This document shows, one piece after another, positions 1-64,000 of a stretch of 64,000 nt of DNA. The notes under the pieces were generated by a model that saw only the letters and a list, made by a program, of their open reading frames with translations, was not told where the DNA came from and did no database searches. The first letter of the stretch is position 1. Every line of letters starts with the position of its first letter. The translations under genes were made by a program, and so were the position numbers. The stretch comes from Gammaproteobacteria bacterium (GTDB taxonomy: Bacteria > Pseudomonadota > Gammaproteobacteria > SZUA-152): the NCBI GenBank assembly GCA_032250735.1, contig JAVVEP010000017.1, positions 1 through 64,000 on the forward strand, written 5' to 3'.

Positions 1-190
1 TCATTCCTCTTTTTGCTCATACTACTGAAATGACACAGAATTTCTAACACTCCCCATATTTTACCAACAATTAGCTTTTTGCTCGAAAGCAGACATTGAA
101 TGACTAACAATACGTCCACTAAAGTGGTGCTAGATCATTTCAATGTACATCGGCATTCCCTGATACTAACGTCGCAATTCAGCCGGAGCG
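1..190. other. A+T-rich intergenic stretch at window edge
   Basis: No credible coding sequence is visible here. The stretch carries the first copy of an about 90-base direct repeat (51-140) that lies downstream of the leftward gene ending at 191. Any gene to the left is outside the window. Confidence 0.5.
51..140. repeat. Direct repeat, copy 1
   Basis: About 90 bases closely match 1618-1708 in the same orientation. Both copies share the block TTTTTGCTCGAAAGCAGAC and the small palindrome CCACTAAAGTGG followed by GTxCTAGATCA. The copies lie downstream of two successive leftward genes, so they may act as transcript ends or mark gene-cassette boundaries. Confidence 0.75.
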
Positions 191-1441
191 TTAAGAAACT
201 TTTTGTTTTTCAGCACTACGTGTTTTTTTCATCTCTTGCTGAACTATCGATAACAAGACACCCAATTCCTTTTTGACGCCTTCCTCTAATTTCTCATTTT
301 GATAAATGAAGACACAGTATTTAAAAACTTGTGGCATTTGCTTGCTGTTACTGATTAATGACCAAACGGCTGATTGATAGACGGCTTCAAAGTAGGTTTT
401 TTCTTTTAGTGCATCGGTCCTTTCTTCGTCAGAGGTCGCTTTATACTGCTCAATTGATCCTTTGTACTGATGTAGCGCCAAAGCACCGACTATTTTTTTA
501 ATGGGTTCGTATCGGCCCGTCGCCAGAAATTCTGACCAATACACATCCAGGTAGGCGGCATGTCTTACTACCTCAGACTTCTCAGGTAATTTTATACCCT
601 TCGCATAGTCATGTATCTCATCGAGATCACCTGTGTCCAAGAGTGCTTGTGTGAGTACATCGTCACCGCTGAGCACCGCAATGAGCAACAACTTCTTACG
701 ATCCTCAAGTGAAAAATTCTTCATGTGTTTGACAATATAGTGGCTCAAGAAGGAATTATTGGAAAACACATACATGAAAAATGTGGCGACATTCATGTTC
801 TTGTTCAGCCACTTAGTCTCGGTTTTCATACTTGCTCGTATGGCTTGAATACTGCGCATGGGTTCCGGACTTTTATAATAGGCCATCATCCACGATCCAA
901 CTTCTTTAATGGATGGGAAAGCCTCCCCGAGGCTAAAAGGAACAAGCTCAATTGTGGTTTCCTTCACAACCGAAGTATTCTCTACTTTATCGTAACCAGT
1001 CATTTTGATGCTATAGGTACCGACCGGATAGGCATCGGTAAACGTAATCAACATATATTGTCGATTTAGCATTAAGGCATTCGAATTACCTGCAGGTCCC
1101 TTATAGACCTCCATATCCACCCCTTTATCCTCAGTGGGTTTACCATCCGGCCCATAGATCTGAACGTCATAACGTAGATGAATGTGATTGTCTTTATCAG
1201 TGGTATAACCTTTAAAGAAGGTTAACAACATAAAGGTCTGACCATGGGTAACCTTGTCCGCCTTTTGAATGCGCGGCCCGCTATTGAGTGGCACGCGATA
1301 CCAAGCATCAAGTTGTTGATCCATCAGAGACGGAATCACAATGGCATCCAAATCATCAGCCAGTACAGAGGCTGGATAAAAAGCCACCAAAACGAATAAG
1401 CAAGAAAATAACTGTCTGATAATTAATCGGGTGCTACGCAT
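191..1441 (-). CDS. Exported protein of unknown function
   Basis: I do not recognise the family. The 416-residue product starts with a Sec signal peptide (basic MRSTRLIIR, hydrophobic core, likely cleavage after VLA near residue 28), so it should be periplasmic or secreted. The first half after cleavage looks beta-rich, with Gly/Asp turns such as YGPDGKPTEDKG and VGTYSIKMTGYD. The second half is helical and lysine-rich, ending in a very basic tail. The ATG at 1441 was chosen over an upstream in-frame TTG because GGAG sits just before it. No membrane segment is seen besides the signal. It stands alone in an A+T-rich accessory stretch, followed by a repeat copy. Confidence 0.7.
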   Translation of the reverse strand: MRSTRLIIRQLFSCLFVLVAFYPASVLADDLDAIVIPSLMDQQLDAWYRVPLNSGPRIQKADKVTHGQTFMLLTFFKGYTTDKDNHIHLRYDVQIYGPDGKPTEDKGVDMEVYKGPAGNSNALMLNRQYMLITFTDAYPVGTYSIKMTGYDKVENTSVVKETTIELVPFSLGEAFPSIKEVGSWMMAYYKSPEPMRSIQAIRASMKTETKWLNKNMNVATFFMYVFSNNSFLSHYIVKHMKNFSLEDRKKLLLIAVLSGDDVLTQALLDTGDLDEIHDYAKGIKLPEKSEVVRHAAYLDVYWSEFLATGRYEPIKKIVGALALHQYKGSIEQYKATSDEERTDALKEKTYFEAVYQSAVWSLISNSKQMPQVFKYCVFIYQNEKLEEGVKKELGVLLSIVQQEMKKTRSAEKQKVS

Positions 1442-1716
1442 ATCCGTCTCCAAAGTTTATCCCACTATACCGTTTTGGCGAGAATCAGACATAGACGGAC
1501 AATCTATGTGATCATTTACAAATAAAAATTCAGCGTAAAGTTCTCCGGAGTGCCTGTAAACATCACTTGTCGACCCAATATAGATATATGTCAAAGGTTG
1601 CAATGCAGCGTTAGCGGACCCCCACATATTTTGGCCAACAATTTGCTTTTTGCTCGAAAGCAGACCTTGAAAAACTACCAATACGACCACTAAAGTGGTA
1701 CTAGATCAATATTTGC
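1442..1716. other. Intergenic stretch holding repeat copy 2
   Basis: About 275 A+T-rich bases separate the exported protein from the MAPEG gene. The only structure seen is the second repeat copy at 1618-1708, which ends just before the MAPEG stop codon. A possible 77-codon leftward reading frame runs through the repeat and has no protein features. Confidence 0.5.
1618..1708. repeat. Direct repeat, copy 2
   Basis: This is the second copy of the about 90-base repeat at 51-140, with scattered mismatches. It ends nine bases before the MAPEG stop codon (1717-1719, read leftward). The shared palindrome CCACTAAAGTGG lies at its right end. Confidence 0.75.
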
Positions 1717-2124
1717 TTATACCCCTAACAACGTTAAGGCCAGCACTACCTGTACCCAAAATCCAACCAAAAAAGATACGACCCTTAATAACGGTCCAGC
1801 AAATGTAAATACAGTGAAATGGATCAACCGAGTAAAGAAATAAATCATGCAAGCAGTGGCAGTGGTTCCTGAGTTTGCCCCAGTTATCTCAACCAATATT
1901 ACCAATGGTGCGAATAGCACCAAATTCTCAATTGCATTGTCATGGGCCTGCATCATTCGGATTGCCCACTTCTTAGTAGTGTCAGTGCGACCATACCGAT
2001 CCCATAAGGCATTCAATATACCCAATTCTGACATGCGATTGATGATGTAGGGAATCCAAAATAATGATGTCATAAAAATTGTTAAAATAAGCCAAAATAC
2101 TTCATTTGAAAGTGATGTGTTCAT
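1717..2124 (-). CDS. MAPEG family integral membrane protein
   Basis: The 135-residue protein has four hydrophobic segments and the family signature RMMQAHDNAIENLVLF near residues 56-71 (the R-x3-AH-x-N-x2-E pattern). The family includes microsomal glutathione transferases and eicosanoid enzymes; bacterial members are mostly uncharacterised and sit in the inner membrane. It starts one base after the stop codon of the upstream NTF2-like gene, so the two are co-transcribed, probably under the MarR repressor further upstream. A role in detoxifying lipophilic electrophiles would suit both the family and a MarR-controlled operon, but that is inference. Confidence 0.85.
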   Translation of the reverse strand: MNTSLSNEVFWLILTIFMTSLFWIPYIINRMSELGILNALWDRYGRTDTTKKWAIRMMQAHDNAIENLVLFAPLVILVEITGANSGTTATACMIYFFTRLIHFTVFTFAGPLLRVVSFLVGFWVQVVLALTLLGV

Positions 2125-2125
2125 A

Positions 2126-2602
2126 CTATATCTCCAGTTTATTATTTCTCAGTGCCTTTTGGTATATCGCTAATAGCTCTGGATTATCCATCGAACCGTG
2201 ATGATGAATTTGTTTCCATTGATTTTCTTGAAGGCAATACGCTCGACTTGTACGAATAGCCAGGTTGATTATTTCGTTATTAATTTCTAGCGTGCCTCTT
2301 TCACGACCGGCTGCTAAAAACATGGTTTCACTGGTGTATATTGAATATTCATAAAACTCGACATACACTTTTGCTGGTCCATTAAATATTTTTTTATACA
2401 CCTCTTCTATTTCATTCCACCCACGTTTTATTCCACCAAGAGGGTTGGACATGGATATCTCGTCAGACAGTGACCAGTTAGACTTCATCAATTCATAGTT
2501 TTGATTATTAAAAGAACGATAAAAGTCTACCAGAGCAGAATATGGTGATGATGTACTTAACTTTGGTTCTTGGCCGGTTATTGGGTGTTTAACGATGTCC
2601 AT
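2126..2602 (-). CDS. NTF2/SnoaL-like protein
   Basis: The 158-residue soluble protein has the cone-shaped NTF2-like fold pattern: helix (YSALVDFYRSFNNQNYELMKSNW), a GGIKRGWNEIEEVYKKIF helix, then strands ending in WKQIHHHGSMDNP. Many such proteins bind small hydrophobic ligands or are minor enzymes, and the substrate cannot be read here. A strong ribosome site (GGGAGG) precedes the ATG. Directly upstream lies the palindrome GGTTGTA-TG-TACAACC (2618-2633), which matches one in front of the marR gene. The gene is therefore probably repressed by that MarR protein and co-transcribed with the MAPEG gene. Confidence 0.75.
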   Translation of the reverse strand: MDIVKHPITGQEPKLSTSSPYSALVDFYRSFNNQNYELMKSNWSLSDEISMSNPLGGIKRGWNEIEEVYKKIFNGPAKVYVEFYEYSIYTSETMFLAAGRERGTLEINNEIINLAIRTSRAYCLQENQWKQIHHHGSMDNPELLAIYQKALRNNKLEI

Positions 2603-2617
2603 ATTGCCTCCCTAAAT

Positions 2618-2633
2618 GGTTGTATGTACAACC
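2618..2633. promoter_or_regulatory. Probable MarR operator in front of NTF2-like gene
   Basis: The sequence GGTTGTA-TG-TACAACC is an inverted repeat with perfect 7-base arms and a 2-base centre. It lies between the end of marR and the start of the NTF2-like gene. A near-identical site (3089-3104) precedes marR itself. Two matching palindromes at the two promoters of a MarR locus are the usual sign of MarR binding. Confidence 0.7.
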
Positions 2634-2648
2634 TATAGAACAAAAAAA

Positions 2649-3068
2649 CTATTTAATTCGTGTTTGAGTCTTTCGCAACTCGCCAACCAACGATGCAAGT
2701 TCGCTTTTTCCAATATCCTTAATCATTTTTTGATAGAGGTCATTGCCCTTTTTCTCAAGTTGAGTCGCAATTTTTATAGATTTCTTCGTAGGATAAATAC
2801 TTTGCTCTCTGGCATCACCACTGTCGCCTTTTTTACGATTTATAAACCCTTTTTTTTCTAAAGCGTCCAAAGACCTGGTAATTGTTGATTTTTCGAGCTT
2901 CAACTCATGGCTTATTTGTTTTGGTGTAAGCCCAGGGGTGGACAATGTCAGACGAAGTAAATAGGCGTGCGATGGAGACAGGTCGAATTCAGAAAAAGCC
3001 GCATCCCAAATATGGTTAACGGCACGCGTCAGCGCATTAATATTAAAATACAGGCATCGCTCGAACAT
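2649..3068 (-). CDS. MarR family transcriptional regulator
   Basis: The 139-residue protein has the MarR winged-helix layout. The recognition region is LTPKQISHELKLEKSTITRSLDALEKKGFINRKKGDSGDAREQSIYPT (around residues 52-100), with the basic wing KKGDSGDAREQ. Helices at both ends should form the dimer. It lies just upstream of the NTF2-like and MAPEG genes in the same direction. Matching palindromes lie 21 bases before its own start and in the gap before the next gene, so it probably represses itself and both neighbours until a ligand, likely a phenolic or other lipophilic compound, is bound. The ligand is not readable from sequence. Confidence 0.88.
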   Translation of the reverse strand: MFERCLYFNINALTRAVNHIWDAAFSEFDLSPSHAYLLRLTLSTPGLTPKQISHELKLEKSTITRSLDALEKKGFINRKKGDSGDAREQSIYPTKKSIKIATQLEKKGNDLYQKMIKDIGKSELASLVGELRKTQTRIK

Positions 3069-3088
3069 TGTGTAAGTGTATACCTTAT

Positions 3089-3104
3089 TGTTGTATATGC
3101 AACC
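3089..3104. promoter_or_regulatory. Probable MarR operator in front of marR
   Basis: TGTTGTA-TA-TGCAACC is a near-perfect inverted repeat sharing the GTTGTA half with the site at 2618-2633. It lies 21 bases upstream of the marR start codon, where a bound dimer would block transcription. Confidence 0.65.
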
Positions 3105-3211
3105 GTTTTTGGGAAATTATTTAGCTTGAAGGTGAAACTCGAGCAAATAATCATTGGTTGTTAGAAAGGGTGGATATATATACGATTTTTTTTATACGTG
3201 TAAAAAGTAGA

Positions 3212-3248
3212 AATAATTTATAGGCGTTCGGAATTTTGTGATAAAAAT
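3212..3248. repeat. Inverted repeat flanking parDE, left copy
   Basis: Thirty-seven bases are repeated in inverted orientation at 4088-4124 with four mismatches. The central 23 bases (3221-3243 against 4093-4115) are identical. The pair brackets the whole parDE module. Confidence 0.85.
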
Positions 3249-3267
3249 GCAGAATTTCGGACAGAAG

Positions 3268-3296
3268 ATAGGATAGGGAATAAATCCCTATCCTAT
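3268..3296 (-). terminator. Hairpin terminator after parE
   Basis: Perfect 12-base arms ATAGGATAGGGA and TCCCTATCCTAT enclose a 5-base loop, 27 bases beyond the parE stop codon. The stem is moderately A+T-rich and the U-tract is poor, so it may be a weak or bidirectional terminator. Confidence 0.6.
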
Positions 3297-3322
3297 TGAC
3301 TTGGCTATTAATGGCAGCAAGC

Positions 3323-3613
3323 CTAGAAATGATTCCTGGCTTGCATGGTTTCGTGTAACACTCGCACTAAATGGACTGTCTTCTTGACAATACGATAGAA
3401 GATATAGTGCTCGTTGACTTTATATTGGCGATAACCTTCCCTGATGTAGTCACAGGAAACGCCTATCAGAGGATTGTCCTGCAGCGTTTTAATAGCAGAT
3501 TCTAATTCATCAAAGTATTTATCTGCCTGATCAATTCCGAAATTCTCATAGCTGTAAAGCCAAATATTTTTAAGGTCTCTGCGTGCTTTTACCTGCTGAT
3601 GAATTTTATACAT
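3323..3613 (-). CDS. parE: RelE/ParE family toxin
   Basis: The 96-residue protein follows the ParE layout: N-terminal MYKIHQQVKARRDLKNIWLYSYENFG, then helices (QADKYFDELESAIKTLQDNP), then strands YIREGYRQYKVNEHYIFYRI and VHLVRVLHETMQARNHF. ParE toxins poison DNA gyrase, while RelE relatives cleave mRNA; the overall pattern here fits ParE better. It starts 3 bases after the parD stop codon, so translation is coupled and the antitoxin is made first. The pair lies in an A+T-rich accessory stretch between 37-bp inverted repeats, which suggests it moves as a unit. Confidence 0.88.
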   Translation of the reverse strand: MYKIHQQVKARRDLKNIWLYSYENFGIDQADKYFDELESAIKTLQDNPLIGVSCDYIREGYRQYKVNEHYIFYRIVKKTVHLVRVLHETMQARNHF

Positions 3614-3616
3614 AGA

Positions 3617-3880
3617 TTAGGTTAAGCCTGCTTCTTTCTTTGCTTCCTGCCGGATAGCGCTCATATTCAGCACACCAGCATCACCACTTTCTTCACCTTC
3701 TATCAGGGATTGACGCAAATTTTCCAGTTTAGAGTTGGCTTCCTTCTCCTCTAGAAGTCTTAGTGAGTCCCGAACCAGTTCGCTAGCCGTAGCGTAACGC
3801 TTTTTTTTCCCAACATGGCTTTCAATGAAGTTGTTCCAATGATCGCCAAGGCTTAATGTCTGTGTCTTTGCTTGTGCCAT
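3617..3880 (-). CDS. parD: ParD-type antitoxin
   Basis: The 87-residue protein has the ParD ribbon-helix-helix plan: strand QTLSLGDHW, helix NNFIESHVGKKKRYATASELVRDSLRLLEEKE, and a C-terminal tail (residues 50-87) that would wrap the toxin. The dimeric N-terminus binds the operon's own promoter; the tail neutralises ParE encoded just downstream. The upstream 80 bases contain the A+T-rich run TTAAGAATTATTCTTACTG, with the inverted repeat AAGAATTATTCTT as a possible autoregulatory operator. Antitoxin-first order is normal for this family. Confidence 0.88.
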   Translation of the reverse strand: MAQAKTQTLSLGDHWNNFIESHVGKKKRYATASELVRDSLRLLEEKEANSKLENLRQSLIEGEESGDAGVLNMSAIRQEAKKEAGLT

Positions 3881-4242
3881 TTCTGTACTCCCAGCATTTA
3901 TTAAGAATTATTCTTACTGATAAGATATATTCATTATATTGTCAAGGGAAAAGCTCAAACCGTATGTACCTTATCCCCTTCCCAGAGGACTAATGACTAG
4001 CAGTTTAGAGCCTGTCCCGATGAAAAACTGCCGATAAGAGTCATACAAGAACTCATTCAACTAATTGATTTATATAATATAAAATATATTTCTATCACAA
4101 AATTCCGAACGCCTAGAAATAATTTCCCCATTACTGATTTGAATCATAAACTGTGGATGGCTGCTTTTGAGGTGGTGAAACGGTATTGCTTCTAGCAAGT
4201 GAAAGCCCGCTTTCAGTATTAACTTGCCGTTAATGTTAAGTG
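3881..4242. other. Gap upstream of parD
   Basis: These 360 bases hold the parD promoter region and the right copy of the inverted repeat (4088-4124). The string TTAGAGCCTGTCC near 4004-4016 resembles the end of the foldback family at 53965, but no partner end is seen. No gene is recognised. Confidence 0.5.
4088..4124. repeat. Inverted repeat flanking parDE, right copy
   Basis: This is the inverted partner of 3212-3248. The 23-base core at 4093-4115 is an exact reverse complement of 3221-3243. It lies about 210 bases upstream of the parD start. Confidence 0.85.
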
Positions 4243-4536
4243 TCATGCCGCAGACAATTTTAATTTCCTAACATCTTTAAGGTTGACATTTTTTTTTGCC
4301 TGCCAGAGATTGTAATGATCTTGCATCGTCAGCCAGCTCTCTGGTGAGCGCCCTAAAGCTTTGGACAAGCGTAGCGCCATCTCAGGGGAGACATTGCTGT
4401 CTCCATTCAACAGACGGTTAAAGGTTGATGGTGACACACCCAAACTTTCAGCAACCTGGCGGACACTAAAATCAAATGGAGTGATATAAATTTCGCGAAT
4501 AAATTCACCAGGGTGAAGTGGATTGTGCATAGCCAT
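4243..4536 (-). CDS. higA: HigA-type antitoxin (XRE family)
   Basis: The 97-residue protein starts HNPLHPGEFIREIYI, typical of HigA/VapI antitoxins. The helix-turn-helix follows: VRQVAESLGVSPSTFNRLLNGDSNVSPEMALRLSKALGRS (residues 25-64). The SPESWLTMQDHYNLWQA stretch is also typical. Its ATG overlaps the toxin stop codon (TGATG), and toxin-first order is the rule for higBA. HigA neutralises HigB and represses the operon; the perfect palindrome at 4829-4851 in front of higB is its likely binding site. Confidence 0.92.
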   Translation of the reverse strand: MAMHNPLHPGEFIREIYITPFDFSVRQVAESLGVSPSTFNRLLNGDSNVSPEMALRLSKALGRSPESWLTMQDHYNLWQAKKNVNLKDVRKLKLSAA

Positions 4537-4814
4537 CAGTGATAATCCTCATAATTGACGATATGGGCATTCCCATCCTCAAATTTGAAGGTGACCCGCC
4601 AGTTGCCGCTCACCTTAATTGACCAGATACCCTTTTTATTCCCTTTGAGGGAATGCAGTGCAAATCCCGGGATTTCCATATCGTCAATACACGTAGCGGT
4701 ATCGATGGCAACTAATTGTAATTTCAGACGTTTTTTATGTGCTGCCTGTATACCTGTGGTTTTCCCCGTCTCGTAAAATCGCTGAAGTCCTTTGTGTTTG
4801 AAGGAGAGTATCAT
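4536..4814 (-). CDS. higB: HigB-type toxin, RelE superfamily
   Basis: The 92-residue protein starts MILSFKHKGLQRFYETGK and ends FKFEDGNAHIVNYEDYH, the usual length and ends of HigB. HigB toxins cut mRNA on the ribosome. The conserved basic residues and the WRVTFKFEDG strand (around residues 70-80) are present. An in-frame extension to 4991 exists, but the shorter start fits the family and places the palindromic operator just upstream, where it should be. It overlaps higA by two bases. The toxin looks intact. Confidence 0.9.
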   Translation of the reverse strand: MILSFKHKGLQRFYETGKTTGIQAAHKKRLKLQLVAIDTATCIDDMEIPGFALHSLKGNKKGIWSIKVSGNWRVTFKFEDGNAHIVNYEDYH

Positions 4815-4828
4815 TGTCCTAAATATAG

Positions 4829-4851
4829 CTTGTTGCGCACTGCGCAACAAG
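4829..4851. promoter_or_regulatory. Probable HigA operator
   Basis: Perfect 11-base arms CTTGTTGCGCA and TGCGCAACAAG flank a single central C, 15 bases upstream of the higB start codon. This is the position expected for HigA (or HigBA) autorepression. Confidence 0.75.
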
Positions 4852-5277
4852 GTGGATATCAACCCCACGTTAACGGAATCACAATTAATCTGAAAATTGA
4901 TACTTCGGATAAGCCGGATATTGAATAGACTCGGGATGACTGCTCTTTCATGTATAACAGTCATCTGGAGAATTATCGGTAACGCCTGCAACCGGTATAA
5001 AGCACTAGTTCATTCATAGCTGTACCAGTTTTCACTTATGGGATAGGCATTTGCAACTTATTGGCTAAGATTTGCAGCTTATGCACAAATGCACACGCGT
5101 TACGCGCCATTATGGGAGCCTGCACAGACCGCCGGCCAACCAGCGACGCCAGAGCAACAACTCTAAAAGAGCGTTCTGCGACACACTTCCACCGATAATC
5201 AAAACGATGCTGCCTTGGTAGATATTGCATACGGTGCAATGCCCTTCGGTTATTGCGCCCTTGCTGAGCCCTCAGCC
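4852..5277. other. Gap between higBA and the aldolase gene
   Basis: I see no supported gene in these 425 bases. Short frames (for example 5036-5239 leftward) have no recognisable features. The base composition changes here from A+T-rich on the left to G+C-rich on the right, so this is the edge of the accessory stretch. The remains of a decayed gene cannot be excluded. Confidence 0.5.
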
Positions 5278-7269
5278 CTAGATCACCCGGTCATTACCGC
5301 CATCGATGGGGATCTGCGCGCCAGTGGTTTTGGCGAACAGCGGACCCAGCAGGGCGCAGGCCAGCTCGGCGACGTCGCGGGAGCGGATCTCTACCTTCAG
5401 CAGGTTTTTGGTCCGGTATTCCTCCACGCTCAGCCCGTAGTGGCGCGCCCGGCTCTCCAGCACCTCCGGGGTCCAGATTGCCGTGTCGAACACCGCGTCC
5501 GGATGCAGCACGTTGACCCGCACCCCCATCGGCCCCAGCTCCAGGGCGGCGACGCGCGCCAGCTGGGTGACGCCGGCCTTGGCCACGGAATAGGCGGCGG
5601 CCCCCGGCCCGGGTGCGGTGACATTTTTCGAGGCCATAAACACCACCGCCGGCTCGAGGCCGCGTTGCAGATAGGGAATGCAGCAGGTCAACAGCTGCTG
5701 GTGGCTGCTGAGATTGATGCGCAGGCTACGCTCCCACAGCGCGGCGTCCATGGCCTCGATGCGGTGGCTGGCGGGAAAGGTGCCGGCGTTGCTGACCACC
5801 ATATCCAGTCCCCCAAAGCGGCGTACGGTCTCATCCACCGCCGCCTGCAGGGCCGTGGCATCGGTCACATCGCACACCCGCCCCACCGCATCGAGCGCGG
5901 CAAAGCGATCCTCCACCGCCGGATCGATATCCAGCGCCATCACCGCCGCCCCCTGGGCGTGCAGGGCCTCGGCACAGGCCCGGCCGATGCCGCTGGCGGC
6001 GCCGGTCACCAGGGCGATCCGGCCGACGAAGCCGCCAGGGGCACCCGCCTTGCGCAGCTTGGCCTGTTCCAGGTCCCAGTATTCCACCGCGAAGATGTCG
6101 CGCTCCGGCAGGGCCTGCCAGCCACCCAGCGCTTCGGCCTGCTGGATGGCGCGCAGCGTGTGGGCGCTGATATCACCGATGATGTCCGCCTCCCTGACGC
6201 TGGGGGCAAAGGCCAGGGTGCCGTGGCCCGGCCACACTGCCCAGCGCGGCGCGGGATCGAGACAGCTCAGCCCGGCCGACTGGTGGCGTGCGAAATAGGC
6301 CCGGTACGCGTCGGCATAGGCCCCGACGGCCGCCTCGGCCCCGTCCGTGAAAATCAGCGGCACGCGCTTGGTGCGGATCACATGGTCCGGGGTGAGGGGG
6401 CCACGACAGGCGATATCCGCCACATCGGGCAGGTTGGCGAAGCCCACCGCCTCCGGACTGGTCGTCCAGCGCGCCACACCGCGGGCAGCCTGCCCCGGGG
6501 CGCAACGCGCCCGGGCCACGGCGCGTCGCAGCTCGGCCAGTTGCAGCAGGTCGGTGGCGGCAGGCGGCGCCGCCGGGGCGCGGACCACGCCGGCCTGCTC
6601 GCGGGCCAGCGCCGCCTCGGCCTGGGTCACCAGCGCGATCATGCGCTCATAACTGCTGCGCGCCTCATCGGCAAAGCTGAACATCCCGTGGTTCATCAGC
6701 ACCATGCCCTCCAGCTGTGACCAGTCGATCCCCCGGGTCAGCTCGCGGATCACCCTGGCCAGCACGAAACCGGGCATGGTGTAGGGCACAATCAGCACCC
6801 GCTCGCCATACAGCGCCCGCACCCGCGCCTCGCCCCCCGGCGTATTGGTGAGGGTGACCACCGCGTCGGCATGGGTGTGGTCCACAAAGCGGAAGGGGAT
6901 GATGGCGTGCAGGATGGCCTCGACCGAGGGATCGGGCGCATAAGGGTCGGTCATCGCCGCCCGCTGGGCGCGCACCATTTCGGGGTCGGACAGACTGGGC
7001 AGCTCGGCCATACGCTGGAGAGTGTGGAGACACACCGGGGCGAACCCCGGGGCCTCGATAGTCGCCAGGTCCCAGCCGCTGCCCTTCACATACAGCACCG
7101 GTTTGCTGTCACCAAACAGGTCTTTGACCTCCGCCTTCACCGAGGTATTACCACCGCCGTGCAATACCAGCGAGGGCTCACGTCCCAGCAGGCGTGAGCT
7201 GTACACGCGCAGGGCGAGTGGGTCATCTGCGCATAACTGCGCCTCTTGCGGGCTCCACAGGCTTTGCAT
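5278..7269 (-). CDS. Bifunctional class II aldolase / short-chain dehydrogenase
   Basis: The 663-residue fusion has an N-terminal class II aldolase domain and a C-terminal NAD-dependent SDR domain. Aldolase hallmarks are GGGNTSVK (38-45), the metal-binding DHTHAD (130-135) and MNHGMFSF. SDR hallmarks are LVTGAASGIGRA, VSNAGTF, FMASKN and the catalytic YSVAK. Such fusions include rhamnulose-1-phosphate aldolase/lactaldehyde dehydrogenase types, but the substrate here is unknown. The ATG at 7269 begins MQSLWSPQEAQ, which fits the family; an in-frame extension to 7335 would cross the intergenic promoter. It stands alone, divergent from hpnD, with no sugar kinase or isomerase nearby. A cytoplasmic carbohydrate role is inferred. 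Confidence 0.85.
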   Translation of the reverse strand: MQSLWSPQEAQLCADDPLALRVYSSRLLGREPSLVLHGGGNTSVKAEVKDLFGDSKPVLYVKGSGWDLATIEAPGFAPVCLHTLQRMAELPSLSDPEMVRAQRAAMTDPYAPDPSVEAILHAIIPFRFVDHTHADAVVTLTNTPGGEARVRALYGERVLIVPYTMPGFVLARVIRELTRGIDWSQLEGMVLMNHGMFSFADEARSSYERMIALVTQAEAALAREQAGVVRAPAAPPAATDLLQLAELRRAVARARCAPGQAARGVARWTTSPEAVGFANLPDVADIACRGPLTPDHVIRTKRVPLIFTDGAEAAVGAYADAYRAYFARHQSAGLSCLDPAPRWAVWPGHGTLAFAPSVREADIIGDISAHTLRAIQQAEALGGWQALPERDIFAVEYWDLEQAKLRKAGAPGGFVGRIALVTGAASGIGRACAEALHAQGAAVMALDIDPAVEDRFAALDAVGRVCDVTDATALQAAVDETVRRFGGLDMVVSNAGTFPASHRIEAMDAALWERSLRINLSSHQQLLTCCIPYLQRGLEPAVVFMASKNVTAPGPGAAAYSVAKAGVTQLARVAALELGPMGVRVNVLHPDAVFDTAIWTPEVLESRARHYGLSVEEYRTKNLLKVEIRSRDVAELACALLGPLFAKTTGAQIPIDGGNDRVI

Positions 7270-7315
7270 TTTATTTTCCCCGATATTTTGTGAGTCTGTT
7301 GTTGTGCCTATTGTC

Positions 7316-7328
7316 GCGTATAATACGC
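7316..7328. promoter_or_regulatory. Palindromic promoter element between aldolase and hpnD
   Basis: GCGTAT-A-ATACGC is a perfect palindrome containing a rightward TATAAT (7319-7324). That -10 lies about 60 bases before hpnD, though the -35 is weak. The palindrome suggests either a regulator site or a shared divergent promoter. Confidence 0.4.
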
Positions 7329-7383
7329 AAAACATGCATAGCCATCATCGCCTCCATTCTCCGCCACCCGTGACAGCTCGCCC

Positions 7384-8250
7384 ATGACGCCTGACGAGTA
7401 TTGCCAGCACAAAACTGCTAAAAGCGGGTCCAGCTTTTATTACAGCTTCATGTTCCTGCCCGACAACCAGCGCAAGGCCATCACCGCGCTGTATGCCTTT
7501 TGCCGCGAGGTGGATGATGTGGTGGACGAATGCCATGACGCCGACCTTGCCCGCAGCAAACTCAACTGGTGGCGCGCGGAAATTTTCGGCACCTTTGATG
7601 GCAAACCCAATCACCCCGTCTGTCAGGCCCTGAGCACCTCCATCAAAGACTTCAATCTGCCCAAAGAATACTTCCTGGAAATCATCGACGGTATGACGAT
7701 GGATTTACAGCAGACTCGCTATCCCGACTTTACCGAACTCAACCTGTACTGCTACCGCGCTGCCGGTGTGGTCGGCCTGATGGCCGCCGAGATCTTCGGC
7801 TTTGAGGATCGCCGCACCCTGGACTACGCCCAGCAGCTGGGCACCGCCTTCCAGCTGACCAACATTCTGCGCGATGTAAAGGAAGATGCCGAACGCGGCC
7901 GCATCTACCTGCCGTTAGATGAGCTGGAAAGATTCGGGGTCAGCGAGCAGGACATTCTCAGGCTGCGTGACAGCGACAACATGAAAAACCTGCTGGACTT
8001 CCAGGCGCAGCGTGCCAGGGAATATTATGCCAGGGCCTTTTCGCTGCTACCCGAGGTCGACCGCTATGCCCAGCGCACCGGCATTATCATGGCAGGCATA
8101 TACCAGACGGTACTCGACAACATCGAAAAGGACAGCAGCCAGGTGCTGAAACAGCGCACCTCGCTGAGTCCCTTACGCAAGCTGTGGATTGCCTGGCGCA
8201 GCGCCCGCCAGGAGAAGCGCCGTCACCGGCAGTTCATTGACCAACAATGA
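7384..8250 (+). CDS. hpnD: Presqualene diphosphate synthase
   Basis: The 288-residue protein belongs to the squalene/phytoene synthase family. It carries FYYSFMFLP (18-26), the first Asp-rich motif EVDDVVDE (42-49) and the second NILRDVKEDAERGRIYLP near residue 160. HpnD joins two farnesyl diphosphates into presqualene diphosphate in the HpnC-HpnD-HpnE route to squalene and hopanoids. The downstream gene is HpnE, overlapping by four bases (ATGA), which favours HpnD over a carotenoid phytoene synthase. HpnC is not adjacent. The enzyme should act at the cytoplasmic face of the inner membrane. Confidence 0.9.
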   Translation: MTPDEYCQHKTAKSGSSFYYSFMFLPDNQRKAITALYAFCREVDDVVDECHDADLARSKLNWWRAEIFGTFDGKPNHPVCQALSTSIKDFNLPKEYFLEIIDGMTMDLQQTRYPDFTELNLYCYRAAGVVGLMAAEIFGFEDRRTLDYAQQLGTAFQLTNILRDVKEDAERGRIYLPLDELERFGVSEQDILRLRDSDNMKNLLDFQAQRAREYYARAFSLLPEVDRYAQRTGIIMAGIYQTVLDNIEKDSSQVLKQRTSLSPLRKLWIAWRSARQEKRRHRQFIDQQ

Positions 8251-9599
8251 ATTCAACTATGAATAAGGAAAAATCGACAGATCCGGTGATCGTGGTCGGT
8301 GGTGGCTGGGCGGGACTGGCTGCGGCCGTGGAACTGGCGCGACACAACATCCCGGTGGTGTTACTGGAATCTGCCAAACAGCTGGGCGGCCGCGCCCGCG
8401 GCGTACATGCCGATGGCATGCACCTCGACAATGGCCAACATTTATTGTTAGGCGCCTATGAGTCCACGCTGGGGCTACTGAGAAACATCGGCATCACGGA
8501 GGCCGATGTGCTGCACCGCCAGCCGTTATCGCTGCACTGGTCCAGCCCCCACGGCAGGAGCGTCAGTTTACGCACGGCAAAACTGCCGGCGCCGTTGCAT
8601 CTCGCCTGGGGATTGATGAGCGCGCAGGGGCTGTCGTGGAGGGAGCGTTTCTCGGCGCTACGATTTAGCCGCCAGCTACAGCGCACCAATTTCGCCATTG
8701 AAGATGATTACAGTGTCGCCGAGCTGTTGCACCGTCATCAGCAGTCATCGAACCTGATCACCACCCTCTGGGAACCGTTATGCCTGGGTGCACTAAACAC
8801 CCACATTCACGAGGCCTCGGCAAAACTTTTCCTGCGCACCCTCAGTGACAGCTTCCGCCACGCCCGGCGCGATTCGGATCTGCTGCTGACCCGCAGCAAT
8901 CTGGGAGAGATACTCCCCCAACCCGCGCTGGACTACATCGAAACCCACCACGGCAGCGTGCGTCTCGGTCAGCGGGTGACGGGTTTGGCGATTACCGACA
9001 ATCGCATCAGCGGCGTCGAACTCAGCAACAACCCCATCGCGGCGTCGCAGGTGATACTGGCGACCCCCCACACCATCACCCGTCGCCTCATCCGGCCATA
9101 CCCGGCACTACAGGCCATTGCCGCACAAATCGAGCCCCTCCAGCACCGGCCTATCTGCACCGTCTATTTGCAGTATGACCAACACACACAGCTCGGCCGC
9201 CGGGTGCAGGGCATGGTCAACACCGTCAGTCAGTGGATTTTCGACCGCGGCCTGAATGGCCAGGCGGGACTGATGGCGGTAGTAATCAGCGGTGAGGGCG
9301 AACACCTGGAGTGGGACAATATCCAGTTATGCCGGCATGTGGCACAGGAACTGGCGAGCCAGTACCCGCACTGGCCCGCGCCGTTATCCCGGCACGTGAT
9401 CCGTGAAAAACGCGCCACCTTTGCCAGCACCGTGAATGTTCAGGATCATCGTCCCGCGGCAAAAACCCCGGTCGACGGCCTGTATCTGGCCGGCGACTAT
9501 ACCGACGTCGGTCTGCCGGCGACGCTGGAGGGCGCGGTGCGCAGCGGCCTGCAGAGCGCGCACTGCGTGATCCGTGAGCGCCGTCGCGCCCAGGGCTAA
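8247..9599 (+). CDS. hpnE: Hydroxysqualene dehydroxylase (FAD amine-oxidoreductase family)
   Basis: The 450-residue flavoprotein starts with the FAD-binding VIVVGGGWAGLAAAVELA, followed by LLESAKQLGGRARG. It ends in the second FAD region, GLYLAGDYTDVGLPATLEGAVRSG. HpnE removes the hydroxyl of hydroxysqualene to give squalene. Its start overlaps the hpnD stop codon, so the two are translationally coupled. A second in-frame ATG lies 12 bases further on. It could be mistaken for a phytoene desaturase, but the pairing with HpnD points to squalene. Confidence 0.9.
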   Translation: MNSTMNKEKSTDPVIVVGGGWAGLAAAVELARHNIPVVLLESAKQLGGRARGVHADGMHLDNGQHLLLGAYESTLGLLRNIGITEADVLHRQPLSLHWSSPHGRSVSLRTAKLPAPLHLAWGLMSAQGLSWRERFSALRFSRQLQRTNFAIEDDYSVAELLHRHQQSSNLITTLWEPLCLGALNTHIHEASAKLFLRTLSDSFRHARRDSDLLLTRSNLGEILPQPALDYIETHHGSVRLGQRVTGLAITDNRISGVELSNNPIAASQVILATPHTITRRLIRPYPALQAIAAQIEPLQHRPICTVYLQYDQHTQLGRRVQGMVNTVSQWIFDRGLNGQAGLMAVVISGEGEHLEWDNIQLCRHVAQELASQYPHWPAPLSRHVIREKRATFASTVNVQDHRPAAKTPVDGLYLAGDYTDVGLPATLEGAVRSGLQSAHCVIRERRRAQG

Positions 9600-9601
9600 G
9601 C

Positions 9602-10360
9602 ATGGAGCACAGCACGCAAACCGACCTCATGAAAGATCATGTCATCCTGATTACCGGCGCCGGTGGCGCCATCGGCGGGGCCGCGGCCAGGGCCTTTGCG
9701 GCACAGGGCGCCAGCGTGATACTGCTGGGGCGATCCCTGTTGCCGCTGGAGAAGACCTATGACGCCATCGTCGCCGCTGGCCATGCGCAACCGGCCATCT
9801 GCCCGCTGGATTTTGCCAGCGCCACGGCGGACGACTTCGTCACCATCGCGGCCACCATCCAGCAGCAATTCGGCCGACTCGACGGTCTGCTACACGCCGC
9901 CGCCACTCTGGGCAGCCTGACCCCCATCGAACACTATGACCTGCCGCTGTGGCAGCGGGTCTTGCAGGTCAATCTTACCTCACCCATGCAGCTGACCCGG
10001 GCCTGCCTGCCCCTGCTCAAGGCATCCGAGGCGGGCGCCATTCTGTTCAGCACCAGCGCGGTCGGCCTCCGCGGGCAGGCCTACTGGGGCGCCTACGGCG
10101 TCGCCCAGGCCGGCATCGAAAACCTGGCCGAGACCCTGGCCGATGAGCTGGAAGAAAATACCGCCATTCGCGTCAACAGCATCGATCCTGGCCCCATCCG
10201 CAGCCGCCTGCGGGCGCTGGCCTACCCGGGAGAGGATCCCAACACCCTGCCCGGCCCTGAGACGGTAATCCCTGTCTACCTACAGTTGATGCGCGCCGCT
10301 GGTGAAAAGACCTCCGGACAACGCATCCAGGCGATAAATCACCCGCACTATCTCGCCTAA
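9602..10360 (+). CDS. YciK-like short-chain dehydrogenase with altered active site
   Basis: The 252-residue protein has a clear Rossmann start (ILITGAGGAIGGAAA), the SDR strand FSTSAVG with its serine, and the YciK-type length and ending. Two key positions have changed. The NAG motif reads HAAA, so the structural Asn is Ala, and the catalytic YxxxK reads YGVAQ, so Lys is Gln. Standard SDR chemistry should therefore be impaired; the protein may bind nucleotide without reducing a substrate. It begins two bases after hpnE and is probably in the same transcript. YciK itself has no settled physiological substrate. Confidence 0.8.
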   Translation: MEHSTQTDLMKDHVILITGAGGAIGGAAARAFAAQGASVILLGRSLLPLEKTYDAIVAAGHAQPAICPLDFASATADDFVTIAATIQQQFGRLDGLLHAAATLGSLTPIEHYDLPLWQRVLQVNLTSPMQLTRACLPLLKASEAGAILFSTSAVGLRGQAYWGAYGVAQAGIENLAETLADELEENTAIRVNSIDPGPIRSRLRALAYPGEDPNTLPGPETVIPVYLQLMRAAGEKTSGQRIQAINHPHYLA

Positions 10361-10573
10361 GCCCCTCTTTTATCGACGGAAAATTACCTCCCCGATAGGC
10401 CATAGAAACCCCTATTGTGACGAAAAGCTGTCTCGCTCTATGACGCAAATGGCGACAATCTCGCCGCCGCCCACGGCAAGGACCTGCCAACTTTTTGACG
10501 GAATATTGACGCCGCAAAAATCCAGCCCTTCCAACTCGCTGTTTATACGCAAATTTTCACTTTCATTGGCAAG

Positions 10574-10590
10574 TTGGCACAGAATTCGCT
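10574..10590 (+). promoter_or_regulatory. Sigma-54-type promoter for the GGDEF gene
   Basis: TTGGCACAGAATTCGCT has GG (10576-10577) and GC (10588-10589) separated by exactly 10 bases, with the full TGGCAC upstream element. The start codon of the diguanylate cyclase is 36 bases past the GC, the right distance. An activator site would be expected in the 200-base gap upstream but cannot be named. Confidence 0.65.
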
Positions 10591-10624
10591 AGAGGAAGGG
10601 CACTGAATCGACCGAGAACTGCAC

Positions 10625-11560
10625 ATGAGCACCACACAACTGCGAAACATCAATCCTCTGCCGCTGTCCTTGCTGGATGCGCCGCCGCGCGCCACTCCGG
10701 GTTTCGGACTCAGCCATCTGGTACAGCAGCTGTCTCACCAGCTGCAGGCCAGTCTGGATATCGACGAGGTGCTGGGTCAGTTTAGCCGCGAGATCAAGGC
10801 CTTCGTCGCGCATGATCATCTCGGCTATCGCAACGATCATAAGGACTGTGGCTTTTCCATCGGCAAAAGCGGGCGTTGCCGCATCAACTATAAACTCAGC
10901 ATCAAAAATGAGGGCCTCGGCCAGCTGGTGTTGACGCGCAAGAGCAAATTCACCAAAACTGAAACCGAGGCGGTTGAGCGACTGGCCGCCGCACTGCTCT
11001 ACCCGCTGCGCAATGCGCTGCGGTATCGGGAGGCGGTCCAGGCCGCACAGAAAGACGCACTGACCGGCATCGGCAATCGCGCCGCGCTGAACGAATCACT
11101 GCGCCGGGAGATCGAGCTCGCCCAGCGTCACAAACGCACCCTGGGGATGATCATCTTTGACATTGATCACTTCAAGAATATTAACGACACCTACGGACAC
11201 AATACCGGTGACTGCCTGCTAAAGGCCCTCACCCATACCGCAGAAGAGACCATCCGCAATTCGGACCAGGTGTTCCGTTACGGTGGTGAGGAGTTTGTAG
11301 TACTGCTGCCCGAAACCGGAATCGACGGCGTCAAGCAACTGGCCGAACGGATTCGCAGCAATGTTGAGGCACTCGAGTGTATCTGTGAGGGGCATCACAT
11401 CAAGATGACCGCCAGCTTTGGCGTCGCCATCCTGCAGGCCGACGAGACCGACGAGTCATTTTTTGTGCGCACCGACAAAGCGTTGTACCAGGCCAAGAAT
11501 GCCGGCCGAAACTGCACCCGGGTCAGCGAGCCAACGGACAGGACCAAGGCCAGCGCATAG
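10625..11560 (+). CDS. Diguanylate cyclase (GGDEF domain)
   Basis: The 311-residue protein makes cyclic di-GMP from two GTP. The C-terminal domain has DALTGIGNRAAL, the metal-binding FDIDHFKNINDTYGH and the active GGEEF near residue 220. The inhibitory site RNSD stands exactly five residues before GGEEF, so product feedback is expected. The first 150 residues form an uncharacterised, possibly GAF-like, sensory region ending in a helix before the cyclase. There is no membrane segment, so it is cytoplasmic. It follows a strong sigma-54-type promoter. A control role in surface attachment or exopolysaccharide is the usual one but is inferred here. Confidence 0.92.
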   Translation: MSTTQLRNINPLPLSLLDAPPRATPGFGLSHLVQQLSHQLQASLDIDEVLGQFSREIKAFVAHDHLGYRNDHKDCGFSIGKSGRCRINYKLSIKNEGLGQLVLTRKSKFTKTETEAVERLAAALLYPLRNALRYREAVQAAQKDALTGIGNRAALNESLRREIELAQRHKRTLGMIIFDIDHFKNINDTYGHNTGDCLLKALTHTAEETIRNSDQVFRYGGEEFVVLLPETGIDGVKQLAERIRSNVEALECICEGHHIKMTASFGVAILQADETDESFFVRTDKALYQAKNAGRNCTRVSEPTDRTKASA

Positions 11561-11614
11561 CGCAGGACCAAAACCTATTCCAGAGTATTCGCACCCGCCC
11601 GCAAGGCAACAACA

Positions 11615-13015
11615 CTAGTTAACGACATTGGTGTCCTGCGTTGCCCTTACCTTGCGCGCAAGGGCACTCCCGCTCGTTAGACCCGATAGCAGATGGCCTG
11701 CGCTGCGCCGACCCATTTTTGCCAGTGAGTTTCGCAGGGAGTCACCCCGAAGCTGTCGTGCGAGGCGCGCATAAAGCACTATCTCTCGCACGCCCAGGAC
11801 CTGCTGCCGTGACTTCCTGCTCAGTGTCTTGGCCCTGTGCAGATCGGCACAGCGCTGCTCATAATCCGCCTTCCAGTGCATAAACGTGGTTGAGCGCCAC
11901 AGCTTGTCGAGGATAGAGATAAAATCCCCGCGGGCCTCTCCCAGACAAGCCTCTGCCGCGGTCTTTTCAACCACCGGCACCTCACGCAGTTTGTCCTGCC
12001 CGATGTTGTCCATCCGCTGGTGTAATACCGGCATCGCGTTAGTGACATCCTGCTGTTCTTCAAAAGCCGCCTGCAAACATTGCTGACGTACTGCCAGGGG
12101 TTGCGGCTGGCCGGTGATGCGCTCCAGTTCCGCGAACGGATGCATGACTTTTTGCGGATGCTGTAATGCGTGCTTATGCACCTTGCGCCAGAACTGTGTG
12201 TTGAGAAATCTCTCCGCGAGAATCCGGCTCTTCACGGTCTGGAAATAGTCACGATCATTCAGCCATTCCAGCACGGCGCTATCGGCCGCCAGTTCATCCC
12301 TGCGTGCCGCCGGCAGTGTCAGTACCTCAAACAGAGGCGCGTATAGCGAGAAAAACCAGCGCATAGGCGCCTCGGCCAGTCGGCTGCGCGAGGCCAGCGC
12401 ATCCGCATAACGCCGCCACAGCCGGCGTGTGCGAAACAGCCAGTGCACCGGTCGCAGCGCGCCACTGGAATACTGGACCATATGGCGCAGCAACTCGCCG
12501 CGAAATTGTGCCTCCGACAGGGTCTGCAACAGGGGCATGCCGATGATCAGGGTGTTAGAGCATGCGAAGGGGTAACCCAGGCGTGGCGTCTGTTCGATGC
12601 GCAGCTCATGCCGGTCCGTCAGGATGACATTTCTTATGGACAGTTTCGCGGTGTAGCTTTTCATTTCACCAATCAGCCTAAACAGCTCGGGCGCCAGATC
12701 CTTCGAGAGTTTCAATCCGCAGGCACGCGGAAAGTGCAGGCGAAATACCTGGTTGCTCAGCAACAGACAAAACAACAGGATCGCCGACCAGACCTCGACC
12801 ACGATCCAGTGCTCGGTGGTTCTGGCATTGGGTATCTCGCGCGCCAGCACGGTGGCACCCTCAACCACCAGATAGGGAAACAACAGCAGAAACGCGTACC
12901 CCGGCAGCATCAGCAGCAGCGCGACACCCAGATAGGATTTTGGGTGGCGATCTGCAAACCGGTTCGCCCAAAGGGCCAGTCGATACTGCTTCCCTGCACG
13001 GTGATGTGTGGCCAC
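11615..13015 (-). CDS. M48-like membrane protein with degenerate zinc site
   Basis: The 466-residue protein has two N-terminal membrane segments (about residues 29-52 and 71-91) followed by a domain laid out like M48 peptidases. At the place of the HExxH zinc motif it reads LLRHMVQYSSG: the first His remains, Glu is Met and the second His is Gln. The third-ligand region is kept as ARRDELAADSAV. It is therefore probably a non-catalytic relative. GTG at 13015 was chosen because AGGAG stands six bases before it; an upstream TTG at 13021 abuts that site. It converges with the diguanylate cyclase gene. Function unknown. Confidence 0.65.
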   Translation of the reverse strand: MATHHRAGKQYRLALWANRFADRHPKSYLGVALLLMLPGYAFLLLFPYLVVEGATVLAREIPNARTTEHWIVVEVWSAILLFCLLLSNQVFRLHFPRACGLKLSKDLAPELFRLIGEMKSYTAKLSIRNVILTDRHELRIEQTPRLGYPFACSNTLIIGMPLLQTLSEAQFRGELLRHMVQYSSGALRPVHWLFRTRRLWRRYADALASRSRLAEAPMRWFFSLYAPLFEVLTLPAARRDELAADSAVLEWLNDRDYFQTVKSRILAERFLNTQFWRKVHKHALQHPQKVMHPFAELERITGQPQPLAVRQQCLQAAFEEQQDVTNAMPVLHQRMDNIGQDKLREVPVVEKTAAEACLGEARGDFISILDKLWRSTTFMHWKADYEQRCADLHRAKTLSRKSRQQVLGVREIVLYARLARQLRGDSLRNSLAKMGRRSAGHLLSGLTSGSALARKVRATQDTNVVN

Positions 13016-13213
13016 TTGCAACTCCTGTGTCTGTTTGGCGTCTCGTTGTTCGCCGTTTTGTTCGCCGTCAACCGCGCGCTCCGCCGGTGTCGTTATTGAC
13101 GATAAAGATATCGAAATAGCGAACCCGGCTTTGTGACGGGCATCACAGTTTTTAGCGATCGCGAATGACGGATAGAGCCTAAAGGGAAATCACCCACAGC
13201 ACTGTGAAGGCGA

Positions 13214-13972
13214 TTACATTTTTGGATAGGGACACTGGGTGAACAGACAACAGACGGTGCAATCGGGTCGCTTTCTGCAGACCTGTTTGACATGGCGCAC
13301 GATCAGCGCATGGTATTCGTTATACAGCGACGCCTCCCTTTTCAGGCCACTCTCGAATTGCTGGCGCAGCGCCTCATAGCCAGCGTCGTGTTCGAGTAGT
13401 TGCAGGCGTGAAAACAGCCGGCGGGTATAGGCATCGATTACAAACACCGGTCGCTCGAAGGCATACAGCAAGATATCATCGGCAGTTTCCGGGCCGACGC
13501 CATTCACGCTCAGCAACTGCTGTCGCAGGCTTGCAGTGTCACAGCGCGACAGGGCCGTCAGCCCGCCGGCATCCACATACCACTGACAGTAATTGCGCAG
13601 GCGCTGCGCCTTGATATTGAAATAGCCAGAGGGCCTCAGCCACTCCGCCAATTGGGGTGCGGGGGTGGCGAGAATCTTTTGCGGGCTAAGGCAGGCGTGG
13701 GTCTTGAGGTTGTCGATGGCCCGTTCAACATTAATCCAGGCGGCGTTCTGGGTGAGTATGGCGCCCACCATGATCTCAAACGGGCTGTCGCCCGGCCACC
13801 AGTGCTGATGGCCATAACTGGAAAAGAGGGTTTTATAGACCTTGTTCAGCACGGCCCTGTGTTGCGCGGGCGGTTTTTCCTGGGGTGTTTCGTGACGTGT
13901 TTCCTGCTGCATTTCCCGCTGCTTCAGCACCGTCCGTTTCGGTCGTCCGCGTTTGGGATCAGGCTGTTTCAT
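13214..13972 (-). CDS. HhH-GPD DNA glycosylase, MagIII-like
   Basis: The 252-residue protein belongs to the endonuclease III superfamily. It has FEIMVGAILTQNAAW, a helix-hairpin-helix (VNGVGPETADDILLYAF), the catalytic Asp in FVIDAYTRRL, and a C-terminal 4Fe-4S loop with four Cys (C-x5-C-x2-C-x5-C). The Lys that makes endonuclease III a lyase is Glu here (GPETAD), as in 3-methyladenine glycosylases of the MagIII type. It probably removes alkylated bases without cutting the strand. The first 35 residues are a basic, unstructured tail. It follows rluB by 27 bases in the opposite sense of function but the same strand. Confidence 0.8.
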   Translation of the reverse strand: MKQPDPKRGRPKRTVLKQREMQQETRHETPQEKPPAQHRAVLNKVYKTLFSSYGHQHWWPGDSPFEIMVGAILTQNAAWINVERAIDNLKTHACLSPQKILATPAPQLAEWLRPSGYFNIKAQRLRNYCQWYVDAGGLTALSRCDTASLRQQLLSVNGVGPETADDILLYAFERPVFVIDAYTRRLFSRLQLLEHDAGYEALRQQFESGLKREASLYNEYHALIVRHVKQVCRKRPDCTVCCLFTQCPYPKM

Positions 13973-13999
13973 AATGACCTGACGAGGGAGGCATAAGGA

Positions 14000-14950
14000 T
14001 CAGCGGCGGGTTTTCACCGGCCGGCGGGGGGTGCGTGACTGGCGTTTGTCGGCGGGCTTTTTCGCCTCGCCCCTGGCAGAAAAACGCCGGCTGCCGGTAT
14101 CGCCGCGTGACGATCCGCTTTTGGTGTCGCGCCTGGCATCGCTTCGGGCATCGCCACGCCGGCCGCTCACCACCGCCTTGGGGGGCAGGCCCACACTGCG
14201 GCGCAGGGTATCCACCTCCTGCTCCGACAGATCTTCCCAGCGCCCCGGCTTCTGGCCACGGGGCAGGGAAACCAGCCCATAACGCACGCGCATCAGGCGA
14301 CTCACCTGTATGCCCTGGGACTCCCAGAGCCGCCGCACCTCCCGGTTGCGGCCTTCACGCAGGACCACGTGGTACCAGCTGTTCGCACCGTCCCCTCCCA
14401 CGCTGGCGATCATATCAAAATGCGCAGGCCCATCCTCCAGCTCAACCCCTGTCTTCAGGTTATTGAGTATCTCCGCCGTGACCTCGCCCAGCACGCGCAC
14501 CGCGTATTCCCGCTCGACCTGGTGTGAGGGGTGCATCATGCGATTGGCCAGGTCGCCATCGGTGGTGATCAGCAGCAGGCCACTGGTATTGAGATCCAGA
14601 CGGCCGATGGTGATCCAGCGACCGCTGGTCAATTTCGGCAGATGGTTAAAGATCGTGTCACGCCCCTCCGGGTCGGATCGGGTACACACCTCACCCACCG
14701 GCTTGTGATAGATCAGCACCCGGCTACGACGCTCGGTGAGCCGCGTCTGTCGCACCGGATCGCCATCCACCGAGATACGATCGGTCTCCGCCACCCGGTC
14801 GCCCAGCTTGGCCACCTGGTTATTGACCTTGACGCGCCCGGCCGTTATCCACTCTTCCAGTTCACGTCGCGAGCCATAACCGGCGCGCGCCAGAACCTTC
14901 TGGAGTTTTTCACTCTGCACTGGTTTGGTAGGGGAAGGGGTATCGCTCAC
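14000..14950 (-). CDS. rluB: 23S rRNA pseudouridine synthase RluB
   Basis: The 316-residue enzyme converts U2605 of 23S rRNA to pseudouridine. It has an N-terminal S4 RNA-binding domain (EKLQKVLARAGYGSRRELEEWI) and the catalytic Asp motif GRLDLNTSGLLLITTDG. The last 70 residues are a basic Arg/Lys/Ser tail of the sort common in RluB. The start codon is GTG, overlapping the scpB stop codon by four bases (GTGA), so the two are translationally coupled. The scpA-scpB-rluB order is widespread in proteobacteria. Confidence 0.95.
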   Translation of the reverse strand: MSDTPSPTKPVQSEKLQKVLARAGYGSRRELEEWITAGRVKVNNQVAKLGDRVAETDRISVDGDPVRQTRLTERRSRVLIYHKPVGEVCTRSDPEGRDTIFNHLPKLTSGRWITIGRLDLNTSGLLLITTDGDLANRMMHPSHQVEREYAVRVLGEVTAEILNNLKTGVELEDGPAHFDMIASVGGDGANSWYHVVLREGRNREVRRLWESQGIQVSRLMRVRYGLVSLPRGQKPGRWEDLSEQEVDTLRRSVGLPPKAVVSGRRGDARSDARRDTKSGSSRGDTGSRRFSARGEAKKPADKRQSRTPRRPVKTRR

Positions 14951-15975
14951 CGTGGGTCGACCGTTGAGGTAGGGTCGGTCTCGGCATCGGGCTCGCCATC
15001 TGTCTCAGCATGGACATCGGTATCGGTGTCGGCTTCGGTGCCAGCATCGAGGCGCCCTTCAACAGCGTCCGCGAGATCACCTTCGGCATCGCCCTCCACC
15101 ATAGCCTCAACCGTAGTCTCCGCCGATGCTTCCGGGCGGTCTTCACCCGCCTCAATGACATCATTGGCCACCAGATCCAGCTGCACCTCGGCGTCGTCGG
15201 TGTCGACGCGTATCTCGCTCCTGGCGCTACCGGGTTCGGCAAGATCCAGTTCGGCGTTGATGGAATCGATATCCCGAATCTCGGCCAGCGACGGCAGGTC
15301 ACTGAGGTTTTTGAGGCTGAAATAATCGAGAAATTGCCGGGTGGAGGCATACATCGCCGGCTTGCCGGGCACGTCACGGTGCCCCACGACCTTCACCCAG
15401 TCACGGTCCATCAGGGTCTTGATGATATTGGTGCTGACACTGACGCCACGAATATCTTCAATGTCGCCGCGCGTGATCGGCTGACGGTAGGCGATCAGGG
15501 CCAGGGTCTCTAACAGGGCCCGAGAATAACGCGCCGGTTTTTCCTCCCACAGGCGGGCCACCCACTCGGCATTTTCCTGTCTGGCCTGATAACGAAAGCC
15601 ACTGGCCACCTCCACCAGCTCGATGCCACGCCCCTCGCAGGCCTCGGCCAGGGCGGCCAGGGCCTGATGAATCTCGTCACGCGAGGGCTGGTTGGTGTCC
15701 AGAAACAGGTTAAGCAGACGATCCATGGACAGGGGCTGCCCCGCCGCCATCAATGCCGCCTCCAGGATGTTCTGGATCTTTTGCCCGTTCAGCGGCGCGG
15801 CGGCGAAAATGGGTGCGCCCACCTCCCGCTCGGCCTCCTCGCTCAGCGCGTCATCCCTTTCCGGGGACTCGCTTGTGGCGGCCGCCGCCCCTGGCTCCAG
15901 AATCGATGACTCCGAATCCGCTGGCTCGTTGAGTTCCTGTTCCGGCATGTTGTCCTGTACTGATTCTGATGACAT
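14947..15975 (-). CDS. scpB: Segregation and condensation protein ScpB with acidic tail
   Basis: ScpB forms the kleisin-binding part of the Smc-ScpA-ScpB condensin. The core (residues 50-240) has two winged helices, with QKIQNILEAALMAAGQPLS and the conserved ALLETLALIAYRQPITRGDIEDIRGV. Both ends are extended: about 50 acidic residues in front and some 100 behind. The tail is nearly all Asp, Glu, Ala and Thr, with short repeats such as EADTDTDVHAETDGEPDAE. Such tails are probably disordered. The core is complete and the protein should work with ScpA encoded 112 bases upstream. Confidence 0.93.
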   Translation of the reverse strand: MSSESVQDNMPEQELNEPADSESSILEPGAAAATSESPERDDALSEEAEREVGAPIFAAAPLNGQKIQNILEAALMAAGQPLSMDRLLNLFLDTNQPSRDEIHQALAALAEACEGRGIELVEVASGFRYQARQENAEWVARLWEEKPARYSRALLETLALIAYRQPITRGDIEDIRGVSVSTNIIKTLMDRDWVKVVGHRDVPGKPAMYASTRQFLDYFSLKNLSDLPSLAEIRDIDSINAELDLAEPGSARSEIRVDTDDAEVQLDLVANDVIEAGEDRPEASAETTVEAMVEGDAEGDLADAVEGRLDAGTEADTDTDVHAETDGEPDAETDPTSTVDPR

Positions 15976-16087
15976 GGTCTTGCTTCCAATCTTTAGGTTT
16001 CACTGTAATTTTTTGAGCGCGCTTTGAGAATTCTTTACAAGCGCTTTACGAATGCGGTGATGCCAGAGGACACCACCGCGGGCGAGC

Positions 16088-16948
16088 TCATTCACTGACC
16101 CGCAGTTTAAGGTGGATCGGTTCATAGGCCTCGGTCTGGATCAGCTCGATCAGGGACTCCTTGATGAGCTCGAGGATCGCAAGGAAGGTCACTACCAGCC
16201 CCAGGCGTCCCTCCTCCACGGTAAACAGGGTGGAAAATTCGGTGAACTTGTCACTCCCGAGCTTGCCCAGCACCTCGGACATGCGTTCACGCACCGACAG
16301 GGCCTCCATCGTCACCTGATGATGGGTATTGCGTTCCACGCGCAGCAGCACATCCTTAAAGGCGCTGAGCAACTCACGCATGTCCACCTCGGGCTCGGGC
16401 TTGATCAGCTTGAGATCCGGCGTTTTCACCGAGACCTGAAACACCTCACGATTCATGCGCGGCAGTTGGTCGATGTCTTCCGCCGCCTGCTTGAAGCGTT
16501 CGTATTCCTGTAGGCGACGCACCAGCTCGGCGCGCGGATCTTCCTCGTTATCGACCTCCACCGGGCGCGGCAACAGCATGCGGGATTTGATCTCCGCCAG
16601 CATCGCCGCCATCACCAGATAATCCGCCGCCAGCTCCAGATTCAGCGCCTTCATCACCTCCACATATTCCATGTACTGGCGGGTAATTTCGGCGATGGGG
16701 ATATTGAGCACGTCCAGGTTCTGACGCCGGATCAGGTACAGCAGCAGATCCAGTGGCCCCTCAAAGGCCTCCAGAATGATCTCCAGCGCCTCGGGCGGGA
16801 TATACAAATCCTTGGGCATGGTAGTCATTGCCTCACCCAGCACCATGGCAAACGGCATCTCGCCCTGCGCGGGCTGCTGCTCCGGCGCGTGGATCGGACT
16901 TGGGGACTGATCGGTCAGATCAGGCTGATCGGGTTTTGGCTCACTCAT
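16088..16948 (-). CDS. scpA: Segregation and condensation protein ScpA
   Basis: The 286-residue kleisin bridges Smc heads. After an acidic lead of 50 residues comes the family signature FEGPLDLLLYLIRRQNLDVLNIPIAEITRQYMEYV and then AADYLVMAAMLAEIKSRMLLP. The C-terminal winged helix (FLAILELIKESLIELIQ) binds the Smc head. It lies between trpS and scpB in the same direction. The family's usual length is 240-290, so the gene is complete. Confidence 0.95.
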   Translation of the reverse strand: MSEPKPDQPDLTDQSPSPIHAPEQQPAQGEMPFAMVLGEAMTTMPKDLYIPPEALEIILEAFEGPLDLLLYLIRRQNLDVLNIPIAEITRQYMEYVEVMKALNLELAADYLVMAAMLAEIKSRMLLPRPVEVDNEEDPRAELVRRLQEYERFKQAAEDIDQLPRMNREVFQVSVKTPDLKLIKPEPEVDMRELLSAFKDVLLRVERNTHHQVTMEALSVRERMSEVLGKLGSDKFTEFSTLFTVEEGRLGLVVTFLAILELIKESLIELIQTEAYEPIHLKLRVSE

Positions 16949-17042
16949 GGGGCATTACATTACCGTAAATTCGAGGGTTTCTCAGTGATTCTTTTGGCGC
17001 ACCGGGGCAGTGACCGGCATCCGTCGGCCGCTGGTGTACCAA

Positions 17043-18260
17043 TCAACGATACTCCAGCCCCATCGCCGCCCGCACCTCTTCCAGAGTATCTTTCGCCACG
17101 TCACGCGCGGCCTCGTTACCCTCGGCGATGATGTTGCGCACCAGCTTGGGATCTGCGGTGAACTCCCGGGCCCGCTCACGAATCGGCGCCAGCTCCTTGA
17201 GCACGGCGTCGATCACTGGCTGCTTGCACTCCAGGCAGCCAATACCGGCCGTACGACAGCCTTCCTGCACCCACTTACGGGTATCGTCGTCCGAATAGAT
17301 CTCGTGCAGCGGCCACACCGGGCACTTGCCGGGGTCGCCGGGATCGGTCAACCGCACCCGTGCCGGATCGGTGGGCATGGTGCGCAGGGACTTTTCCACC
17401 ACCGCCGGATCTTCCCGCAGAGAGATCGCATTGCCGTAGGATTTGGACATCTTCTGCCCGTCCAGCCCTGGCATCTTCGAGGCCTGGGTGAGCAGGGCCT
17501 GGGGTTCGGGCAGGATGATCTTGCCGCCGCCTTCCAGAAAGCCGAACAGCCGCTCGCGGTCGCCGAGCGTAATGTTGCCCTGGGACTCCAGCAGCGCCTG
17601 GGCCGTCTGCAGAGCCTCGTGGTCGCCCTGTTCCTGAAACTTGCGGCGCAGCTCGTTGTAGAGTTTGGCGTTACGCTTACCCATCTTCTCGATGGCGGCC
17701 ATGGTCTTCTCTTCGAAATCTCGCTCGCGGCCATAGAGATGATTGAAGCGCCGCGCCACCTCGCGGGTCAGCTCCACATGGGCGACCTGGTCTTCGCCCA
17801 CCGGCACCTGACCGGCCTTGTAGATGAGGATGTCCGCGCTCTGCAGCAAGGGGTAGCCGAGAAAACCGTAGGTGGCCAGATCCTTTTCCTTCAGTGCCTC
17901 CTGCTGGTCCTTATAGGTCGGCACCCGTTCCAGCCAGGAAAGCGGCGTCATCATCGACAGCAGCAGATGCAGCTCCGCATGCTCCGGCACCTGGGACTGG
18001 ATAAACAACTTGGCCGAACCGGGATTGACCCCCACCGCCAGCCAGTCAATGATCATCTCCCACACACTGTCGGCGATCAGCGACGGGTCTTCGTAATGGG
18101 TGGTCAGCGCGTGCCAGTCGGCGGCAAAGAAAAAGCACTCGTACTCGTGCTGTAGACGCACCCAGTTTTTCAACACGCCGTGGTAATGCCCAAGGTGCAA
18201 TTGCCCGGTAGGACGCATGCCCGATAACACCCGTTGATACTGACTTGAAACCGCACTCAA
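17043..18260 (-). CDS. trpS: Tryptophanyl-tRNA synthetase with Fe-S motif
   Basis: The 405-residue class I synthetase charges tRNA-Trp. It has HLGH (22-25) and KMSKS (270-274). It is longer than the usual 330-residue form. Cys313, Cys335, Cys342 and Cys345 form C-x21-C-x6-C-x2-C in KCPVW...EGCRTAGIGCLECK, almost the motif that binds a 4Fe-4S cluster near the anticodon site in the Thermotoga enzyme. The start is probably TTG at 18260, since GAGGGAG precedes it at a normal distance and no ATG lies before the catalytic domain. It is upstream of scpA on the same strand. Confidence 0.95.
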   Translation of the reverse strand: MSAVSSQYQRVLSGMRPTGQLHLGHYHGVLKNWVRLQHEYECFFFAADWHALTTHYEDPSLIADSVWEMIIDWLAVGVNPGSAKLFIQSQVPEHAELHLLLSMMTPLSWLERVPTYKDQQEALKEKDLATYGFLGYPLLQSADILIYKAGQVPVGEDQVAHVELTREVARRFNHLYGRERDFEEKTMAAIEKMGKRNAKLYNELRRKFQEQGDHEALQTAQALLESQGNITLGDRERLFGFLEGGGKIILPEPQALLTQASKMPGLDGQKMSKSYGNAISLREDPAVVEKSLRTMPTDPARVRLTDPGDPGKCPVWPLHEIYSDDDTRKWVQEGCRTAGIGCLECKQPVIDAVLKELAPIRERAREFTADPKLVRNIIAEGNEAARDVAKDTLEEVRAAMGLEYR

Positions 18261-18382
18261 ACCGTTTCTCCCTCAAACCCTTTTTATACTTATTGAACTT
18301 TCGTTAAATGTATTTTGGTTAAATGTACTTTCGTTACCTGTGCCTTGTTCAGATCCGGCACATCGCGTGGCAGGCGACGCGC

Positions 18383-19039
18383 CTAAACCGCACCCGCCAG
18401 GCTAAACATCAGCGCCTCGAACAGCCGCATCGGTGGCCCCAGGATCTTGCCCAGCATCCCCGTCGCCAATAGCACCACCATGATCATCAGCCCATAGGGC
18501 TCGATACGACTCAGCTGCCAGGCCCAGGGCCCCGGCAGCAGACCGGCCAGCACCCGGCCACCGTCGAGAGGCGGGATCGGCAACAGATTGAGCAGCATGA
18601 GAATGGCGTTGATCGCAATACCCGCTCCGCCCATGTAGATCAGCGGCCAGGCCAGGGTCTCGAAGCCGGTGCCGAACACCAGTCCCAGTTTCATCACCAG
18701 GGCCCAGAAAATCGCCATCAGCAGATTGGAGGCCGGCCCCGCGATGGCCACCAGGGCCATGTCCCGTTTGGGGTTTTTCAGGTTTTCCCAGGTCACCGGC
18801 ACCGGTTTGGCCCAGCCGAAAATGAAGCCCCCCATCAGCAGCAGGGCAATGGGCACCACCACCGTGCCGATGGGATCGATGTGCTTGATGGGATTCAGCG
18901 TCAGCCGCCCCAGCATCATCGCGGTGGGATCACCCAGCCGGCGGGCCACCCAGCCGTGCGCCACCTCGTGCACCGTAATCGCAAACAACACCGGCAAGGC
19001 CCAGACCGCCACGCGTTGTACTGTGGTTAATTCTTCCAT
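18383..19039 (-). CDS. M50-family intramembrane zinc protease
   Basis: The 218-residue integral membrane protein has the zinc motif HEVAHGW within the first membrane helix region (residues 22-31) and the second metal-site motif NLLPIPPLDGGRVL. Five or six hydrophobic segments are seen. It belongs to the short S2P-like group without a PDZ domain, whose substrates are mostly unknown, and is distinct from RseP. It lies 66 bases downstream of yciO in the same direction. Confidence 0.9.
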   Translation of the reverse strand: MEELTTVQRVAVWALPVLFAITVHEVAHGWVARRLGDPTAMMLGRLTLNPIKHIDPIGTVVVPIALLLMGGFIFGWAKPVPVTWENLKNPKRDMALVAIAGPASNLLMAIFWALVMKLGLVFGTGFETLAWPLIYMGGAGIAINAILMLLNLLPIPPLDGGRVLAGLLPGPWAWQLSRIEPYGLMIMVVLLATGMLGKILGPPMRLFEALMFSLAGAV

Positions 19040-19105
19040 CGGGGGGATTATATCCGGTTTGGGCGACGATGTTCCTGTTCTGTGACAAACCGGCAGACGC
19101 CCCGA

Positions 19106-19735
19106 TCAGTCCTCCAGGCCCAGGCCGTCGATGGGCCCCAGCCCCTGTCGCGCGAGGACCGGGATGTCCTCCGTCAGTTCCAGCACCGTGGTGGGTTCAA
19201 AACCGCAGAAACCCCCATCGATAATCAGGTCCAGGGCATGCGCCAGGGTGTCCCGGATGTCATAGGGATCGGTCAGCGGCATGCCATCCCCGGGGACGAT
19301 CAGGGTGGAACTCATCAACGGTTCACCGAGCCTTTCCAGCAGGGCCTGGGCGATGCGGTTATCCGGCACCCGTAGGCCGATGGTCTTGCGCTTGGGGTTC
19401 TGCAGCCGCTTGGGGACCTCCTTGGTGGCCTTGAGGATGAAGGTATACGGCCCGGGGGTAAGGCTCTTGATGAGCCGGTAGGCCTCGTTTTCCACCTTGG
19501 CGTAGGTGGCGATCTCGGACAGGTCACGACAGACCAGGGTGAAGTTGTGCCTGGCATCCACCTGGCGGATGTTGCGAATGCGCTCCATGGCGGACTTGTC
19601 ACCGAGGTGACAGCCCAGCGCGTAACCCGAGTCCGTCGGGTACACGATCACCCCACCGTGCTGGATGATCTCGACGGCCTGGTCGATGAGCCGCTGCTGC
19701 GGGTTGTCCGGGTGGATCTGAAAAAATTTGCTCAT
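19106..19735 (-). CDS. yciO: YciO-type threonylcarbamoyl-AMP synthase family protein
   Basis: The 209-residue YrdC/Sua5-fold protein starts MSKFFQIHPDNPQQR and has GGVIVYPTDSGYALGC (residues 22-37) with the nucleotide-binding SLTPGPYTFILKAT. TsaC relatives make threonylcarbamoyl-AMP for t6A tRNA; the YciO branch has weak or uncertain activity. The ATG at 19735 overlaps the rnm stop codon by four bases, and the family length supports it over a longer frame. The rnm-yciO pair is conserved in enteric bacteria. Confidence 0.9.
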   Translation of the reverse strand: MSKFFQIHPDNPQQRLIDQAVEIIQHGGVIVYPTDSGYALGCHLGDKSAMERIRNIRQVDARHNFTLVCRDLSEIATYAKVENEAYRLIKSLTPGPYTFILKATKEVPKRLQNPKRKTIGLRVPDNRIAQALLERLGEPLMSSTLIVPGDGMPLTDPYDIRDTLAHALDLIIDGGFCGFEPTTVLELTEDIPVLARQGLGPIDGLGLED

Positions 19736-20604
19736 AGGACGCTCTCCGTGGGCTGTGCCCAGTCCTTCCAGATCGGCACGCAGCCGTCCGGCAGCGGCAT
19801 GGGCCTGCCCAGCTCCTGCCAGGACTGTTCGGGGCCGTGGTAGTCCGAACCGCAGGAGGCCAGCAACCCGTAACGCTTGGCATATTGCGCCATGCCCGCG
19901 ACCTCGCCCGCCGTGTGACTGCCGGAAACGACCTCGATCCCTTCGCCGCCGCAGGCCTTGAAGGCCTCGATAAACTGCCGCAGGCGGCTGGCGCTGATGC
20001 GGTAACGCGCGGGGTGGGCGATCACCGCCTGGCCGCCGGCGGCGTGAATCCAGCCGACCGCCTCTTCCAGCGGCACCCACTCGCCCGCTACATGGCCGGG
20101 ACGATTGTGGGTGAGGAATTTCTTGAACACCTTGCGCATGTCTTTGGCATGGCCGGCCTCCACCAGAAACCGGGCGAAATGGGTGCGGCTGAGAATGGGC
20201 CCGCTGGCAAAGGCCTGGGCGCCCACCAGCGCCCCTTCGATACCGTGTTTTTCCAGCCGCCGGGCAATCTCCTCGGCCCGCGCCATACGCACCGAGCGCA
20301 GTTGGCGCAGACCGGCCTGCAGCCCGGCGTGGGCGGGATCGATATTCAGGCCGACGATATGAAAGGTCACGCCGCCCCAGGTGACCGAGATCTCCACCCC
20401 GGGCACCAGCCGCAGACCAACCTCGTCCGCCGTGGCCGCCGCCTCGGCCAGCCCGTCGGTCACGTCGTGATCGGTCAGCGCCAGCACATCCACACCCTGC
20501 AGACGGGCGCGGCGCACCAGGGCATCCGGGCTCAGGGTGCCATCGGAGAGCGTGGTGTGGCTGTGGAGATCGTAGTGAATCTCAGTGTGCAACTCGGACG
20601 ACAT
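19732..20604 (-). CDS. rnm: PHP-domain 5'-3' exoribonuclease (RNase AM, YciV)
   Basis: The 290-residue PHP phosphoesterase carries the metal-binding motifs HYDLHSHTTLSDG (residues 9-21), ALTDHDVTDG, PGVEIS, and a late SCGSDYHGPEQSW. RNase AM trims the 5' ends of 23S, 16S and 5S rRNA and degrades short oligonucleotides. It overlaps yciO by four bases. It diverges from yciB, with about 80 bases between starts. Confidence 0.92.
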   Translation of the reverse strand: MSSELHTEIHYDLHSHTTLSDGTLSPDALVRRARLQGVDVLALTDHDVTDGLAEAAATADEVGLRLVPGVEISVTWGGVTFHIVGLNIDPAHAGLQAGLRQLRSVRMARAEEIARRLEKHGIEGALVGAQAFASGPILSRTHFARFLVEAGHAKDMRKVFKKFLTHNRPGHVAGEWVPLEEAVGWIHAAGGQAVIAHPARYRISASRLRQFIEAFKACGGEGIEVVSGSHTAGEVAGMAQYAKRYGLLASCGSDYHGPEQSWQELGRPMPLPDGCVPIWKDWAQPTESVL

Positions 20605-20683
20605 GATGGGGCGTGCTCAAAAAAAGAACCATTCTAACAGAGCATGACTGCGCAGGCGCATGTCCCTGTGTTAAATTACGCCC

Positions 20684-21283
20684 ATGAATTCACTACTAGA
20701 GTTTTTCCCCCTACTGGTGTTTGTCGGCGCCTATTACCTCGCCGACATCTTTACCGCCACCGCCGTCGCCATTGCCGCCAGTGTGGTGCAGGTCGCCATA
20801 TTCTGGTTCCGGGATCGAACGGTGAAAAAAAGCCACCTCATCACCCTGGTGGTGATCATCGTGTTCGGTGGGCTGACCCTGGTGCTGCAGGACGAAAGCT
20901 TCATCAAATGGAAATTCACCGTGGTCAGCGTGTTGTTTGGGCTGGTCATCTACGCCAGCCACTTTATCGGCGAGAAGACCATCGTCGAGCGCATGATGGG
21001 CGCCGCCATGGAGTTGCCCCGGTTTGTCTGGAGCCGGGCCAATGCCGCCATGGGCACGCTGATGATGGCCGAAGGTCTGGTGAATGTGTATGTGCTGTAC
21101 AACTTCGACACCGAGACCTGGTTCAATATCAAATTTTACGGCATGACCGCCGCCACCCTGTTGTTCATGCTGGTGCTGGGCTTCTACCTGGCCCGCTACA
21201 TCAAGGAAGAAAGCGAACCCGAGGCGGCCAGGGCGCCGCGCACGCAACCGACCGACCCCGGCAAACCGGACGAGGAGGCCTGA
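20684..21283 (+). CDS. yciB: Inner-membrane septation protein A family (YciB)
   Basis: The 199-residue protein has five or six membrane segments beginning [26 protein letters not shown], with the conserved KWKFTVV and [13 protein letters not shown]. YciB is linked to cell envelope synthesis and division. Its last 20 residues are a polar cytoplasmic tail. Its TGA shares one base with the yciI start codon (TGATG). Confidence 0.94.
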
Positions 21284-21594
21284 TGCTCTACGCCATTATC
21301 AGCCAGGACGTGGCACAGAGTCTGGAAAAACGCCTGCAGGCGCGCCCCGCGCACCTCGAACGCCTCCACACCCTGCAAAACGAGGGCCGACTGGTCCTGG
21401 CCGGCCCCCATCCGGGCATTGACAGCGAAGACCCCGGCCCGGCCGGTTTCAGCGGCAGCCTGGTAGTCGCGGAATTCCCCTCACTGGCAGCAGCACAGGC
21501 CTGGGCCGCTGCCGACCCGTACCAGGCCGCCGGAGTCTACACCGAGGTGAGCGTCAAGCCGTTTAAAAAGGTCTTCCCTGTAAACAAGTGCTGA
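21283..21594 (+). CDS. yciI: YciI family protein
   Basis: The 103-residue single-domain protein has the YciI fold: [10 protein letters not shown], then [25 protein letters not shown], and [22 protein letters not shown]. The conserved His (in AHLERL) and Asp (in ADPY) are present. The family is ferredoxin-like and close to muconolactone isomerases, but its biological job is unsettled. It is coupled to yciB by overlapping stop and start. A large inverted repeat begins inside its stop region. Confidence 0.9.
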
Positions 21595-21671
21595 GTGCTG
21601 AAAGAAAGTGCTAAGTGCCGGGTATAGAGGCTTTTACTCAACACTCAGCACTTTCTTTCAGCACTTAGCAC
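21588..21671. repeat. 30-base inverted repeat between yciI and bolA
   Basis: The arms at 21588-21617 and 21642-21671 pair with two mismatches around a 24-base loop. Each arm also contains two direct copies of GTGCTxAGTG about CTGAAAGAAA, so several alternative hairpins are possible. The left arm covers the yciI stop codon. It could be a terminator, an mRNA-stabilising hairpin or a small repeat element. Confidence 0.8.
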
Positions 21672-21695
21672 TAAATCAACCCCAAGGAAAAAAAC

Positions 21696-21974
21696 ATGAG
21701 CCAACGCATCGACATGATCCGCGCAAAACTGACCGCCGCCTTTGCCCCCGAACAACTGGATATCATCGACGAGAGCCATCTGCATGCGGGGCATCCCGGC
21801 GCGCGCAGTGGCGGCGGTCATTTTGCCGCGACCATCGTCTCCGACGCCTTTGAGGGGAAGAACATGCTGACCCGCCATCGCATGGTGTATGACGCGCTGG
21901 GTGATGCGATGCAAACCGACATCCATGCGTTGAGCATCAAGGCCTATACCCCGCAGGAGTTGAAAAATCAGTAA
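21696..21974 (+). CDS. bolA: BolA family protein
   Basis: The 92-residue protein has the BolA pattern: SQRIDMIRAKLTAAFAPEQLDIIDESHLHAGHPGARSGGGHF, with the conserved GGGHF and RHRMVYDALG. BolA proteins work with monothiol glutaredoxins in iron-sulfur trafficking and can act as transcription regulators. The His in SHLHAGH and the later RHR His are likely cluster ligands in a Grx-BolA complex. It precedes a parvulin gene on the same strand. Confidence 0.93.
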   Translation: MSQRIDMIRAKLTAAFAPEQLDIIDESHLHAGHPGARSGGGHFAATIVSDAFEGKNMLTRHRMVYDALGDAMQTDIHALSIKAYTPQELKNQ

Positions 21975-22040
21975 TCATTTTTTTACCGCCGATGCTGTCA
22001 GTACAGACAAATCACCAAACGCAAAACCAAAGGACATAAC

Positions 22041-22835
22041 GTGAAATCGACATCCCTGTTAGCTATTGCAGTTCTGCTTGCCGCCATCACCAGCCTCGCG
22101 TCGGCTGCCGAGGCCGACAAAGTGCTTGCCACCATCAATGGCGCAGCACTCACCGAAGACACCCTGATCCGCTATGCCAGCCAGCGCGGCCTGCCGCCCG
22201 AGATGCCCGCCGGCCAACAGCGCGACGCCCTGATCGAGGAGCTCATCAATCGCGAGCTGATCTACCAGAACGCCGTCGCCATTGGCGTCGACAAAACCCC
22301 GGCCATCCAGGCCGAGATCGACTATCAGCGCATCAACATTATTGCCAGCAGCATGTTGAATCGTTCCTCCGACCGCTTCGCGGTCAGCGATGCCGATCTG
22401 CAAAAGGAATTTGAGATCCGCAAGGATGAAATCGGCGGCAAAGAGCTCAAGGCGCGCCACATTTTGCTGGAGACCGAGGCCGAGGCCAAAGCCGTGATCA
22501 GCGAACTGGACAAGGGTGCGGACTTTTCCAAGCTGGCGGGCGAGCGTTCCAAAGGCCCCAGCGCCGACAGTGGCGGCGACCTGGGCTGGTTCCAGCCCGC
22601 GCAGATGGTCAAGCCCTTTTCTGACGCCGCCGCCAAACTCGGCAAGGGCCAGTACACATCGGCACCGGTACAGACCCAGTTCGGTTGGCACGTCATCCTG
22701 CTGGAAGACAGCCGGGTGATGAACCCGCCGAAATTTGAAGACATCAAGGAACAGATCCGGGTAGGCCTGCAAAACCGCTTGATCGAAGACTACATCGGCG
22801 GCCTGCGTAAGGGCGCAAACATCGAACGGAAATAG
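22041..22835 (+). CDS. Periplasmic parvulin-type peptidyl-prolyl isomerase
   Basis: The 264-residue protein has a Sec signal peptide (KSTSLLAIAVLLAAITSLASAAEA, cleavage near residue 22). A SurA-like N-terminal helical region follows, then a parvulin domain: LKARHILLETEAEAK, GGDLGWFQPAQMVKPFSDAA and TQFGWHVILLED. It should help outer membrane and periplasmic proteins fold. It resembles PpiC/PrsA-type chaperones more than SurA, having one parvulin domain. A clear hairpin terminator follows. Confidence 0.92.
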   Translation: MKSTSLLAIAVLLAAITSLASAAEADKVLATINGAALTEDTLIRYASQRGLPPEMPAGQQRDALIEELINRELIYQNAVAIGVDKTPAIQAEIDYQRINIIASSMLNRSSDRFAVSDADLQKEFEIRKDEIGGKELKARHILLETEAEAKAVISELDKGADFSKLAGERSKGPSADSGGDLGWFQPAQMVKPFSDAAAKLGKGQYTSAPVQTQFGWHVILLEDSRVMNPPKFEDIKEQIRVGLQNRLIEDYIGGLRKGANIERK

Positions 22836-22843
22836 CCGCACCG

Positions 22844-22890
22844 CAGTCTGGCCGGCACCCTCGGCCAGACTGCTAATAGACGACTTTTTA
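22844..22890 (+). terminator. Hairpin terminator after the parvulin gene
   Basis: Perfect 11-base arms CAGTCTGGCCG and CGGCCAGACTG close a 7-base loop just after the stop codon. A T-run (CTTTTTA) begins 12 bases past the stem, so termination may be imperfect, but the hairpin is strong. Confidence 0.7.
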
Positions 22891-22966
22891 CAGCATCGCC
22901 AGACTCCCAGGATTGCGATCGAGTACACTCCTGCACTGGATCGCCACACAGGAATAACACCCCGCC

Positions 22967-24526
22967 ATGTTCACCGCCGCCATCTGGTTATCATTCGCCT
23001 TCAGCCTCGGCCTGTTGATGCGCCTGATCGGGCTGCCGCCGCTGGTGGGCTATCTGGGCGCTGGCTTCATTCTCAGCCTCAATGGCCACCAGTCCACCGA
23101 CCTGTTGCAGGAGGTCGCGCACGCCGGCGTACTGCTGTTGCTATTTAGTGTGGGGCTAAAACTGCGCTGGAAGAGCCTGCTGCGCAGTGAGGTGCTGGGC
23201 GGTTCGCTGCTGCACATGCTGTTGACCGTACTATTCACTGCCGCCCTGCTCACCGGGTTCGCCGATCTGGACCTGCAGACAGCCCTGCTGGTCGCCCTGG
23301 CCTTGTCGTTTTCCAGTACCGTGGTGGCCGCCAAGGTGCTGGAGAGCAAGCGCGAACTGCGCGCCTTTCATGGCCGCGTCGCCATCGGCATCCTGATCAT
23401 GCAGGATCTGGTGGCGGTGGCGGTGCTGAGCATGGCCGGCGGTGTCTCGCCATCACCCTGGGCCTTTATGCTGTTGGGGATTTTTCTGTTGCGCCCCCTG
23501 CTGCACTGGCTGCTGGATGTGTCCGGCCGTGGTGAACTGGTGGTGCTGTACGGGCTGTTGCTGGCGCTGGTGGTCGGTGGCGCCGGCTTCGAGGGCTTCG
23601 GCCTGAGCTCCGAGCTCGGCGCGCTGTTGCTGGGGGTGATCCTGGCCGACCACCGCCGGGCCAAGGATCTGTCCAGCGCCCTGTGGGGGGTGAAAGAGCT
23701 GCTGCTGGTGGGATTCTTCCTGCAGATCGGCCTGTCGGGTCACCCGAGCCAGGAGACCCTGCTACAGGCGGGCTGGTTGCTGCTGTTGTTGCCGCTCAAG
23801 GCGCTGTTGTTTTTCTTTGTGCTGTTGCTGTTTCGGCTGCGCGCGCGCAGCTCGTTTCTCACCGGCCTGGCGCTGGCCACCTACAGCGAGTTCGGCCTGA
23901 TCATCGCCAGCCTGGGTGTCCGACAGGGCTGGATGAGCGAGGAGTGGCTGATGTTGCTGGCGGTCGCCGTTGCCCTGTCATTCACCATTACCGCGCCGCT
24001 CAACCGCTATGCCCATGAGATCTATACCCCACTGGCGCGCTTCCTGCAGCGCTTTGAGACCAAACGCCGCCACCCGGATGATGAGCCCATTTCGCTGGGC
24101 AGTTCGCACATCGTGGTGATGGGCATGGGGCGTGTTGGGAGCGGCGCCTACGACGAGCTGGTGGGCCTCAAGCAGCACGTGGTAGGGCTGGATTCGGATA
24201 TTGGCAAGGTAGAGCAACACCTGAAGGCGGGCCGACGGGTGCTGTATGCCGATGCCGAAGATATGGGTCTCTGGTCCAAGCTCAACCTGGACAATGTGCA
24301 TGCCGTGCTACTGGCCCTGCCGGAAACCTCGGCCAAGCTGATGGCCGCGCGCCAACTGCGGGCCATGGGGTTCCGGGGTCTGATCAGTGCCACCATCGTA
24401 TCGCCGGAAGAGCAGCCGCCACTGACCCAGGCCGGGGTCGATCAGGTTTACAACTATTACGACGGGGTGGGCAACGGCCTTGCCCGGGTGTCGCTGCAAC
24501 ACCTCAATCCCCCGGTGTTGCCATAA
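22967..24526 (+). CDS. Kef/CPA2-type cation:proton antiporter
   Basis: The 519-residue protein has about 11-12 membrane segments of the CPA2 exchanger fold (residues 1-360), including SFSSTVVAAKVLESK and GILIMQDLVAVAVL. A cytoplasmic RCK/TrkA-N domain follows, with its Rossmann motif VVMGMGRVGSGAYDEL near residue 385. Such proteins swap K+ (or Na+) for H+ and are gated by nucleotide or glutathione adducts. No separate KefG-type ancillary subunit is nearby. The closest named relative by layout is YbaL/KefB-like. It is transcribed alone after a terminator. Confidence 0.9.
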   Translation: MFTAAIWLSFAFSLGLLMRLIGLPPLVGYLGAGFILSLNGHQSTDLLQEVAHAGVLLLLFSVGLKLRWKSLLRSEVLGGSLLHMLLTVLFTAALLTGFADLDLQTALLVALALSFSSTVVAAKVLESKRELRAFHGRVAIGILIMQDLVAVAVLSMAGGVSPSPWAFMLLGIFLLRPLLHWLLDVSGRGELVVLYGLLLALVVGGAGFEGFGLSSELGALLLGVILADHRRAKDLSSALWGVKELLLVGFFLQIGLSGHPSQETLLQAGWLLLLLPLKALLFFFVLLLFRLRARSSFLTGLALATYSEFGLIIASLGVRQGWMSEEWLMLLAVAVALSFTITAPLNRYAHEIYTPLARFLQRFETKRRHPDDEPISLGSSHIVVMGMGRVGSGAYDELVGLKQHVVGLDSDIGKVEQHLKAGRRVLYADAEDMGLWSKLNLDNVHAVLLALPETSAKLMAARQLRAMGFRGLISATIVSPEEQPPLTQAGVDQVYNYYDGVGNGLARVSLQHLNPPVLP

Positions 24527-24644
24527 CCGCGCAATGTTTGCGGGTGGCGGATCCGGCGGGAGGCGAACAACTGTAAATAGCTATAGAAAACTTAATTGCA
24601 GCCAATAAAGCTGGGCGCAGTAACCGAAAGCGGTCTCCCGAAGA

Positions 24645-25127
24645 TCAATAACGCCCGCCCGATTTGTGAATGTAATTCGACAGCTCCTGGGTTTCCACAT
24701 TCATGCGCATCAGGTTGGTGTGGGTCAGACGAAACAGGCCACGCATCACCTTGTAAACGATACGCGGATGTGACGCCAGTAAACCCTCAAAGTCCGCAGG
24801 ATCCAGGGTGTAAACCGTGGTATCCCCCTCGGCGGTCAATGTCGCCCGCCTTGGCGCCAGATCGACAAAGGCACGGGTACCGGCGCACTCGCCCACCTTC
24901 ATGGAATAGACCGGGACCGGTTTTCCGTCGATCTCGCTGCTGACGATAAGCTTGCCCCGGGTCAGGATAAACAGGTGGTTATCCGATTCACCCTCCTTCA
25001 CCAGCACTTCACCATCCTTTAACGACCTTACCTTCATGACCGTGGTCAATACCTGGCATTCGTCCTTCTCCAGCTCCTGGCCTAAGGAAGAATCGACAAT
25101 CGCTTCGCACTTCGCCTGTTGAGTCAT
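24645..25127 (-). CDS. Cyclic-nucleotide-binding-domain protein
   Basis: The 160-residue soluble protein is almost wholly a cNMP-binding beta-roll: VRSLKDGEVLVKEGESDNHLFILTRGKLIV, then GECAGTRAFVDLAPRRATLTAEGDTTVYTL. The phosphate-cassette region reads GTRAFVDLAPRRATLTA. No DNA-binding or kinase domain is attached, so it must act on a partner. It sits between the antiporter and ligA without an operon partner. The ligand may or may not be cAMP. Confidence 0.85.
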   Translation of the reverse strand: MTQQAKCEAIVDSSLGQELEKDECQVLTTVMKVRSLKDGEVLVKEGESDNHLFILTRGKLIVSSEIDGKPVPVYSMKVGECAGTRAFVDLAPRRATLTAEGDTTVYTLDPADFEGLLASHPRIVYKVMRGLFRLTHTNLMRMNVETQELSNYIHKSGGRY

Positions 25128-25251
25128 CTGCTGTTCCCCATTGATAGTTTGAAAATTCGTGACGCCTAAAAATACACACCCACTGCCGGTCTGTACATAT
25201 TTTTACGGCCTGTGTTTTACGGCCTGATAGCGCCGCGCCGCTATTGAACTT

Positions 25252-27330
<2,079 letters not shown>

Positions 27331-27342
27331 TCAACCATTCCG

Positions 27343-27885
27343 TTACTGATCCGCGACGGGGCGTTCGGGAGATGTGTCGAACAGCTCCTGCTCAAATCCG
27401 AACTTGCGCATATCCTCGATGCGCTGCGGATACAGAATGCCGTCCAGGTGATCGCATTCATGCTGCACCACGCGGGCATGGAAGCCGTCGACCTCGCGTT
27501 CGATGGGCTGCCCCTGTGGATCAAAGCCGCGATAGATAATCCGCCGTGGGCGCGGCACCCAGCCGCGCATGTTGGGCACGCTCAGGCAGCCCTCCCAGTC
27601 GCTTTCCGGCGTCTCGTCCAGTAGCTGGATCTCGGGGTTGACCAGCACCGTCAACGGCACCGGCTCCCGACCGGGATAACGGGGGTTGGTCTCGAAGCCG
27701 AAGATCACCACCCGCTGCAGCACACCAATCTGCGTGGCCGCCAGGCCCGCGCCCTGCGCCTGCTCCATGCTCGCCAGCATATCCGCCACCAGCGTATCCA
27801 GTGCGGGCGTGTTAAACTCGCCGACAGGCTGGGCCGTTCGCAGTAACAGGGGATGACCAATGCGTAAAATGGGCCGTGCAGGCAT
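27343..27885 (-). CDS. def: Peptide deformylase
   Basis: The 180-residue metalloenzyme removes the formyl group from new proteins. All three motifs are present: GAGLAATQIG (residues 46-55), EGCLSVPNMRG and the metal-binding QHECDHLDGIL. It is co-oriented with ligA, 18 bases upstream of the ligA start, and may be co-transcribed. The usual def-fmt pairing is not seen here, so this may be a second deformylase in the genome. That is inference. Confidence 0.94.
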   Translation of the reverse strand: MPARPILRIGHPLLLRTAQPVGEFNTPALDTLVADMLASMEQAQGAGLAATQIGVLQRVVIFGFETNPRYPGREPVPLTVLVNPEIQLLDETPESDWEGCLSVPNMRGWVPRPRRIIYRGFDPQGQPIEREVDGFHARVVQHECDHLDGILYPQRIEDMRKFGFEQELFDTSPERPVADQ

Positions 27886-27981
27886 AATGCGTTCTCAGAC
27901 GTTTTCAGGATAGTGTGTGTGCCGGAATGTTATTTTTATTTTGAAACAAACCGAATTGAAACGAGTGCTGCCTTAACAGTT

Positions 27982-29043
27982 ATGAGCGCCCATAATACCA
28001 AGAACTCACCCCGTAGGCTGCGGCGCGCCGCGACATTTATGGCGCGCGCCCTGCTGATACTGGCCGCCACGGCATCGCCCCACCTGGCCCGCGCCGCTGC
28101 GGACGATGCCGCCGAGACCCAGGCCCGCTGGTTTCAGGTGGAACTGATCCTCTTTTCCCAGCAGACCGATCTGGCGCTCGACGCCGAGCAGTGGCCGACC
28201 ATCGAGGGCCTGGCGCTGCCGGAAAAGCTACGCGAACTGAGCCTGCCGCAACCACCGCTGGCGCAGGACGCCGGCGAGCCGGATGCGATGCAGGATATCC
28301 CCCCGCTATCCGGACAGCCTACAACGCAGACCGTGCCCGCCGAAGACGACACGGACCTGCCCCTGGCCTATCAGATCCTGCCCGCTGAGCAGCATCAGCT
28401 CACGGATATCGCGGCAAAGATTCGCCGTTCCGGCGGTCGCGACCTGTTGCTGCATGTCGCCTGGCAACAGCCCACCAGCGACCGGCAACAGGCCGATCCG
28501 GTGTACCTCGTCGAAGGGATGACCGAGCCCCTATCCCCCGTGGAAACCGCAGCGGCCGGCAATAGGGACCCCATTACCGGCGCTGATGCCGGCGACAGCA
28601 CCCGGCCACTGTTGCTGCCGGAATACGCCAGCGAGGCCGATCACCACATCGGCCCCGCCAATCCCCGCTTCGCCGGCACCGTCACCCTGAGCGTCGAGCG
28701 CTACCTGCACATCGCCACGGACCTGGTCTACCGGCGTCCGGTGATCCAGCACCAGCCGATTCCCGTTTCCGACCTCGATCTGTGGTACGACCGGCCCTAT
28801 CCCACCCTCAAGGAACCCCAGGGACCGGCCTACCAGCAGATGGACTGGGCGGCGATCCGCGGCTTCCAGCTGAAGGAATCGCGGCGCATGCGTTCCACCG
28901 AGATCCATTATCTGGATCACCCGTTCATGGGGATGGTGGTGGTGGTGACACCGGTGGCATTGCCAGAGCCGGCGGCGGCGATTCAGCAGACCAGCCCGCA
29001 GAATATCCTGCTGCCCCCGCTCAGGACGCGACCGACGCCCTAG
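27982..29043 (+). CDS. CsiV-like periplasmic protein
   Basis: The 353-residue protein has a signal peptide (RRAATFMARALLILAATASPHLARA) and the CsiV opening RWFQVELILFSQ. CsiV was described in Vibrio as a cofactor for D-amino-acid-responsive peptidoglycan control. The middle (residues 90-230) is Pro/Glu/Asp-rich and probably unstructured. The C-terminal half has ARFAGTVTLSVERYLHI-like strands and MRSTEIHYLDHPFMGMVVVVTP, typical of the family. ATG at 27982 was preferred to an upstream in-frame start because it gives a proper n-region. It converges on the phosphorylase gene. Confidence 0.75.
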   Translation: MSAHNTKNSPRRLRRAATFMARALLILAATASPHLARAAADDAAETQARWFQVELILFSQQTDLALDAEQWPTIEGLALPEKLRELSLPQPPLAQDAGEPDAMQDIPPLSGQPTTQTVPAEDDTDLPLAYQILPAEQHQLTDIAAKIRRSGGRDLLLHVAWQQPTSDRQQADPVYLVEGMTEPLSPVETAAAGNRDPITGADAGDSTRPLLLPEYASEADHHIGPANPRFAGTVTLSVERYLHIATDLVYRRPVIQHQPIPVSDLDLWYDRPYPTLKEPQGPAYQQMDWAAIRGFQLKESRRMRSTEIHYLDHPFMGMVVVVTPVALPEPAAAIQQTSPQNILLPPLRTRPTP

Positions 29044-29049
29044 TCGGGC

Positions 29050-29871
29050 TCAGGCCGTGTAGTTAAAGGTCATCAGCGCCTCGAGCAGTTCGCCCAGCCG
29101 CCGCATACCGCCCTTGAGGTTTTCGTCGATCTCTTCCATGGTGATGACCCCTTCCGCCTTGCCCGCGGCCCAGTTGGCCACCACGGCGCAGCAGGCGTAA
29201 CACAGCCCCAGTTCACGGGCGAGCGCCGCCTCGGGCATGCCGGTCATGCCCACCATGTGGCAGCCGTCGCGTTCCAGCCGTTCGATCTCGGCCACGGTTT
29301 CCAGTCGCGGCCCCTGGGTCGCCGCATAGGTACCGTCGTCCAGCAGTTTGATTTTCGCCTCAAAGGCCACCCTCACCAGCAGCTGGCGCAGCTCGTCACA
29401 ATAGGGTTCGGTGAAGTCGATGTGGGTGACCTGGGGGGGCTTTTTTTCCCGCCCGTCGAGCGAGTCGTTTTCCGGCACATTGCCCAGCAGGCTTTCGGCA
29501 CCGCGTTCAAAGAAGGTGCTGGGCCGCCCCCAGGTGTAATCGATGAGCTGGTCAGGAATCACCAGCCGACCGGGGGCCATGTCGGCGCGGATGCCGCCCA
29601 CCGCGGCCACTGCCAGCACGGTATCGGCGCCCGCCTCCCGCAACGCCCAGAGGTTGGCGCGATAGTTCACCTGATGCGGCGGCAGATTGTGGTTATACCC
29701 ATGGCGCGGCAGGAACAGCACCTCCTGCCCGAACAGGCTGCCGCGGGTGATCGGCCCGGAAGGCTCACCATAGGGCGTACTGATGACCTCCCGTTTATCG
29801 ACCTGCAGGATACCCAGGCCATCGAGTCCGGTACCACCGATGATGGCCAGTTTTTTCGCGGATAGATTCAT
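29050..29871 (-). CDS. S-methyl-5'-thioinosine phosphorylase (MTAP family)
   Basis: The 273-residue enzyme belongs to purine nucleoside phosphorylase family 2. It has AIIGGTGLDGL at the phosphate site, FLPRHGYNHNLPPHQVNYRAN, and MVGMTGMPEAALARELGLCYA at the base site. Gammaproteobacterial members usually act on methylthioinosine or methylthioadenosine from polyamine and S-adenosylmethionine use. It is followed upstream by hpt on the same strand with six bases between, so the freed hypoxanthine can be salvaged at once. This neighbour favours methylthioinosine as substrate. Confidence 0.88.
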   Translation of the reverse strand: MNLSAKKLAIIGGTGLDGLGILQVDKREVISTPYGEPSGPITRGSLFGQEVLFLPRHGYNHNLPPHQVNYRANLWALREAGADTVLAVAAVGGIRADMAPGRLVIPDQLIDYTWGRPSTFFERGAESLLGNVPENDSLDGREKKPPQVTHIDFTEPYCDELRQLLVRVAFEAKIKLLDDGTYAATQGPRLETVAEIERLERDGCHMVGMTGMPEAALARELGLCYACCAVVANWAAGKAEGVITMEEIDENLKGGMRRLGELLEALMTFNYTA

Positions 29872-29877
29872 AACACT

Positions 29878-30429
29878 TCACATTCCTTTGACGGCAAAGA
29901 TGCCCGCCGCATTGCGCAGAAAACCTTTATAGTCCATGCCAAAACCAAACACATAACGATCCGCAACCTGCAGGCCAATATAGTCGGCCTGAATCCCCTG
30001 CTTGCGGTCATGCAGCTTTTCCACCAGCACCACAGTTTCCACACTCAGCGCGCCGGCCTCGCGACAGTGTTCGACAATCGCCGCCAGCGTGTAACCTTCA
30101 TCGAGAATATCGTCGATCACCAGCACGTGTCGACCCTTGAGAGAATGCGCAGGTTCGACCAGCCACTTGATGTCGCCGCCCTGGGTAGCGCCGCGATAAC
30201 GCGTGGCATGCAGATAATCCTGCTCTAACGGGAAGTCGAGTCTCAGCAACAGGCAACCGGTAACGATCAGCCCCCCGTTCATGACGCACAGTACCAGCGG
30301 ATTATTGTCGCTGTGTTTGTCGCTAATGTTTTCAGCCATCCGGTCCAGGGCTGTCTCGACCTGTTCTGCGTTAAACAGGCAATCGGCTTCGGCACGCACC
30401 TGACGAATGTGTTGTTGAGTGACGGACAT
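29878..30429 (-). CDS. hpt: Hypoxanthine-guanine phosphoribosyltransferase
   Basis: The 183-residue enzyme joins hypoxanthine or guanine to PRPP. The PRPP motif VLVIDDILDEGYTL lies near residues 100-113, preceded by the flexible loop with YRGATQGGDIKW. The C-terminal VADRYVFGFGMDYKGFLRN recognises the base. It sits six bases upstream of the phosphorylase gene in the same direction, making a small purine-salvage operon. The paired genes explain each other: one releases the base, the other recaptures it. Confidence 0.93.
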   Translation of the reverse strand: MSVTQQHIRQVRAEADCLFNAEQVETALDRMAENISDKHSDNNPLVLCVMNGGLIVTGCLLLRLDFPLEQDYLHATRYRGATQGGDIKWLVEPAHSLKGRHVLVIDDILDEGYTLAAIVEHCREAGALSVETVVLVEKLHDRKQGIQADYIGLQVADRYVFGFGMDYKGFLRNAAGIFAVKGM

Positions 30430-30462
30430 GGTCGGGGGAGTCTCTGATTAAATCTGCGTAAG

Positions 30463-30498
30463 TACTAAAACAGGTACTAAAACAGGTGCTAAGACAGG
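30463..30498. repeat. Three 12-base tandem repeats
   Basis: TACTAAAACAGG occurs twice in a row, then TGCTAAGACAGG. The array lies between hpt and the DsrE-like gene on the leftward strand. No coding frame uses it. Confidence 0.8.
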
Positions 30499-30516
30499 CA
30501 CCAATATGCGGCCTGA

Positions 30517-30885
30517 CTAGTAGGTAAAGGTCACGGTATCATCGTCCATGGCCTCGCTGATAATATAGGCGGCACCGACCGTTTCAACAATCTCCGGTAT
30601 CAGCTCATCACCCCACAACTCCAGGCTTGAGGTACAGATCTTTAACTTCGCGCCGGCCTCTACCGCATCGCGCATCAGATCATAAACCGTCTTCTTACCG
30701 CCCTCCGAGAAATGCAGCTGCTGCGCAACACCGGGCACGGCCAGTTCGCCGGCACGACCGGTCAACAGGATCTCCACCTTGTATTCCATGGCGGCGGCAA
30801 CACACGCCTGCATGAACGGGGTACCCAACTCCGACGGATTGCCGGGGTCGGTGTTCATTAATACGATCAGCAATTTGTCAGCCAT
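30517..30885 (-). CDS. DsrE-like protein
   Basis: The 122-residue protein has the DsrE/DsrF fold: KLLIVLMNTDPGNPSELGTPFMQACVAAAMEYKVEILLTGRAGEL, then AGAKLKICTSSLELWG and VGAAYIISEAMDDD. DsrE proteins carry persulfide sulfur in sulfur oxidisers and in tRNA thiolation (TusD). Two Cys are visible, in MQACVA and KICTSS; the second is in the usual active position. No DsrF or DsrH partner is adjacent, so it is probably a stand-alone relative. It may hint at sulfur metabolism but does not prove it. Confidence 0.82.
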   Translation of the reverse strand: MADKLLIVLMNTDPGNPSELGTPFMQACVAAAMEYKVEILLTGRAGELAVPGVAQQLHFSEGGKKTVYDLMRDAVEAGAKLKICTSSLELWGDELIPEIVETVGAAYIISEAMDDDTVTFTY

Positions 30886-30937
30886 GCTTTCCTCATTATC
30901 CTTTTATTCGCGTTGGTGTGGTTTGATGTGGCTTGCG

Positions 30938-32056
30938 CTAAGCCGGTTCAGGCGCCACGGCCGCCGGCGCATTCGACAGACTGACGCCATCCGGCATGTG
31001 CACCGTGGAGGTGGGGAAGGCTATCTGTGCATGGTGCTGGGCGATAATATCGGCAATCTTCAACAATACATCCTGCTTGACCACATGAAACTCGGTCCAC
31101 ACCGTGGTCTTGGTAAAGGTATACACAAAAAAATCGACCGAAGACGGCGAGCAGGCGACAAAATTCACCATCAGGGTCTGCGTGGCATCGATCGCCGGGT
31201 GCGCCTTAAGCATCGCCTCCACATCGGCGGTGATGGCCGCCATCTGGCCGATATCCCGATAGCGAATGCCGAAGGTTTCGTGGATGCGGCGATGGCTCAT
31301 GCGCGAGGGATTTTCCACCGCGATATTGGCAAACACCGCATTCGGCACATACAGCGGGCGCTTGTCGAAGGTGCGGATCACCGTGAGGCGCCAGCCGATA
31401 CATTCCACCGTACCCTCGATATTACGGTCGGGCGAACGCACCCAGTCACCCACGGAAAAGGGCCTGTCGAGATAAATCATCAGCCCACCGAAAAAGTTGG
31501 CCAGTAGATCACGCGCCGCAAAACCGACCGCGATCCCCCCCACACCACCAAACGCCAGCACGCCGGAGATACTGAAGCCCAGGGTCTGCAAGGCCACCAG
31601 CCCGGCGGTGATCATCACCGACAGACGCAACAGTTTGGCGATGGCGTCGATGGTGGTGACGTCGATGGGTTCGCCCCGCGCGGCCCGCGCGGCAATGATA
31701 TTGCCCTCGGCCTGCTTGATGAAACGCACCGCAAACCAGGTCAGGGCAACAACGACCAGTACATCCCGAATCGGCTCGACGGCACCAAAAATCCCGACCC
31801 CCGCCTGCCTGGCGGCTATCTGCGCGGCAAAGCTGATGCCCACCACCCAGATCAGCAGGCTCAGCGGCCGGCGCACGGCCGCCACCAGGGCATCATCCCA
31901 GGGATTGCTGGTGTTTGCCGCGCGGCGGGCCAGGCCGCGCAAGATGAGGCGCTGAAAAAAGTCGGCCAGCAGGGCAAAAAACACCACCACAAAGACCTGC
32001 GCCACCCACACGCTCTCGCCCTGCCAGAATTCGCTCTGTAAAACCTCAAAATCCAT
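30938..32056 (-). CDS. MscS-family mechanosensitive channel
   Basis: The 372-residue membrane protein has four or five N-terminal membrane helices, then the MscS pore helix and beta domain: VLAFGGVGGIAVGFAARDLLANFFGGLMIYLDRPFSVGDWVRSPDRNIEGTVECIGW. The C-terminal domain (residues 250-350) forms the cage. It releases solutes on hypo-osmotic shock. It resembles the YbdG/YnaI mid-size class more than the 286-residue MscS. It lies 52 bases upstream of the DsrE-like gene on the same strand. Confidence 0.93.
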   Translation of the reverse strand: MDFEVLQSEFWQGESVWVAQVFVVVFFALLADFFQRLILRGLARRAANTSNPWDDALVAAVRRPLSLLIWVVGISFAAQIAARQAGVGIFGAVEPIRDVLVVVALTWFAVRFIKQAEGNIIAARAARGEPIDVTTIDAIAKLLRLSVMITAGLVALQTLGFSISGVLAFGGVGGIAVGFAARDLLANFFGGLMIYLDRPFSVGDWVRSPDRNIEGTVECIGWRLTVIRTFDKRPLYVPNAVFANIAVENPSRMSHRRIHETFGIRYRDIGQMAAITADVEAMLKAHPAIDATQTLMVNFVACSPSSVDFFVYTFTKTTVWTEFHVVKQDVLLKIADIIAQHHAQIAFPTSTVHMPDGVSLSNAPAAVAPEPA

Positions 32057-32184
32057 TCGTTCTCCCTACTCAAACACTCATCGGGTACCCGGTCCGCGCC
32101 AATGACTCCCGCAGCGGTCGAATTATGGGGGCTCATGATAACGAAAAAGGGCCACCAAGTACCAACGCCTGAACGGGATGATAA

Positions 32185-32454
32185 CTAGTACTCCTTCAAG
32201 GTAATATTTGCGGGTTCAGCGTTCCTGTGGTGTTTCGCTGCAAGGCGCGGTGCGCAGGCAATGGCCATTCCCTTGCCAAGCGCCGCAACGCCGCAGCGGG
32301 ACACCACAGGAGCGCCCGAAGGGTTGGCCTGTCAGCGTCCATGGCCGCGTTCCGCCTCTTGGCAAGGACTATGGCCATTGCCTGCGAGGCGCGCCTTGCC
32401 CTGAACGCTGACAGACCAACTGAACCCGCAAATATTACCTTGAAGGAGTACTAG
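32185..32454. mobile_element. Foldback (MITE-like) element, family A
   Basis: The 35 bases at each end (32185-32219 and 32420-32454) are perfect inverted repeats beginning CTAGTACTCCTTCAAGG. The inside folds further: 32220-32241 pairs with 32293-32314, and CTGTCAGCGT pairs with ACGCTGACAG. No protein is encoded, so it would need a transposase from elsewhere. CTAG at both ends may be a target duplication. Confidence 0.8.
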
Positions 32455-32555
32455 CGATAGAGGCAAACAAGATCAGCGAACCGGAATTGCAGCCGGCTAT
32501 AAGCGGGATCGCCTGGTATGCAAAACCGCCAGACCACGAATGCCGGACAAAATAA

Positions 32556-32585
32556 ATCCCGCCGTAGCGGGATCTAGATCACTTC
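32556..32585 (-). terminator. Hairpin terminator after the PEP-CTERM gene
   Basis: ATCCCGC-CGTA-GCGGGAT is a perfect 7-base stem. Read leftward it is followed by TTTATTTTG, a fair U-tract. It lies 27 bases past the PEP-CTERM stop codon. Confidence 0.75.
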
Positions 32586-32599
32586 AAATGGCGCGTTGT

Positions 32600-33349
32600 T
32601 TAGACGGTCTTCTTACGACGGGAAAGACTGAATCCAATCAGACCCAGACCCATCAATGCAAGGGTGGCAGGTTCAGGGACAGAGGTAGGCTCAAGCTGTA
32701 TGGAGGTATCGATACGGAAGCTGGAGGCCGTACGATGGCGTTCCGCAAAGAACAGGTCAAACGAATAATTATTGCCGACCGTTAGGCCCAGAGTGTCGAG
32801 ATCAACCGAACCGGATATCGCACCGTGGACACCGCCCAAATCGACAACCAGCTGATCATTAATAAACACCCACAAATCATCATCGCCGGTGAAACTAAAA
32901 GATTCTCCACCCTGATAGGTGAAATTCGTGCCCAGCTCAAAGGTGAAATGATAGTTGTGCGTATTACCCTCATTGCCAAAGCCCAGTCCATCGATAGGGA
33001 AGAAACTGCCGTCCGTAAAGGTATAGACATTCAGATCAGGGGTAATCGTATTATCCAGGGAGATCGTGTGCGAAATCGACTGGTTGACACCAGCCACATT
33101 GTTATACCACTGGTCGAAGTTCTCGCCGGAGTTATAGACGCTGGATGTATTCAAACCACTGTAAACCGGTTTGCCATCAGCACCCAGGGTTGTTTCCACC
33201 ATGCCGGTAACGTGCCCGTCGATGGCACGCTCAAAATCGGAATGCGCCTGCTGGAAGTCACGCACGGTGCCGGTCAGGTTGATAATGCCGGCCTCGGCAG
33301 ACAACGATGTTGCCAGCAATAGTGGCATTAATAAGATGGTCTTTTTCAT
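32600..33349 (-). CDS. PEP-CTERM exported protein with fibro-slime domain
   Basis: The 249-residue protein starts with a signal peptide (KKTILLMPLLLATSLSAEA). The middle is a fibro-slime/PA14-like domain with the conserved ESFSFTGDDDLWVFINDQLVVDLGGVHG and YSFDLFFAERHRTASSFRID. It ends in the sorting tail VPEPATLALMGLGLIG followed by SRRKKTV. Exosortase would cleave at PEP and release it to the surface, often within an exopolysaccharide matrix. No exosortase gene is in the window. A sigma-54-type promoter lies 37 bases upstream, as for many PEP-CTERM genes under the PrsK-PrsR system. A terminator follows. Confidence 0.92.
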   Translation of the reverse strand: MKKTILLMPLLLATSLSAEAGIINLTGTVRDFQQAHSDFERAIDGHVTGMVETTLGADGKPVYSGLNTSSVYNSGENFDQWYNNVAGVNQSISHTISLDNTITPDLNVYTFTDGSFFPIDGLGFGNEGNTHNYHFTFELGTNFTYQGGESFSFTGDDDLWVFINDQLVVDLGGVHGAISGSVDLDTLGLTVGNNYSFDLFFAERHRTASSFRIDTSIQLEPTSVPEPATLALMGLGLIGFSLSRRKKTV

Positions 33350-33385
33350 ATCAAATACCCTTCTGTAAGTAACTAAACCTTATTT

Positions 33386-33402
33386 AGCAATATCCAGGCC
33401 AC
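33386..33402 (-). promoter_or_regulatory. Sigma-54-type promoter for the PEP-CTERM gene
   Basis: Read leftward the site is TGGCCTGGATATTGCT, with GG and GC separated by 10 bases and a full TTGC at -12. It lies 37 bases before the start codon at 33349. It is the second such promoter in the window. Confidence 0.7.
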
Positions 33403-33499
33403 TAATTTTTTTACCTATAAAACAGAGGGTTATGCTTTTTCAGATTGGGCTATCGATGAAACTGTAAATTTTTCCGACACAGCTTATATCGCAACCCTC

Positions 33500-34090
33500 T
33501 TACTGGGCTGCCTTGTCTCCCCATATTTCCTGCAGACGCTGATCACGGCCACAGCGCCAGCGATAATAGTTGTAGCGCACGGCACTGTTTTTATAGAAAT
33601 CCTGATGGTAGCTTTCCTCGCCCTTGATGGGATAAAAGGTGGCGGCATCCAAAACCGGGGTGACGACCTGCTGGTCGGGAAACTGCTCACGCACTTTCTG
33701 CCGGGAGGCCTCCGCCAGCCTTCGCTCCTGTGCCGTGGCGACAAATATTGCACTCAGGTAACTCGTACCCTTGTCGCAGAACTGGCCCTGCCCATCGAAG
33801 GGGTCGATGTGCAGCCAGTAATATTCCAGCAGCTTTTCATAACTGACGATGGCCGGATCGTAGCTGACTTCCACCGCTTCATAATGTCCCTGATGATTTC
33901 CGGTGTAGGTGGGATTTTCCAGCGTGCCGCCGGTAAAGCCGGACACCACATCTGTCACACCTTCGAGCTTTTCAAAATCGGCTTCCATACACCAGAAACA
34001 GCCACCGGCGAATATAGCCTTGTCCGCCATCGCCGCAGAGGCACATAACAGCAAGCCTATGGTTAGAACAAATATCGGTTTGAATTTCAT
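33500..34090 (-). CDS. msrA: Exported peptide-methionine (S)-S-oxide reductase
   Basis: The 196-residue protein has the MsrA active site GGCFWC (Cys31, with Cys34 next) right after a Sec signal peptide (FVLTIGLLLCASAAMA, cleavage near 22), so it repairs oxidised methionine in the periplasm. GYSGG-like VSGFTGGTLENPTYTGNHQGHYEAVEV and GQFCDKGTSYLSAIF are also present. The ATG at 34090 is chosen because GAGG stands eight bases before it; two further ATGs lie directly upstream. No MsrB domain is attached. It lies next to msrQ and msrP. Confidence 0.9.
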   Translation of the reverse strand: MKFKPIFVLTIGLLLCASAAMADKAIFAGGCFWCMEADFEKLEGVTDVVSGFTGGTLENPTYTGNHQGHYEAVEVSYDPAIVSYEKLLEYYWLHIDPFDGQGQFCDKGTSYLSAIFVATAQERRLAEASRQKVREQFPDQQVVTPVLDAATFYPIKGEESYHQDFYKNSAVRYNYYRWRCGRDQRLQEIWGDKAAQ

Positions 34091-34156
34091 CATCATATCC
34101 TCACACAACTACTGTTAATGTTTCAGCCCTGAAACAATGACAACAGGCCGATGATC

Positions 34157-34780
34157 TCAGGGAGTCTGGGAAACGGTTCGCTGACGCGACAGGGCCTGCC
34201 GCTGATAGCGGACGCGCACCAGCAGCAGGGCCAGCAGGATGGCGGCATGGATCAGCGGCAACAGGTAATCGGCCTTCACCAACCAGAAATAGTGCAGCAC
34301 GCCCAGCACCGCGATGACATAGACCAGTTGATGCAGCTGACCCCAGCGCCGGCCAAGGCGGCGCATCATCGCGTTGGTGGAGGTTACTGCCAGCGGTATC
34401 AGCAACACAAAGGCGGTGAAGCCGATGGTGATATAGGGACGTTTGATGATGTCCTTGAGAATCTCACCCCAGTCAAAAAACTGGTCTAACACGAAGTATG
34501 TCAACACATGCAGGCACGCATAAAAAAAACTGTACAGTCCCAGCATGCGCCGCACGCGTAGCGGCCAGCTCCAGCCGAACAGGCGACGGGCCGGGGTTGC
34601 CGCCAGGGTGATCAACAACAGGCGTAGTGTCCAGTCGCCGGTACGGTGGGTAATCTCCTCGATGGGATTGGCCCCGAGCTGATCGGTAAGGCCGTCCCAG
34701 ATACCCAGCGCCAGCGGCAGCAGGCAGGCGATAAACACCAGCGGCTTGATCAACACGGGTTTCAGCGTCGGTTGCATCAT
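34157..34780 (-). CDS. msrQ: Heme-binding membrane subunit MsrQ
   Basis: The 207-residue inner membrane protein has six hydrophobic segments and the YedZ pattern GDWTLRLLLITLAATPARRLFGW, with conserved His residues in YACLHVLTYF and LHQLVYVIAVLGVLHYFW that bind b-type heme. It feeds electrons from the respiratory chain to MsrP in the periplasm. Its start is 40 bases past the msrP stop codon on the same strand. A second start codon directly follows the first. Confidence 0.93.
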   Translation of the reverse strand: MMQPTLKPVLIKPLVFIACLLPLALGIWDGLTDQLGANPIEEITHRTGDWTLRLLLITLAATPARRLFGWSWPLRVRRMLGLYSFFYACLHVLTYFVLDQFFDWGEILKDIIKRPYITIGFTAFVLLIPLAVTSTNAMMRRLGRRWGQLHQLVYVIAVLGVLHYFWLVKADYLLPLIHAAILLALLLVRVRYQRQALSRQRTVSQTP

Positions 34781-34820
34781 CGACTTGCCGACATCCCATA
34801 ATGGACATCACCTGCTGACA

Positions 34821-35783
34821 TCAAAAATTCCGGCGCAGATCCATGCCTGCATACAGGCCGGCCACCTGCTCCTGATAGCTGTTAAACATCGCCGTCTTGC
34901 GTTTCAGAAATTCGCCGATGCGGCGCTCACGGTTCTGGCTCCAGCGCGGGTGATCCACCTCGGGGTTCACATTGGCGTAAAAGCCGTATTCACCCGGCCC
35001 GGCCAGATTCCAGGTGGTACTGGGCATGGTCTCGGTAAAGCGGATCCGGACGATGGACTTGATGCTTTTGAAGCCGTATTTCCACGGCACCACCAGGCGG
35101 ATCGGCGCCCCGTTCTGGTTGGGCAGAACCTTGCCGTACAGGCCGACGGCCAACAGCGTGAGCGGGTGCATGGCCTCGTCCATCCGCAGACCCTCGACAT
35201 AGGGCCAGTCCAGTACCGCGCGTTTCTGGCCCGGCATCTGCTGCGGATCGTGCAGCGTGGTGAATTCCACATAGCGGGCCTTTGAGGTGGGCTTGAGGCG
35301 TTTGATCAGGGTGCCCAACGGAATACCCACCCAGGGAATCACCATCGACCAGGCCTCCACGCAGCGCAGGCGATAGATGCGCTCCTCGAGCTGGCTCTCC
35401 CGGACCAGATCCTCCAGCTGATAGTCCGCGGGCTTTTCCACCTCGCCCTCCACGCGCACCGTCCAGGGATCGGTCTTCAGGCTGTGGGCGTGGCGGGCGG
35501 GGTCTTCCTTGCCGGTGCCAAATTCGTAGAAATTATTGTAACGGGTGATGTCCTTGAAGCTATTGGGCGACTCCTCTGTAGAAAACCCGGGGTTCTTGTT
35601 GACGTTCAGCAGTTCGACCCGGGCCGCCGCCTCGCGCGGCAGCATCAGACCTGGAAACGCAGCCCCTGCCGCCGCGGCCAGGGCCAGGCCGGAGCCGGTG
35701 CGCAAAAACGCCCGCCGCCCCTGATAAATCTGCTCATCGGTAATCTCGGAACTCTTGATATCGGCAGCGCGTCTGATCAGCAT
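34821..35783 (-). CDS. msrP: Periplasmic methionine-sulfoxide reductase, molybdenum subunit MsrP
   Basis: The 320-residue protein has a twin-arginine signal ([19 protein letters not shown]) and the molybdopterin ligand Cys141 in [17 protein letters not shown]. It reduces both R and S forms of protein-bound methionine sulfoxide in the periplasm. Length and motifs match YedY. It is upstream of msrQ in one leftward operon. Export must occur after cofactor loading through the Tat system, whose genes are elsewhere. Confidence 0.95.
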
Positions 35784-35944
35784 GGATACTCCTCGCGTTC
35801 GGTTGGTCGACGTGTCGGGTTATCAATTGAGACCCCCGGCGTCCCGCATAGTGCCCATGACCGGGGAACCCGCCCGCCGGCACTCGCACCCATTCGGCAA
35901 AATACCGTATAATTGTGCCGGCAATTTGTCACAGCATTATCACG

Positions 35945-35956
35945 CCTGTATACAGG
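35945..35956. promoter_or_regulatory. Palindrome upstream of the TlpA gene
   Basis: CCTGTATACAGG is a perfect 12-base palindrome 19 bases before the TlpA start. A TATAAT lies at 35908-35913 with a poor -35. The palindrome could be an operator; no regulator is adjacent. Confidence 0.4.
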
Positions 35957-35975
35957 TTTTAGAGGTTCGTACCCC

Positions 35976-36464
35976 ATGTCAACCCGCCTGCCCCTGCTTT
36001 TGGTTCTGCTCCTGTGTGGTTTTACGTCCCCCACTTTTGGCGCCGAGCCCGCCCCCGACTTTACCCTGCCCACCTTTCCCGATGACGCCGGCATCAGCCT
36101 GCACGATCTCAAGGGGCGGGTGGTGTACCTGGATTTCTGGGCCACCTGGTGCCCGCCCTGCCGCAAGTCCTTTCCCTGGATGGATGAGATGCATGCGCGT
36201 TACAAGGACGAGGGCCTCACCATCATCGCCGTCAGCGTGGACAAGAAACGCGAGCTCATCGAAGAGTTTATCAACCAGCGACAACCTGCCTTCACGGTGG
36301 CGCATGACCCTAGCGGAGAGATTGCCAAGGCCTATCGTCTACGCGGCATGCCCAGCTCCTATCTGATCGACCGCAACGGCCTGCTGGTCAAAACCCACCT
36401 GGGTTTCCGCGATAAGGACAAGGCCACAATGGAAGCCGCCATCCAGGCCTTGCTGAAAAAATAG
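35976..36464 (+). CDS. Exported TlpA/ResA-like thioredoxin
   Basis: The 162-residue protein has a signal peptide (RLPLLLVLLLCGFTSPTFGA) and a thioredoxin fold with FWATWCPPCRKSFPW (Cys59 and Cys62), then RGMPSSYLIDRNG with the cis-Pro. CPPC is usual in periplasmic reductases that keep thiols reduced, for example in cytochrome c maturation. The ATG at 35976 gives a proper signal peptide; a longer frame from 35913 would not. It starts an operon with a DUF4266 lipoprotein, a DUF3570 protein and ApbE. Confidence 0.88.
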   Translation: MSTRLPLLLVLLLCGFTSPTFGAEPAPDFTLPTFPDDAGISLHDLKGRVVYLDFWATWCPPCRKSFPWMDEMHARYKDEGLTIIAVSVDKKRELIEEFINQRQPAFTVAHDPSGEIAKAYRLRGMPSSYLIDRNGLLVKTHLGFRDKDKATMEAAIQALLKK

Positions 36465-36499
36465 TCCGCCAATAACCCTTGCTCACGAGACCGACAAAC

Positions 36500-36718
36500 A
36501 TGATAAAGACCTTTCTCCTGGCCGCAGGCATTGGCGCCAGCCTGAGCGCCTGCAGTCTTGAACCGGTGCAACCCTGGGATCGGGACATCCTGGCCCAGCA
36601 AAAAATGCAACTGGTAGCCGACCCGCTGGAAACCTACCTCGATGAACATATCTATTTTAGCAAGGAGGCCTCCAGCGGCGGCCAGGGCGTGGGCGGAGGG
36701 GGCTGCGGATGCAACTGA
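36500..36718 (+). CDS. DUF4266 lipoprotein with Gly/Cys tail
   Basis: The 72-residue protein has a lipobox (SLSACS, lipidated Cys18), so it is membrane-anchored in the periplasm. The middle has the DUF4266 sequence VQPWDRDILAQQKMQL and YLDEHIYFSKEA. The end is rich in Gly and finishes GGGGCGCN, with Cys69 and Cys71. Such a CxC could bind metal or form a disulfide with the TlpA-like protein encoded 36 bases upstream. It overlaps the DUF3570 start by 10 bases. Function unknown. Confidence 0.85.
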   Translation: MIKTFLLAAGIGASLSACSLEPVQPWDRDILAQQKMQLVADPLETYLDEHIYFSKEASSGGQGVGGGGCGCN

Positions 36719-38049
36719 AAAAATCGCACAACACACCACGTAACATCCGCCGACAACTGGCCGCGGCCACCTGTGGCCTACTGGCCGGTGCCGGCCATGC
36801 CGGGGGACTGGTGGCGTCCGGCAACAACTGGAAAATCGATTCCGCGCTATTGATCTATGCCGAGAAGGACCGCGTGGCGCTGGTCGAGCCGGTACTGAGT
36901 CTGAGCAAGGAGATTGATGACGACGAATTCATCAATGTCCGTATCGTCGCCGACGTGCTGACCGGGGCCTCGCCCAATGGCGCGGTGCCGGCCGACACGC
37001 CGCAGACCTTTACCACCCCATCGGGCAAGTCGACCTATACCGAGGCCGCCAACACCACGCCGCTGGACGACACCTTCAAAGACTCCCGCGGCGCGCTCAA
37101 TGTGGAATGGGATACCCCCCTGGGCAACAACCTGCGCGGCACCTTCGGCGGCAATTTTTCCAACGAACACGACTACCTGTCCACCGGGTTCTCCGCGAAC
37201 TTCGCCCAGGACATCAACCAGCGCCATACCACCCTGGCGCTCGGTCTCTCCTTCAACAATGACACCGTCAGCCCGGAGGGCGGCGTGCCCGTCGGCCTGA
37301 CGGTGATGCCGGTCTATCCCGGCGTGAAGGCCACCGATGGCAGCAAGCAGGACAAAACCGTCAAAGAGGTGCTATTTGGCGTTACGCAGATCATTGACCG
37401 CAGCAGCCTGATGCAGCTGAACTACAGCCGCGGCCAGAGTGACGGCTATCTCACCGACCCGTACAAGATTCTCAGCGTGCTGGAAGACGACGGCACTGGC
37501 AATCTGCGCGGCACCACGCCTTATGTTTATGAGAGCCGACCGGATCAACGCAACTATCAGATCCTTTTCTGGAAGGGTGTGCATCAGCTCCCCAACGAGA
37601 ACGTGCTCAATCTCTCGTATCGCTATTTCTGGGATGACTGGGGCATCCAGTCACACACCGTCGACCTGCGCTACCGTTTCGACTTCGCCGGCGGCCACTA
37701 TCTACAGCCCCATCTGCGCTATTACCAGCAGGCGCAGGCGGACTTTTATCGCCAGACACTCATCGATGGTGAGGAGACCACTCTCGCCTACGCCAGTGCC
37801 GATTATCGGCTGGGTGAATTCACCACCCAGACCATCGGCGTAAAATACGGTTATCAGTTCCACAACGGCGCCGAGCTGAATCTGCGGGTGGAGATGATCG
37901 AGCAGAACGGCAAAGACCGCAGCGCGGATGCCATCGGCAAACTACAGAATCAGCAGCTGTTCCCGGATAACGAGGCCTACCTGCTACAGGCCGGCGTGTC
38001 GCTGGATTCCGACATGATCATCAACTACGTGCTGGGGCTGTTCAAATAG
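36709..38049 (+). CDS. DUF3570 outer-membrane-barrel-like protein with flavinylation-like site
   Basis: The 446-residue protein has a signal region (RRQLAAATCGLLAGAGHAGG) and a long run of alternating strands (residues 100-446) such as YRYFWDDWGIQSHTVDLRY and HYLQPHLRYYQQ, suggesting an outer membrane barrel. Near the start it reads VADVLTGASPNGA. D82-x-x-T85-G-A-S88 matches the motif at which ApbE attaches FMN to threonine, and apbE follows nine bases downstream. Flavinylation is inference, not shown for this protein. It overlaps the DUF4266 stop codon. Confidence 0.85.
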   Translation: MQLKKSHNTPRNIRRQLAAATCGLLAGAGHAGGLVASGNNWKIDSALLIYAEKDRVALVEPVLSLSKEIDDDEFINVRIVADVLTGASPNGAVPADTPQTFTTPSGKSTYTEAANTTPLDDTFKDSRGALNVEWDTPLGNNLRGTFGGNFSNEHDYLSTGFSANFAQDINQRHTTLALGLSFNNDTVSPEGGVPVGLTVMPVYPGVKATDGSKQDKTVKEVLFGVTQIIDRSSLMQLNYSRGQSDGYLTDPYKILSVLEDDGTGNLRGTTPYVYESRPDQRNYQILFWKGVHQLPNENVLNLSYRYFWDDWGIQSHTVDLRYRFDFAGGHYLQPHLRYYQQAQADFYRQTLIDGEETTLAYASADYRLGEFTTQTIGVKYGYQFHNGAELNLRVEMIEQNGKDRSADAIGKLQNQQLFPDNEAYLLQAGVSLDSDMIINYVLGLFK

Positions 38050-38057
38050 AAAAGGCT

Positions 38058-38963
38058 ATGGTTAGCCTCGAGCGCAGGGCCGATTATTTTGTGGGTCGTT
38101 TCGAGGCCATGGCCAGCCACTGTGAGGTGCTGGTGGATACCCGCAGTGAATCGCTGGCCCGGGAGATCACCCGGCTGGCGGCGGATGAGGTCACGCGCAT
38201 TGAACACAAATACAGTCGCTATCGTGACGACAATATTCTGCACCACATCAACAGCGGCGCACCCACCCGGGTCGATGCCGAAACCGCCCGCCTGCTGGAC
38301 TACGCACAACAGCTCTATCAATTAAGTGACGGACTGTTTGATATCAGCTCCGGGGTGTTGCGGCGGGTCTGGCGGTTTGACGGCAGCGACCGGCTGCCCG
38401 ATGCTGCCGAGGTCGAGGCCCTGTTGCCGCTGGTGGGCTGGGACAAGGTGATGTGGCAGGCGCCGCTGATCCAGCTGGCGCCGGGCATGGAAATCGATTT
38501 CGGTGGCATTGGCAAGGAATATGCGGCCGATCGTGTCGCGCAGCTGGCCTCGGCATTTCCCCTTCCGCAGCACACCCAGCCCGGCCACACCCCTTCCGTA
38601 CTGGTGAATCTGGGCGGCGATCTTGCCGTTACCGGACCGCGCCATGATGGTTCAGGCTGGCGGGTGGGCATCGAGACGGGAGCGACCGGCGCCAATGCAA
38701 AGGCGGCGGACTTTTCACTGCAGCAAGGCGGCGTGGCCACCAGCGGCGACGCCAAGCGCTATCTGCAAAAAGACGGCCGACGCTATAGCCACGTACTGGA
38801 CCCCCGCAGCGGCTGGCCGGTAAGCGGCGCACCCCATGCGGTCACCGTGGCCGCCGCCACCTGCACCGATGCGGGCATGCTCAGCACCCTTGCCCTGTTG
38901 CAGGGCGCGGGTGCCGAGGCGTTTCTGCGCGAACAGGATGTGCCGTACTGGTGCCAGTGGTGA
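38058..38963 (+). CDS. apbE: FAD:protein FMN transferase
   Basis: The 301-residue ApbE-family enzyme transfers FMN from FAD to a threonine or serine in target proteins. Motifs present are MEIDFGGIGKEYAADR, VLVNLGGDLAVTG, YSHVLDPRSGWPV and the metal-binding TCTDAGMLST. Unlike most members it shows no signal peptide or lipobox: it starts MVSLERRADYFVGRF. It may work in the cytoplasm or be exported some other way. The neighbouring DUF3570 protein has an ApbE-like target motif, which makes it the obvious substrate. Confidence 0.92.
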   Translation: MVSLERRADYFVGRFEAMASHCEVLVDTRSESLAREITRLAADEVTRIEHKYSRYRDDNILHHINSGAPTRVDAETARLLDYAQQLYQLSDGLFDISSGVLRRVWRFDGSDRLPDAAEVEALLPLVGWDKVMWQAPLIQLAPGMEIDFGGIGKEYAADRVAQLASAFPLPQHTQPGHTPSVLVNLGGDLAVTGPRHDGSGWRVGIETGATGANAKAADFSLQQGGVATSGDAKRYLQKDGRRYSHVLDPRSGWPVSGAPHAVTVAAATCTDAGMLSTLALLQGAGAEAFLREQDVPYWCQW

Positions 38964-39218
38964 AGCCGCGATTATCTGCTATAGGTTAAGGCGGCAGCAC
39001 AGCCGGATTCCCGGCCCAAGTCATTTCTGACACTACAACAACATTACAACAATAAATCCTGCACGCTATAAAGGGGCCGACTTTTTTGCCGCTGCTGTAG
39101 AGCCGACCCCTTCGAATTCGCCCACGGATCGCGCAGGATATTGGGCGGCGAAGGCGGGCGAATTTTTAAAGGCTTCAGGTTAAGATACACACACCTCGTA
39201 TCAAGCAAAGAGATTGAC

Positions 39219-40637
<1,419 letters not shown>

Positions 40638-40694
40638 GCCTGCTTCACCACTAACCCATACCTATTTATCCATGATCACCACCGAGCATTCGCA

Positions 40695-42179
40695 ATGTTA
40701 GAACCCTGTACCTATATTATCTTCGGCGCCACCGGCAATCTTTCCCGCCTCAAACTCATGCCGGCGCTGTATCACCTGGAAGCGGAAAAACGCCTCCCGG
40801 CTGGCGTCATGATCATGGCCATCGGCCGTCGCAAGCTGGATAAACAGGGCTGGATTAACGAACTGCGTGACATGCTCGAAACCAAGGCCCGCGGCGGTAT
40901 CGACAACGACGTATTCCAGCGCTTCAGCGAGCGCATGCAGTATTTCGCCGGCGATCTTAATGAAGAGTCCCTGTATGCGGATATTCGTCACTGCATTGAC
41001 AGCGAGAACAAATTCTCTAAAAACTGCGCCATCTACATGGCCCTGCAACCCGCCCAGTTCGGTATCGTTATCGACAAACTGGCAGGGGCGGAATTACTGT
41101 CCGAGGCCCATGGCTGGCGGCGCGTGATTATCGAAAAACCCTTTGGTTATGATCAGGACAGCGCCCACATGCTGGAGGCGCGACTGCACCGTAATCTGCG
41201 CGAAGAACAGATCTATCGCATTGACCACTACCTTGGCAAAAGCACGGTGCAAAACATCCTGGTGTTCCGTTTTGCCAATGTAATGATGGAGCCCTTGTGG
41301 AATCGCAACTATATCGACCATGTGCAGATCACCCATTCGGAAACCCTGGGGATCGGGGGCCGCGGTAGTTATTACGATCAATCCGGCGCCCTGCGCGACA
41401 TGATCCAGAGTCATCTCATGCAGCTGCTGACCCTGGTGGCAATGGAACCTCCAGCGGCGATGGATGCCGAATCCCTGCGTGACGAAAAGGTTAAGGTGCT
41501 TAAATCCATTCGCCCGATTCCGAGCAGTGCGGTGCATGCCCAGTCATTTCGTGCCCAATATGCGAGCGGCATGGTCAATGGCAAAACGGTACCCGCCTAT
41601 CTTGATGAAGAACAGGTGCGCCAACACTCCACCACGGAAACCTACGCCGCACTCAAGCTCTACATTGATAACTGGCGCTGGCGCGACGTGCCCTTCTTCC
41701 TGCGCACCGGGAAGCGCATGACTGAAACAAAGTCTGCCATCAGCATTCGCTTCAAACAGCCGCCACAACGCCTGTTCAGCAAAACCCCCATCGATACCAT
41801 GCAGCCGGACTGGGTGATCATTGGTATCCAGCCAAAAGAATGCCTGCGCATCGAGATGCAGGTGAAAGAACCCGGCCCGACCATGAAGACCCGTACCATC
41901 AGCCTGGATGCCAGCCTGCGCAACGAAGGAGAAATCTCGTCCGACGCCTATGAGGATCTGTTGCTGGATATCATCAAGGGAGACCAGAGCCAGTTCCTGC
42001 GCTTCGATGAAGTGGAAGGCGCCTGGAATGTGGTTGACCCCGTCCTGCGCGTCTGGGCGACGGAACGTGATTTTATCCACACCTATCCCGCCGGCACCTG
42101 GGGACCTCAGGCAACACGCCGGCTGTTTGATCGTGAAGACCAGTTCTGGCGCCATTCTCTGGAACCGGAAATCGGCTAG
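40695..42179 (+). CDS. zwf: Glucose-6-phosphate 1-dehydrogenase
   Basis: The 494-residue enzyme makes 6-phosphoglucono-lactone and NADPH. It has the coenzyme motif [19 protein letters not shown] (residues 8-26), EKPFGYD and the active site [19 protein letters not shown]. Length and both ends are normal. No lactonase (pgl) gene follows; a regulator does. Together with gnd upstream it supplies reducing power, which might also serve the thioredoxin and squalene routes nearby. Confidence 0.96.
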
Positions 42180-42351
42180 CCCGCAACAATAACCACAGCC
42201 GTACAACCGGGAGTTTTAGCGGCAATGGCACCATCCAGCTATAGGGTACAGAATATTGACTCAGCACACGGGAAGGGGCATCTTGAAAAGGTCATTGACC
42301 GCGCAGAATGACTCTGCATCCATTCAACCGATAGAAGGAACTATTGTCACC

Positions 42352-43095
42352 ATGCAACCGACACTCTCTACCCCAGCCCTGACATCAAACCCGCCCACCG
42401 TGCTTGCCGCCGGCAACACCGATAGCGAGCCCCTGGTGTTTATCATTGACGACGATGACGCGGTTCGCCACGCCCTGCAGCTGCTCATCGAATCCATGGA
42501 TATACCCACCCGCGCATTCAGTCATGTGCAAGGTTTTCTGGATGTCTATGACCCCGCGCAACACGGCTGCCTGATACTGGATGTGCGCTTGCCGCAGTTC
42601 AGCGGTCTGGAGTTACAGGAATACCTGCAACGCGAAGGCATCAACATTCCGATCATTTTTATTTCCGGCCACAGCAATGTCCCCATGGCGGTGCGCACAA
42701 TCAAGGCCGGCGCCATCGACTTCCTCGAAAAGCCGTTTGATGACCAAATGCTGCTGGACAGCATTCAGAAGGCATTAGAGATCGACAGGGAAATGCGCGC
42801 TGAAACACTCTGGCGCACGCTGATATTGCAGTATCTCGGGCAGCTTTCACGCCGCGAACAGGAGGTGTTGCGTCTGTTGCTACAGGGAAAGGCCAACAAG
42901 GTGATTGCACACCAGCTGAGCCTCAGCACCAAAACCATCGAGACCCATCGCGCGCATATCATGCGAAAACTGGGGGTTAATTCCCTGGCCGGACTGGTGT
43001 GGATGGCATTACGCTCCGGGGAATATCACGAACTGCCGGACCATCTGCCCTTCACACCGCCATCGGTCAGCCCCGGCATATTGTCCACGCGTTAA
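42352..43095 (+). CDS. FixJ/NarL-type response regulator
   Basis: The 247-residue protein has a receiver domain (FIIDDDDAVRHALQLLIE, phospho-acceptor Asp in LILDVRLP, Thr/Ser at FISGHSNVPMAVRTIKAGAIDFLEKPF) and a LuxR-type helix-turn-helix (LSRREQEVLRLLLQGKANKVIAHQLSLSTKTIETHRAHIM). The receiver is of the FixJ class. No histidine kinase is adjacent, so it is an orphan. ATG at 42352 is chosen; an upstream TTG frame adds 32 residues without a clear family match. It follows zwf and may be unrelated to it. Confidence 0.9.
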   Translation: MQPTLSTPALTSNPPTVLAAGNTDSEPLVFIIDDDDAVRHALQLLIESMDIPTRAFSHVQGFLDVYDPAQHGCLILDVRLPQFSGLELQEYLQREGINIPIIFISGHSNVPMAVRTIKAGAIDFLEKPFDDQMLLDSIQKALEIDREMRAETLWRTLILQYLGQLSRREQEVLRLLLQGKANKVIAHQLSLSTKTIETHRAHIMRKLGVNSLAGLVWMALRSGEYHELPDHLPFTPPSVSPGILSTR

Positions 43096-43135
43096 TCGCA
43101 CGTTCATCTTGCGCTCATCTCACGTTCATCTCACG

Positions 43136-43289
43136 TTAAGGGTGCCTCTAAAAATTCGATCAAGGTGCGAGGGAAAGGCGGAAATGGTCGAAAAAGCGCA
43201 GTGTACACGTACACGTAGTACATGAGCATTTTTCGGACATTTCCAACGCAGCCATCGCGGCTTCAGCGGATTTTTAGAGGTGCCCTTAA
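43136..43289. mobile_element. Foldback (MITE-like) element, family C
   Basis: Inverted ends 43136-43158 and 43267-43289 (TTAAGGGxxCCTCTAAAAAT) pair with a few mismatches, and TTAA stands at both tips. Inside, a second stem pairs GAAATGGTCGAAAAAGC with its inverted copy around GTACACGTACACGTAGTAC. No protein is encoded. It lies between converging genes, where it may also end transcription. Confidence 0.75.
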
Positions 43290-43319
43290 GAAAACACCGG
43301 CCAACAGAAACCTGTCGAC

Positions 43320-44711
43320 CTAGCCCTTGCGCTTTACAAAGGTCTTTAAACGCTGGCGCTTATCGATCTGCCGTTTCGTCAGAATATTCTTTCTGCCCTC
43401 AAACGGATTACTACCGGTCTTGAACTCGATGCGGATGGGCGTACCTTCCAGCTTGAGCGCATTGCGGAAGGTATTCTGCAAATAGCGCCGATAGGCATCC
43501 GGCACATCTTTGGTCTGATTGCCATGAATGATAATGGTCGGCGGATTACGTCCACCCTGATGGGCGTAGCGTAGCTTGATGCGCCGACCATGCACCGTCG
43601 GCGGCTGATGGGCCTCCACCGCCTTTTCCAGAATGCGCGTCAGCTCCGGTGTCGGGAAGTGACGCGTCGCCGACAGGTAGGCCTTCTGGATCGGCTTGAA
43701 CAGATCGCCCACGCCGGTGCCGTGCAAGGCCGAGATAAAGTGTAATTTTGCAAAATCAACAAATTGCAGTTTTCGATCCAGCTCGTATTTCACCCGCTCC
43801 CGCTCGGACGCTTCCAGCCCATCCCATTTATTGACAGCGATCACCAGCGCACGGCCTTCATCCAGCACAAAACCCAGCAGGTGGGCGTCCTGGTCACTGA
43901 TGCCTTCGTGCGCATCGATCACCAGCACCACCACATTTGCACGCTCGATCGCCTGCATGGCCTTGATGACGCTAAATTTTTCCAGCATGTCATGGACATT
44001 CTTGCGCCGGCGCACACCCGCAGTATCAATGAAGGTGTAACGCTGGCCGCGGCGCTCGAACGGTACGTAGATACTGTCACGTGTCGTACCGGGCATATCA
44101 TAGGCCAGCACCCGCTGTTCCCCGAGGATGCGATTGATCAGGGTGGATTTGCCCACATTGGGTTTACCGACGATGGCGATCTTGATGCCATGATCTTCTT
44201 CCTCTTCTTCAATCTCCGATTCATCGCGCTTCGGCAGAACCTCGGACATCAGATCATTCACGCCGCCCCGCTGGCTGGCGGTGATCCCCAGCGGCACACC
44301 CAGACCAAGGTTATGAAAATCCGCAATCACTACTTGCAGTTCTGCACCATCGATCTTGTTGACCACCAGGTGGACTTTTTTGCCCACACTGCGCAGACGT
44401 TTGGCAATTTCATGGTCGCCGGCCACCAGACCATCACGGGCATCGACCATAAACAACACCACATCCGCCTCTTCCACCGCCAACCAGGCCTGATCGGCCA
44501 TCAGTCCGTCAATGCCTTCCTTCTCGCCACTGAGTCCGCCGGTATCGACCACCAGATAGGGATAATCACCCACACGGCCTTCGCCATATTTACGATCGCG
44601 CGTCAGCCCCGGCTGGTCGGCAACCAGCGCATCCCGAGACCGGGTAAGACAATTAAACAGGGTCGATTTTCCGACATTCGGACGACCAACGAGGGCGATT
44701 ACGGGTTTCAT
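43320..44711 (-). CDS. der: Ribosome biogenesis GTPase Der
   Basis: The 463-residue protein has two tandem G domains, each with a P-loop ([11 protein letters not shown] at 8-18, [11 protein letters not shown] at about 180), both DTGG/DTAG switches, and the NKID and NKWD base motifs. A KH-like C-terminal domain follows. Der assists 50S subunit maturation. It ends the long leftward ndk-to-der run, 33 bases after bamB. Length is normal. Confidence 0.97.
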
Positions 44712-44744
44712 ATCAGGTCGCTATTGTGTTGAGCATGAATAATT

Positions 44745-45980
44745 CTAGCGGGATACGGCAAACGGGCGTCTAGAAGCCAGCCTGAAAACGGTCAATGCGC
44801 CGGTGTCATCCCGCACATACAGGGTATCCGCCACCGCCAGTGGGGGAACGGTGACGCTGCGACGGCGCTCATCCTGTTCTTCGTCTTCCCACACATGATT
44901 CAATTTTCCCCAGCTGACCGCGAGATTATTGCGCGCGATAAATTGTCCGTCATCGCGCGATAACCAGTGCATAAACCCGTCAAAATCCGCCACTACGACG
45001 CTATCGCCGACCACTGCGGGGGCGCTGAGCTCGCGTCCCTGCAGATTGTCCTGCCGCCACAGGGTCGCACCGGTACGGCCGTCGAGCGCCCACACCTTGC
45101 TCTGCGCATCGGTCACAAACACCTGACCCACGCCAACCGCAAGCCCTGTATAGGATGACATGTCACGCGCCCACACCACGTTGCCGTTTACCACGGAGAT
45201 GGCCGCCACGCGCCCCTGAAAACTGCTGACATAGACGATGCCATCTTCGACCTGAAACAGGCCATCGATATCCACCAGGCGCTCCAGGTCGGTGCGACCA
45301 TGGGGGGTCGCGATGGTGGCCTCCCACAATAGTTCGCCATCGGTCAGGCGGAGGGCAACCAGACGCCCATCCGAAAAACCGGCGAGGATCTTGTCGTCAA
45401 CCACCAGCGGCGCACTGGTGCCACGCAGGGTCAGGTTTGGAATCGAGCGTGCGTAGACCCAGAGCCTGTTGCCGGTCGCGACATCATGCACGCTGATCTT
45501 GCCATCAATGGTCTGCACCACCACCTGCTCATTGGCAACCACGGGGGCGGCAAGCATTTCGCTGCTGATACGCTGACGCCATTGTTCCGCACCGGTCTCC
45601 TTGTCCAGCGCCACCAGCTCCGCCTTGCGGGTCGCGACAAACAGATGTCGGGCGCCAATACCCGGACCGCCGGCAAGCGCCTCACCCAGATTCACACGCC
45701 AAAGCCGTTTTCCCTTATGCCCGTCCAATGCGGAAACACCGCCGTCTCTGTCGGCGAGGTACACCCGCTCGCCATCAACCTTGACGGGCAATTGTGCGTG
45801 CGCCGAGGGGGGGACATCACCGGTCTGCACCGCCCACAGCGGGGTCACTGCCAGTCGCGTGTCGATACTCGCCAGTGGCGTGGCATTGGAATAGTCTTTC
45901 TGCGAGGAACCGCAGGCCGTGAGCAGGCCGCCTGCGAGCAACGCCGATAACACCACGATGCGTTTGAGCACGACATTCAT
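44745..45980 (-). CDS. bamB: Outer membrane assembly lipoprotein BamB
   Basis: The 411-residue lipoprotein belongs to the BAM complex that inserts outer membrane proteins. It has a lipobox (GLLTACGS, Cys23) and an eight-bladed PQQ-type propeller with repeats such as VSALDGHKGKRLWRVNLGEAL and VVADFDGFMHWLSRDDG. It sits between yfgM and der, its usual place. Its start is 2 bases after the yfgM stop codon, so the two are probably translationally coupled. Confidence 0.96.
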   Translation of the reverse strand: MNVVLKRIVVLSALLAGGLLTACGSSQKDYSNATPLASIDTRLAVTPLWAVQTGDVPPSAHAQLPVKVDGERVYLADRDGGVSALDGHKGKRLWRVNLGEALAGGPGIGARHLFVATRKAELVALDKETGAEQWRQRISSEMLAAPVVANEQVVVQTIDGKISVHDVATGNRLWVYARSIPNLTLRGTSAPLVVDDKILAGFSDGRLVALRLTDGELLWEATIATPHGRTDLERLVDIDGLFQVEDGIVYVSSFQGRVAAISVVNGNVVWARDMSSYTGLAVGVGQVFVTDAQSKVWALDGRTGATLWRQDNLQGRELSAPAVVGDSVVVADFDGFMHWLSRDDGQFIARNNLAVSWGKLNHVWEDEEQDERRRSVTVPPLAVADTLYVRDDTGALTVFRLASRRPFAVSR

Positions 45981-45982
45981 GG

Positions 45983-46651
45983 TCAGGAGACATCTCCGGC
46001 AGCTGCCTGCGCGGGATCAGCGGCGGCACCCAGATCATCCAGCTTCATCTGCAGCAGTTCACGGCCACGTTCGGCGGGGGTCAGTGCGACCAGCGCCCGC
46101 GTATACGCCGTGCGCGCCGCCTCAGGCTGACCGGCGGCAAGGTGGATGTCGCCGCGCAGTTCTTCATAGGCGGCCGTGTACACGCCGGTGTCTGCGCCTG
46201 CCAGCAGAGCCAGGGCCTCGTCAAACTTTGCCTCGGCCAGTAACAATTTTGCCAGCCGCAGGCGTGCCTCCTGCTTCACCGCCGGCTCCTCGCTGTTGTC
46301 CAGCGCCCAACGCAGATGTGAACTGGCCGCGGCGGCATCACCCGCGTTCAGCTTGATGGTGGCCATGGCCAGGGCCGCCAACGATGAATAGGGCGTATCC
46401 GCAAACTGTCCCAGCAATAGCGCGCCCTGCGTGGAGGCATCCTCGATGCTGCCGCGCGACATCTGCTCCAGCATCATCTGATAGTTCGCCGATGCGGCCT
46501 CGGCATAGGCCTGCTGGTTATCCAGCCAGGCCCGGCCGCCCCATAAGGCGCTAATCCCGATCACCACCCCACCGATGACTGACCATTTATTGTCGTGCCA
46601 CCATTTTTTAATGGCCTCGACCTGTTGTTCTTCCGTTGTATATACGTCCAC
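45983..46651 (-). CDS. yfgM: YfgM family ancillary SecYEG translocon subunit
   Basis: The 222-residue protein has one N-terminal membrane helix (SVIGGVVIGISALWGG, about 23-38) and a periplasmic TPR domain of about 180 residues (YAEAASANYQMMLEQMSRGS, then repeats ALALLAGADTGVYTAAYEELRGDIHLAAG). YfgM joins SecYEG with PpiD and links envelope protein export with stress. The start is GTG at 46651 with GGAG seven bases upstream. It sits between hisS and bamB, its usual place. Confidence 0.93.
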   Translation of the reverse strand: MDVYTTEEQQVEAIKKWWHDNKWSVIGGVVIGISALWGGRAWLDNQQAYAEAASANYQMMLEQMSRGSIEDASTQGALLLGQFADTPYSSLAALAMATIKLNAGDAAAASSHLRWALDNSEEPAVKQEARLRLAKLLLAEAKFDEALALLAGADTGVYTAAYEELRGDIHLAAGQPEAARTAYTRALVALTPAERGRELLQMKLDDLGAAADPAQAAAGDVS

Positions 46652-46961
46652 GGCTGCTCTCCGTTAATGTTGCTGTGTGCCTAGTGTAGTGTCTCATATA
46701 AAACGCATATTTAGACGAGACAGAGTTTAGGTGTACCCCAAAGATCCTGTCTCGCCCTACAGGAAGCCACTCAAGGCGCAATTGCTGCGTTGCAGACCTT
46801 GGAAAGGTAGCCGACATTCCCTGCGGTCTGCGCCTTGCACTTGCGCCTTGAGTGGCTTTCTAAATACACATTTTATATAAGACACTACACTGATATTTTT
46901 AACTATTTACCGTTATTGCTGTTTTTACTGGCGGTGTTCTCTTTGCCCGGGCAGACAAACC
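46652..46961. other. Gap between hisS and yfgM with foldback element
   Basis: These 310 bases are mostly the family D foldback element (46683-46891). It splits a pair of genes that are normally close together. No gene is seen. Confidence 0.7.
46683..46891. mobile_element. Foldback (MITE-like) element, family D
   Basis: The 33-base ends (46683-46715 and 46859-46891) are inverted repeats starting AGTGTAGTGTCT with four mismatches. Inside, GCCACTCAAGGCGCAA pairs with TTGCGCCTTGAGTGGC, giving nested stems. No reading frame of note is seen. No target duplication is visible. Confidence 0.75.
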
Positions 46962-48236
46962 TCAGGCGATGATATCTTTCAGCCATGCCGGCACAGCGCT
47001 CTGCTGGAGCATCTCCTGCTCCTGACCACGGTCACCGCGCAGCGTTTTCACGCCCACCGTGCCCTGCTCGACCTCATCATCCCCCATCACCAGGGCAATC
47101 TGCGCGCCGCTCTTGTCCGCCTTTTTGAACTGGCTCTTGATGCTGCCGCCGCCACAGTGGGTCATCAGTCGCAACTCGGGCAGCGCATCGCGCAGCTGTT
47201 CGGCCAGGATCAATCCCCTGGCCTGCGCCTTTTCCCCGCACAACACCAGATACACCTGCGGCAGGTTGGCGGGGCTTAAATTGTCACGCACCAGCTCAAG
47301 CAGGCGCTCGAGCCCCATGGCGAAACCGGCCGCCGGAACGGGCTTGCCGCCCAGCTGTTCCACCAGGCCATCGAACCGGCCGCCGGCACAGACCGTGCCC
47401 TGCGCGCCCAGCTGGTCCGTCACCCATTCAAACACCGTGCGCGAGTAGTAATCCAGACCGCGCACCAGACAGGGATTGATGCGATAGGCGATCCCCGCGC
47501 CGTCCAGTAGACCGCACAGGCGCGCGAAATGTTCACGCGACTCATCGTCCAGATGCTGCATGAGCTTGGGCGCCGACTCGATCAGCCCGGTCAGGGCCGG
47601 ATTTTTTGAATCCAGAATACGCAACGGGTTGCTGTCGAGGCGACGCAGGCTGTCCTCATCCAGCACATCAAGGTGTTGATTGAGATAGGCCACCAGCTGC
47701 TGACGATACGCGGCACGCGACTGTTTGGTCCCCAGCGAGTTGATCTGCAGCTCCAGCCCATCGAGCCCGAGCTGTTGCCAGAAGCGGGCCGTCATAAAGA
47801 TCAATTCCGCGTCCACATCCGGGCCAGCCATGCCAAAGGTTTCCACTCCCACCTGATGAAACTGGCGATAACGGCCTTTCTGCGGGCGCTCATGGCGGAA
47901 CATCGGTCCCATGTACCACAGGCGCTGAAGCTGGTTATGTAACAGGCCATTCTGGATGCTGGCGCGCACGCATGGCGCCGTGCCTTCCGGGCGCATAGTC
48001 AGACTGTCGCCGTTGCGATCCTCGAAGGTGTACATCTCCTTTTCAACAATATCGGTGACTTCACCAATGGAGCGTTTGAACAGCTCGGTCTTTTCCACGA
48101 TGGGAAAACGGATTTCCTGATAACCATAACTGGCGAGAACCGTGCGTATCGTCGATTCAAGCTGTTGCCAGTAAGGGGTGTCGTCCGGGGTGATGTCATT
48201 CATCCCCCGGATTGCCTGTATTAGTGCTTGTGCCAC
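46962..48236 (-). CDS. hisS: Histidyl-tRNA synthetase
   Basis: The 424-residue class II enzyme has motif 1 ([17 protein letters not shown]), the [11 protein letters not shown] motif 2 region, the HisA signature [13 protein letters not shown] and motif 3 ([12 protein letters not shown]). An anticodon-binding domain ends it. The start is GTG at 48236 ([18 protein letters not shown]), matching the usual N-terminus QAIRGMND. It is downstream of ispG. Confidence 0.96.
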
Positions 48237-48296
48237 AATCTTGTTTCCAGTTTTTATTGTTCTATTCGCCGACTTGTCCGCAGTGCCAGCGTATTG

Positions 48297-49433
48297 CTAC
48301 GCATCGACCTGCTGGATAGCGATCGCGCTGAGGCTATCGGCATTTTTCAGGCGACGGGCCACTTCCGCCCGCACCATCTTTTCCAGCTCATCCAGCATGT
48401 CTTCGTTGGATACCTTGTGATCGGGTTTGCCGCCGACATACAACAGATTCGGTTCACCACCGGCGAGACCGATATCGGCCTCACGCGCCTCACCCGGCCC
48501 GTTCACCACGCAGCCGATCACCGCCACGGTCATCGGCTCCAGAATATCCTCCAGGCGCTCTTCCAGCGCATTGACGGTCGATACCACATCAAACTGCTGC
48601 CGCGAACAGGAAGGACAGGCGATCAGGTTGATGCCTTTGCTGCGCACATGCAGGCTTTTGAGAATATCAAAACCCACCTTCACTTCCTGCACCGGATCCG
48701 CCGCCAGGGACACACGGATCGTGTCGCCGATACCGTCCGCCAGCAGCATGCCCAGGCCAATCGCCGATTTCACCGAGCCCGCGCGCAGTCCACCGGCCTC
48801 GGTGATGCCGAGGTGCAGGGGCTGTTCAATCTGGCCCGCCAGCAGGCGATAGGCGGCGACGGTCATGAACACATCCGAGGCCTTCAGGCTCACCTTGTAA
48901 TTCTGGAAATCCAGACGATCCAGCATGTCGATATGGCGCATCGCCGATTCCACCAGGGCCTCGGGCGTGGGCTCACGGTATTTTTTCTGCAGGTCTTTTT
49001 CCAGTGAGCCGGCATTCACCCCGATACGGATAGGAATGCCATTGTCACGGGCCGCCGATACCACGGCCTGCACGCGATCCTCGCGACCGATATTGCCGGG
49101 ATTGATGCGCAGGCAATCCACGCCCAGCTCGGCCACCCGCAAGGCGATCCTGTAATCAAAATGGATATCGCTGATCAGCGGCACATTCACCTGACGCTTG
49201 ATTTCACCGAAGGCCTCGGCGGCCTCCATGCTCGGCACCGAGACGCGCACAATATCCACGCCCGCTGACTCCAGCGCACGGATCTGCGCCACGGTTGCCG
49301 CCACGTCGGTGGTTTCGGTATTGGTCATGCTCTGCACCGTCACCGGTGCATCACCACCCACGGGCACCTTGCCGACCATGATCTGGCGGGATTTACGGCG
49401 CTTTATCTGCTGGTATTCTGGTTTTTCAATCAC
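48297..49433 (-). CDS. ispG: 4-hydroxy-3-methylbut-2-enyl-diphosphate synthase
   Basis: The 378-residue 4Fe-4S enzyme makes HMBPP in the MEP isoprenoid pathway. Cluster ligands lie in [12 protein letters not shown] and [10 protein letters not shown]. The N-terminal TIM-barrel part starts [28 protein letters not shown]. The start codon is GTG at 49433. Its product ultimately feeds farnesyl diphosphate for HpnD. It lies between rodZ and hisS, the usual order. Confidence 0.96.
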
Positions 49434-49503
49434 GGCTTTTCATCACGGTTTTAAGATAGTCTTTTAAAATAGGTTTTCTAAATCACAGTCGCCTAACCAT
49501 TGC

Positions 49504-50604
49504 CTAACCATTAGTGTTGCCTTCATCCGCGCCACCGACACGAAACCGCGCCGAGCGGCGCCCGGCATAGCGCGACAAATCATACGGCACACCGTTATAA
49601 AAAATTTCAACGCCGGGCACATATCCCAGCTGTACCTCAAACGGCGCAGCACCCGTTACCGTATGCGACATGCCGGCCTTGGCAAGGCGATAGATCAGTC
49701 GCGCTCCCCTTGCATCGGTGACCTCCACCCAGGAGTCGTCCCTAAAAACGATCGCCAGTTCTGCCTGCTGAAAGACTTCCGCCACGGCATCCATTTCCGC
49801 ACCCTGGCCGGCAGGCCCCGCCTCGGTAGCAGGATCAGCCTCGGCGCCGGCGACACCACCGGGCGTCGCCATGTCCATCGTCGACGCCTGGGATAAGGGC
49901 ACGGTGACCGGCCTGGATTCCCGATCGGCGGCGGAGAGGGGCTCAACCCCTCCAGGGGGTGGCGCAAATTCTGTCGCCGATTCCTTGCCTGTCTCCGATT
50001 CCGTCTGGCTATCGCCCGACCGCTGCTCGAGCGCATTGTCAACGGTCTCGTTGACCGTTTCATCCACTGCCTCGTTCGCTACCTCATCAACTACCTCGTT
50101 CGCCCGCTCGTCCGCCGTCTGTGCAACATACAGCGCGGCAACTACCAGCAAGACGATCAACAACACGCCCAGCAACACCGACATCAGCTCTACCCTGCCC
50201 GGCCGAAAAATGGTGCCGGTTGATGACGGCAGGGCCGTCGCGATCATGCCCTCCGGGTTTGATTCGGGGCCTGCAAACGCCCCCCCTTCAGCCGCATCCG
50301 CCGGCGACGACATCGCGCTCAAGGCCGAAAACTGCTCCAGCACGTCGTCGGCCGACAGCTCCAGCAACCGCGCATAGGCCCGCAGATAACCGGTCACAAA
50401 CACCGGAATGGCGATGCCGGCAACCTCACTCCGCTCCAGCGACTCAATGGTGGATGGCGGCAGCTTCAGGCGGCGTGACACATCCGCCACGGACAGGCCC
50501 TGCGCCAGACGCGCCGCCTTCAATTGCTCGCCGGGCGCCAGCGCAGCGGCGTTTTCAGGCTCGGCGGCGTCCAGCAGAGACGGCTCCCCCCGATCCTGAT
50601 TCAT
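49504..50604 (-). CDS. rodZ: Cytoskeletal protein RodZ
   Basis: The 366-residue protein has an N-terminal helix-turn-helix (GEQLKAARLAQGLSVADVSRRLKLPPSTIESLER, about 25-58) that binds MreB, one membrane helix (LMSVLLGVLLIVLLVVAALYVA, about 139-160), a long acidic linker with Asn/Glu/Val repeats (ANEVVDEVANEAVDETVNETV), and a periplasmic domain ending RYAGRRSARFRVGGAD. RodZ sets rod shape. It overlaps pilW by four bases. Confidence 0.92.
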   Translation of the reverse strand: MNQDRGEPSLLDAAEPENAAALAPGEQLKAARLAQGLSVADVSRRLKLPPSTIESLERSEVAGIAIPVFVTGYLRAYARLLELSADDVLEQFSALSAMSSPADAAEGGAFAGPESNPEGMIATALPSSTGTIFRPGRVELMSVLLGVLLIVLLVVAALYVAQTADERANEVVDEVANEAVDETVNETVDNALEQRSGDSQTESETGKESATEFAPPPGGVEPLSAADRESRPVTVPLSQASTMDMATPGGVAGAEADPATEAGPAGQGAEMDAVAEVFQQAELAIVFRDDSWVEVTDARGARLIYRLAKAGMSHTVTGAAPFEVQLGYVPGVEIFYNGVPYDLSRYAGRRSARFRVGGADEGNTNG

Positions 50605-51413
50605 TTTCCGGCCTCTGTCCCTTGCCGGGTCTGGCCTGGCTGTTGCTCGGCCTGCTGCGCCTCTAACAATAGACGCAGTTCCTGCGAATCCGGAAAGTGG
50701 CGGCGCAACCGATTCTCGTAGTCACGCACCCGCGCCTCATCACCCAGGGCCTTTTCCACCTGAATCCCCAGCCATAGGCCTTCCGCGTTCAGGGGCGAGA
50801 CCGCCTGGTAACGGGCCAGATAGGCCCGGCCTGACAGGGGATTGTCCTTTTCCACGCTGAGGCGTGCCATTTTCAACAGGGCCGAGGGCAGGCGAGGATC
50901 GATCTGCAAGGCCTTGCGCAAATAGGTTTCCGCCTTGTCCGGATCAGGGATTTGCAGGGCGCACAGGCCAAGGTTTTCCAGCGCCTGTGCCGGCGTACGA
51001 TAATTGCGGCTCTGGATCGCCTTCAGAAAATAGGGCTCCGCCTCGGCGGGTCTTCCCGTCTGACACAGAAAAACGGCGTAGTTGTTGTGCATCGATCCGT
51101 CCTTGGGAGAAATTTCCAGCGCCCGTCGATAATGCATCTCGGCCTTTTCCGTATCTTCCAGCTCGGTATATATCAGGGCAATGACGCTGTGCGCCTCGGC
51201 ATGATCAGGCAATGCCGCCAGGGCCTTCTGTAGTTTTTCCAGTGCCGCTTCCGCGCGCCCCTGCTGCAGATAGCCCAGGCCAAGACGCACATTGGTATCG
51301 GCAATTTCGAGATTTTTACTGTCTTCGCGCTGCTGCTCTTTTACCGTCGCGCAGGCGAACAATGTCGCGCCCAACATAACTAACAATAGCATTCGTAAGA
51401 CATTCATCTGCAT
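50601..51413 (-). CDS. pilW: Type IV pilus assembly lipoprotein PilW/PilF
   Basis: The 270-residue lipoprotein has a lipobox (GATLFACAT) and about six TPR repeats (VRLGLGYLQQGRAEAALEKLQKALAALPDHAEAHSVIALIY and following). It chaperones the PilQ secretin to the outer membrane. It sits between rlmN and rodZ, its usual place, and the rodZ start overlaps its stop codon. Other pilus genes are not in the window. Confidence 0.92.
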   Translation of the reverse strand: MQMNVLRMLLLVMLGATLFACATVKEQQREDSKNLEIADTNVRLGLGYLQQGRAEAALEKLQKALAALPDHAEAHSVIALIYTELEDTEKAEMHYRRALEISPKDGSMHNNYAVFLCQTGRPAEAEPYFLKAIQSRNYRTPAQALENLGLCALQIPDPDKAETYLRKALQIDPRLPSALLKMARLSVEKDNPLSGRAYLARYQAVSPLNAEGLWLGIQVEKALGDEARVRDYENRLRRHFPDSQELRLLLEAQQAEQQPGQTRQGTEAGK

Positions 51414-51414
51414 A

Positions 51415-52512
51415 TCAGCCTAGCGCCACCTTGTGTTGATTACGTTTCGTTTTGTCTTCCACCTGACCGACCAGCTGCCCACAGGCCGCGTCAATATCAT
51501 TGCCACGGGTGCGCCGCGTCAGGGTGATCAAACCGCCCTTGATCAACACATCCCGGAATCTGACAATCGCCTCATCGCTTGAGCGCCGGTATTGCGTGTT
51601 GGGGAAGGGATTAAACGGAATCAGATTAACCTTGGAGGGCACATCCTTCAGCACCTTCACCAGTTCCCTGGCATCAGCAATGCTGTCATTGACGCCATCC
51701 AGCATGACATATTCAATCGTCACCTTACGTCGGGTATCGCCACTGATGTACTGTTTGCAGGCATCCAGCACTTCGCGTATCGGGTATTTCTTATTCAGTG
51801 GCACCAGCACATCGCGCAGTGCATCGGTGGGTGCGTGCAAGGACAAGGCCAGGGCCACATCGCTGACCTCTTTCAGGCGTGCCAGTGCCGGCACCACACC
51901 AGAGGTGCTCACGGTCACCCGACGTTTCGACAGGCCATAGGCGAAATCATCCATCAACAGATCAATGGTTTTGACGGTGCTGTCAAAATTCAATAACGGC
52001 TCCCCCATGCCCATAAACACCACGTTGGAAATAATACGCTCAGCCTTGCCATTGGCAACCGGGTCCCAGCCCAGGGCCTTATTGGCGACCCACACCTGGC
52101 CAATAATTTCCGCCACGCTGAGGTTGCGGTTAAACCCCTGCTGCCCGGTTGAACAAAATGAACATTCCAGCGCACACCCCACCTGCGATGAAATGCACAG
52201 GGTGCCGCGATTTTTTTCGGGGATAAACACGGTCTCAACGGAGTTGCCGTTATCCAGTTTTAACAACCATTTGTGCGTGCCATCGGCAGAGGCCTGATCG
52301 ATCAACACCTCCGGCGTGCGGATCTCCGCGACCTCTTCGAGCCGGGTACGCAGAGCTTTACTCAGGTTGGTCATCGCATCGAAGTTATCAACACCGTATT
52401 GGTGCAGCCACTGAATCACCTGCTTGGCACGAAAAGCCTTCTCCCCCAGCTCGAGGAAAAAGGCCTCCATGTCAGGCCGGGAAAAATTCAGCAGGTTGAC
52501 CTTGGTCGACAT
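51415..52512 (-). CDS. rlmN: Dual-specificity RNA methyltransferase RlmN
   Basis: The 365-residue radical-SAM enzyme methylates C2 of A2503 in 23S rRNA and A37 of some tRNAs. The cluster motif is [19 protein letters not shown] (C-x3-C-x2-C); MGMGEPLLN and the late Cys in DIDAACGQL (methyl carrier) are present. The ATG at 52512 is one codon after a GTG. It is one base from the pilW start, so coupled. Confidence 0.96.
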
Positions 52513-52545
52513 CACAATAAGCCGTTACTCGCTCGCGCCTGTTGC

Positions 52546-52977
52546 TCAACGTGTACGAGCACAGAGCTCGTCAGCAGTGAAAAAATAGGCGATTTCCTGT
52601 GCGGCGGTCTCCGCGGCATCGGATCCGTGCACGGCATTTTCATCGATGGAATCGGCGAAGTCGGCGCGAATCGTGCCGGCCGCGGCCTCTTTCGGGTTGG
52701 TCGCACCCATCACTTCACGATTCTTGAGGATGGCGCCTTCGCCCTCCAGCACCTGTACCATCACCGGACCGGAGATCATGAAATCCACCAGATCCTTGAA
52801 GAAGGGGCGCTCTTTGTGCACGGCATAAAAGCCTTCGGCCTGTTCGCGGGTGAGATGCAACATTTTGGCGGCGACGATCTTCAAACCCGCCTTCTCAAAT
52901 CGCGCATAGATTTCACCGATGTGGTTTTTGGCAACCGCGTCAGGTTTCACGATAGAGAATGTTCTTTCAATAGCCAT
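52546..52977 (-). CDS. ndk: Nucleoside diphosphate kinase
   Basis: The 143-residue enzyme moves the terminal phosphate between NTPs and NDPs. It starts [18 protein letters not shown] and has the active His in [12 protein letters not shown], with [15 protein letters not shown] frame extending to 53193 exists but the family start is at 52977. A TATAAT facing this gene lies about 90 bases upstream (53069-53074). It begins the ndk-rlmN-pilW-rodZ-ispG run. Confidence 0.96.
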
Positions 52978-53337
52978 GCGTATCAATACTCCAGTCTGTT
53001 CTAAAGGGGACGGAGCCGCCGCCGGGGCCAGGCCACCGGTGACGACTTCGAGATTACGTAAACCGCTTATTATACAAGAGAATCGGGGCCAGCCCCTAGC
53101 CCGCATTTTGCCGGAAGGAGTGCTGTGGCGCGAAAAAAGGGAGGACGAACAAGCGTTCAAAAACCCCGAGGGAATGGCGGGCCTATCGGACAAAAATCTG
53201 TCGGGTTATTAACGGCTTACAATCGGGATCGACGCCGCATCGCCGGCGCCATGTATCAGGCCGTCCACCAGAGCAGGCCATGGGTGGGGCGGTCTGGCCA
53301 AGTGATGGGAGTCCACAAGGGACTGGACAGCTGGGGG
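52978..53337. other. Gap between iscX and ndk
   Basis: These 360 bases contain the likely ndk promoter (53069-53074) and a GGGGC-CA-GCCCC hairpin (53085-53096). A rightward frame from a GTG at 53125 has a good ribosome site but runs into the antisense of iscX and fdx and is not credible. No gene is seen. Confidence 0.6.
53069..53096 (-). promoter_or_regulatory. Probable ndk promoter with upstream hairpin
   Basis: Read leftward, TATAAT (53069-53074) precedes ndk by about 90 bases. The hairpin GGGGC-CA-GCCCC (53085-53096) covers the -35 zone, where no good hexamer is seen. The hairpin may instead end the ISC transcript from the right. Confidence 0.4.
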
Positions 53338-53538
53338 CTATTGCCGCTCTTCGATCCAGGCCAGCTGTGCCGCCTCGAGGATGCGTTCGCCACAGCGCGC
53401 CGGGTCGTCGTCAAAGTCCTCCAGGGCCATGATCCAGTTGCGCAGATCGACAAAGTTGACCCGTTGTGGATCCACGTCCGGGTGCGCCTCATCCAGCGCA
53501 ATGGCGATCTCCAGCGATTCCGTCCATTTCAGGCCCAT
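53338..53538 (-). CDS. iscX: Fe-S assembly protein IscX
   Basis: The 66-residue acidic protein is the usual last gene of the ISC operon. It has LKWTESLEIAIALDEAHPDVDPQRVNFVDLRNWIMALEDFDDDP, the standard family sequence. IscX binds IscS and iron and tunes cluster assembly. It starts 12 bases after fdx. Confidence 0.96.
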   Translation of the reverse strand: MGLKWTESLEIAIALDEAHPDVDPQRVNFVDLRNWIMALEDFDDDPARCGERILEAAQLAWIEERQ

Positions 53539-53550
53539 GCACCGTCCTCC

Positions 53551-53889
53551 CTAGTGGTTTTCAGACACCATATTGATGGTGTATTTGGGGATTTCCACCA
53601 CCAGATCCGCACTCCCGACCTGTGCCTGACAGCTCAGCCGCGAGTCCGGCTCCAGTCCCCAGGCCTTGTCCAGCAGGTCATCCTCCTCTTCGCTGGAGGC
53701 CTCCAACGACTCAAAGCCTTCACGGATGATCACGTGGCAGGTGGTGCAGGCGCAGGATTTCTCGCAGGCGTGCTCGATGGCAATGCCATTGGCCAGGGCG
53801 GCGTCGCAGATCGTCATACCGGTATCGGCCTCGATCACGGCGCCCTCAGGACAGATTTCTTCATGGGGTAAAAAGATAATTTGGGGCAT
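53551..53889 (-). CDS. fdx: ISC-type 2Fe-2S ferredoxin
   Basis: The 112-residue ferredoxin carries HACEKSCACTTCHV (C-x5-C-x2-C) and the fourth Cys in SRLSCQAQVG. It supplies electrons during cluster assembly. The ATG at 53889 (MPQIIFLPHEE) is the family start; a longer frame begins in the intergenic part. In most relatives fdx follows hscA closely; here a 240-base foldback element intervenes. Confidence 0.96.
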   Translation of the reverse strand: MPQIIFLPHEEICPEGAVIEADTGMTICDAALANGIAIEHACEKSCACTTCHVIIREGFESLEASSEEEDDLLDKAWGLEPDSRLSCQAQVGSADLVVEIPKYTINMVSENH

Positions 53890-53964
53890 GATGTGCTCGT
53901 CAATAGTGTGCTGTAACGGATGATGAGAAAGGGGCCGCCTTTTCAACGGCCCACAAGGTCGCGC

Positions 53965-54204
53965 CTAGGAGCCTGTCGGACTATGGAAGAATCTACTGCG
54001 CTGATGGGAAATCGGCCCATTTTTCCGATCATTTTGATGAAATACGTCCTGTATTTCACCCCTTCGGGGTCGCTTGCGCGGTCCCAATCCGCTCCCGGCG
54101 GATTGGTCGTTAAATAGGCCCACTATTCTCCTCAAATGATCGAAAAAATGGACTCGATTTCCCACCATGCTCGCTACGATTCCCATAATCCGACAGGCTC
54201 CTAG
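53965..54204. mobile_element. Foldback (MITE-like) element, family B, copy 1
   Basis: Inverted ends CTAGGAGCCTGTCGGAC...TCCGACAGGCTCCTAG with CTAG at both tips match the copy at 56082. The inside has GATGGGAAATCGGCCCATTTTTCCGATCATTT, shared with copy 2, and an extra 70 or so bases that copy 2 lacks. The right CTAG supplies the hscA stop codon (TAG on the leftward strand, 54201-54203). Confidence 0.85.
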
Positions 54205-56072
54205 AACTCATCGACCTTGTGGCCCGTCATGGCGGACTGAATGCCGGCATCCATGCGCCGGGCGGCAAAACCGGTGCTCGCCTGATTCAGCGCCTGAATG
54301 GCCTGTTTGATCTGCTGCGGATCATTGCCGTCGCGTCGCTGATGTAACGCAGCCACGGCGGCCTCGATCTGCTGGCGTTCCGCAGACTCCAGCAGATCGC
54401 CATCAACGGCCATCGCCGATTCCACCGACGCCAGAATGCGATCGGCCTCGACCTGCTGCTCGCGCAGGCTGCGCACCAGCACATCCTCTTCGGCGTGTTC
54501 CATGGAGTCACGCAGCATGGTTTCGATCTCGGTGTCCGTCAGGCCAAACGACGGCTTCACCTGTACCGTGCTCTCCACGCCCGACACCATCTCGTGTGCG
54601 GTCACCGACAGCAGGCCATCGGCATCCACCTGAAAGGTCACCCGGATGCGCGCCGCCCCGGCGGCCATGGGCGGGATGCCGCGCAGATCAAACCGCGCCA
54701 GGGAGCGACAGTCGCTCACCATCTCGCGCTCGCCCTGCACCACGTGCACCGCCAGCGCCGTCTGGCCATCCTTGTAGGTGGTAAAGTCCTGGGCCTTGGC
54801 CGCGGGAATGGTGGTATTGCGGGCAATGACCTTTTCCACCAGCCCGCCCATGGTTTCCAGCCCCAGGGAAAGCGGGATCACGTCCAGCAGCAGCATCTCA
54901 TCGTCGGGCTTGTTGCCGACCAGGATATCCGCCTGAATCGCGGCCCCGGCAGCGACCACCTTGTCCGGGTCGATATCCACCATGGGCTCGCGCTGGAAAA
55001 ACTCACCGACCAGTTCGCGCACCCGTGGCGAGCGCGTGGAACCGCCGACCATCACCACATCCTCGATGTCCTGGGTCTCAATGCCGGCATCACGCAGGGC
55101 GCGCCGGCAGGCCGACAGGGTCTGGCGGATCAGGGGATCAATCAGTGTATACAACTGCTCCCGGGTCAAGTCGCCCTGCCATGCCTGCAGCCCGGAACCC
55201 GACAGCGACACCGTCACCCGCGGCGCATCCGACAGGGCCTCCTTGGCCCGGCAGGCCTCGGTCAGAATGGCGCGCATCTGCCCGGCCGACAGGGCCGACG
55301 GGGACAGTCCGGCCTGCTGCATGATCCACTGCGCAATGGCGCGATCGAAATCGTCACCCCCCAGCGCTGTATTGCCGGCGGTGGACATCACCTCGAACAC
55401 GCCGCGATTCAGGCGCAAAATCGAAATATCGAAGGTGCCGCCACCCAGGTCGTACACCACATGCACACCCTCGGAGCCGTTGTCCAGACCATAGGCCACG
55501 GCGGCCGCCGTCGGCTCGTTCAACAGACGCAATACATGCAGCCCCGCCAACTGGGCGGCATCCTTGGTGGATTGGCGTTGGGCATCATCAAAATAGGCCG
55601 GCACGGTGATCACCACCCCGGTCAGGGTATCACCCAGAGTCTGCTCGGCGCGTAGCTTGAGGGTTTTGAGAATCTCGGCAGACACCTCCACCGGGCTCAC
55701 ATCACCGGCCACCGTACGGATCCGTGGCATTGAAGTATCACCGTCGACAAATTCATATTCGCTATACGAACAGCCCTTGCAGATATCGGCCATGCCGCGC
55801 CCGACATAGCGCTTCACCGAACTGATGGTATTGCGCGGATCCATCACCGCGGCCTGCTTGGCAAGCAACCCCACCTGCGGCGAACCACCCTTCTGATATC
55901 GCACCACCGAGGGCAACAGGTGCATGCCCTCCGAATCCGGCAGCGTCTCTACCTTGCCGCTGCGCACGGTCGCCACCAGGGAATTGGTGGTGCCCAGATC
56001 GATGCCCACAGCCAGCTTGCGCTGATGCGGCGCGGCGGTTTTTCCGGGTTCACTTATTTGTAACAATGCCAT
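54201..56072 (-). CDS. hscA: Fe-S assembly chaperone HscA
   Basis: The 623-residue Hsp70-type chaperone hands clusters from IscU to clients. It has [12 protein letters not shown], the phosphate motif [12 protein letters not shown], and the C-terminal substrate domain. The end [10 protein letters not shown] is at the expected length, so the stop within the foldback element (TAG of CTAG) has not truncated it. The start lies only 10 bases from the other foldback copy, and no good ribosome site is seen in between. It is bracketed by two copies of the same element, with the operon otherwise in order. Confidence 0.96.
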
Positions 56073-56081
56073 TTCGGGAAT

Positions 56082-56249
56082 CTAGGAGCCTGTCGGACTA
56101 TGGAAGAATCTACTGCGCTGATGGGAAATCGGCCCATTTTTCCGATCATTTTCGTTAAATAGGCCCACTATTCTCCTCAAATGATCGAAAAAATGGACTC
56201 GATTTCCCAACATGCTCGCTACGATTCCCATAGTCCGACAGGCTCCTAG
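56082..56249. mobile_element. Foldback (MITE-like) element, family B, copy 2
   Basis: This 168-base copy has the same ends as 53965-54204 (CTAGGAGCCTGTCGGAC and its inverse) and lacks about 70 internal bases. It lies between hscB and hscA, ending 10 bases from the hscA ATG. Confidence 0.85.
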
Positions 56250-56348
56250 TGTCTTTTTTTGTGTGCGTTGAAACAGGTACATTCTTAATAGTTGCGATGA
56301 AGCCGCCAAAAACAAGCGGCAACCTTCAAATCATTAACCGTCAAATCA

Positions 56349-56894
56349 TCAAAATTCATTCAGCTCATCATCCAGCGCATCGGCCTCTTCCCTGAGTCGC
56401 CGGAAAAACTGTAACTTGCGTGTCGCCTCTCTTGCCTGTTGCCAATCGTCCCTGTCCTCTGTTTGCAACAGTGCGGCCATTTCAGCAATCAACGCCTGAC
56501 TGTGGGCACTGATCTCCCGGGCAATCACCTGCAATTGCTGGTGTGGATCGGCGCTGGCATTGACCTCGGCCAAACGCTCACGCAGCTCCATCTGCTGCAT
56601 CAGGAAGGCGCCATCAAAGGCGGTATCCATATCGTCGAGTGCAATGCCACGCAACTCCAGCAGATAACGTCCGCGCGCCAGCGGGTCTTTCAACACCCGG
56701 TGGGCCTCGTTGATCCGTGCCGCCAACTGCATCGACAAGCGCCGCTCGGCCTCGGAGGCGTTGGCAAACTTGTCAGGATGCACTTCGCGCTGCGCCTTAC
56801 GATAGCGTTCCGCCAGGGTGTTCAGATCAACATCAAAGGAAACGGGCAAATCGAACAGCGCAAAGAAGTCACGGGAAAGGTCTGCTGCCTGCAT
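56349..56894 (-). CDS. hscB: Co-chaperone HscB
   Basis: The 181-residue J-domain protein has DFFALFDLPVSFDVDLNTLAERYRKAQREVHPDKFANA with the HPD motif, then a C-terminal helical domain that binds IscU. It stimulates HscA ATPase. It follows iscA by 53 bases. The usual short gap to hscA is enlarged to 276 bases by the foldback element. Confidence 0.96.
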   Translation of the reverse strand: MQAADLSRDFFALFDLPVSFDVDLNTLAERYRKAQREVHPDKFANASEAERRLSMQLAARINEAHRVLKDPLARGRYLLELRGIALDDMDTAFDGAFLMQQMELRERLAEVNASADPHQQLQVIAREISAHSQALIAEMAALLQTEDRDDWQQAREATRKLQFFRRLREEADALDDELNEF

Positions 56895-56947
56895 GGGAAA
56901 ACGTTGCTTTTTTAAACCGTAAAGTAACCGAAAAGTAAACAGTAAAA

Positions 56948-57271
56948 CTAAACGGTAAAACTTTCGCCGCAGCCACAGCTGTCTTTTACGTTCGGGTTGT
57001 TAAATTTAAACCCTTCGTTCAGACCTTCCTTGGTGTAATCAAGCTCGGTACCGTCAAGGTAAATCAGGCTTTTCGGATCCACCAGAACACTGACGCCCTT
57101 GTCAGTAAAGACCTTGTCTGATTCATCAATGGCGTCGGCAAATTCGATAATATAGGCCATGCCGGAACAACCGCTGGTCTTGACGCCAAGGCGCAAACCA
57201 ACGCCTGACCCACGGTTGTCCAAAAATGACTTTATTCGCGCTGCTGCTGCTTCTGTTAATGTAATCGACAT
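56948..57271 (-). CDS. iscA: Fe-S assembly A-type carrier IscA
   Basis: The 107-residue A-type carrier has three conserved Cys: [13 protein letters not shown] (Cys34) and DSCGCGESF (Cys99 and Cys101). It passes clusters or iron to targets. It lies between iscU and hscB, the usual order. Confidence 0.96.
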
Positions 57272-57338
57272 AATACGTCTTACCTACGTTTGTCTAACCA
57301 GGAGTCTGTCCTTCACTTAACCAAAAGTTCAACCAAAC

Positions 57339-57749
57339 TCAGGCTGCTGCATCAGAGTCGCTTTTCTGACTCGCATGCTTACCGCGGAAATCCTCAATCG
57401 CCGCCTTGATGGCATCTTCAGCCAGCACAGAGCAATGGATTTTCACCGGCGGCAGGGCCAGCTCTTCAGCCAGTTCGGTATTCTTGATGCGTCCGGCCTC
57501 TTCCAGGGTTTTACCCTTGACCCATTCGGTCAACAGCGAGCTGGAGGCAATCGCCGAACCGCAGCCGTAGGTCTTGAACCGTGCATCTTCGATCACGCCC
57601 GCCTCGTTCACCTTGATCTGCAAACGCATTACGTCACCACAGGCAGGCGCGCCCACCATTCCCGTACCCACGGACGGATCGTCCTTCTCCATGGTACCGA
57701 CGTTACGGGGATTCTCGTAATGATCCAGAACTTTTTCGCTATATGCCAT
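57339..57749 (-). CDS. iscU: Fe-S cluster scaffold IscU
   Basis: The 136-residue scaffold on which clusters are built has Cys37 (GAPACGDVM), Cys63 (YGCGSAIA) and Cys106 (IHCSVLAE), and the HscA-binding LPPVK (99-103). It follows iscS by 68 bases. Confidence 0.97.
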   Translation of the reverse strand: MAYSEKVLDHYENPRNVGTMEKDDPSVGTGMVGAPACGDVMRLQIKVNEAGVIEDARFKTYGCGSAIASSSLLTEWVKGKTLEEAGRIKNTELAEELALPPVKIHCSVLAEDAIKAAIEDFRGKHASQKSDSDAAA

Positions 57750-57817
57750 TTCACACCTTCCTTACAGTTGGATTCACTGTTGATGCACGATTGGTCCAAT
57801 CGCACTTTTCCAATTAA

Positions 57818-59044
57818 TTAATGCGCTGCCCATTTCACCTGGGACAGGTCAATACCTTCTTTATACATGTCCCACAGCGGTGAGAGTGCGCGCAGTTTTT
57901 CGATCGCCTCACGGATATGCGTCACGGCGTAATCGATATCCGCCTCGGTGGTAAAACGCCCGATACTAAAACGGATCGAGCTATGCGCCAGCTCATCGTT
58001 ACGCCCCAACGCCCGCAATACGTAGGAGGGTTCGAGGCTCGCCGAGGTACAGGCCGAACCGGAAGAGACCGCCAGATCCTTGAGCGACATAATCAGCGAT
58101 TCACCTTCTACATAGTTGAAACTGATGTTTATAATATTCGGCACACTGTGGGCAAGATCTCCGTTGATATACACCTCTTCCAGATCCCTCACCCCATCCA
58201 GCAGGCGGTCACGCAGGACCCTGATGCGGGCGTTATCCTTCGCCATCTCTTCCTTTGCGATGCGAAAGGCTTCGCCCATGCCCACAATCTGGTGGGTCGC
58301 CAGGGTACCCGAACGCATACCTCGCTCATGCCCACCGCCGTGGGTTTGCGCCTCCAGGCGGATGCGCGGTTTGCGTCGCACATAGAGCGCACCCATGCCC
58401 TTGGGGCCGTATATCTTGTGCGCGGAAAATGACATCAAATCGACCTTCAGTGTGTCCAGATCGATATCCACCTTGCCGGCACTTTGCGCACCATCAACAT
58501 GAAAAACAATGCCTCTGGCGCGGGTCATCTCGCCGATGGCGGCGATGTCCTGAATCACGCCCAGCTCATTGTTCACGTGCATAATGGACACCAGGATGGT
58601 GTCATCACGCATGGCGGCTTCCAGTTTGGCCAGATCAATCAGCCCCGTCGGTTCGGGATCAAGATAGGTGACCTCAAAACCCTCGCGCTCGAGCTGGCGA
58701 CAGGTATCCAGCACCGCCTTGTGCTCGGTCTTGCAGGTGATGATGTGCTTGCCCTTTTGCTTGTAGAAATGCGCAGCGCCCTTGATGGCAAGATTGTCGG
58801 ATTCCGTCGCCCCCGAGGTCCAGATGATCTCCTTGGGATTGGCGTTGACCAGGGCCGCGACATTCTTACGCGCCTCTTCCACCGCCGCCTCGGCCGTCCA
58901 GCCATAGGCATGTGAACGTGACGCAGGATTACCGTATTCACCATCCGGCGCCAAAAACTGCATCATCTTTGCTGCGACACGGGGATCCACGGGAGTGGTC
59001 GCCGCGTAGTCCATGTAGATAGGTCGCTTATAACTACTTGTCAT
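57818..59044 (-). CDS. iscS: Cysteine desulfurase IscS
   Basis: The 408-residue PLP enzyme takes sulfur from cysteine for cluster and thio-tRNA synthesis. It has the PLP-Lys region [17 protein letters not shown] and the active Cys in [17 protein letters not shown]. The C-terminal end [21 protein letters not shown] is the one typical of ISC operons. It lies 76 bases downstream of a second desulfurase. Confidence 0.97.
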
Positions 59045-59120
59045 TACCGATTACCTTTTCTGTATCAAGAGTAAGAAATTCAATTGCGGTTCATCGTTCA
59101 CGTCAGAGATCTGGTTCGCG

Positions 59121-60284
59121 TCAGGCACATGCAACGCTGGCGAAACGCTGCAGGGTCTGCAGCTGTTGTTTAAAGCCATCAACAAACTGATCGACCTCAT
59201 CGCGCCGTGTATCCTTGCCCATGCTGACGCGGATCGCCCCCCGCGCCAGTGCCGGATCGACCCCCATGGCCATCAACACATGGCTGGGCTCAACCTCGCC
59301 GGTACTGCAGGCAGAGCCGCTGGAGACCGCCAGACCCGCCTGATCGAGACTCATCAACAGCGTTTCGCCATCCACGCCCGGCAGGGCAAAAAAGCTGGTG
59401 TTCGGCAAGCGCTGCGCCTGCTGACCAAAAACACACAGCGCGGGCATCTCTGCCAGCAGGCGTTGTTCCAGGTGCTCACGCAAGCGCCGCATCTGTGAGG
59501 TCCGTGTCTCCAGGGCCGCCAGGGCCAGCTCCGCCGCCTTGCCGAAACCGACAATGGCCGCGACATTTTCGGTGCCGGCGCGCCGACCCTTTTCATGCCC
59601 GCCACCATGTAGCATCGGCTGCATATCCATCGCCTTATCGACGATCAGGGCGCCCGCGCCCTTGGGGCCATAAATCTTGTGCGCCGACAGGCTCATCAAC
59701 GACGCACCGAGCGCGGCTATATCCACCGGTATTTTGCCGATGGCCTGCACCGCATCCACCAGCACCGCGGCACCGGACTCGCGGGCCTGCCCAGAAACGC
59801 TCGCGACATCATGGATCACGCCGGTTTCATTGTTGGCGAGCATCACTGCCACCAGTCTGGCGGCACCCGGGGGCATCCCCGCGATGGCTGCGCGCATCGA
59901 TTCCAGGTCCAGCCGTCCCTGCGCATCAACCCCGACCGTCTCCAGCGACCAACCCTGTTGTTGCAACAGCCCGGCTGCTGCGCGTACCGAGTCATGCTCA
60001 ACGGCGCTGATGGCCAGGTGCCCCGGCGCTACCCGACCGGCAAGGCCCTTGATGGCCAAATTATTGGCCTCGGTGCCCCCGCTGGTAAATACCACCTGCG
60101 AGGGGTGCGCATTGACCAGAGTGGCTACCTGTTCCCGCGCCGTATCCATCGCGGCCCGCGCTGTTCGCCCTAACCGATAGCCACTGGATGGATTGCCAAA
60201 CTGCTCCCGTAGATAGGGCAGCATGACCTCCAGCACCCGCTCGTCGAGAGGAGTCGTGGCATTGTAATCGAGGTAGATGGACAT
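59121..60284 (-). CDS. Second cysteine desulfurase (NifS-like)
   Basis: The 387-residue PLP enzyme is a close relative of IscS, with [18 protein letters not shown] and the active Cys in VSSGSACSTGEVEPSHVL. It lacks the IscS C-terminal tail (…[15 protein letters not shown]…), so it resembles NifS-type enzymes more. It sits between iscR and iscS on the same strand. A tandem desulfurase pair is unusual in the ISC operon; it may be specialised for another acceptor or serve as spare capacity. Confidence 0.9.
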   Translation of the reverse strand: MSIYLDYNATTPLDERVLEVMLPYLREQFGNPSSGYRLGRTARAAMDTAREQVATLVNAHPSQVVFTSGGTEANNLAIKGLAGRVAPGHLAISAVEHDSVRAAAGLLQQQGWSLETVGVDAQGRLDLESMRAAIAGMPPGAARLVAVMLANNETGVIHDVASVSGQARESGAAVLVDAVQAIGKIPVDIAALGASLMSLSAHKIYGPKGAGALIVDKAMDMQPMLHGGGHEKGRRAGTENVAAIVGFGKAAELALAALETRTSQMRRLREHLEQRLLAEMPALCVFGQQAQRLPNTSFFALPGVDGETLLMSLDQAGLAVSSGSACSTGEVEPSHVLMAMGVDPALARGAIRVSMGKDTRRDEVDQFVDGFKQQLQTLQRFASVACA

Positions 60285-60375
60285 ACTTGCGCCTCTTTAA
60301 GCCCAGCGGTCGCGACAGGGGGACAGTCTCATCAGTCCACGAGCGATGCGCCCAGCGGACTGCCTGCCCGACCAA

Positions 60376-60900
60376 CTACATGCCGGTTGCAGTCTGTAAC
60401 TGCTCGGCCGACTCGGCCGATGTATCGCCTGCGGCCTGCTGGCCTTCCTGCTGTCTCCCAAGCACGTCCTTCTTCTGGCGCTCGGAGACCAGCTTTACGT
60501 GTTCTTCATCCACCAGACTGCCCAGGGAGATGCCATCCAGGAAGCCATGAATCTGCTCACTCAGCGAACACCATAGTTTGTGCGTCAAGCAGGCCTCGCC
60601 ATTCTGGCAATCGCCCTTTCCGCCACAGCGGGTCACCGACACCTTCTCGTCGACGGCCTCAATGACCTGCGCGACATTGATATCATCGGCCGTGCGACTC
60701 AGGCGATATCCACCACCCGGACCGCGCGCGCTCGACACCAGCCCCTGCTTGCGCAGACGCGAAAACAACTGTTCCAGATAGGAAAGGGATATACCCTGCC
60801 GCTGGGAGATATCCGCCAGAGTAATGGGCTTTTCCTGAGCATTCAGGGCCAGATCCAGCATGGCAGTTACAGCGTATCGACCTTTTGTTGTCAGTCTCAT
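60376..60900 (-). CDS. iscR: Fe-S-sensing repressor IscR
   Basis: The 174-residue Rrf2-family regulator carries a 2Fe-2S cluster through Cys92, Cys98, Cys104 and His107 ([16 protein letters not shown]), at the same residue numbers as in E. coli. The N-terminal helix-turn-helix reads [28 protein letters not shown]. It represses this operon when clusters are plentiful. A near-consensus IscR box over its promoter lies at 61103-61127. The transcript leader is about 190 bases. Confidence 0.97.
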
Positions 60901-61102
60901 AATTTCACCTCAGTGGTAACAGAGTGCTGAGGCCAATGAATATCCCGACCGACAGCAACGTTAAGCTTACTAAAACCATGGGAATTTGGCGAACAATTAC
61001 CGAGATCACAAACGGATTGAAACCGGTAAGCATCGCACCCCTAGCAGACTGCCCGTGAACAATAACAGCCGAATTCCCGACTAAATTGATCTGCTATTAT
61101 CT
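60901..61102 (-). other. Long untranslated leader of iscR
   Basis: If transcription starts near 61089, about 190 bases precede the iscR ATG. I see no reading frame or recognised RNA family in them. They may hold a small-RNA target or be plain leader. Confidence 0.5.
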
Positions 61103-61127
61103 ATATCCGACAACTTTAGTCAAGAAA
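61096..61127 (-). promoter_or_regulatory. iscR promoter with IscR box
   Basis: Leftward, TTGACT (61118-61123) and GATAAT (61096-61101) are spaced by 16 bases. The 25-base stretch 61103-61127 matches the E. coli type 1 IscR box at about 20 of 25 positions, including the GACT and GTC cores. The box overlaps the -35, as needed for repression. Confidence 0.75.
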
Positions 61128-61201
61128 TAGTTTGCAGAAAGTTTTGCGGAACATTCAGGGGGACGTTACTGAGCAAGGTGGGTGGCGGAAGGCGCCCGTA
61201 A

Positions 61202-62086
61202 TTACTGGCCCTGCGGCTTATCCGGGGTTGAGTTCTTGGTACTCTCGCTACCGTCACCGCTACCGTCACCGTCACCGCCACCGCCACCGCCACCGTCATC
61301 GCCCTTGTCTATGGGCATGTCATTGGGCTGGTCGCTCGGGGTGATGCCGCAATTTCCGAGATCGGGGAGCTTCACATCGTTGAATTCCGCGTCCAGCCGT
61401 TTGATGGATTCGCACATGGAGGCCATTTTGGCATCCATCACATGCACGTGATCCAGCAGGCTATTGATGGCGTTGGCCACCGGATCCGGGGCATCGCTGG
61501 TGGCGCCGTAGGCATCGAAACCCAGTTTTTCGGCCGTGGCGGCGCGCTGTTGCTCAGCGAGGGAGTCCGGCTTGCTGGCCCGCACGACGCGACCCGGCAC
61601 ACCCACCACGGTGGCGCCGGCCGATACCCCCTTCACCACCACCGCATTGGAACCAATGCGCGCACCCTCCTCCAGCACAATGGGGCCGAGCACCTTGGCG
61701 CCGGCACCCACCACCACATTATTTTTCAGGGTGGGATGTCGTTTGCCCTTCTTCCAGCTTGTGCCGCCGAGGGTGACGCCGTGATACAGGGTGCAGTCGT
61801 CACCGATCTCCGCCGTCTCGCCGATCACCACCCCCATGCCGTGATCGATAAAAAACCGCCGGCCAATCCTGGCGCCGGGATGGATCTCGATGCCCGTCAA
61901 CCAGCGGCTCAGGGTCGAGACCACTCGCGCCAGCCAGCGCAGATCCAGATTCCACAAGACATGCGCAAAGCGGTGCAGCAATAACGCGTGCACACCCGGA
62001 TAGGTGGTGATCACCTCAAAGCTGGTGCGGGCCGCGGGGTCGCGGTCAAATACGCAGCGGATATCTTCTCGGATACGGTTGAACAT
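61202..62086 (-). CDS. cysE: Serine O-acetyltransferase with Gly/Asp tail
   Basis: The 294-residue enzyme makes O-acetylserine for cysteine synthesis. It has the left-handed beta-helix with [41 protein letters not shown] and lacks the long N-terminal domain of enteric CysE, as in the short bacterial SATs. The end (residues 265-294) is a low-complexity tail, mostly Gly and Asp, encoded by repeated CCGTCA/CCGCCA units. It sits next to iscR, as in many relatives: cysteine is the sulfur donor for IscS. Confidence 0.92.
61248..61302. repeat. Hexamer repeat coding the CysE tail
   Basis: About nine units of CCGTCA, CCGCTA or CCGCCA follow one another. On the leftward strand they code for a Gly/Asp/Ser run near the C-terminus of CysE. 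Slippage could change the tail length between strains. Confidence 0.8.
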
Positions 62087-62148
62087 AGTGTCTCTATTTA
62101 TTGTCCGTTATTGCCCGCCACCAAACCGGCTGCGAAATCGCGTAGCGT

Positions 62149-62952
62149 CTATTTTGGGGCGCGCCGGTTGTTCTGCGCCGCCGTCAAAATGCCCCGTAAA
62201 ATATTCATCTCAACGATATTGGGGCGCGCACGATTAAATAAACGCCTCAGCCTGCGCATCATGATACGCGGATTTTGCGGGTCGAGAAATCCGACCTCCA
62301 CCAGGGTCTGCTCCAGGTGCTGATAAAAGCGCGCCATGTCCTCGGCAGGCGCCAGCGGCTCATCCCCGTCCAGCGGGACAGCCGTGAGCGACTCGGTGTG
62401 GGCAGACGTCGGCCCCGCTGCGGGCGGGGCCATGCCCGCCATGCGCAACTCATAACTCACCACCTGTACGGCCGCCGCCAGGTTGAGGGAACTGTACTGG
62501 GGATCGCTGGGAATGTGCACCAGATAATGGCAGCGACCCAGCTCGTCATTGGTCAGCCCCGAGTGCTCACGACCAAACAGGATGGCCACCTGCTGGCCCT
62601 CAACCGAACCCAGCTCGGCCACGATCTGCTCAGCGCACTGGCGAGGGTCCAGCAACGGCACACTCAGGTTCCGCAGCCGGGCGCTCGCCCCCACCACCAG
62701 GGTGCACCCTGCCAGTGCCTCGTCCAGGTCCGCGCACACCGTAGCCTGCGCCAGCACATCATCGGCACCGGAGGCCCGGGCGGTGGCGTCGGCGTGCGGA
62801 AACTGTTGGGGCGTAACCAGATACAGTCGACGCAGGCCCATGTTTTTCATCGCCCGCGCGGCGCCGCCGATATTGCCCGCATGACTGGTATCCACCAGTA
62901 CGATGCGCACCTGTTGCTGTATGCGGGTATCGATTTTTGCCGTCTCTAACAT
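62149..62952 (-). CDS. trmJ: tRNA/rRNA methyltransferase TrmJ
   Basis: The 267-residue SPOUT-fold enzyme 2'-O-methylates position 32 of tRNAs. It has VRIVLVDTSHAGNIGGAARAMKNMGL and ILFGREHSGLTNDELGRCHYLVHIPS at the SAM knot. ATG at 62952 was chosen; a longer frame adds 12 residues without support. It is upstream of cysE and divergent from suhB, the usual gammaproteobacterial arrangement. Confidence 0.94.
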   Translation of the reverse strand: MLETAKIDTRIQQQVRIVLVDTSHAGNIGGAARAMKNMGLRRLYLVTPQQFPHADATARASGADDVLAQATVCADLDEALAGCTLVVGASARLRNLSVPLLDPRQCAEQIVAELGSVEGQQVAILFGREHSGLTNDELGRCHYLVHIPSDPQYSSLNLAAAVQVVSYELRMAGMAPPAAGPTSAHTESLTAVPLDGDEPLAPAEDMARFYQHLEQTLVEVGFLDPQNPRIMMRRLRRLFNRARPNIVEMNILRGILTAAQNNRRAPK

Positions 62953-63151
62953 CGCGCACACCTTACTTGGCAAAATCCTGCGCGGCAACCTCGAAACGGT
63001 GGACCGGCATAGAAACCGCCCAGCGGCACAGACGGGGCTGTGAGTCGCAATTTCGGGGTAATTCTGCTAAAGTCGCGCGCCCGTTTAGGCTCAACTTACG
63101 TTTAACCTAAACCCAGTCCATCGACCGGCCATTACTGGAACCAAATACACC

Positions 63152-63961
63152 ATGCAACCCATCGTCAATATTGCTGTTCGCGCCGCCCGCCGCGCCGGAA
63201 ATCTCATCGCCAGCGCCGTGGAACAGGTCGATCGACTCGAAATCACCGAAAAGACCAGCAATGACTTTGTCACCCAGGTCGATCGCCAGGCGGAAGAGGC
63301 CATCATCGGCGTGATCCGCGAGGCCTATCCCGACCACTCCATCCTCGGCGAAGAGACCGGCGAGCTGCCGGGTAAAAAAGAGGGGGTGCACTATCAGTGG
63401 ATCATCGACCCGCTGGACGGCACCACCAACTTCCTGCACGGGTTTCCGCAGTTTGCGGTGTCGATCGGCATACGCTACAAGGGCCGTATGGAACACGCCG
63501 TCGTTTACGACCCCATGCGCCAGGAGCTGTTCAGCGCCTCCCGCGGTGACGGTGCACAGCTCAACGACCGCCGCCTGCGGGTGACCTCCCGCAAGGGTCT
63601 GGATGGCGCCCTGCTCGGCACCGGCTTTCCCTTCAAGCAACAGCAGCATCTGGACGCCTACCTGGGCACCTTCCGGGCCCTGTTCCCCATGACCGCAGGC
63701 ATCCGTCGCCCCGGTTCCGCCGCGCTGGACCTGGCCTATGTGGCCGCGGGTCGCCTGGACGGTTTCTGGGAAATCGGTCTCAACCCCTGGGACATGGCCG
63801 CTGGCGTACTACTGGTGCAGGAGGCCGGCGGATTGGTCAGCGACTTCGGTGGTGGCAATAACTATCTCGACACCGGCAACCTGGTGGCGGGCAATCCCAA
63901 GGTATTCAAGGCCATCCTGCAGGCGATCCGCCCCCACCTGACCCCCGAGCTCGCCAAGTAA
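63152..63961 (+). CDS. suhB: Inositol monophosphatase family protein SuhB
   Basis: The 269-residue phosphatase has the metal motifs GEETGE, IDPLDGTTNFLHGFP and WDMAAGVLLVQEAGG. SuhB hydrolyses inositol phosphates and also takes part in rRNA transcription antitermination in E. coli. It diverges from trmJ, as in many gammaproteobacteria. The gene is complete; a weak hairpin follows. Confidence 0.95.
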   Translation: MQPIVNIAVRAARRAGNLIASAVEQVDRLEITEKTSNDFVTQVDRQAEEAIIGVIREAYPDHSILGEETGELPGKKEGVHYQWIIDPLDGTTNFLHGFPQFAVSIGIRYKGRMEHAVVYDPMRQELFSASRGDGAQLNDRRLRVTSRKGLDGALLGTGFPFKQQQHLDAYLGTFRALFPMTAGIRRPGSAALDLAYVAAGRLDGFWEIGLNPWDMAAGVLLVQEAGGLVSDFGGGNNYLDTGNLVAGNPKVFKAILQAIRPHLTPELAK

Positions 63962-63975
63962 AGGCCATTGCCTGA

Positions 63976-63998
63976 GAGCCCTCACCGGCTCAAGTTTT
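63976..63998 (+). terminator. Possible terminator after suhB
   Basis: GAGCC-CTCACC-GGCTC is a 5-base stem followed by AAGTTTT. The stem is short, so the call is tentative, and the window ends just after it. Confidence 0.4.
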
Positions 63999-64000
63999 CC

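Follow-up and report, generated by a model that had tools for sequence, protein, structure and literature searches.

The window analysed here, a stretch of DNA of 64,000 nucleotides, contains an operon in which a predicted outer-membrane β-barrel of the DUF3570 family carries a flavinylation motif and is encoded beside an ApbE flavin transferase that has no export signal. Because this ApbE is leaderless, flavin attachment probably takes place in the cytosol, ahead of export of the barrel. DUF3570 flavinylation and an outline of the system have already been published (PMC8238504), and we infer that the new elements are the leaderless ApbE class and an outward-facing flavin. An earlier note on this DNA had proposed that the four genes make a flavinylated envelope redox system. 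That core inference was right, as the four-gene unit is conserved and DUF3570 of Chlorobium luteolum is flavinylated, but it was not new because it had been published (PMC8238504). The same note overlooked the missing export signal and the altered active site of ApbE.

A conserved four-gene unit

Genes for a TlpA-like protein, a DUF4266 protein, a DUF3570 protein and ApbE are consecutive on the same strand of the window (35979-38963, +), and all of the genes and features that had been claimed for this region, including the DUF4266 CGC and the D82 to S88 motif, were found. The first gene (35979..36464, +) encodes a TlpA/ResA-like periplasmic thioredoxin with a signal peptide and a WCPPC motif (Pfam Redoxin, 91 bits, and AhpC-TSA). 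It is followed by a small DUF4266 lipoprotein (36500..36718, +; PF14086, 79.8 bits) with the lipobox LSAC and the C-terminus GGGCGCN. The CGC codons (36704..36712, +), read from the sequence and kept in all relatives, specify a candidate redox dithiol. The DUF3570 gene (36709..38049, +; PF12094, 440 bits) encodes a predicted 16-stranded outer-membrane β-barrel with a cleavable signal peptide, and apbE (38058..38963, +; PF02424, 211.9 bits against a cut-off of 25.6) encodes an FMN transferase. As the DUF4266 and DUF3570 genes overlap by 10 bases, the start at 36500 given in the earlier note is correct; 8 bases separate the DUF3570 stop codon from the apbE ATG. Inspection of the sequences revealed no c-type heme CxxCH motif in any of the four proteins. 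Elsewhere in the window, a PEP-CTERM protein with a PA14 domain is encoded on the minus strand (32600-33349).

A genome scan with an alignment of nine DUF3570 sequences as the query yielded 80 gammaproteobacterial loci, with DUF4266 present in all 80, an upstream TlpA homologue in 71 and apbE in 64. Plasmid searches returned DUF3570 in three Vibrio records only. Plasmid NZ_CP045356.1 of Vibrio sp. THAF64 carries TlpA, DUF4266, DUF3570, leaderless ApbE and DsbD as an unbroken block (L306:3439-8229), and these five genes are without annotation in the plasmid gene table.

The flavinylation motif and its predicted acceptor

The pattern D-x-x-[ST]-G-A-[ST] occurs only twice in the 46,487 residues encoded by all six-frame ORFs of at least 60 amino acids in the window. 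One match is D82-V-L-T85-G86-A87-S88 of DUF3570 (36952..36972, +). The other, DGRTGAT at residue 300 of an ORF on the minus strand (44745-45980), may be due to chance. Among the 78 aligned DUF3570 relatives, no variation was seen at D82, L84, T85, G86 or A87 (78/78), and position 88 holds Ser in 70 and Thr in 8. The loci had been selected by means of a pattern at residues 118-127, so that conservation in that segment is partly a product of selection; the flavinylation motif lies outside it. Since it is the final motif residue that receives FMN (PMC12052999), the predicted acceptor is Ser88 and not Thr85, the residue favoured in the earlier note. It is very likely that DUF3570 carries FMN on Ser88. 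In this protein Pfam identified PF12094 alone, with no FMN_bind domain (PF04205, as in NqrC and RnfG) around the motif.

Experiments with the C. luteolum proteins showed that the cognate ApbE attaches flavin to DUF3570 at two [ST]GA[ST] sites (Meheust et al. 2021, PMC8238504). Other DUF3570 branches also contain a second SGA[ST] site (e.g. L019/L135, L021/L131 and L281), whereas the window branch has an invariant Pro-Ser-Gly at the aligned position (P104-S-G-K-S in the window protein; 37018..37032, +), which is not a site. One flavin per barrel would therefore be expected here, as opposed to two in Chlorobium. Double-length DUF3570 proteins of about 900 residues, containing DTWSGAT, are encoded in L016, L214, L224 and L226; three of them have a further [ST]GA[ST] match in a loop.

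We also identified a second DUF3570 lineage, comprising 50 proteins from related genomes, which has a short loop and retains the Asp, Ala and Ser/Thr of the motif. The Gly position of these proteins is occupied by Ser in 41, Gly in 6, Asn in 2 and Ala in 1, whereas it is Gly in all 58 of the other DUF3570 proteins. The motif was invariant in the ApbE-paired lineage, but drifted from Gly to Ser in the lineage without an adjacent E/G-type ApbE (the Glu154/Gly273 type described below). DUF4266 was nevertheless kept beside all 50 proteins of the second lineage and TlpA beside 48, and so it appears that the strict Gly tracks the leaderless ApbE and that the thiol partners track the barrel regardless. 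We rejected the description of the second lineage as ApbE-less, because an ApbE with a signal peptide is present in the fetched stretch of 4 of the 50 and lies 6-18 kb away in several others. The narrower statement is that no leaderless E/G-type ApbE lies alongside.

The genome of the window contains a member of the second lineage at C5:83588-84376 (L117). Clusters of this lineage include a hydrazine-synthase-alpha domain protein with CxxCH motifs as well as TPR and SH3 proteins, and in some of them there is an ApbE that has a signal peptide. On contig C5 (genome G000; L117:112-12002) the DUF3570 protein has TSAT in place of SGAS and is accompanied by an HZS_alpha protein with two CxxCH motifs, an SH3 protein, a small barrel, TlpA, DUF4266 and TPR proteins. 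Clusters of this type are conserved in many Gammaproteobacteria (with a signal-peptide ApbE in L247, L261, L266 and L269), and they look like a separate heme-plus-thiol outer-membrane system.

A leaderless ApbE with altered active-site residues

The window ApbE has neither a signal peptide nor a lipobox, and there is no in-frame start codon further upstream. No ApbE that is paired with motif-bearing DUF3570 has a leader, deep proteobacterial branches included; nearly all of the other ApbEs of those genomes do, with leaders called from the hydrophobic core and the lipobox pattern rather than with a trained predictor. The ApbEs of L156 and L157, which lie beside the second DUF3570 lineage, have no leader in the listed ORF.

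The catalytic set of Vibrio cholerae ApbE consists of Ser241, His257 and Asp285. Ser229 and His245 of the window protein correspond to the first two of these residues with exact spacing, and Gly273 (38874..38876, +) falls, by spacing from Ser241 and His257, at the position of Asp285. Thus, the window ApbE lacks the catalytic Asp and has Gly273 instead, together with Glu154 (38517..38519, +) in the same clade, where the leader-bearing ApbEs have Gly. In an alignment of 154 ApbEs, one row of which is a wrong-frame ORF, 121 have the combination of Glu154 and Gly273; in the leader-bearing group 30 have Gly and Asp, and 2 (L156 and L157) have Gly and Glu. The separation of the E/G from the G/D type corresponds to a single branch of the ApbE tree (76 sequences; support 100/98), and the solved ApbEs 1vrm, 5mgy, 6nxi and 7esa have Gly and Asp at the same two positions. 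Glu154 may replace the lost catalytic Asp. The canonical Asp is presumably also a magnesium ligand, close to the Glu154 segment.

The window enzyme shares its fold family and Ser229/His245 with the ApbEs of V. cholerae and Treponema pallidum and with Listeria monocytogenes FmnB (PF02424), but differs from them in having no leader or lipobox, Gly273 for Asp285 and Glu154 for Gly. Like the cytosolic ApbE of Klebsiella pneumoniae, which acts on a soluble fumarate reductase (PMC12052999), it has no signal peptide. However, the Klebsiella substrate stays in the cytosol, whereas the substrate here is predicted to be an exported outer-membrane barrel. Text searches of PMC8238504 (main text) revealed neither a barrel nor an ApbE described as leaderless or cytosolic. 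Neither the leaderless Glu/Gly ApbE class nor the DUF3570 barrel topology was described in the freely accessible journal papers searched, and both look new.

Association of the ApbE class with motif-bearing DUF3570 extends beyond gene adjacency. Sixteen of the 80 loci have no adjacent apbE, and a search of ten of the corresponding whole genomes revealed a leaderless E/G-type ApbE elsewhere in all ten. Among 398 Pseudomonadota genomes the class, defined by a score of at least 289 bits (next best, 193), was present in 23, and 18 of these 23 also encode a motif-bearing DUF3570 (Fisher p = 6e-24). In another three genomes with the motif, divergent class members score below 289 bits. The class was absent from the six genomes whose DUF3570 is of the second lineage alone, and five genomes contain the leaderless class with no DUF3570. 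In two genomes (L167:2101-4596 and L171:1173-3399) a second DUF3570 adjoins a leaderless ApbE, beside a gene product starting MKRRKFIKSMGALGATLAAPSVF, and the window-type DUF3570 occurs there without an adjacent apbE. We also observed small EF-hand proteins without a signal peptide, with WSGAS or MTGAS close to their N-terminus, beside leaderless Glu/Gly-type ApbEs (L204:1053-1454 and L205:1136-1471). These genomes lack DUF3570, and the EF-hand proteins are candidate new ApbE substrates.

A model of the DUF3570 barrel

An AlphaFold2 model of DUF3570 based on the 78-sequence alignment (pLDDT 89.3, pTM 0.86) contains sixteen strands (42-52, 56-70, 73-86, 123-139 and so on to 421-433). The Foldseek matches listed were all outer-membrane barrels (FadL, OmpG, Occ porins and TonB receptors) with TM-scores of about 0.4, which indicates the barrel class but no close match; a sequence search identified no solved relative of DUF3570. 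The even number of strands and the match to solved barrels, both taken from the predicted model, together with a signal peptide read by eye, are the features of an outer-membrane barrel, and DUF3570 is almost certainly a protein of this kind.

Short turns cluster at one end of the modelled barrel (71-72, 140-141, 170-173, 231-232, 294-298, 326-329 and 384-388), and the loops of the opposite end are mostly long. Ser88 lies at one end of strand 3, where the 87-122 loop begins. The N- and C-termini of outer-membrane barrels are usually periplasmic, which would place Ser88 at the outer end. With the orientation taken from this topology rule, the barrel FMN likely faces outward. Near-invariant residues are enriched in the presumed outer half (52/256 versus 11/136, p = 0.0014), although the mean residue entropy of the two halves did not differ significantly (p = 0.19).

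Thiol partners and the published system

In the published cluster, DUF3570 and ApbE are joined by DsbD, a protein resembling thioredoxin, and a DUF4266 protein that has CxC. The paper, the only one that a full-text search retrieved for either DUF, gives a described role to DUF3570 and DUF4266 (PMC8238504), for which the earlier note had known of no defined function. The window operon resembles that DsbD-type system in having the same gene families in one cluster, an apbE adjoining DUF3570, an [ST]GA[ST] site in DUF3570 and a C-terminal CxC in DUF4266. It differs in having one flavinylation site instead of two, a thioredoxin of the Redoxin/AhpC-TSA (TlpA/ResA-like) type instead of PF13899, and DsbD on another contig. 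The TlpA-like protein matched PF08534, PF00578, PF13905, PF00085 and PF13098, with PF13899 not among them, and its best NCBIfam profile was ResA-like, yet below the cut-off. PF13899 is found in 183 of the 285 published DsbD clusters and so is not strictly defining; as 316 such clusters have no DsbD (PMC8238504), the window operon belongs to a wider, DsbD-unlinked group. The sole DsbD_TM match of this genome is on contig C33, and DsbD adjoins the cluster in 17 of the 80 loci.

The DUF4266 tail GGGCGCN is kept in 79 of the 80 loci. Wherever the lipobox pattern was found, its +2 residue is Ser, Ala or Thr (Ser in the window protein), and DUF4266 is predicted to be anchored in the outer membrane. 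Reduction of the candidate CGC thiols by TlpA is plausible. A TlpA homologue is missing near some members, namely 8 loci and both of the family mates tested.

Proposed mechanism and alternative explanations

We propose that the co-encoded leaderless ApbE would flavinylate the unfolded DUF3570 precursor once, on Ser88, in the cytosol, where an ApbE without an export signal would be expected to work. The FMN-bearing chain would then be exported by Sec (SecYEG), lose its signal peptide and, by way of BAM, fold as a 16-stranded barrel which, according to the model and the topology rule, would hold FMN at its outer end. Flavinylation before folding fits two published observations: a DUF3570 substrate made without its signal peptide was recovered insoluble and still flavinylated (PMC8238504), and ApbE needs no more than a linear motif of seven residues (PMC12052999). 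On the thiol side, DsbD would reduce the TlpA-like protein, which in turn would reduce the CGC dithiol of DUF4266, a lipoprotein in the outer membrane, as has been proposed in part (PMC8238504). The glycine-rich DUF4266 tail would reach the barrel and pass electrons to FMN, from which they might continue to an acceptor outside the cell, for instance ferric iron, a step also proposed in part in that study. Attachment of FMN in the cytosol is probable, and we lean towards electrons running outward. As a whole, a heme-free thiol/flavin electron path through the outer membrane, with Ser88 flavinylated in the cytosol before export, is somewhat favoured. Its support comes from the conserved operon, the 78/78 motif, the pairing with leaderless ApbE, the E/G split, the barrel model and the Vibrio sp. 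THAF64 block. Against it, a single FMN at the outer rim would leave roughly one membrane thickness to be crossed, for which the DUF4266 tail is the only candidate bridge; the entropy result for the barrel halves, the presence of DsbD beside only 17 loci and the absence of TlpA near some members also count against it. More tentative is the full version, in which a distinct ApbE class (Glu154/Gly273, leaderless) flavinylates an outer-membrane protein in the cytosol, the cofactor-bearing chain is exported, and a lipoprotein dithiol feeds a surface FMN in a heme-free conduit; we consider this possible, at somewhat less than even odds.

Outer-membrane electron transfer has mostly been described with multiheme cytochromes. 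The proposed barrel would resemble porin-cytochrome conduits (MtrCAB) in passing electrons across the outer membrane, but with a predicted dithiol and FMN and no heme motif. If true, the thiol-to-flavin route would be a second solution, found in many marine Gammaproteobacteria. FMN attachment before export, if true, would sidestep the unsolved question of how FAD is supplied to periplasmic ApbE and would imply that a chain with a bulky cofactor can be handled by the export machinery. The swapped ApbE residues offer a handle for mutagenesis of ApbE catalysis and can serve as a sequence signature in annotation of the class.

Classical ApbEs are all periplasmic, and we considered that flavinylation might follow export, either because the leaderless ApbE is itself carried out of the cytosol by some other route or because the lipoprotein ApbE of this genome (contig C4) modifies DUF3570 and the leaderless enzyme serves a cytosolic protein. 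The five genomes with the leaderless class but no DUF3570 would fit this reading. However, the leaderless class and motif-bearing DUF3570 occur together across genomes, also where their genes are unlinked, and the lipoprotein ApbE can be accounted for by an FMN_bind (Rnf/Nqr-type) protein encoded on contig C21; flavinylation after export is thus unlikely. Electrons might also flow in reverse, with the barrel FMN oxidising the DUF4266 dithiol and TlpA in a flavin thiol oxidase or outer-membrane disulfide system. Gene order leaves the direction unfixed, and sulfhydryl oxidases share the arrangement of a dithiol next to a flavin. As the partners are TlpA/ResA-type reductants, and as DsbD, an outward electron donor, adjoins 17 of the 80 loci and is part of the Vibrio cluster, we give reverse flow a low probability.

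We judge it about equally improbable that the main role of the barrel is that of a channel for a metal or small molecule, with the flavin serving in gating or cargo chemistry. Its nearest folds are the FadL, OmpG and Occ channels, and a VIT1 iron transporter occurs in 25 published clusters (PMC8238504), but a conserved thiol chain is unusual for a porin. Within the clusters examined, the redox partners alone proved constant, in a search that did not target transporters.

MsrA (PMSR), MsrQ (Ferric_reduct) and MsrP (Oxidored_molyb) are encoded divergently just upstream of the operon on the minus strand (33500-35783), and one genus mate retains msrPQ, which might suggest that the unit serves methionine-sulfoxide repair. 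This is very improbable, since MsrP and MsrQ lie beside none of the 80 relatives and MsrA beside only 5, and the msr genes are absent from two family mates; a general link to msrA, msrQ and msrP was rejected on these counts. The MsrA of the window has an apparent signal peptide.
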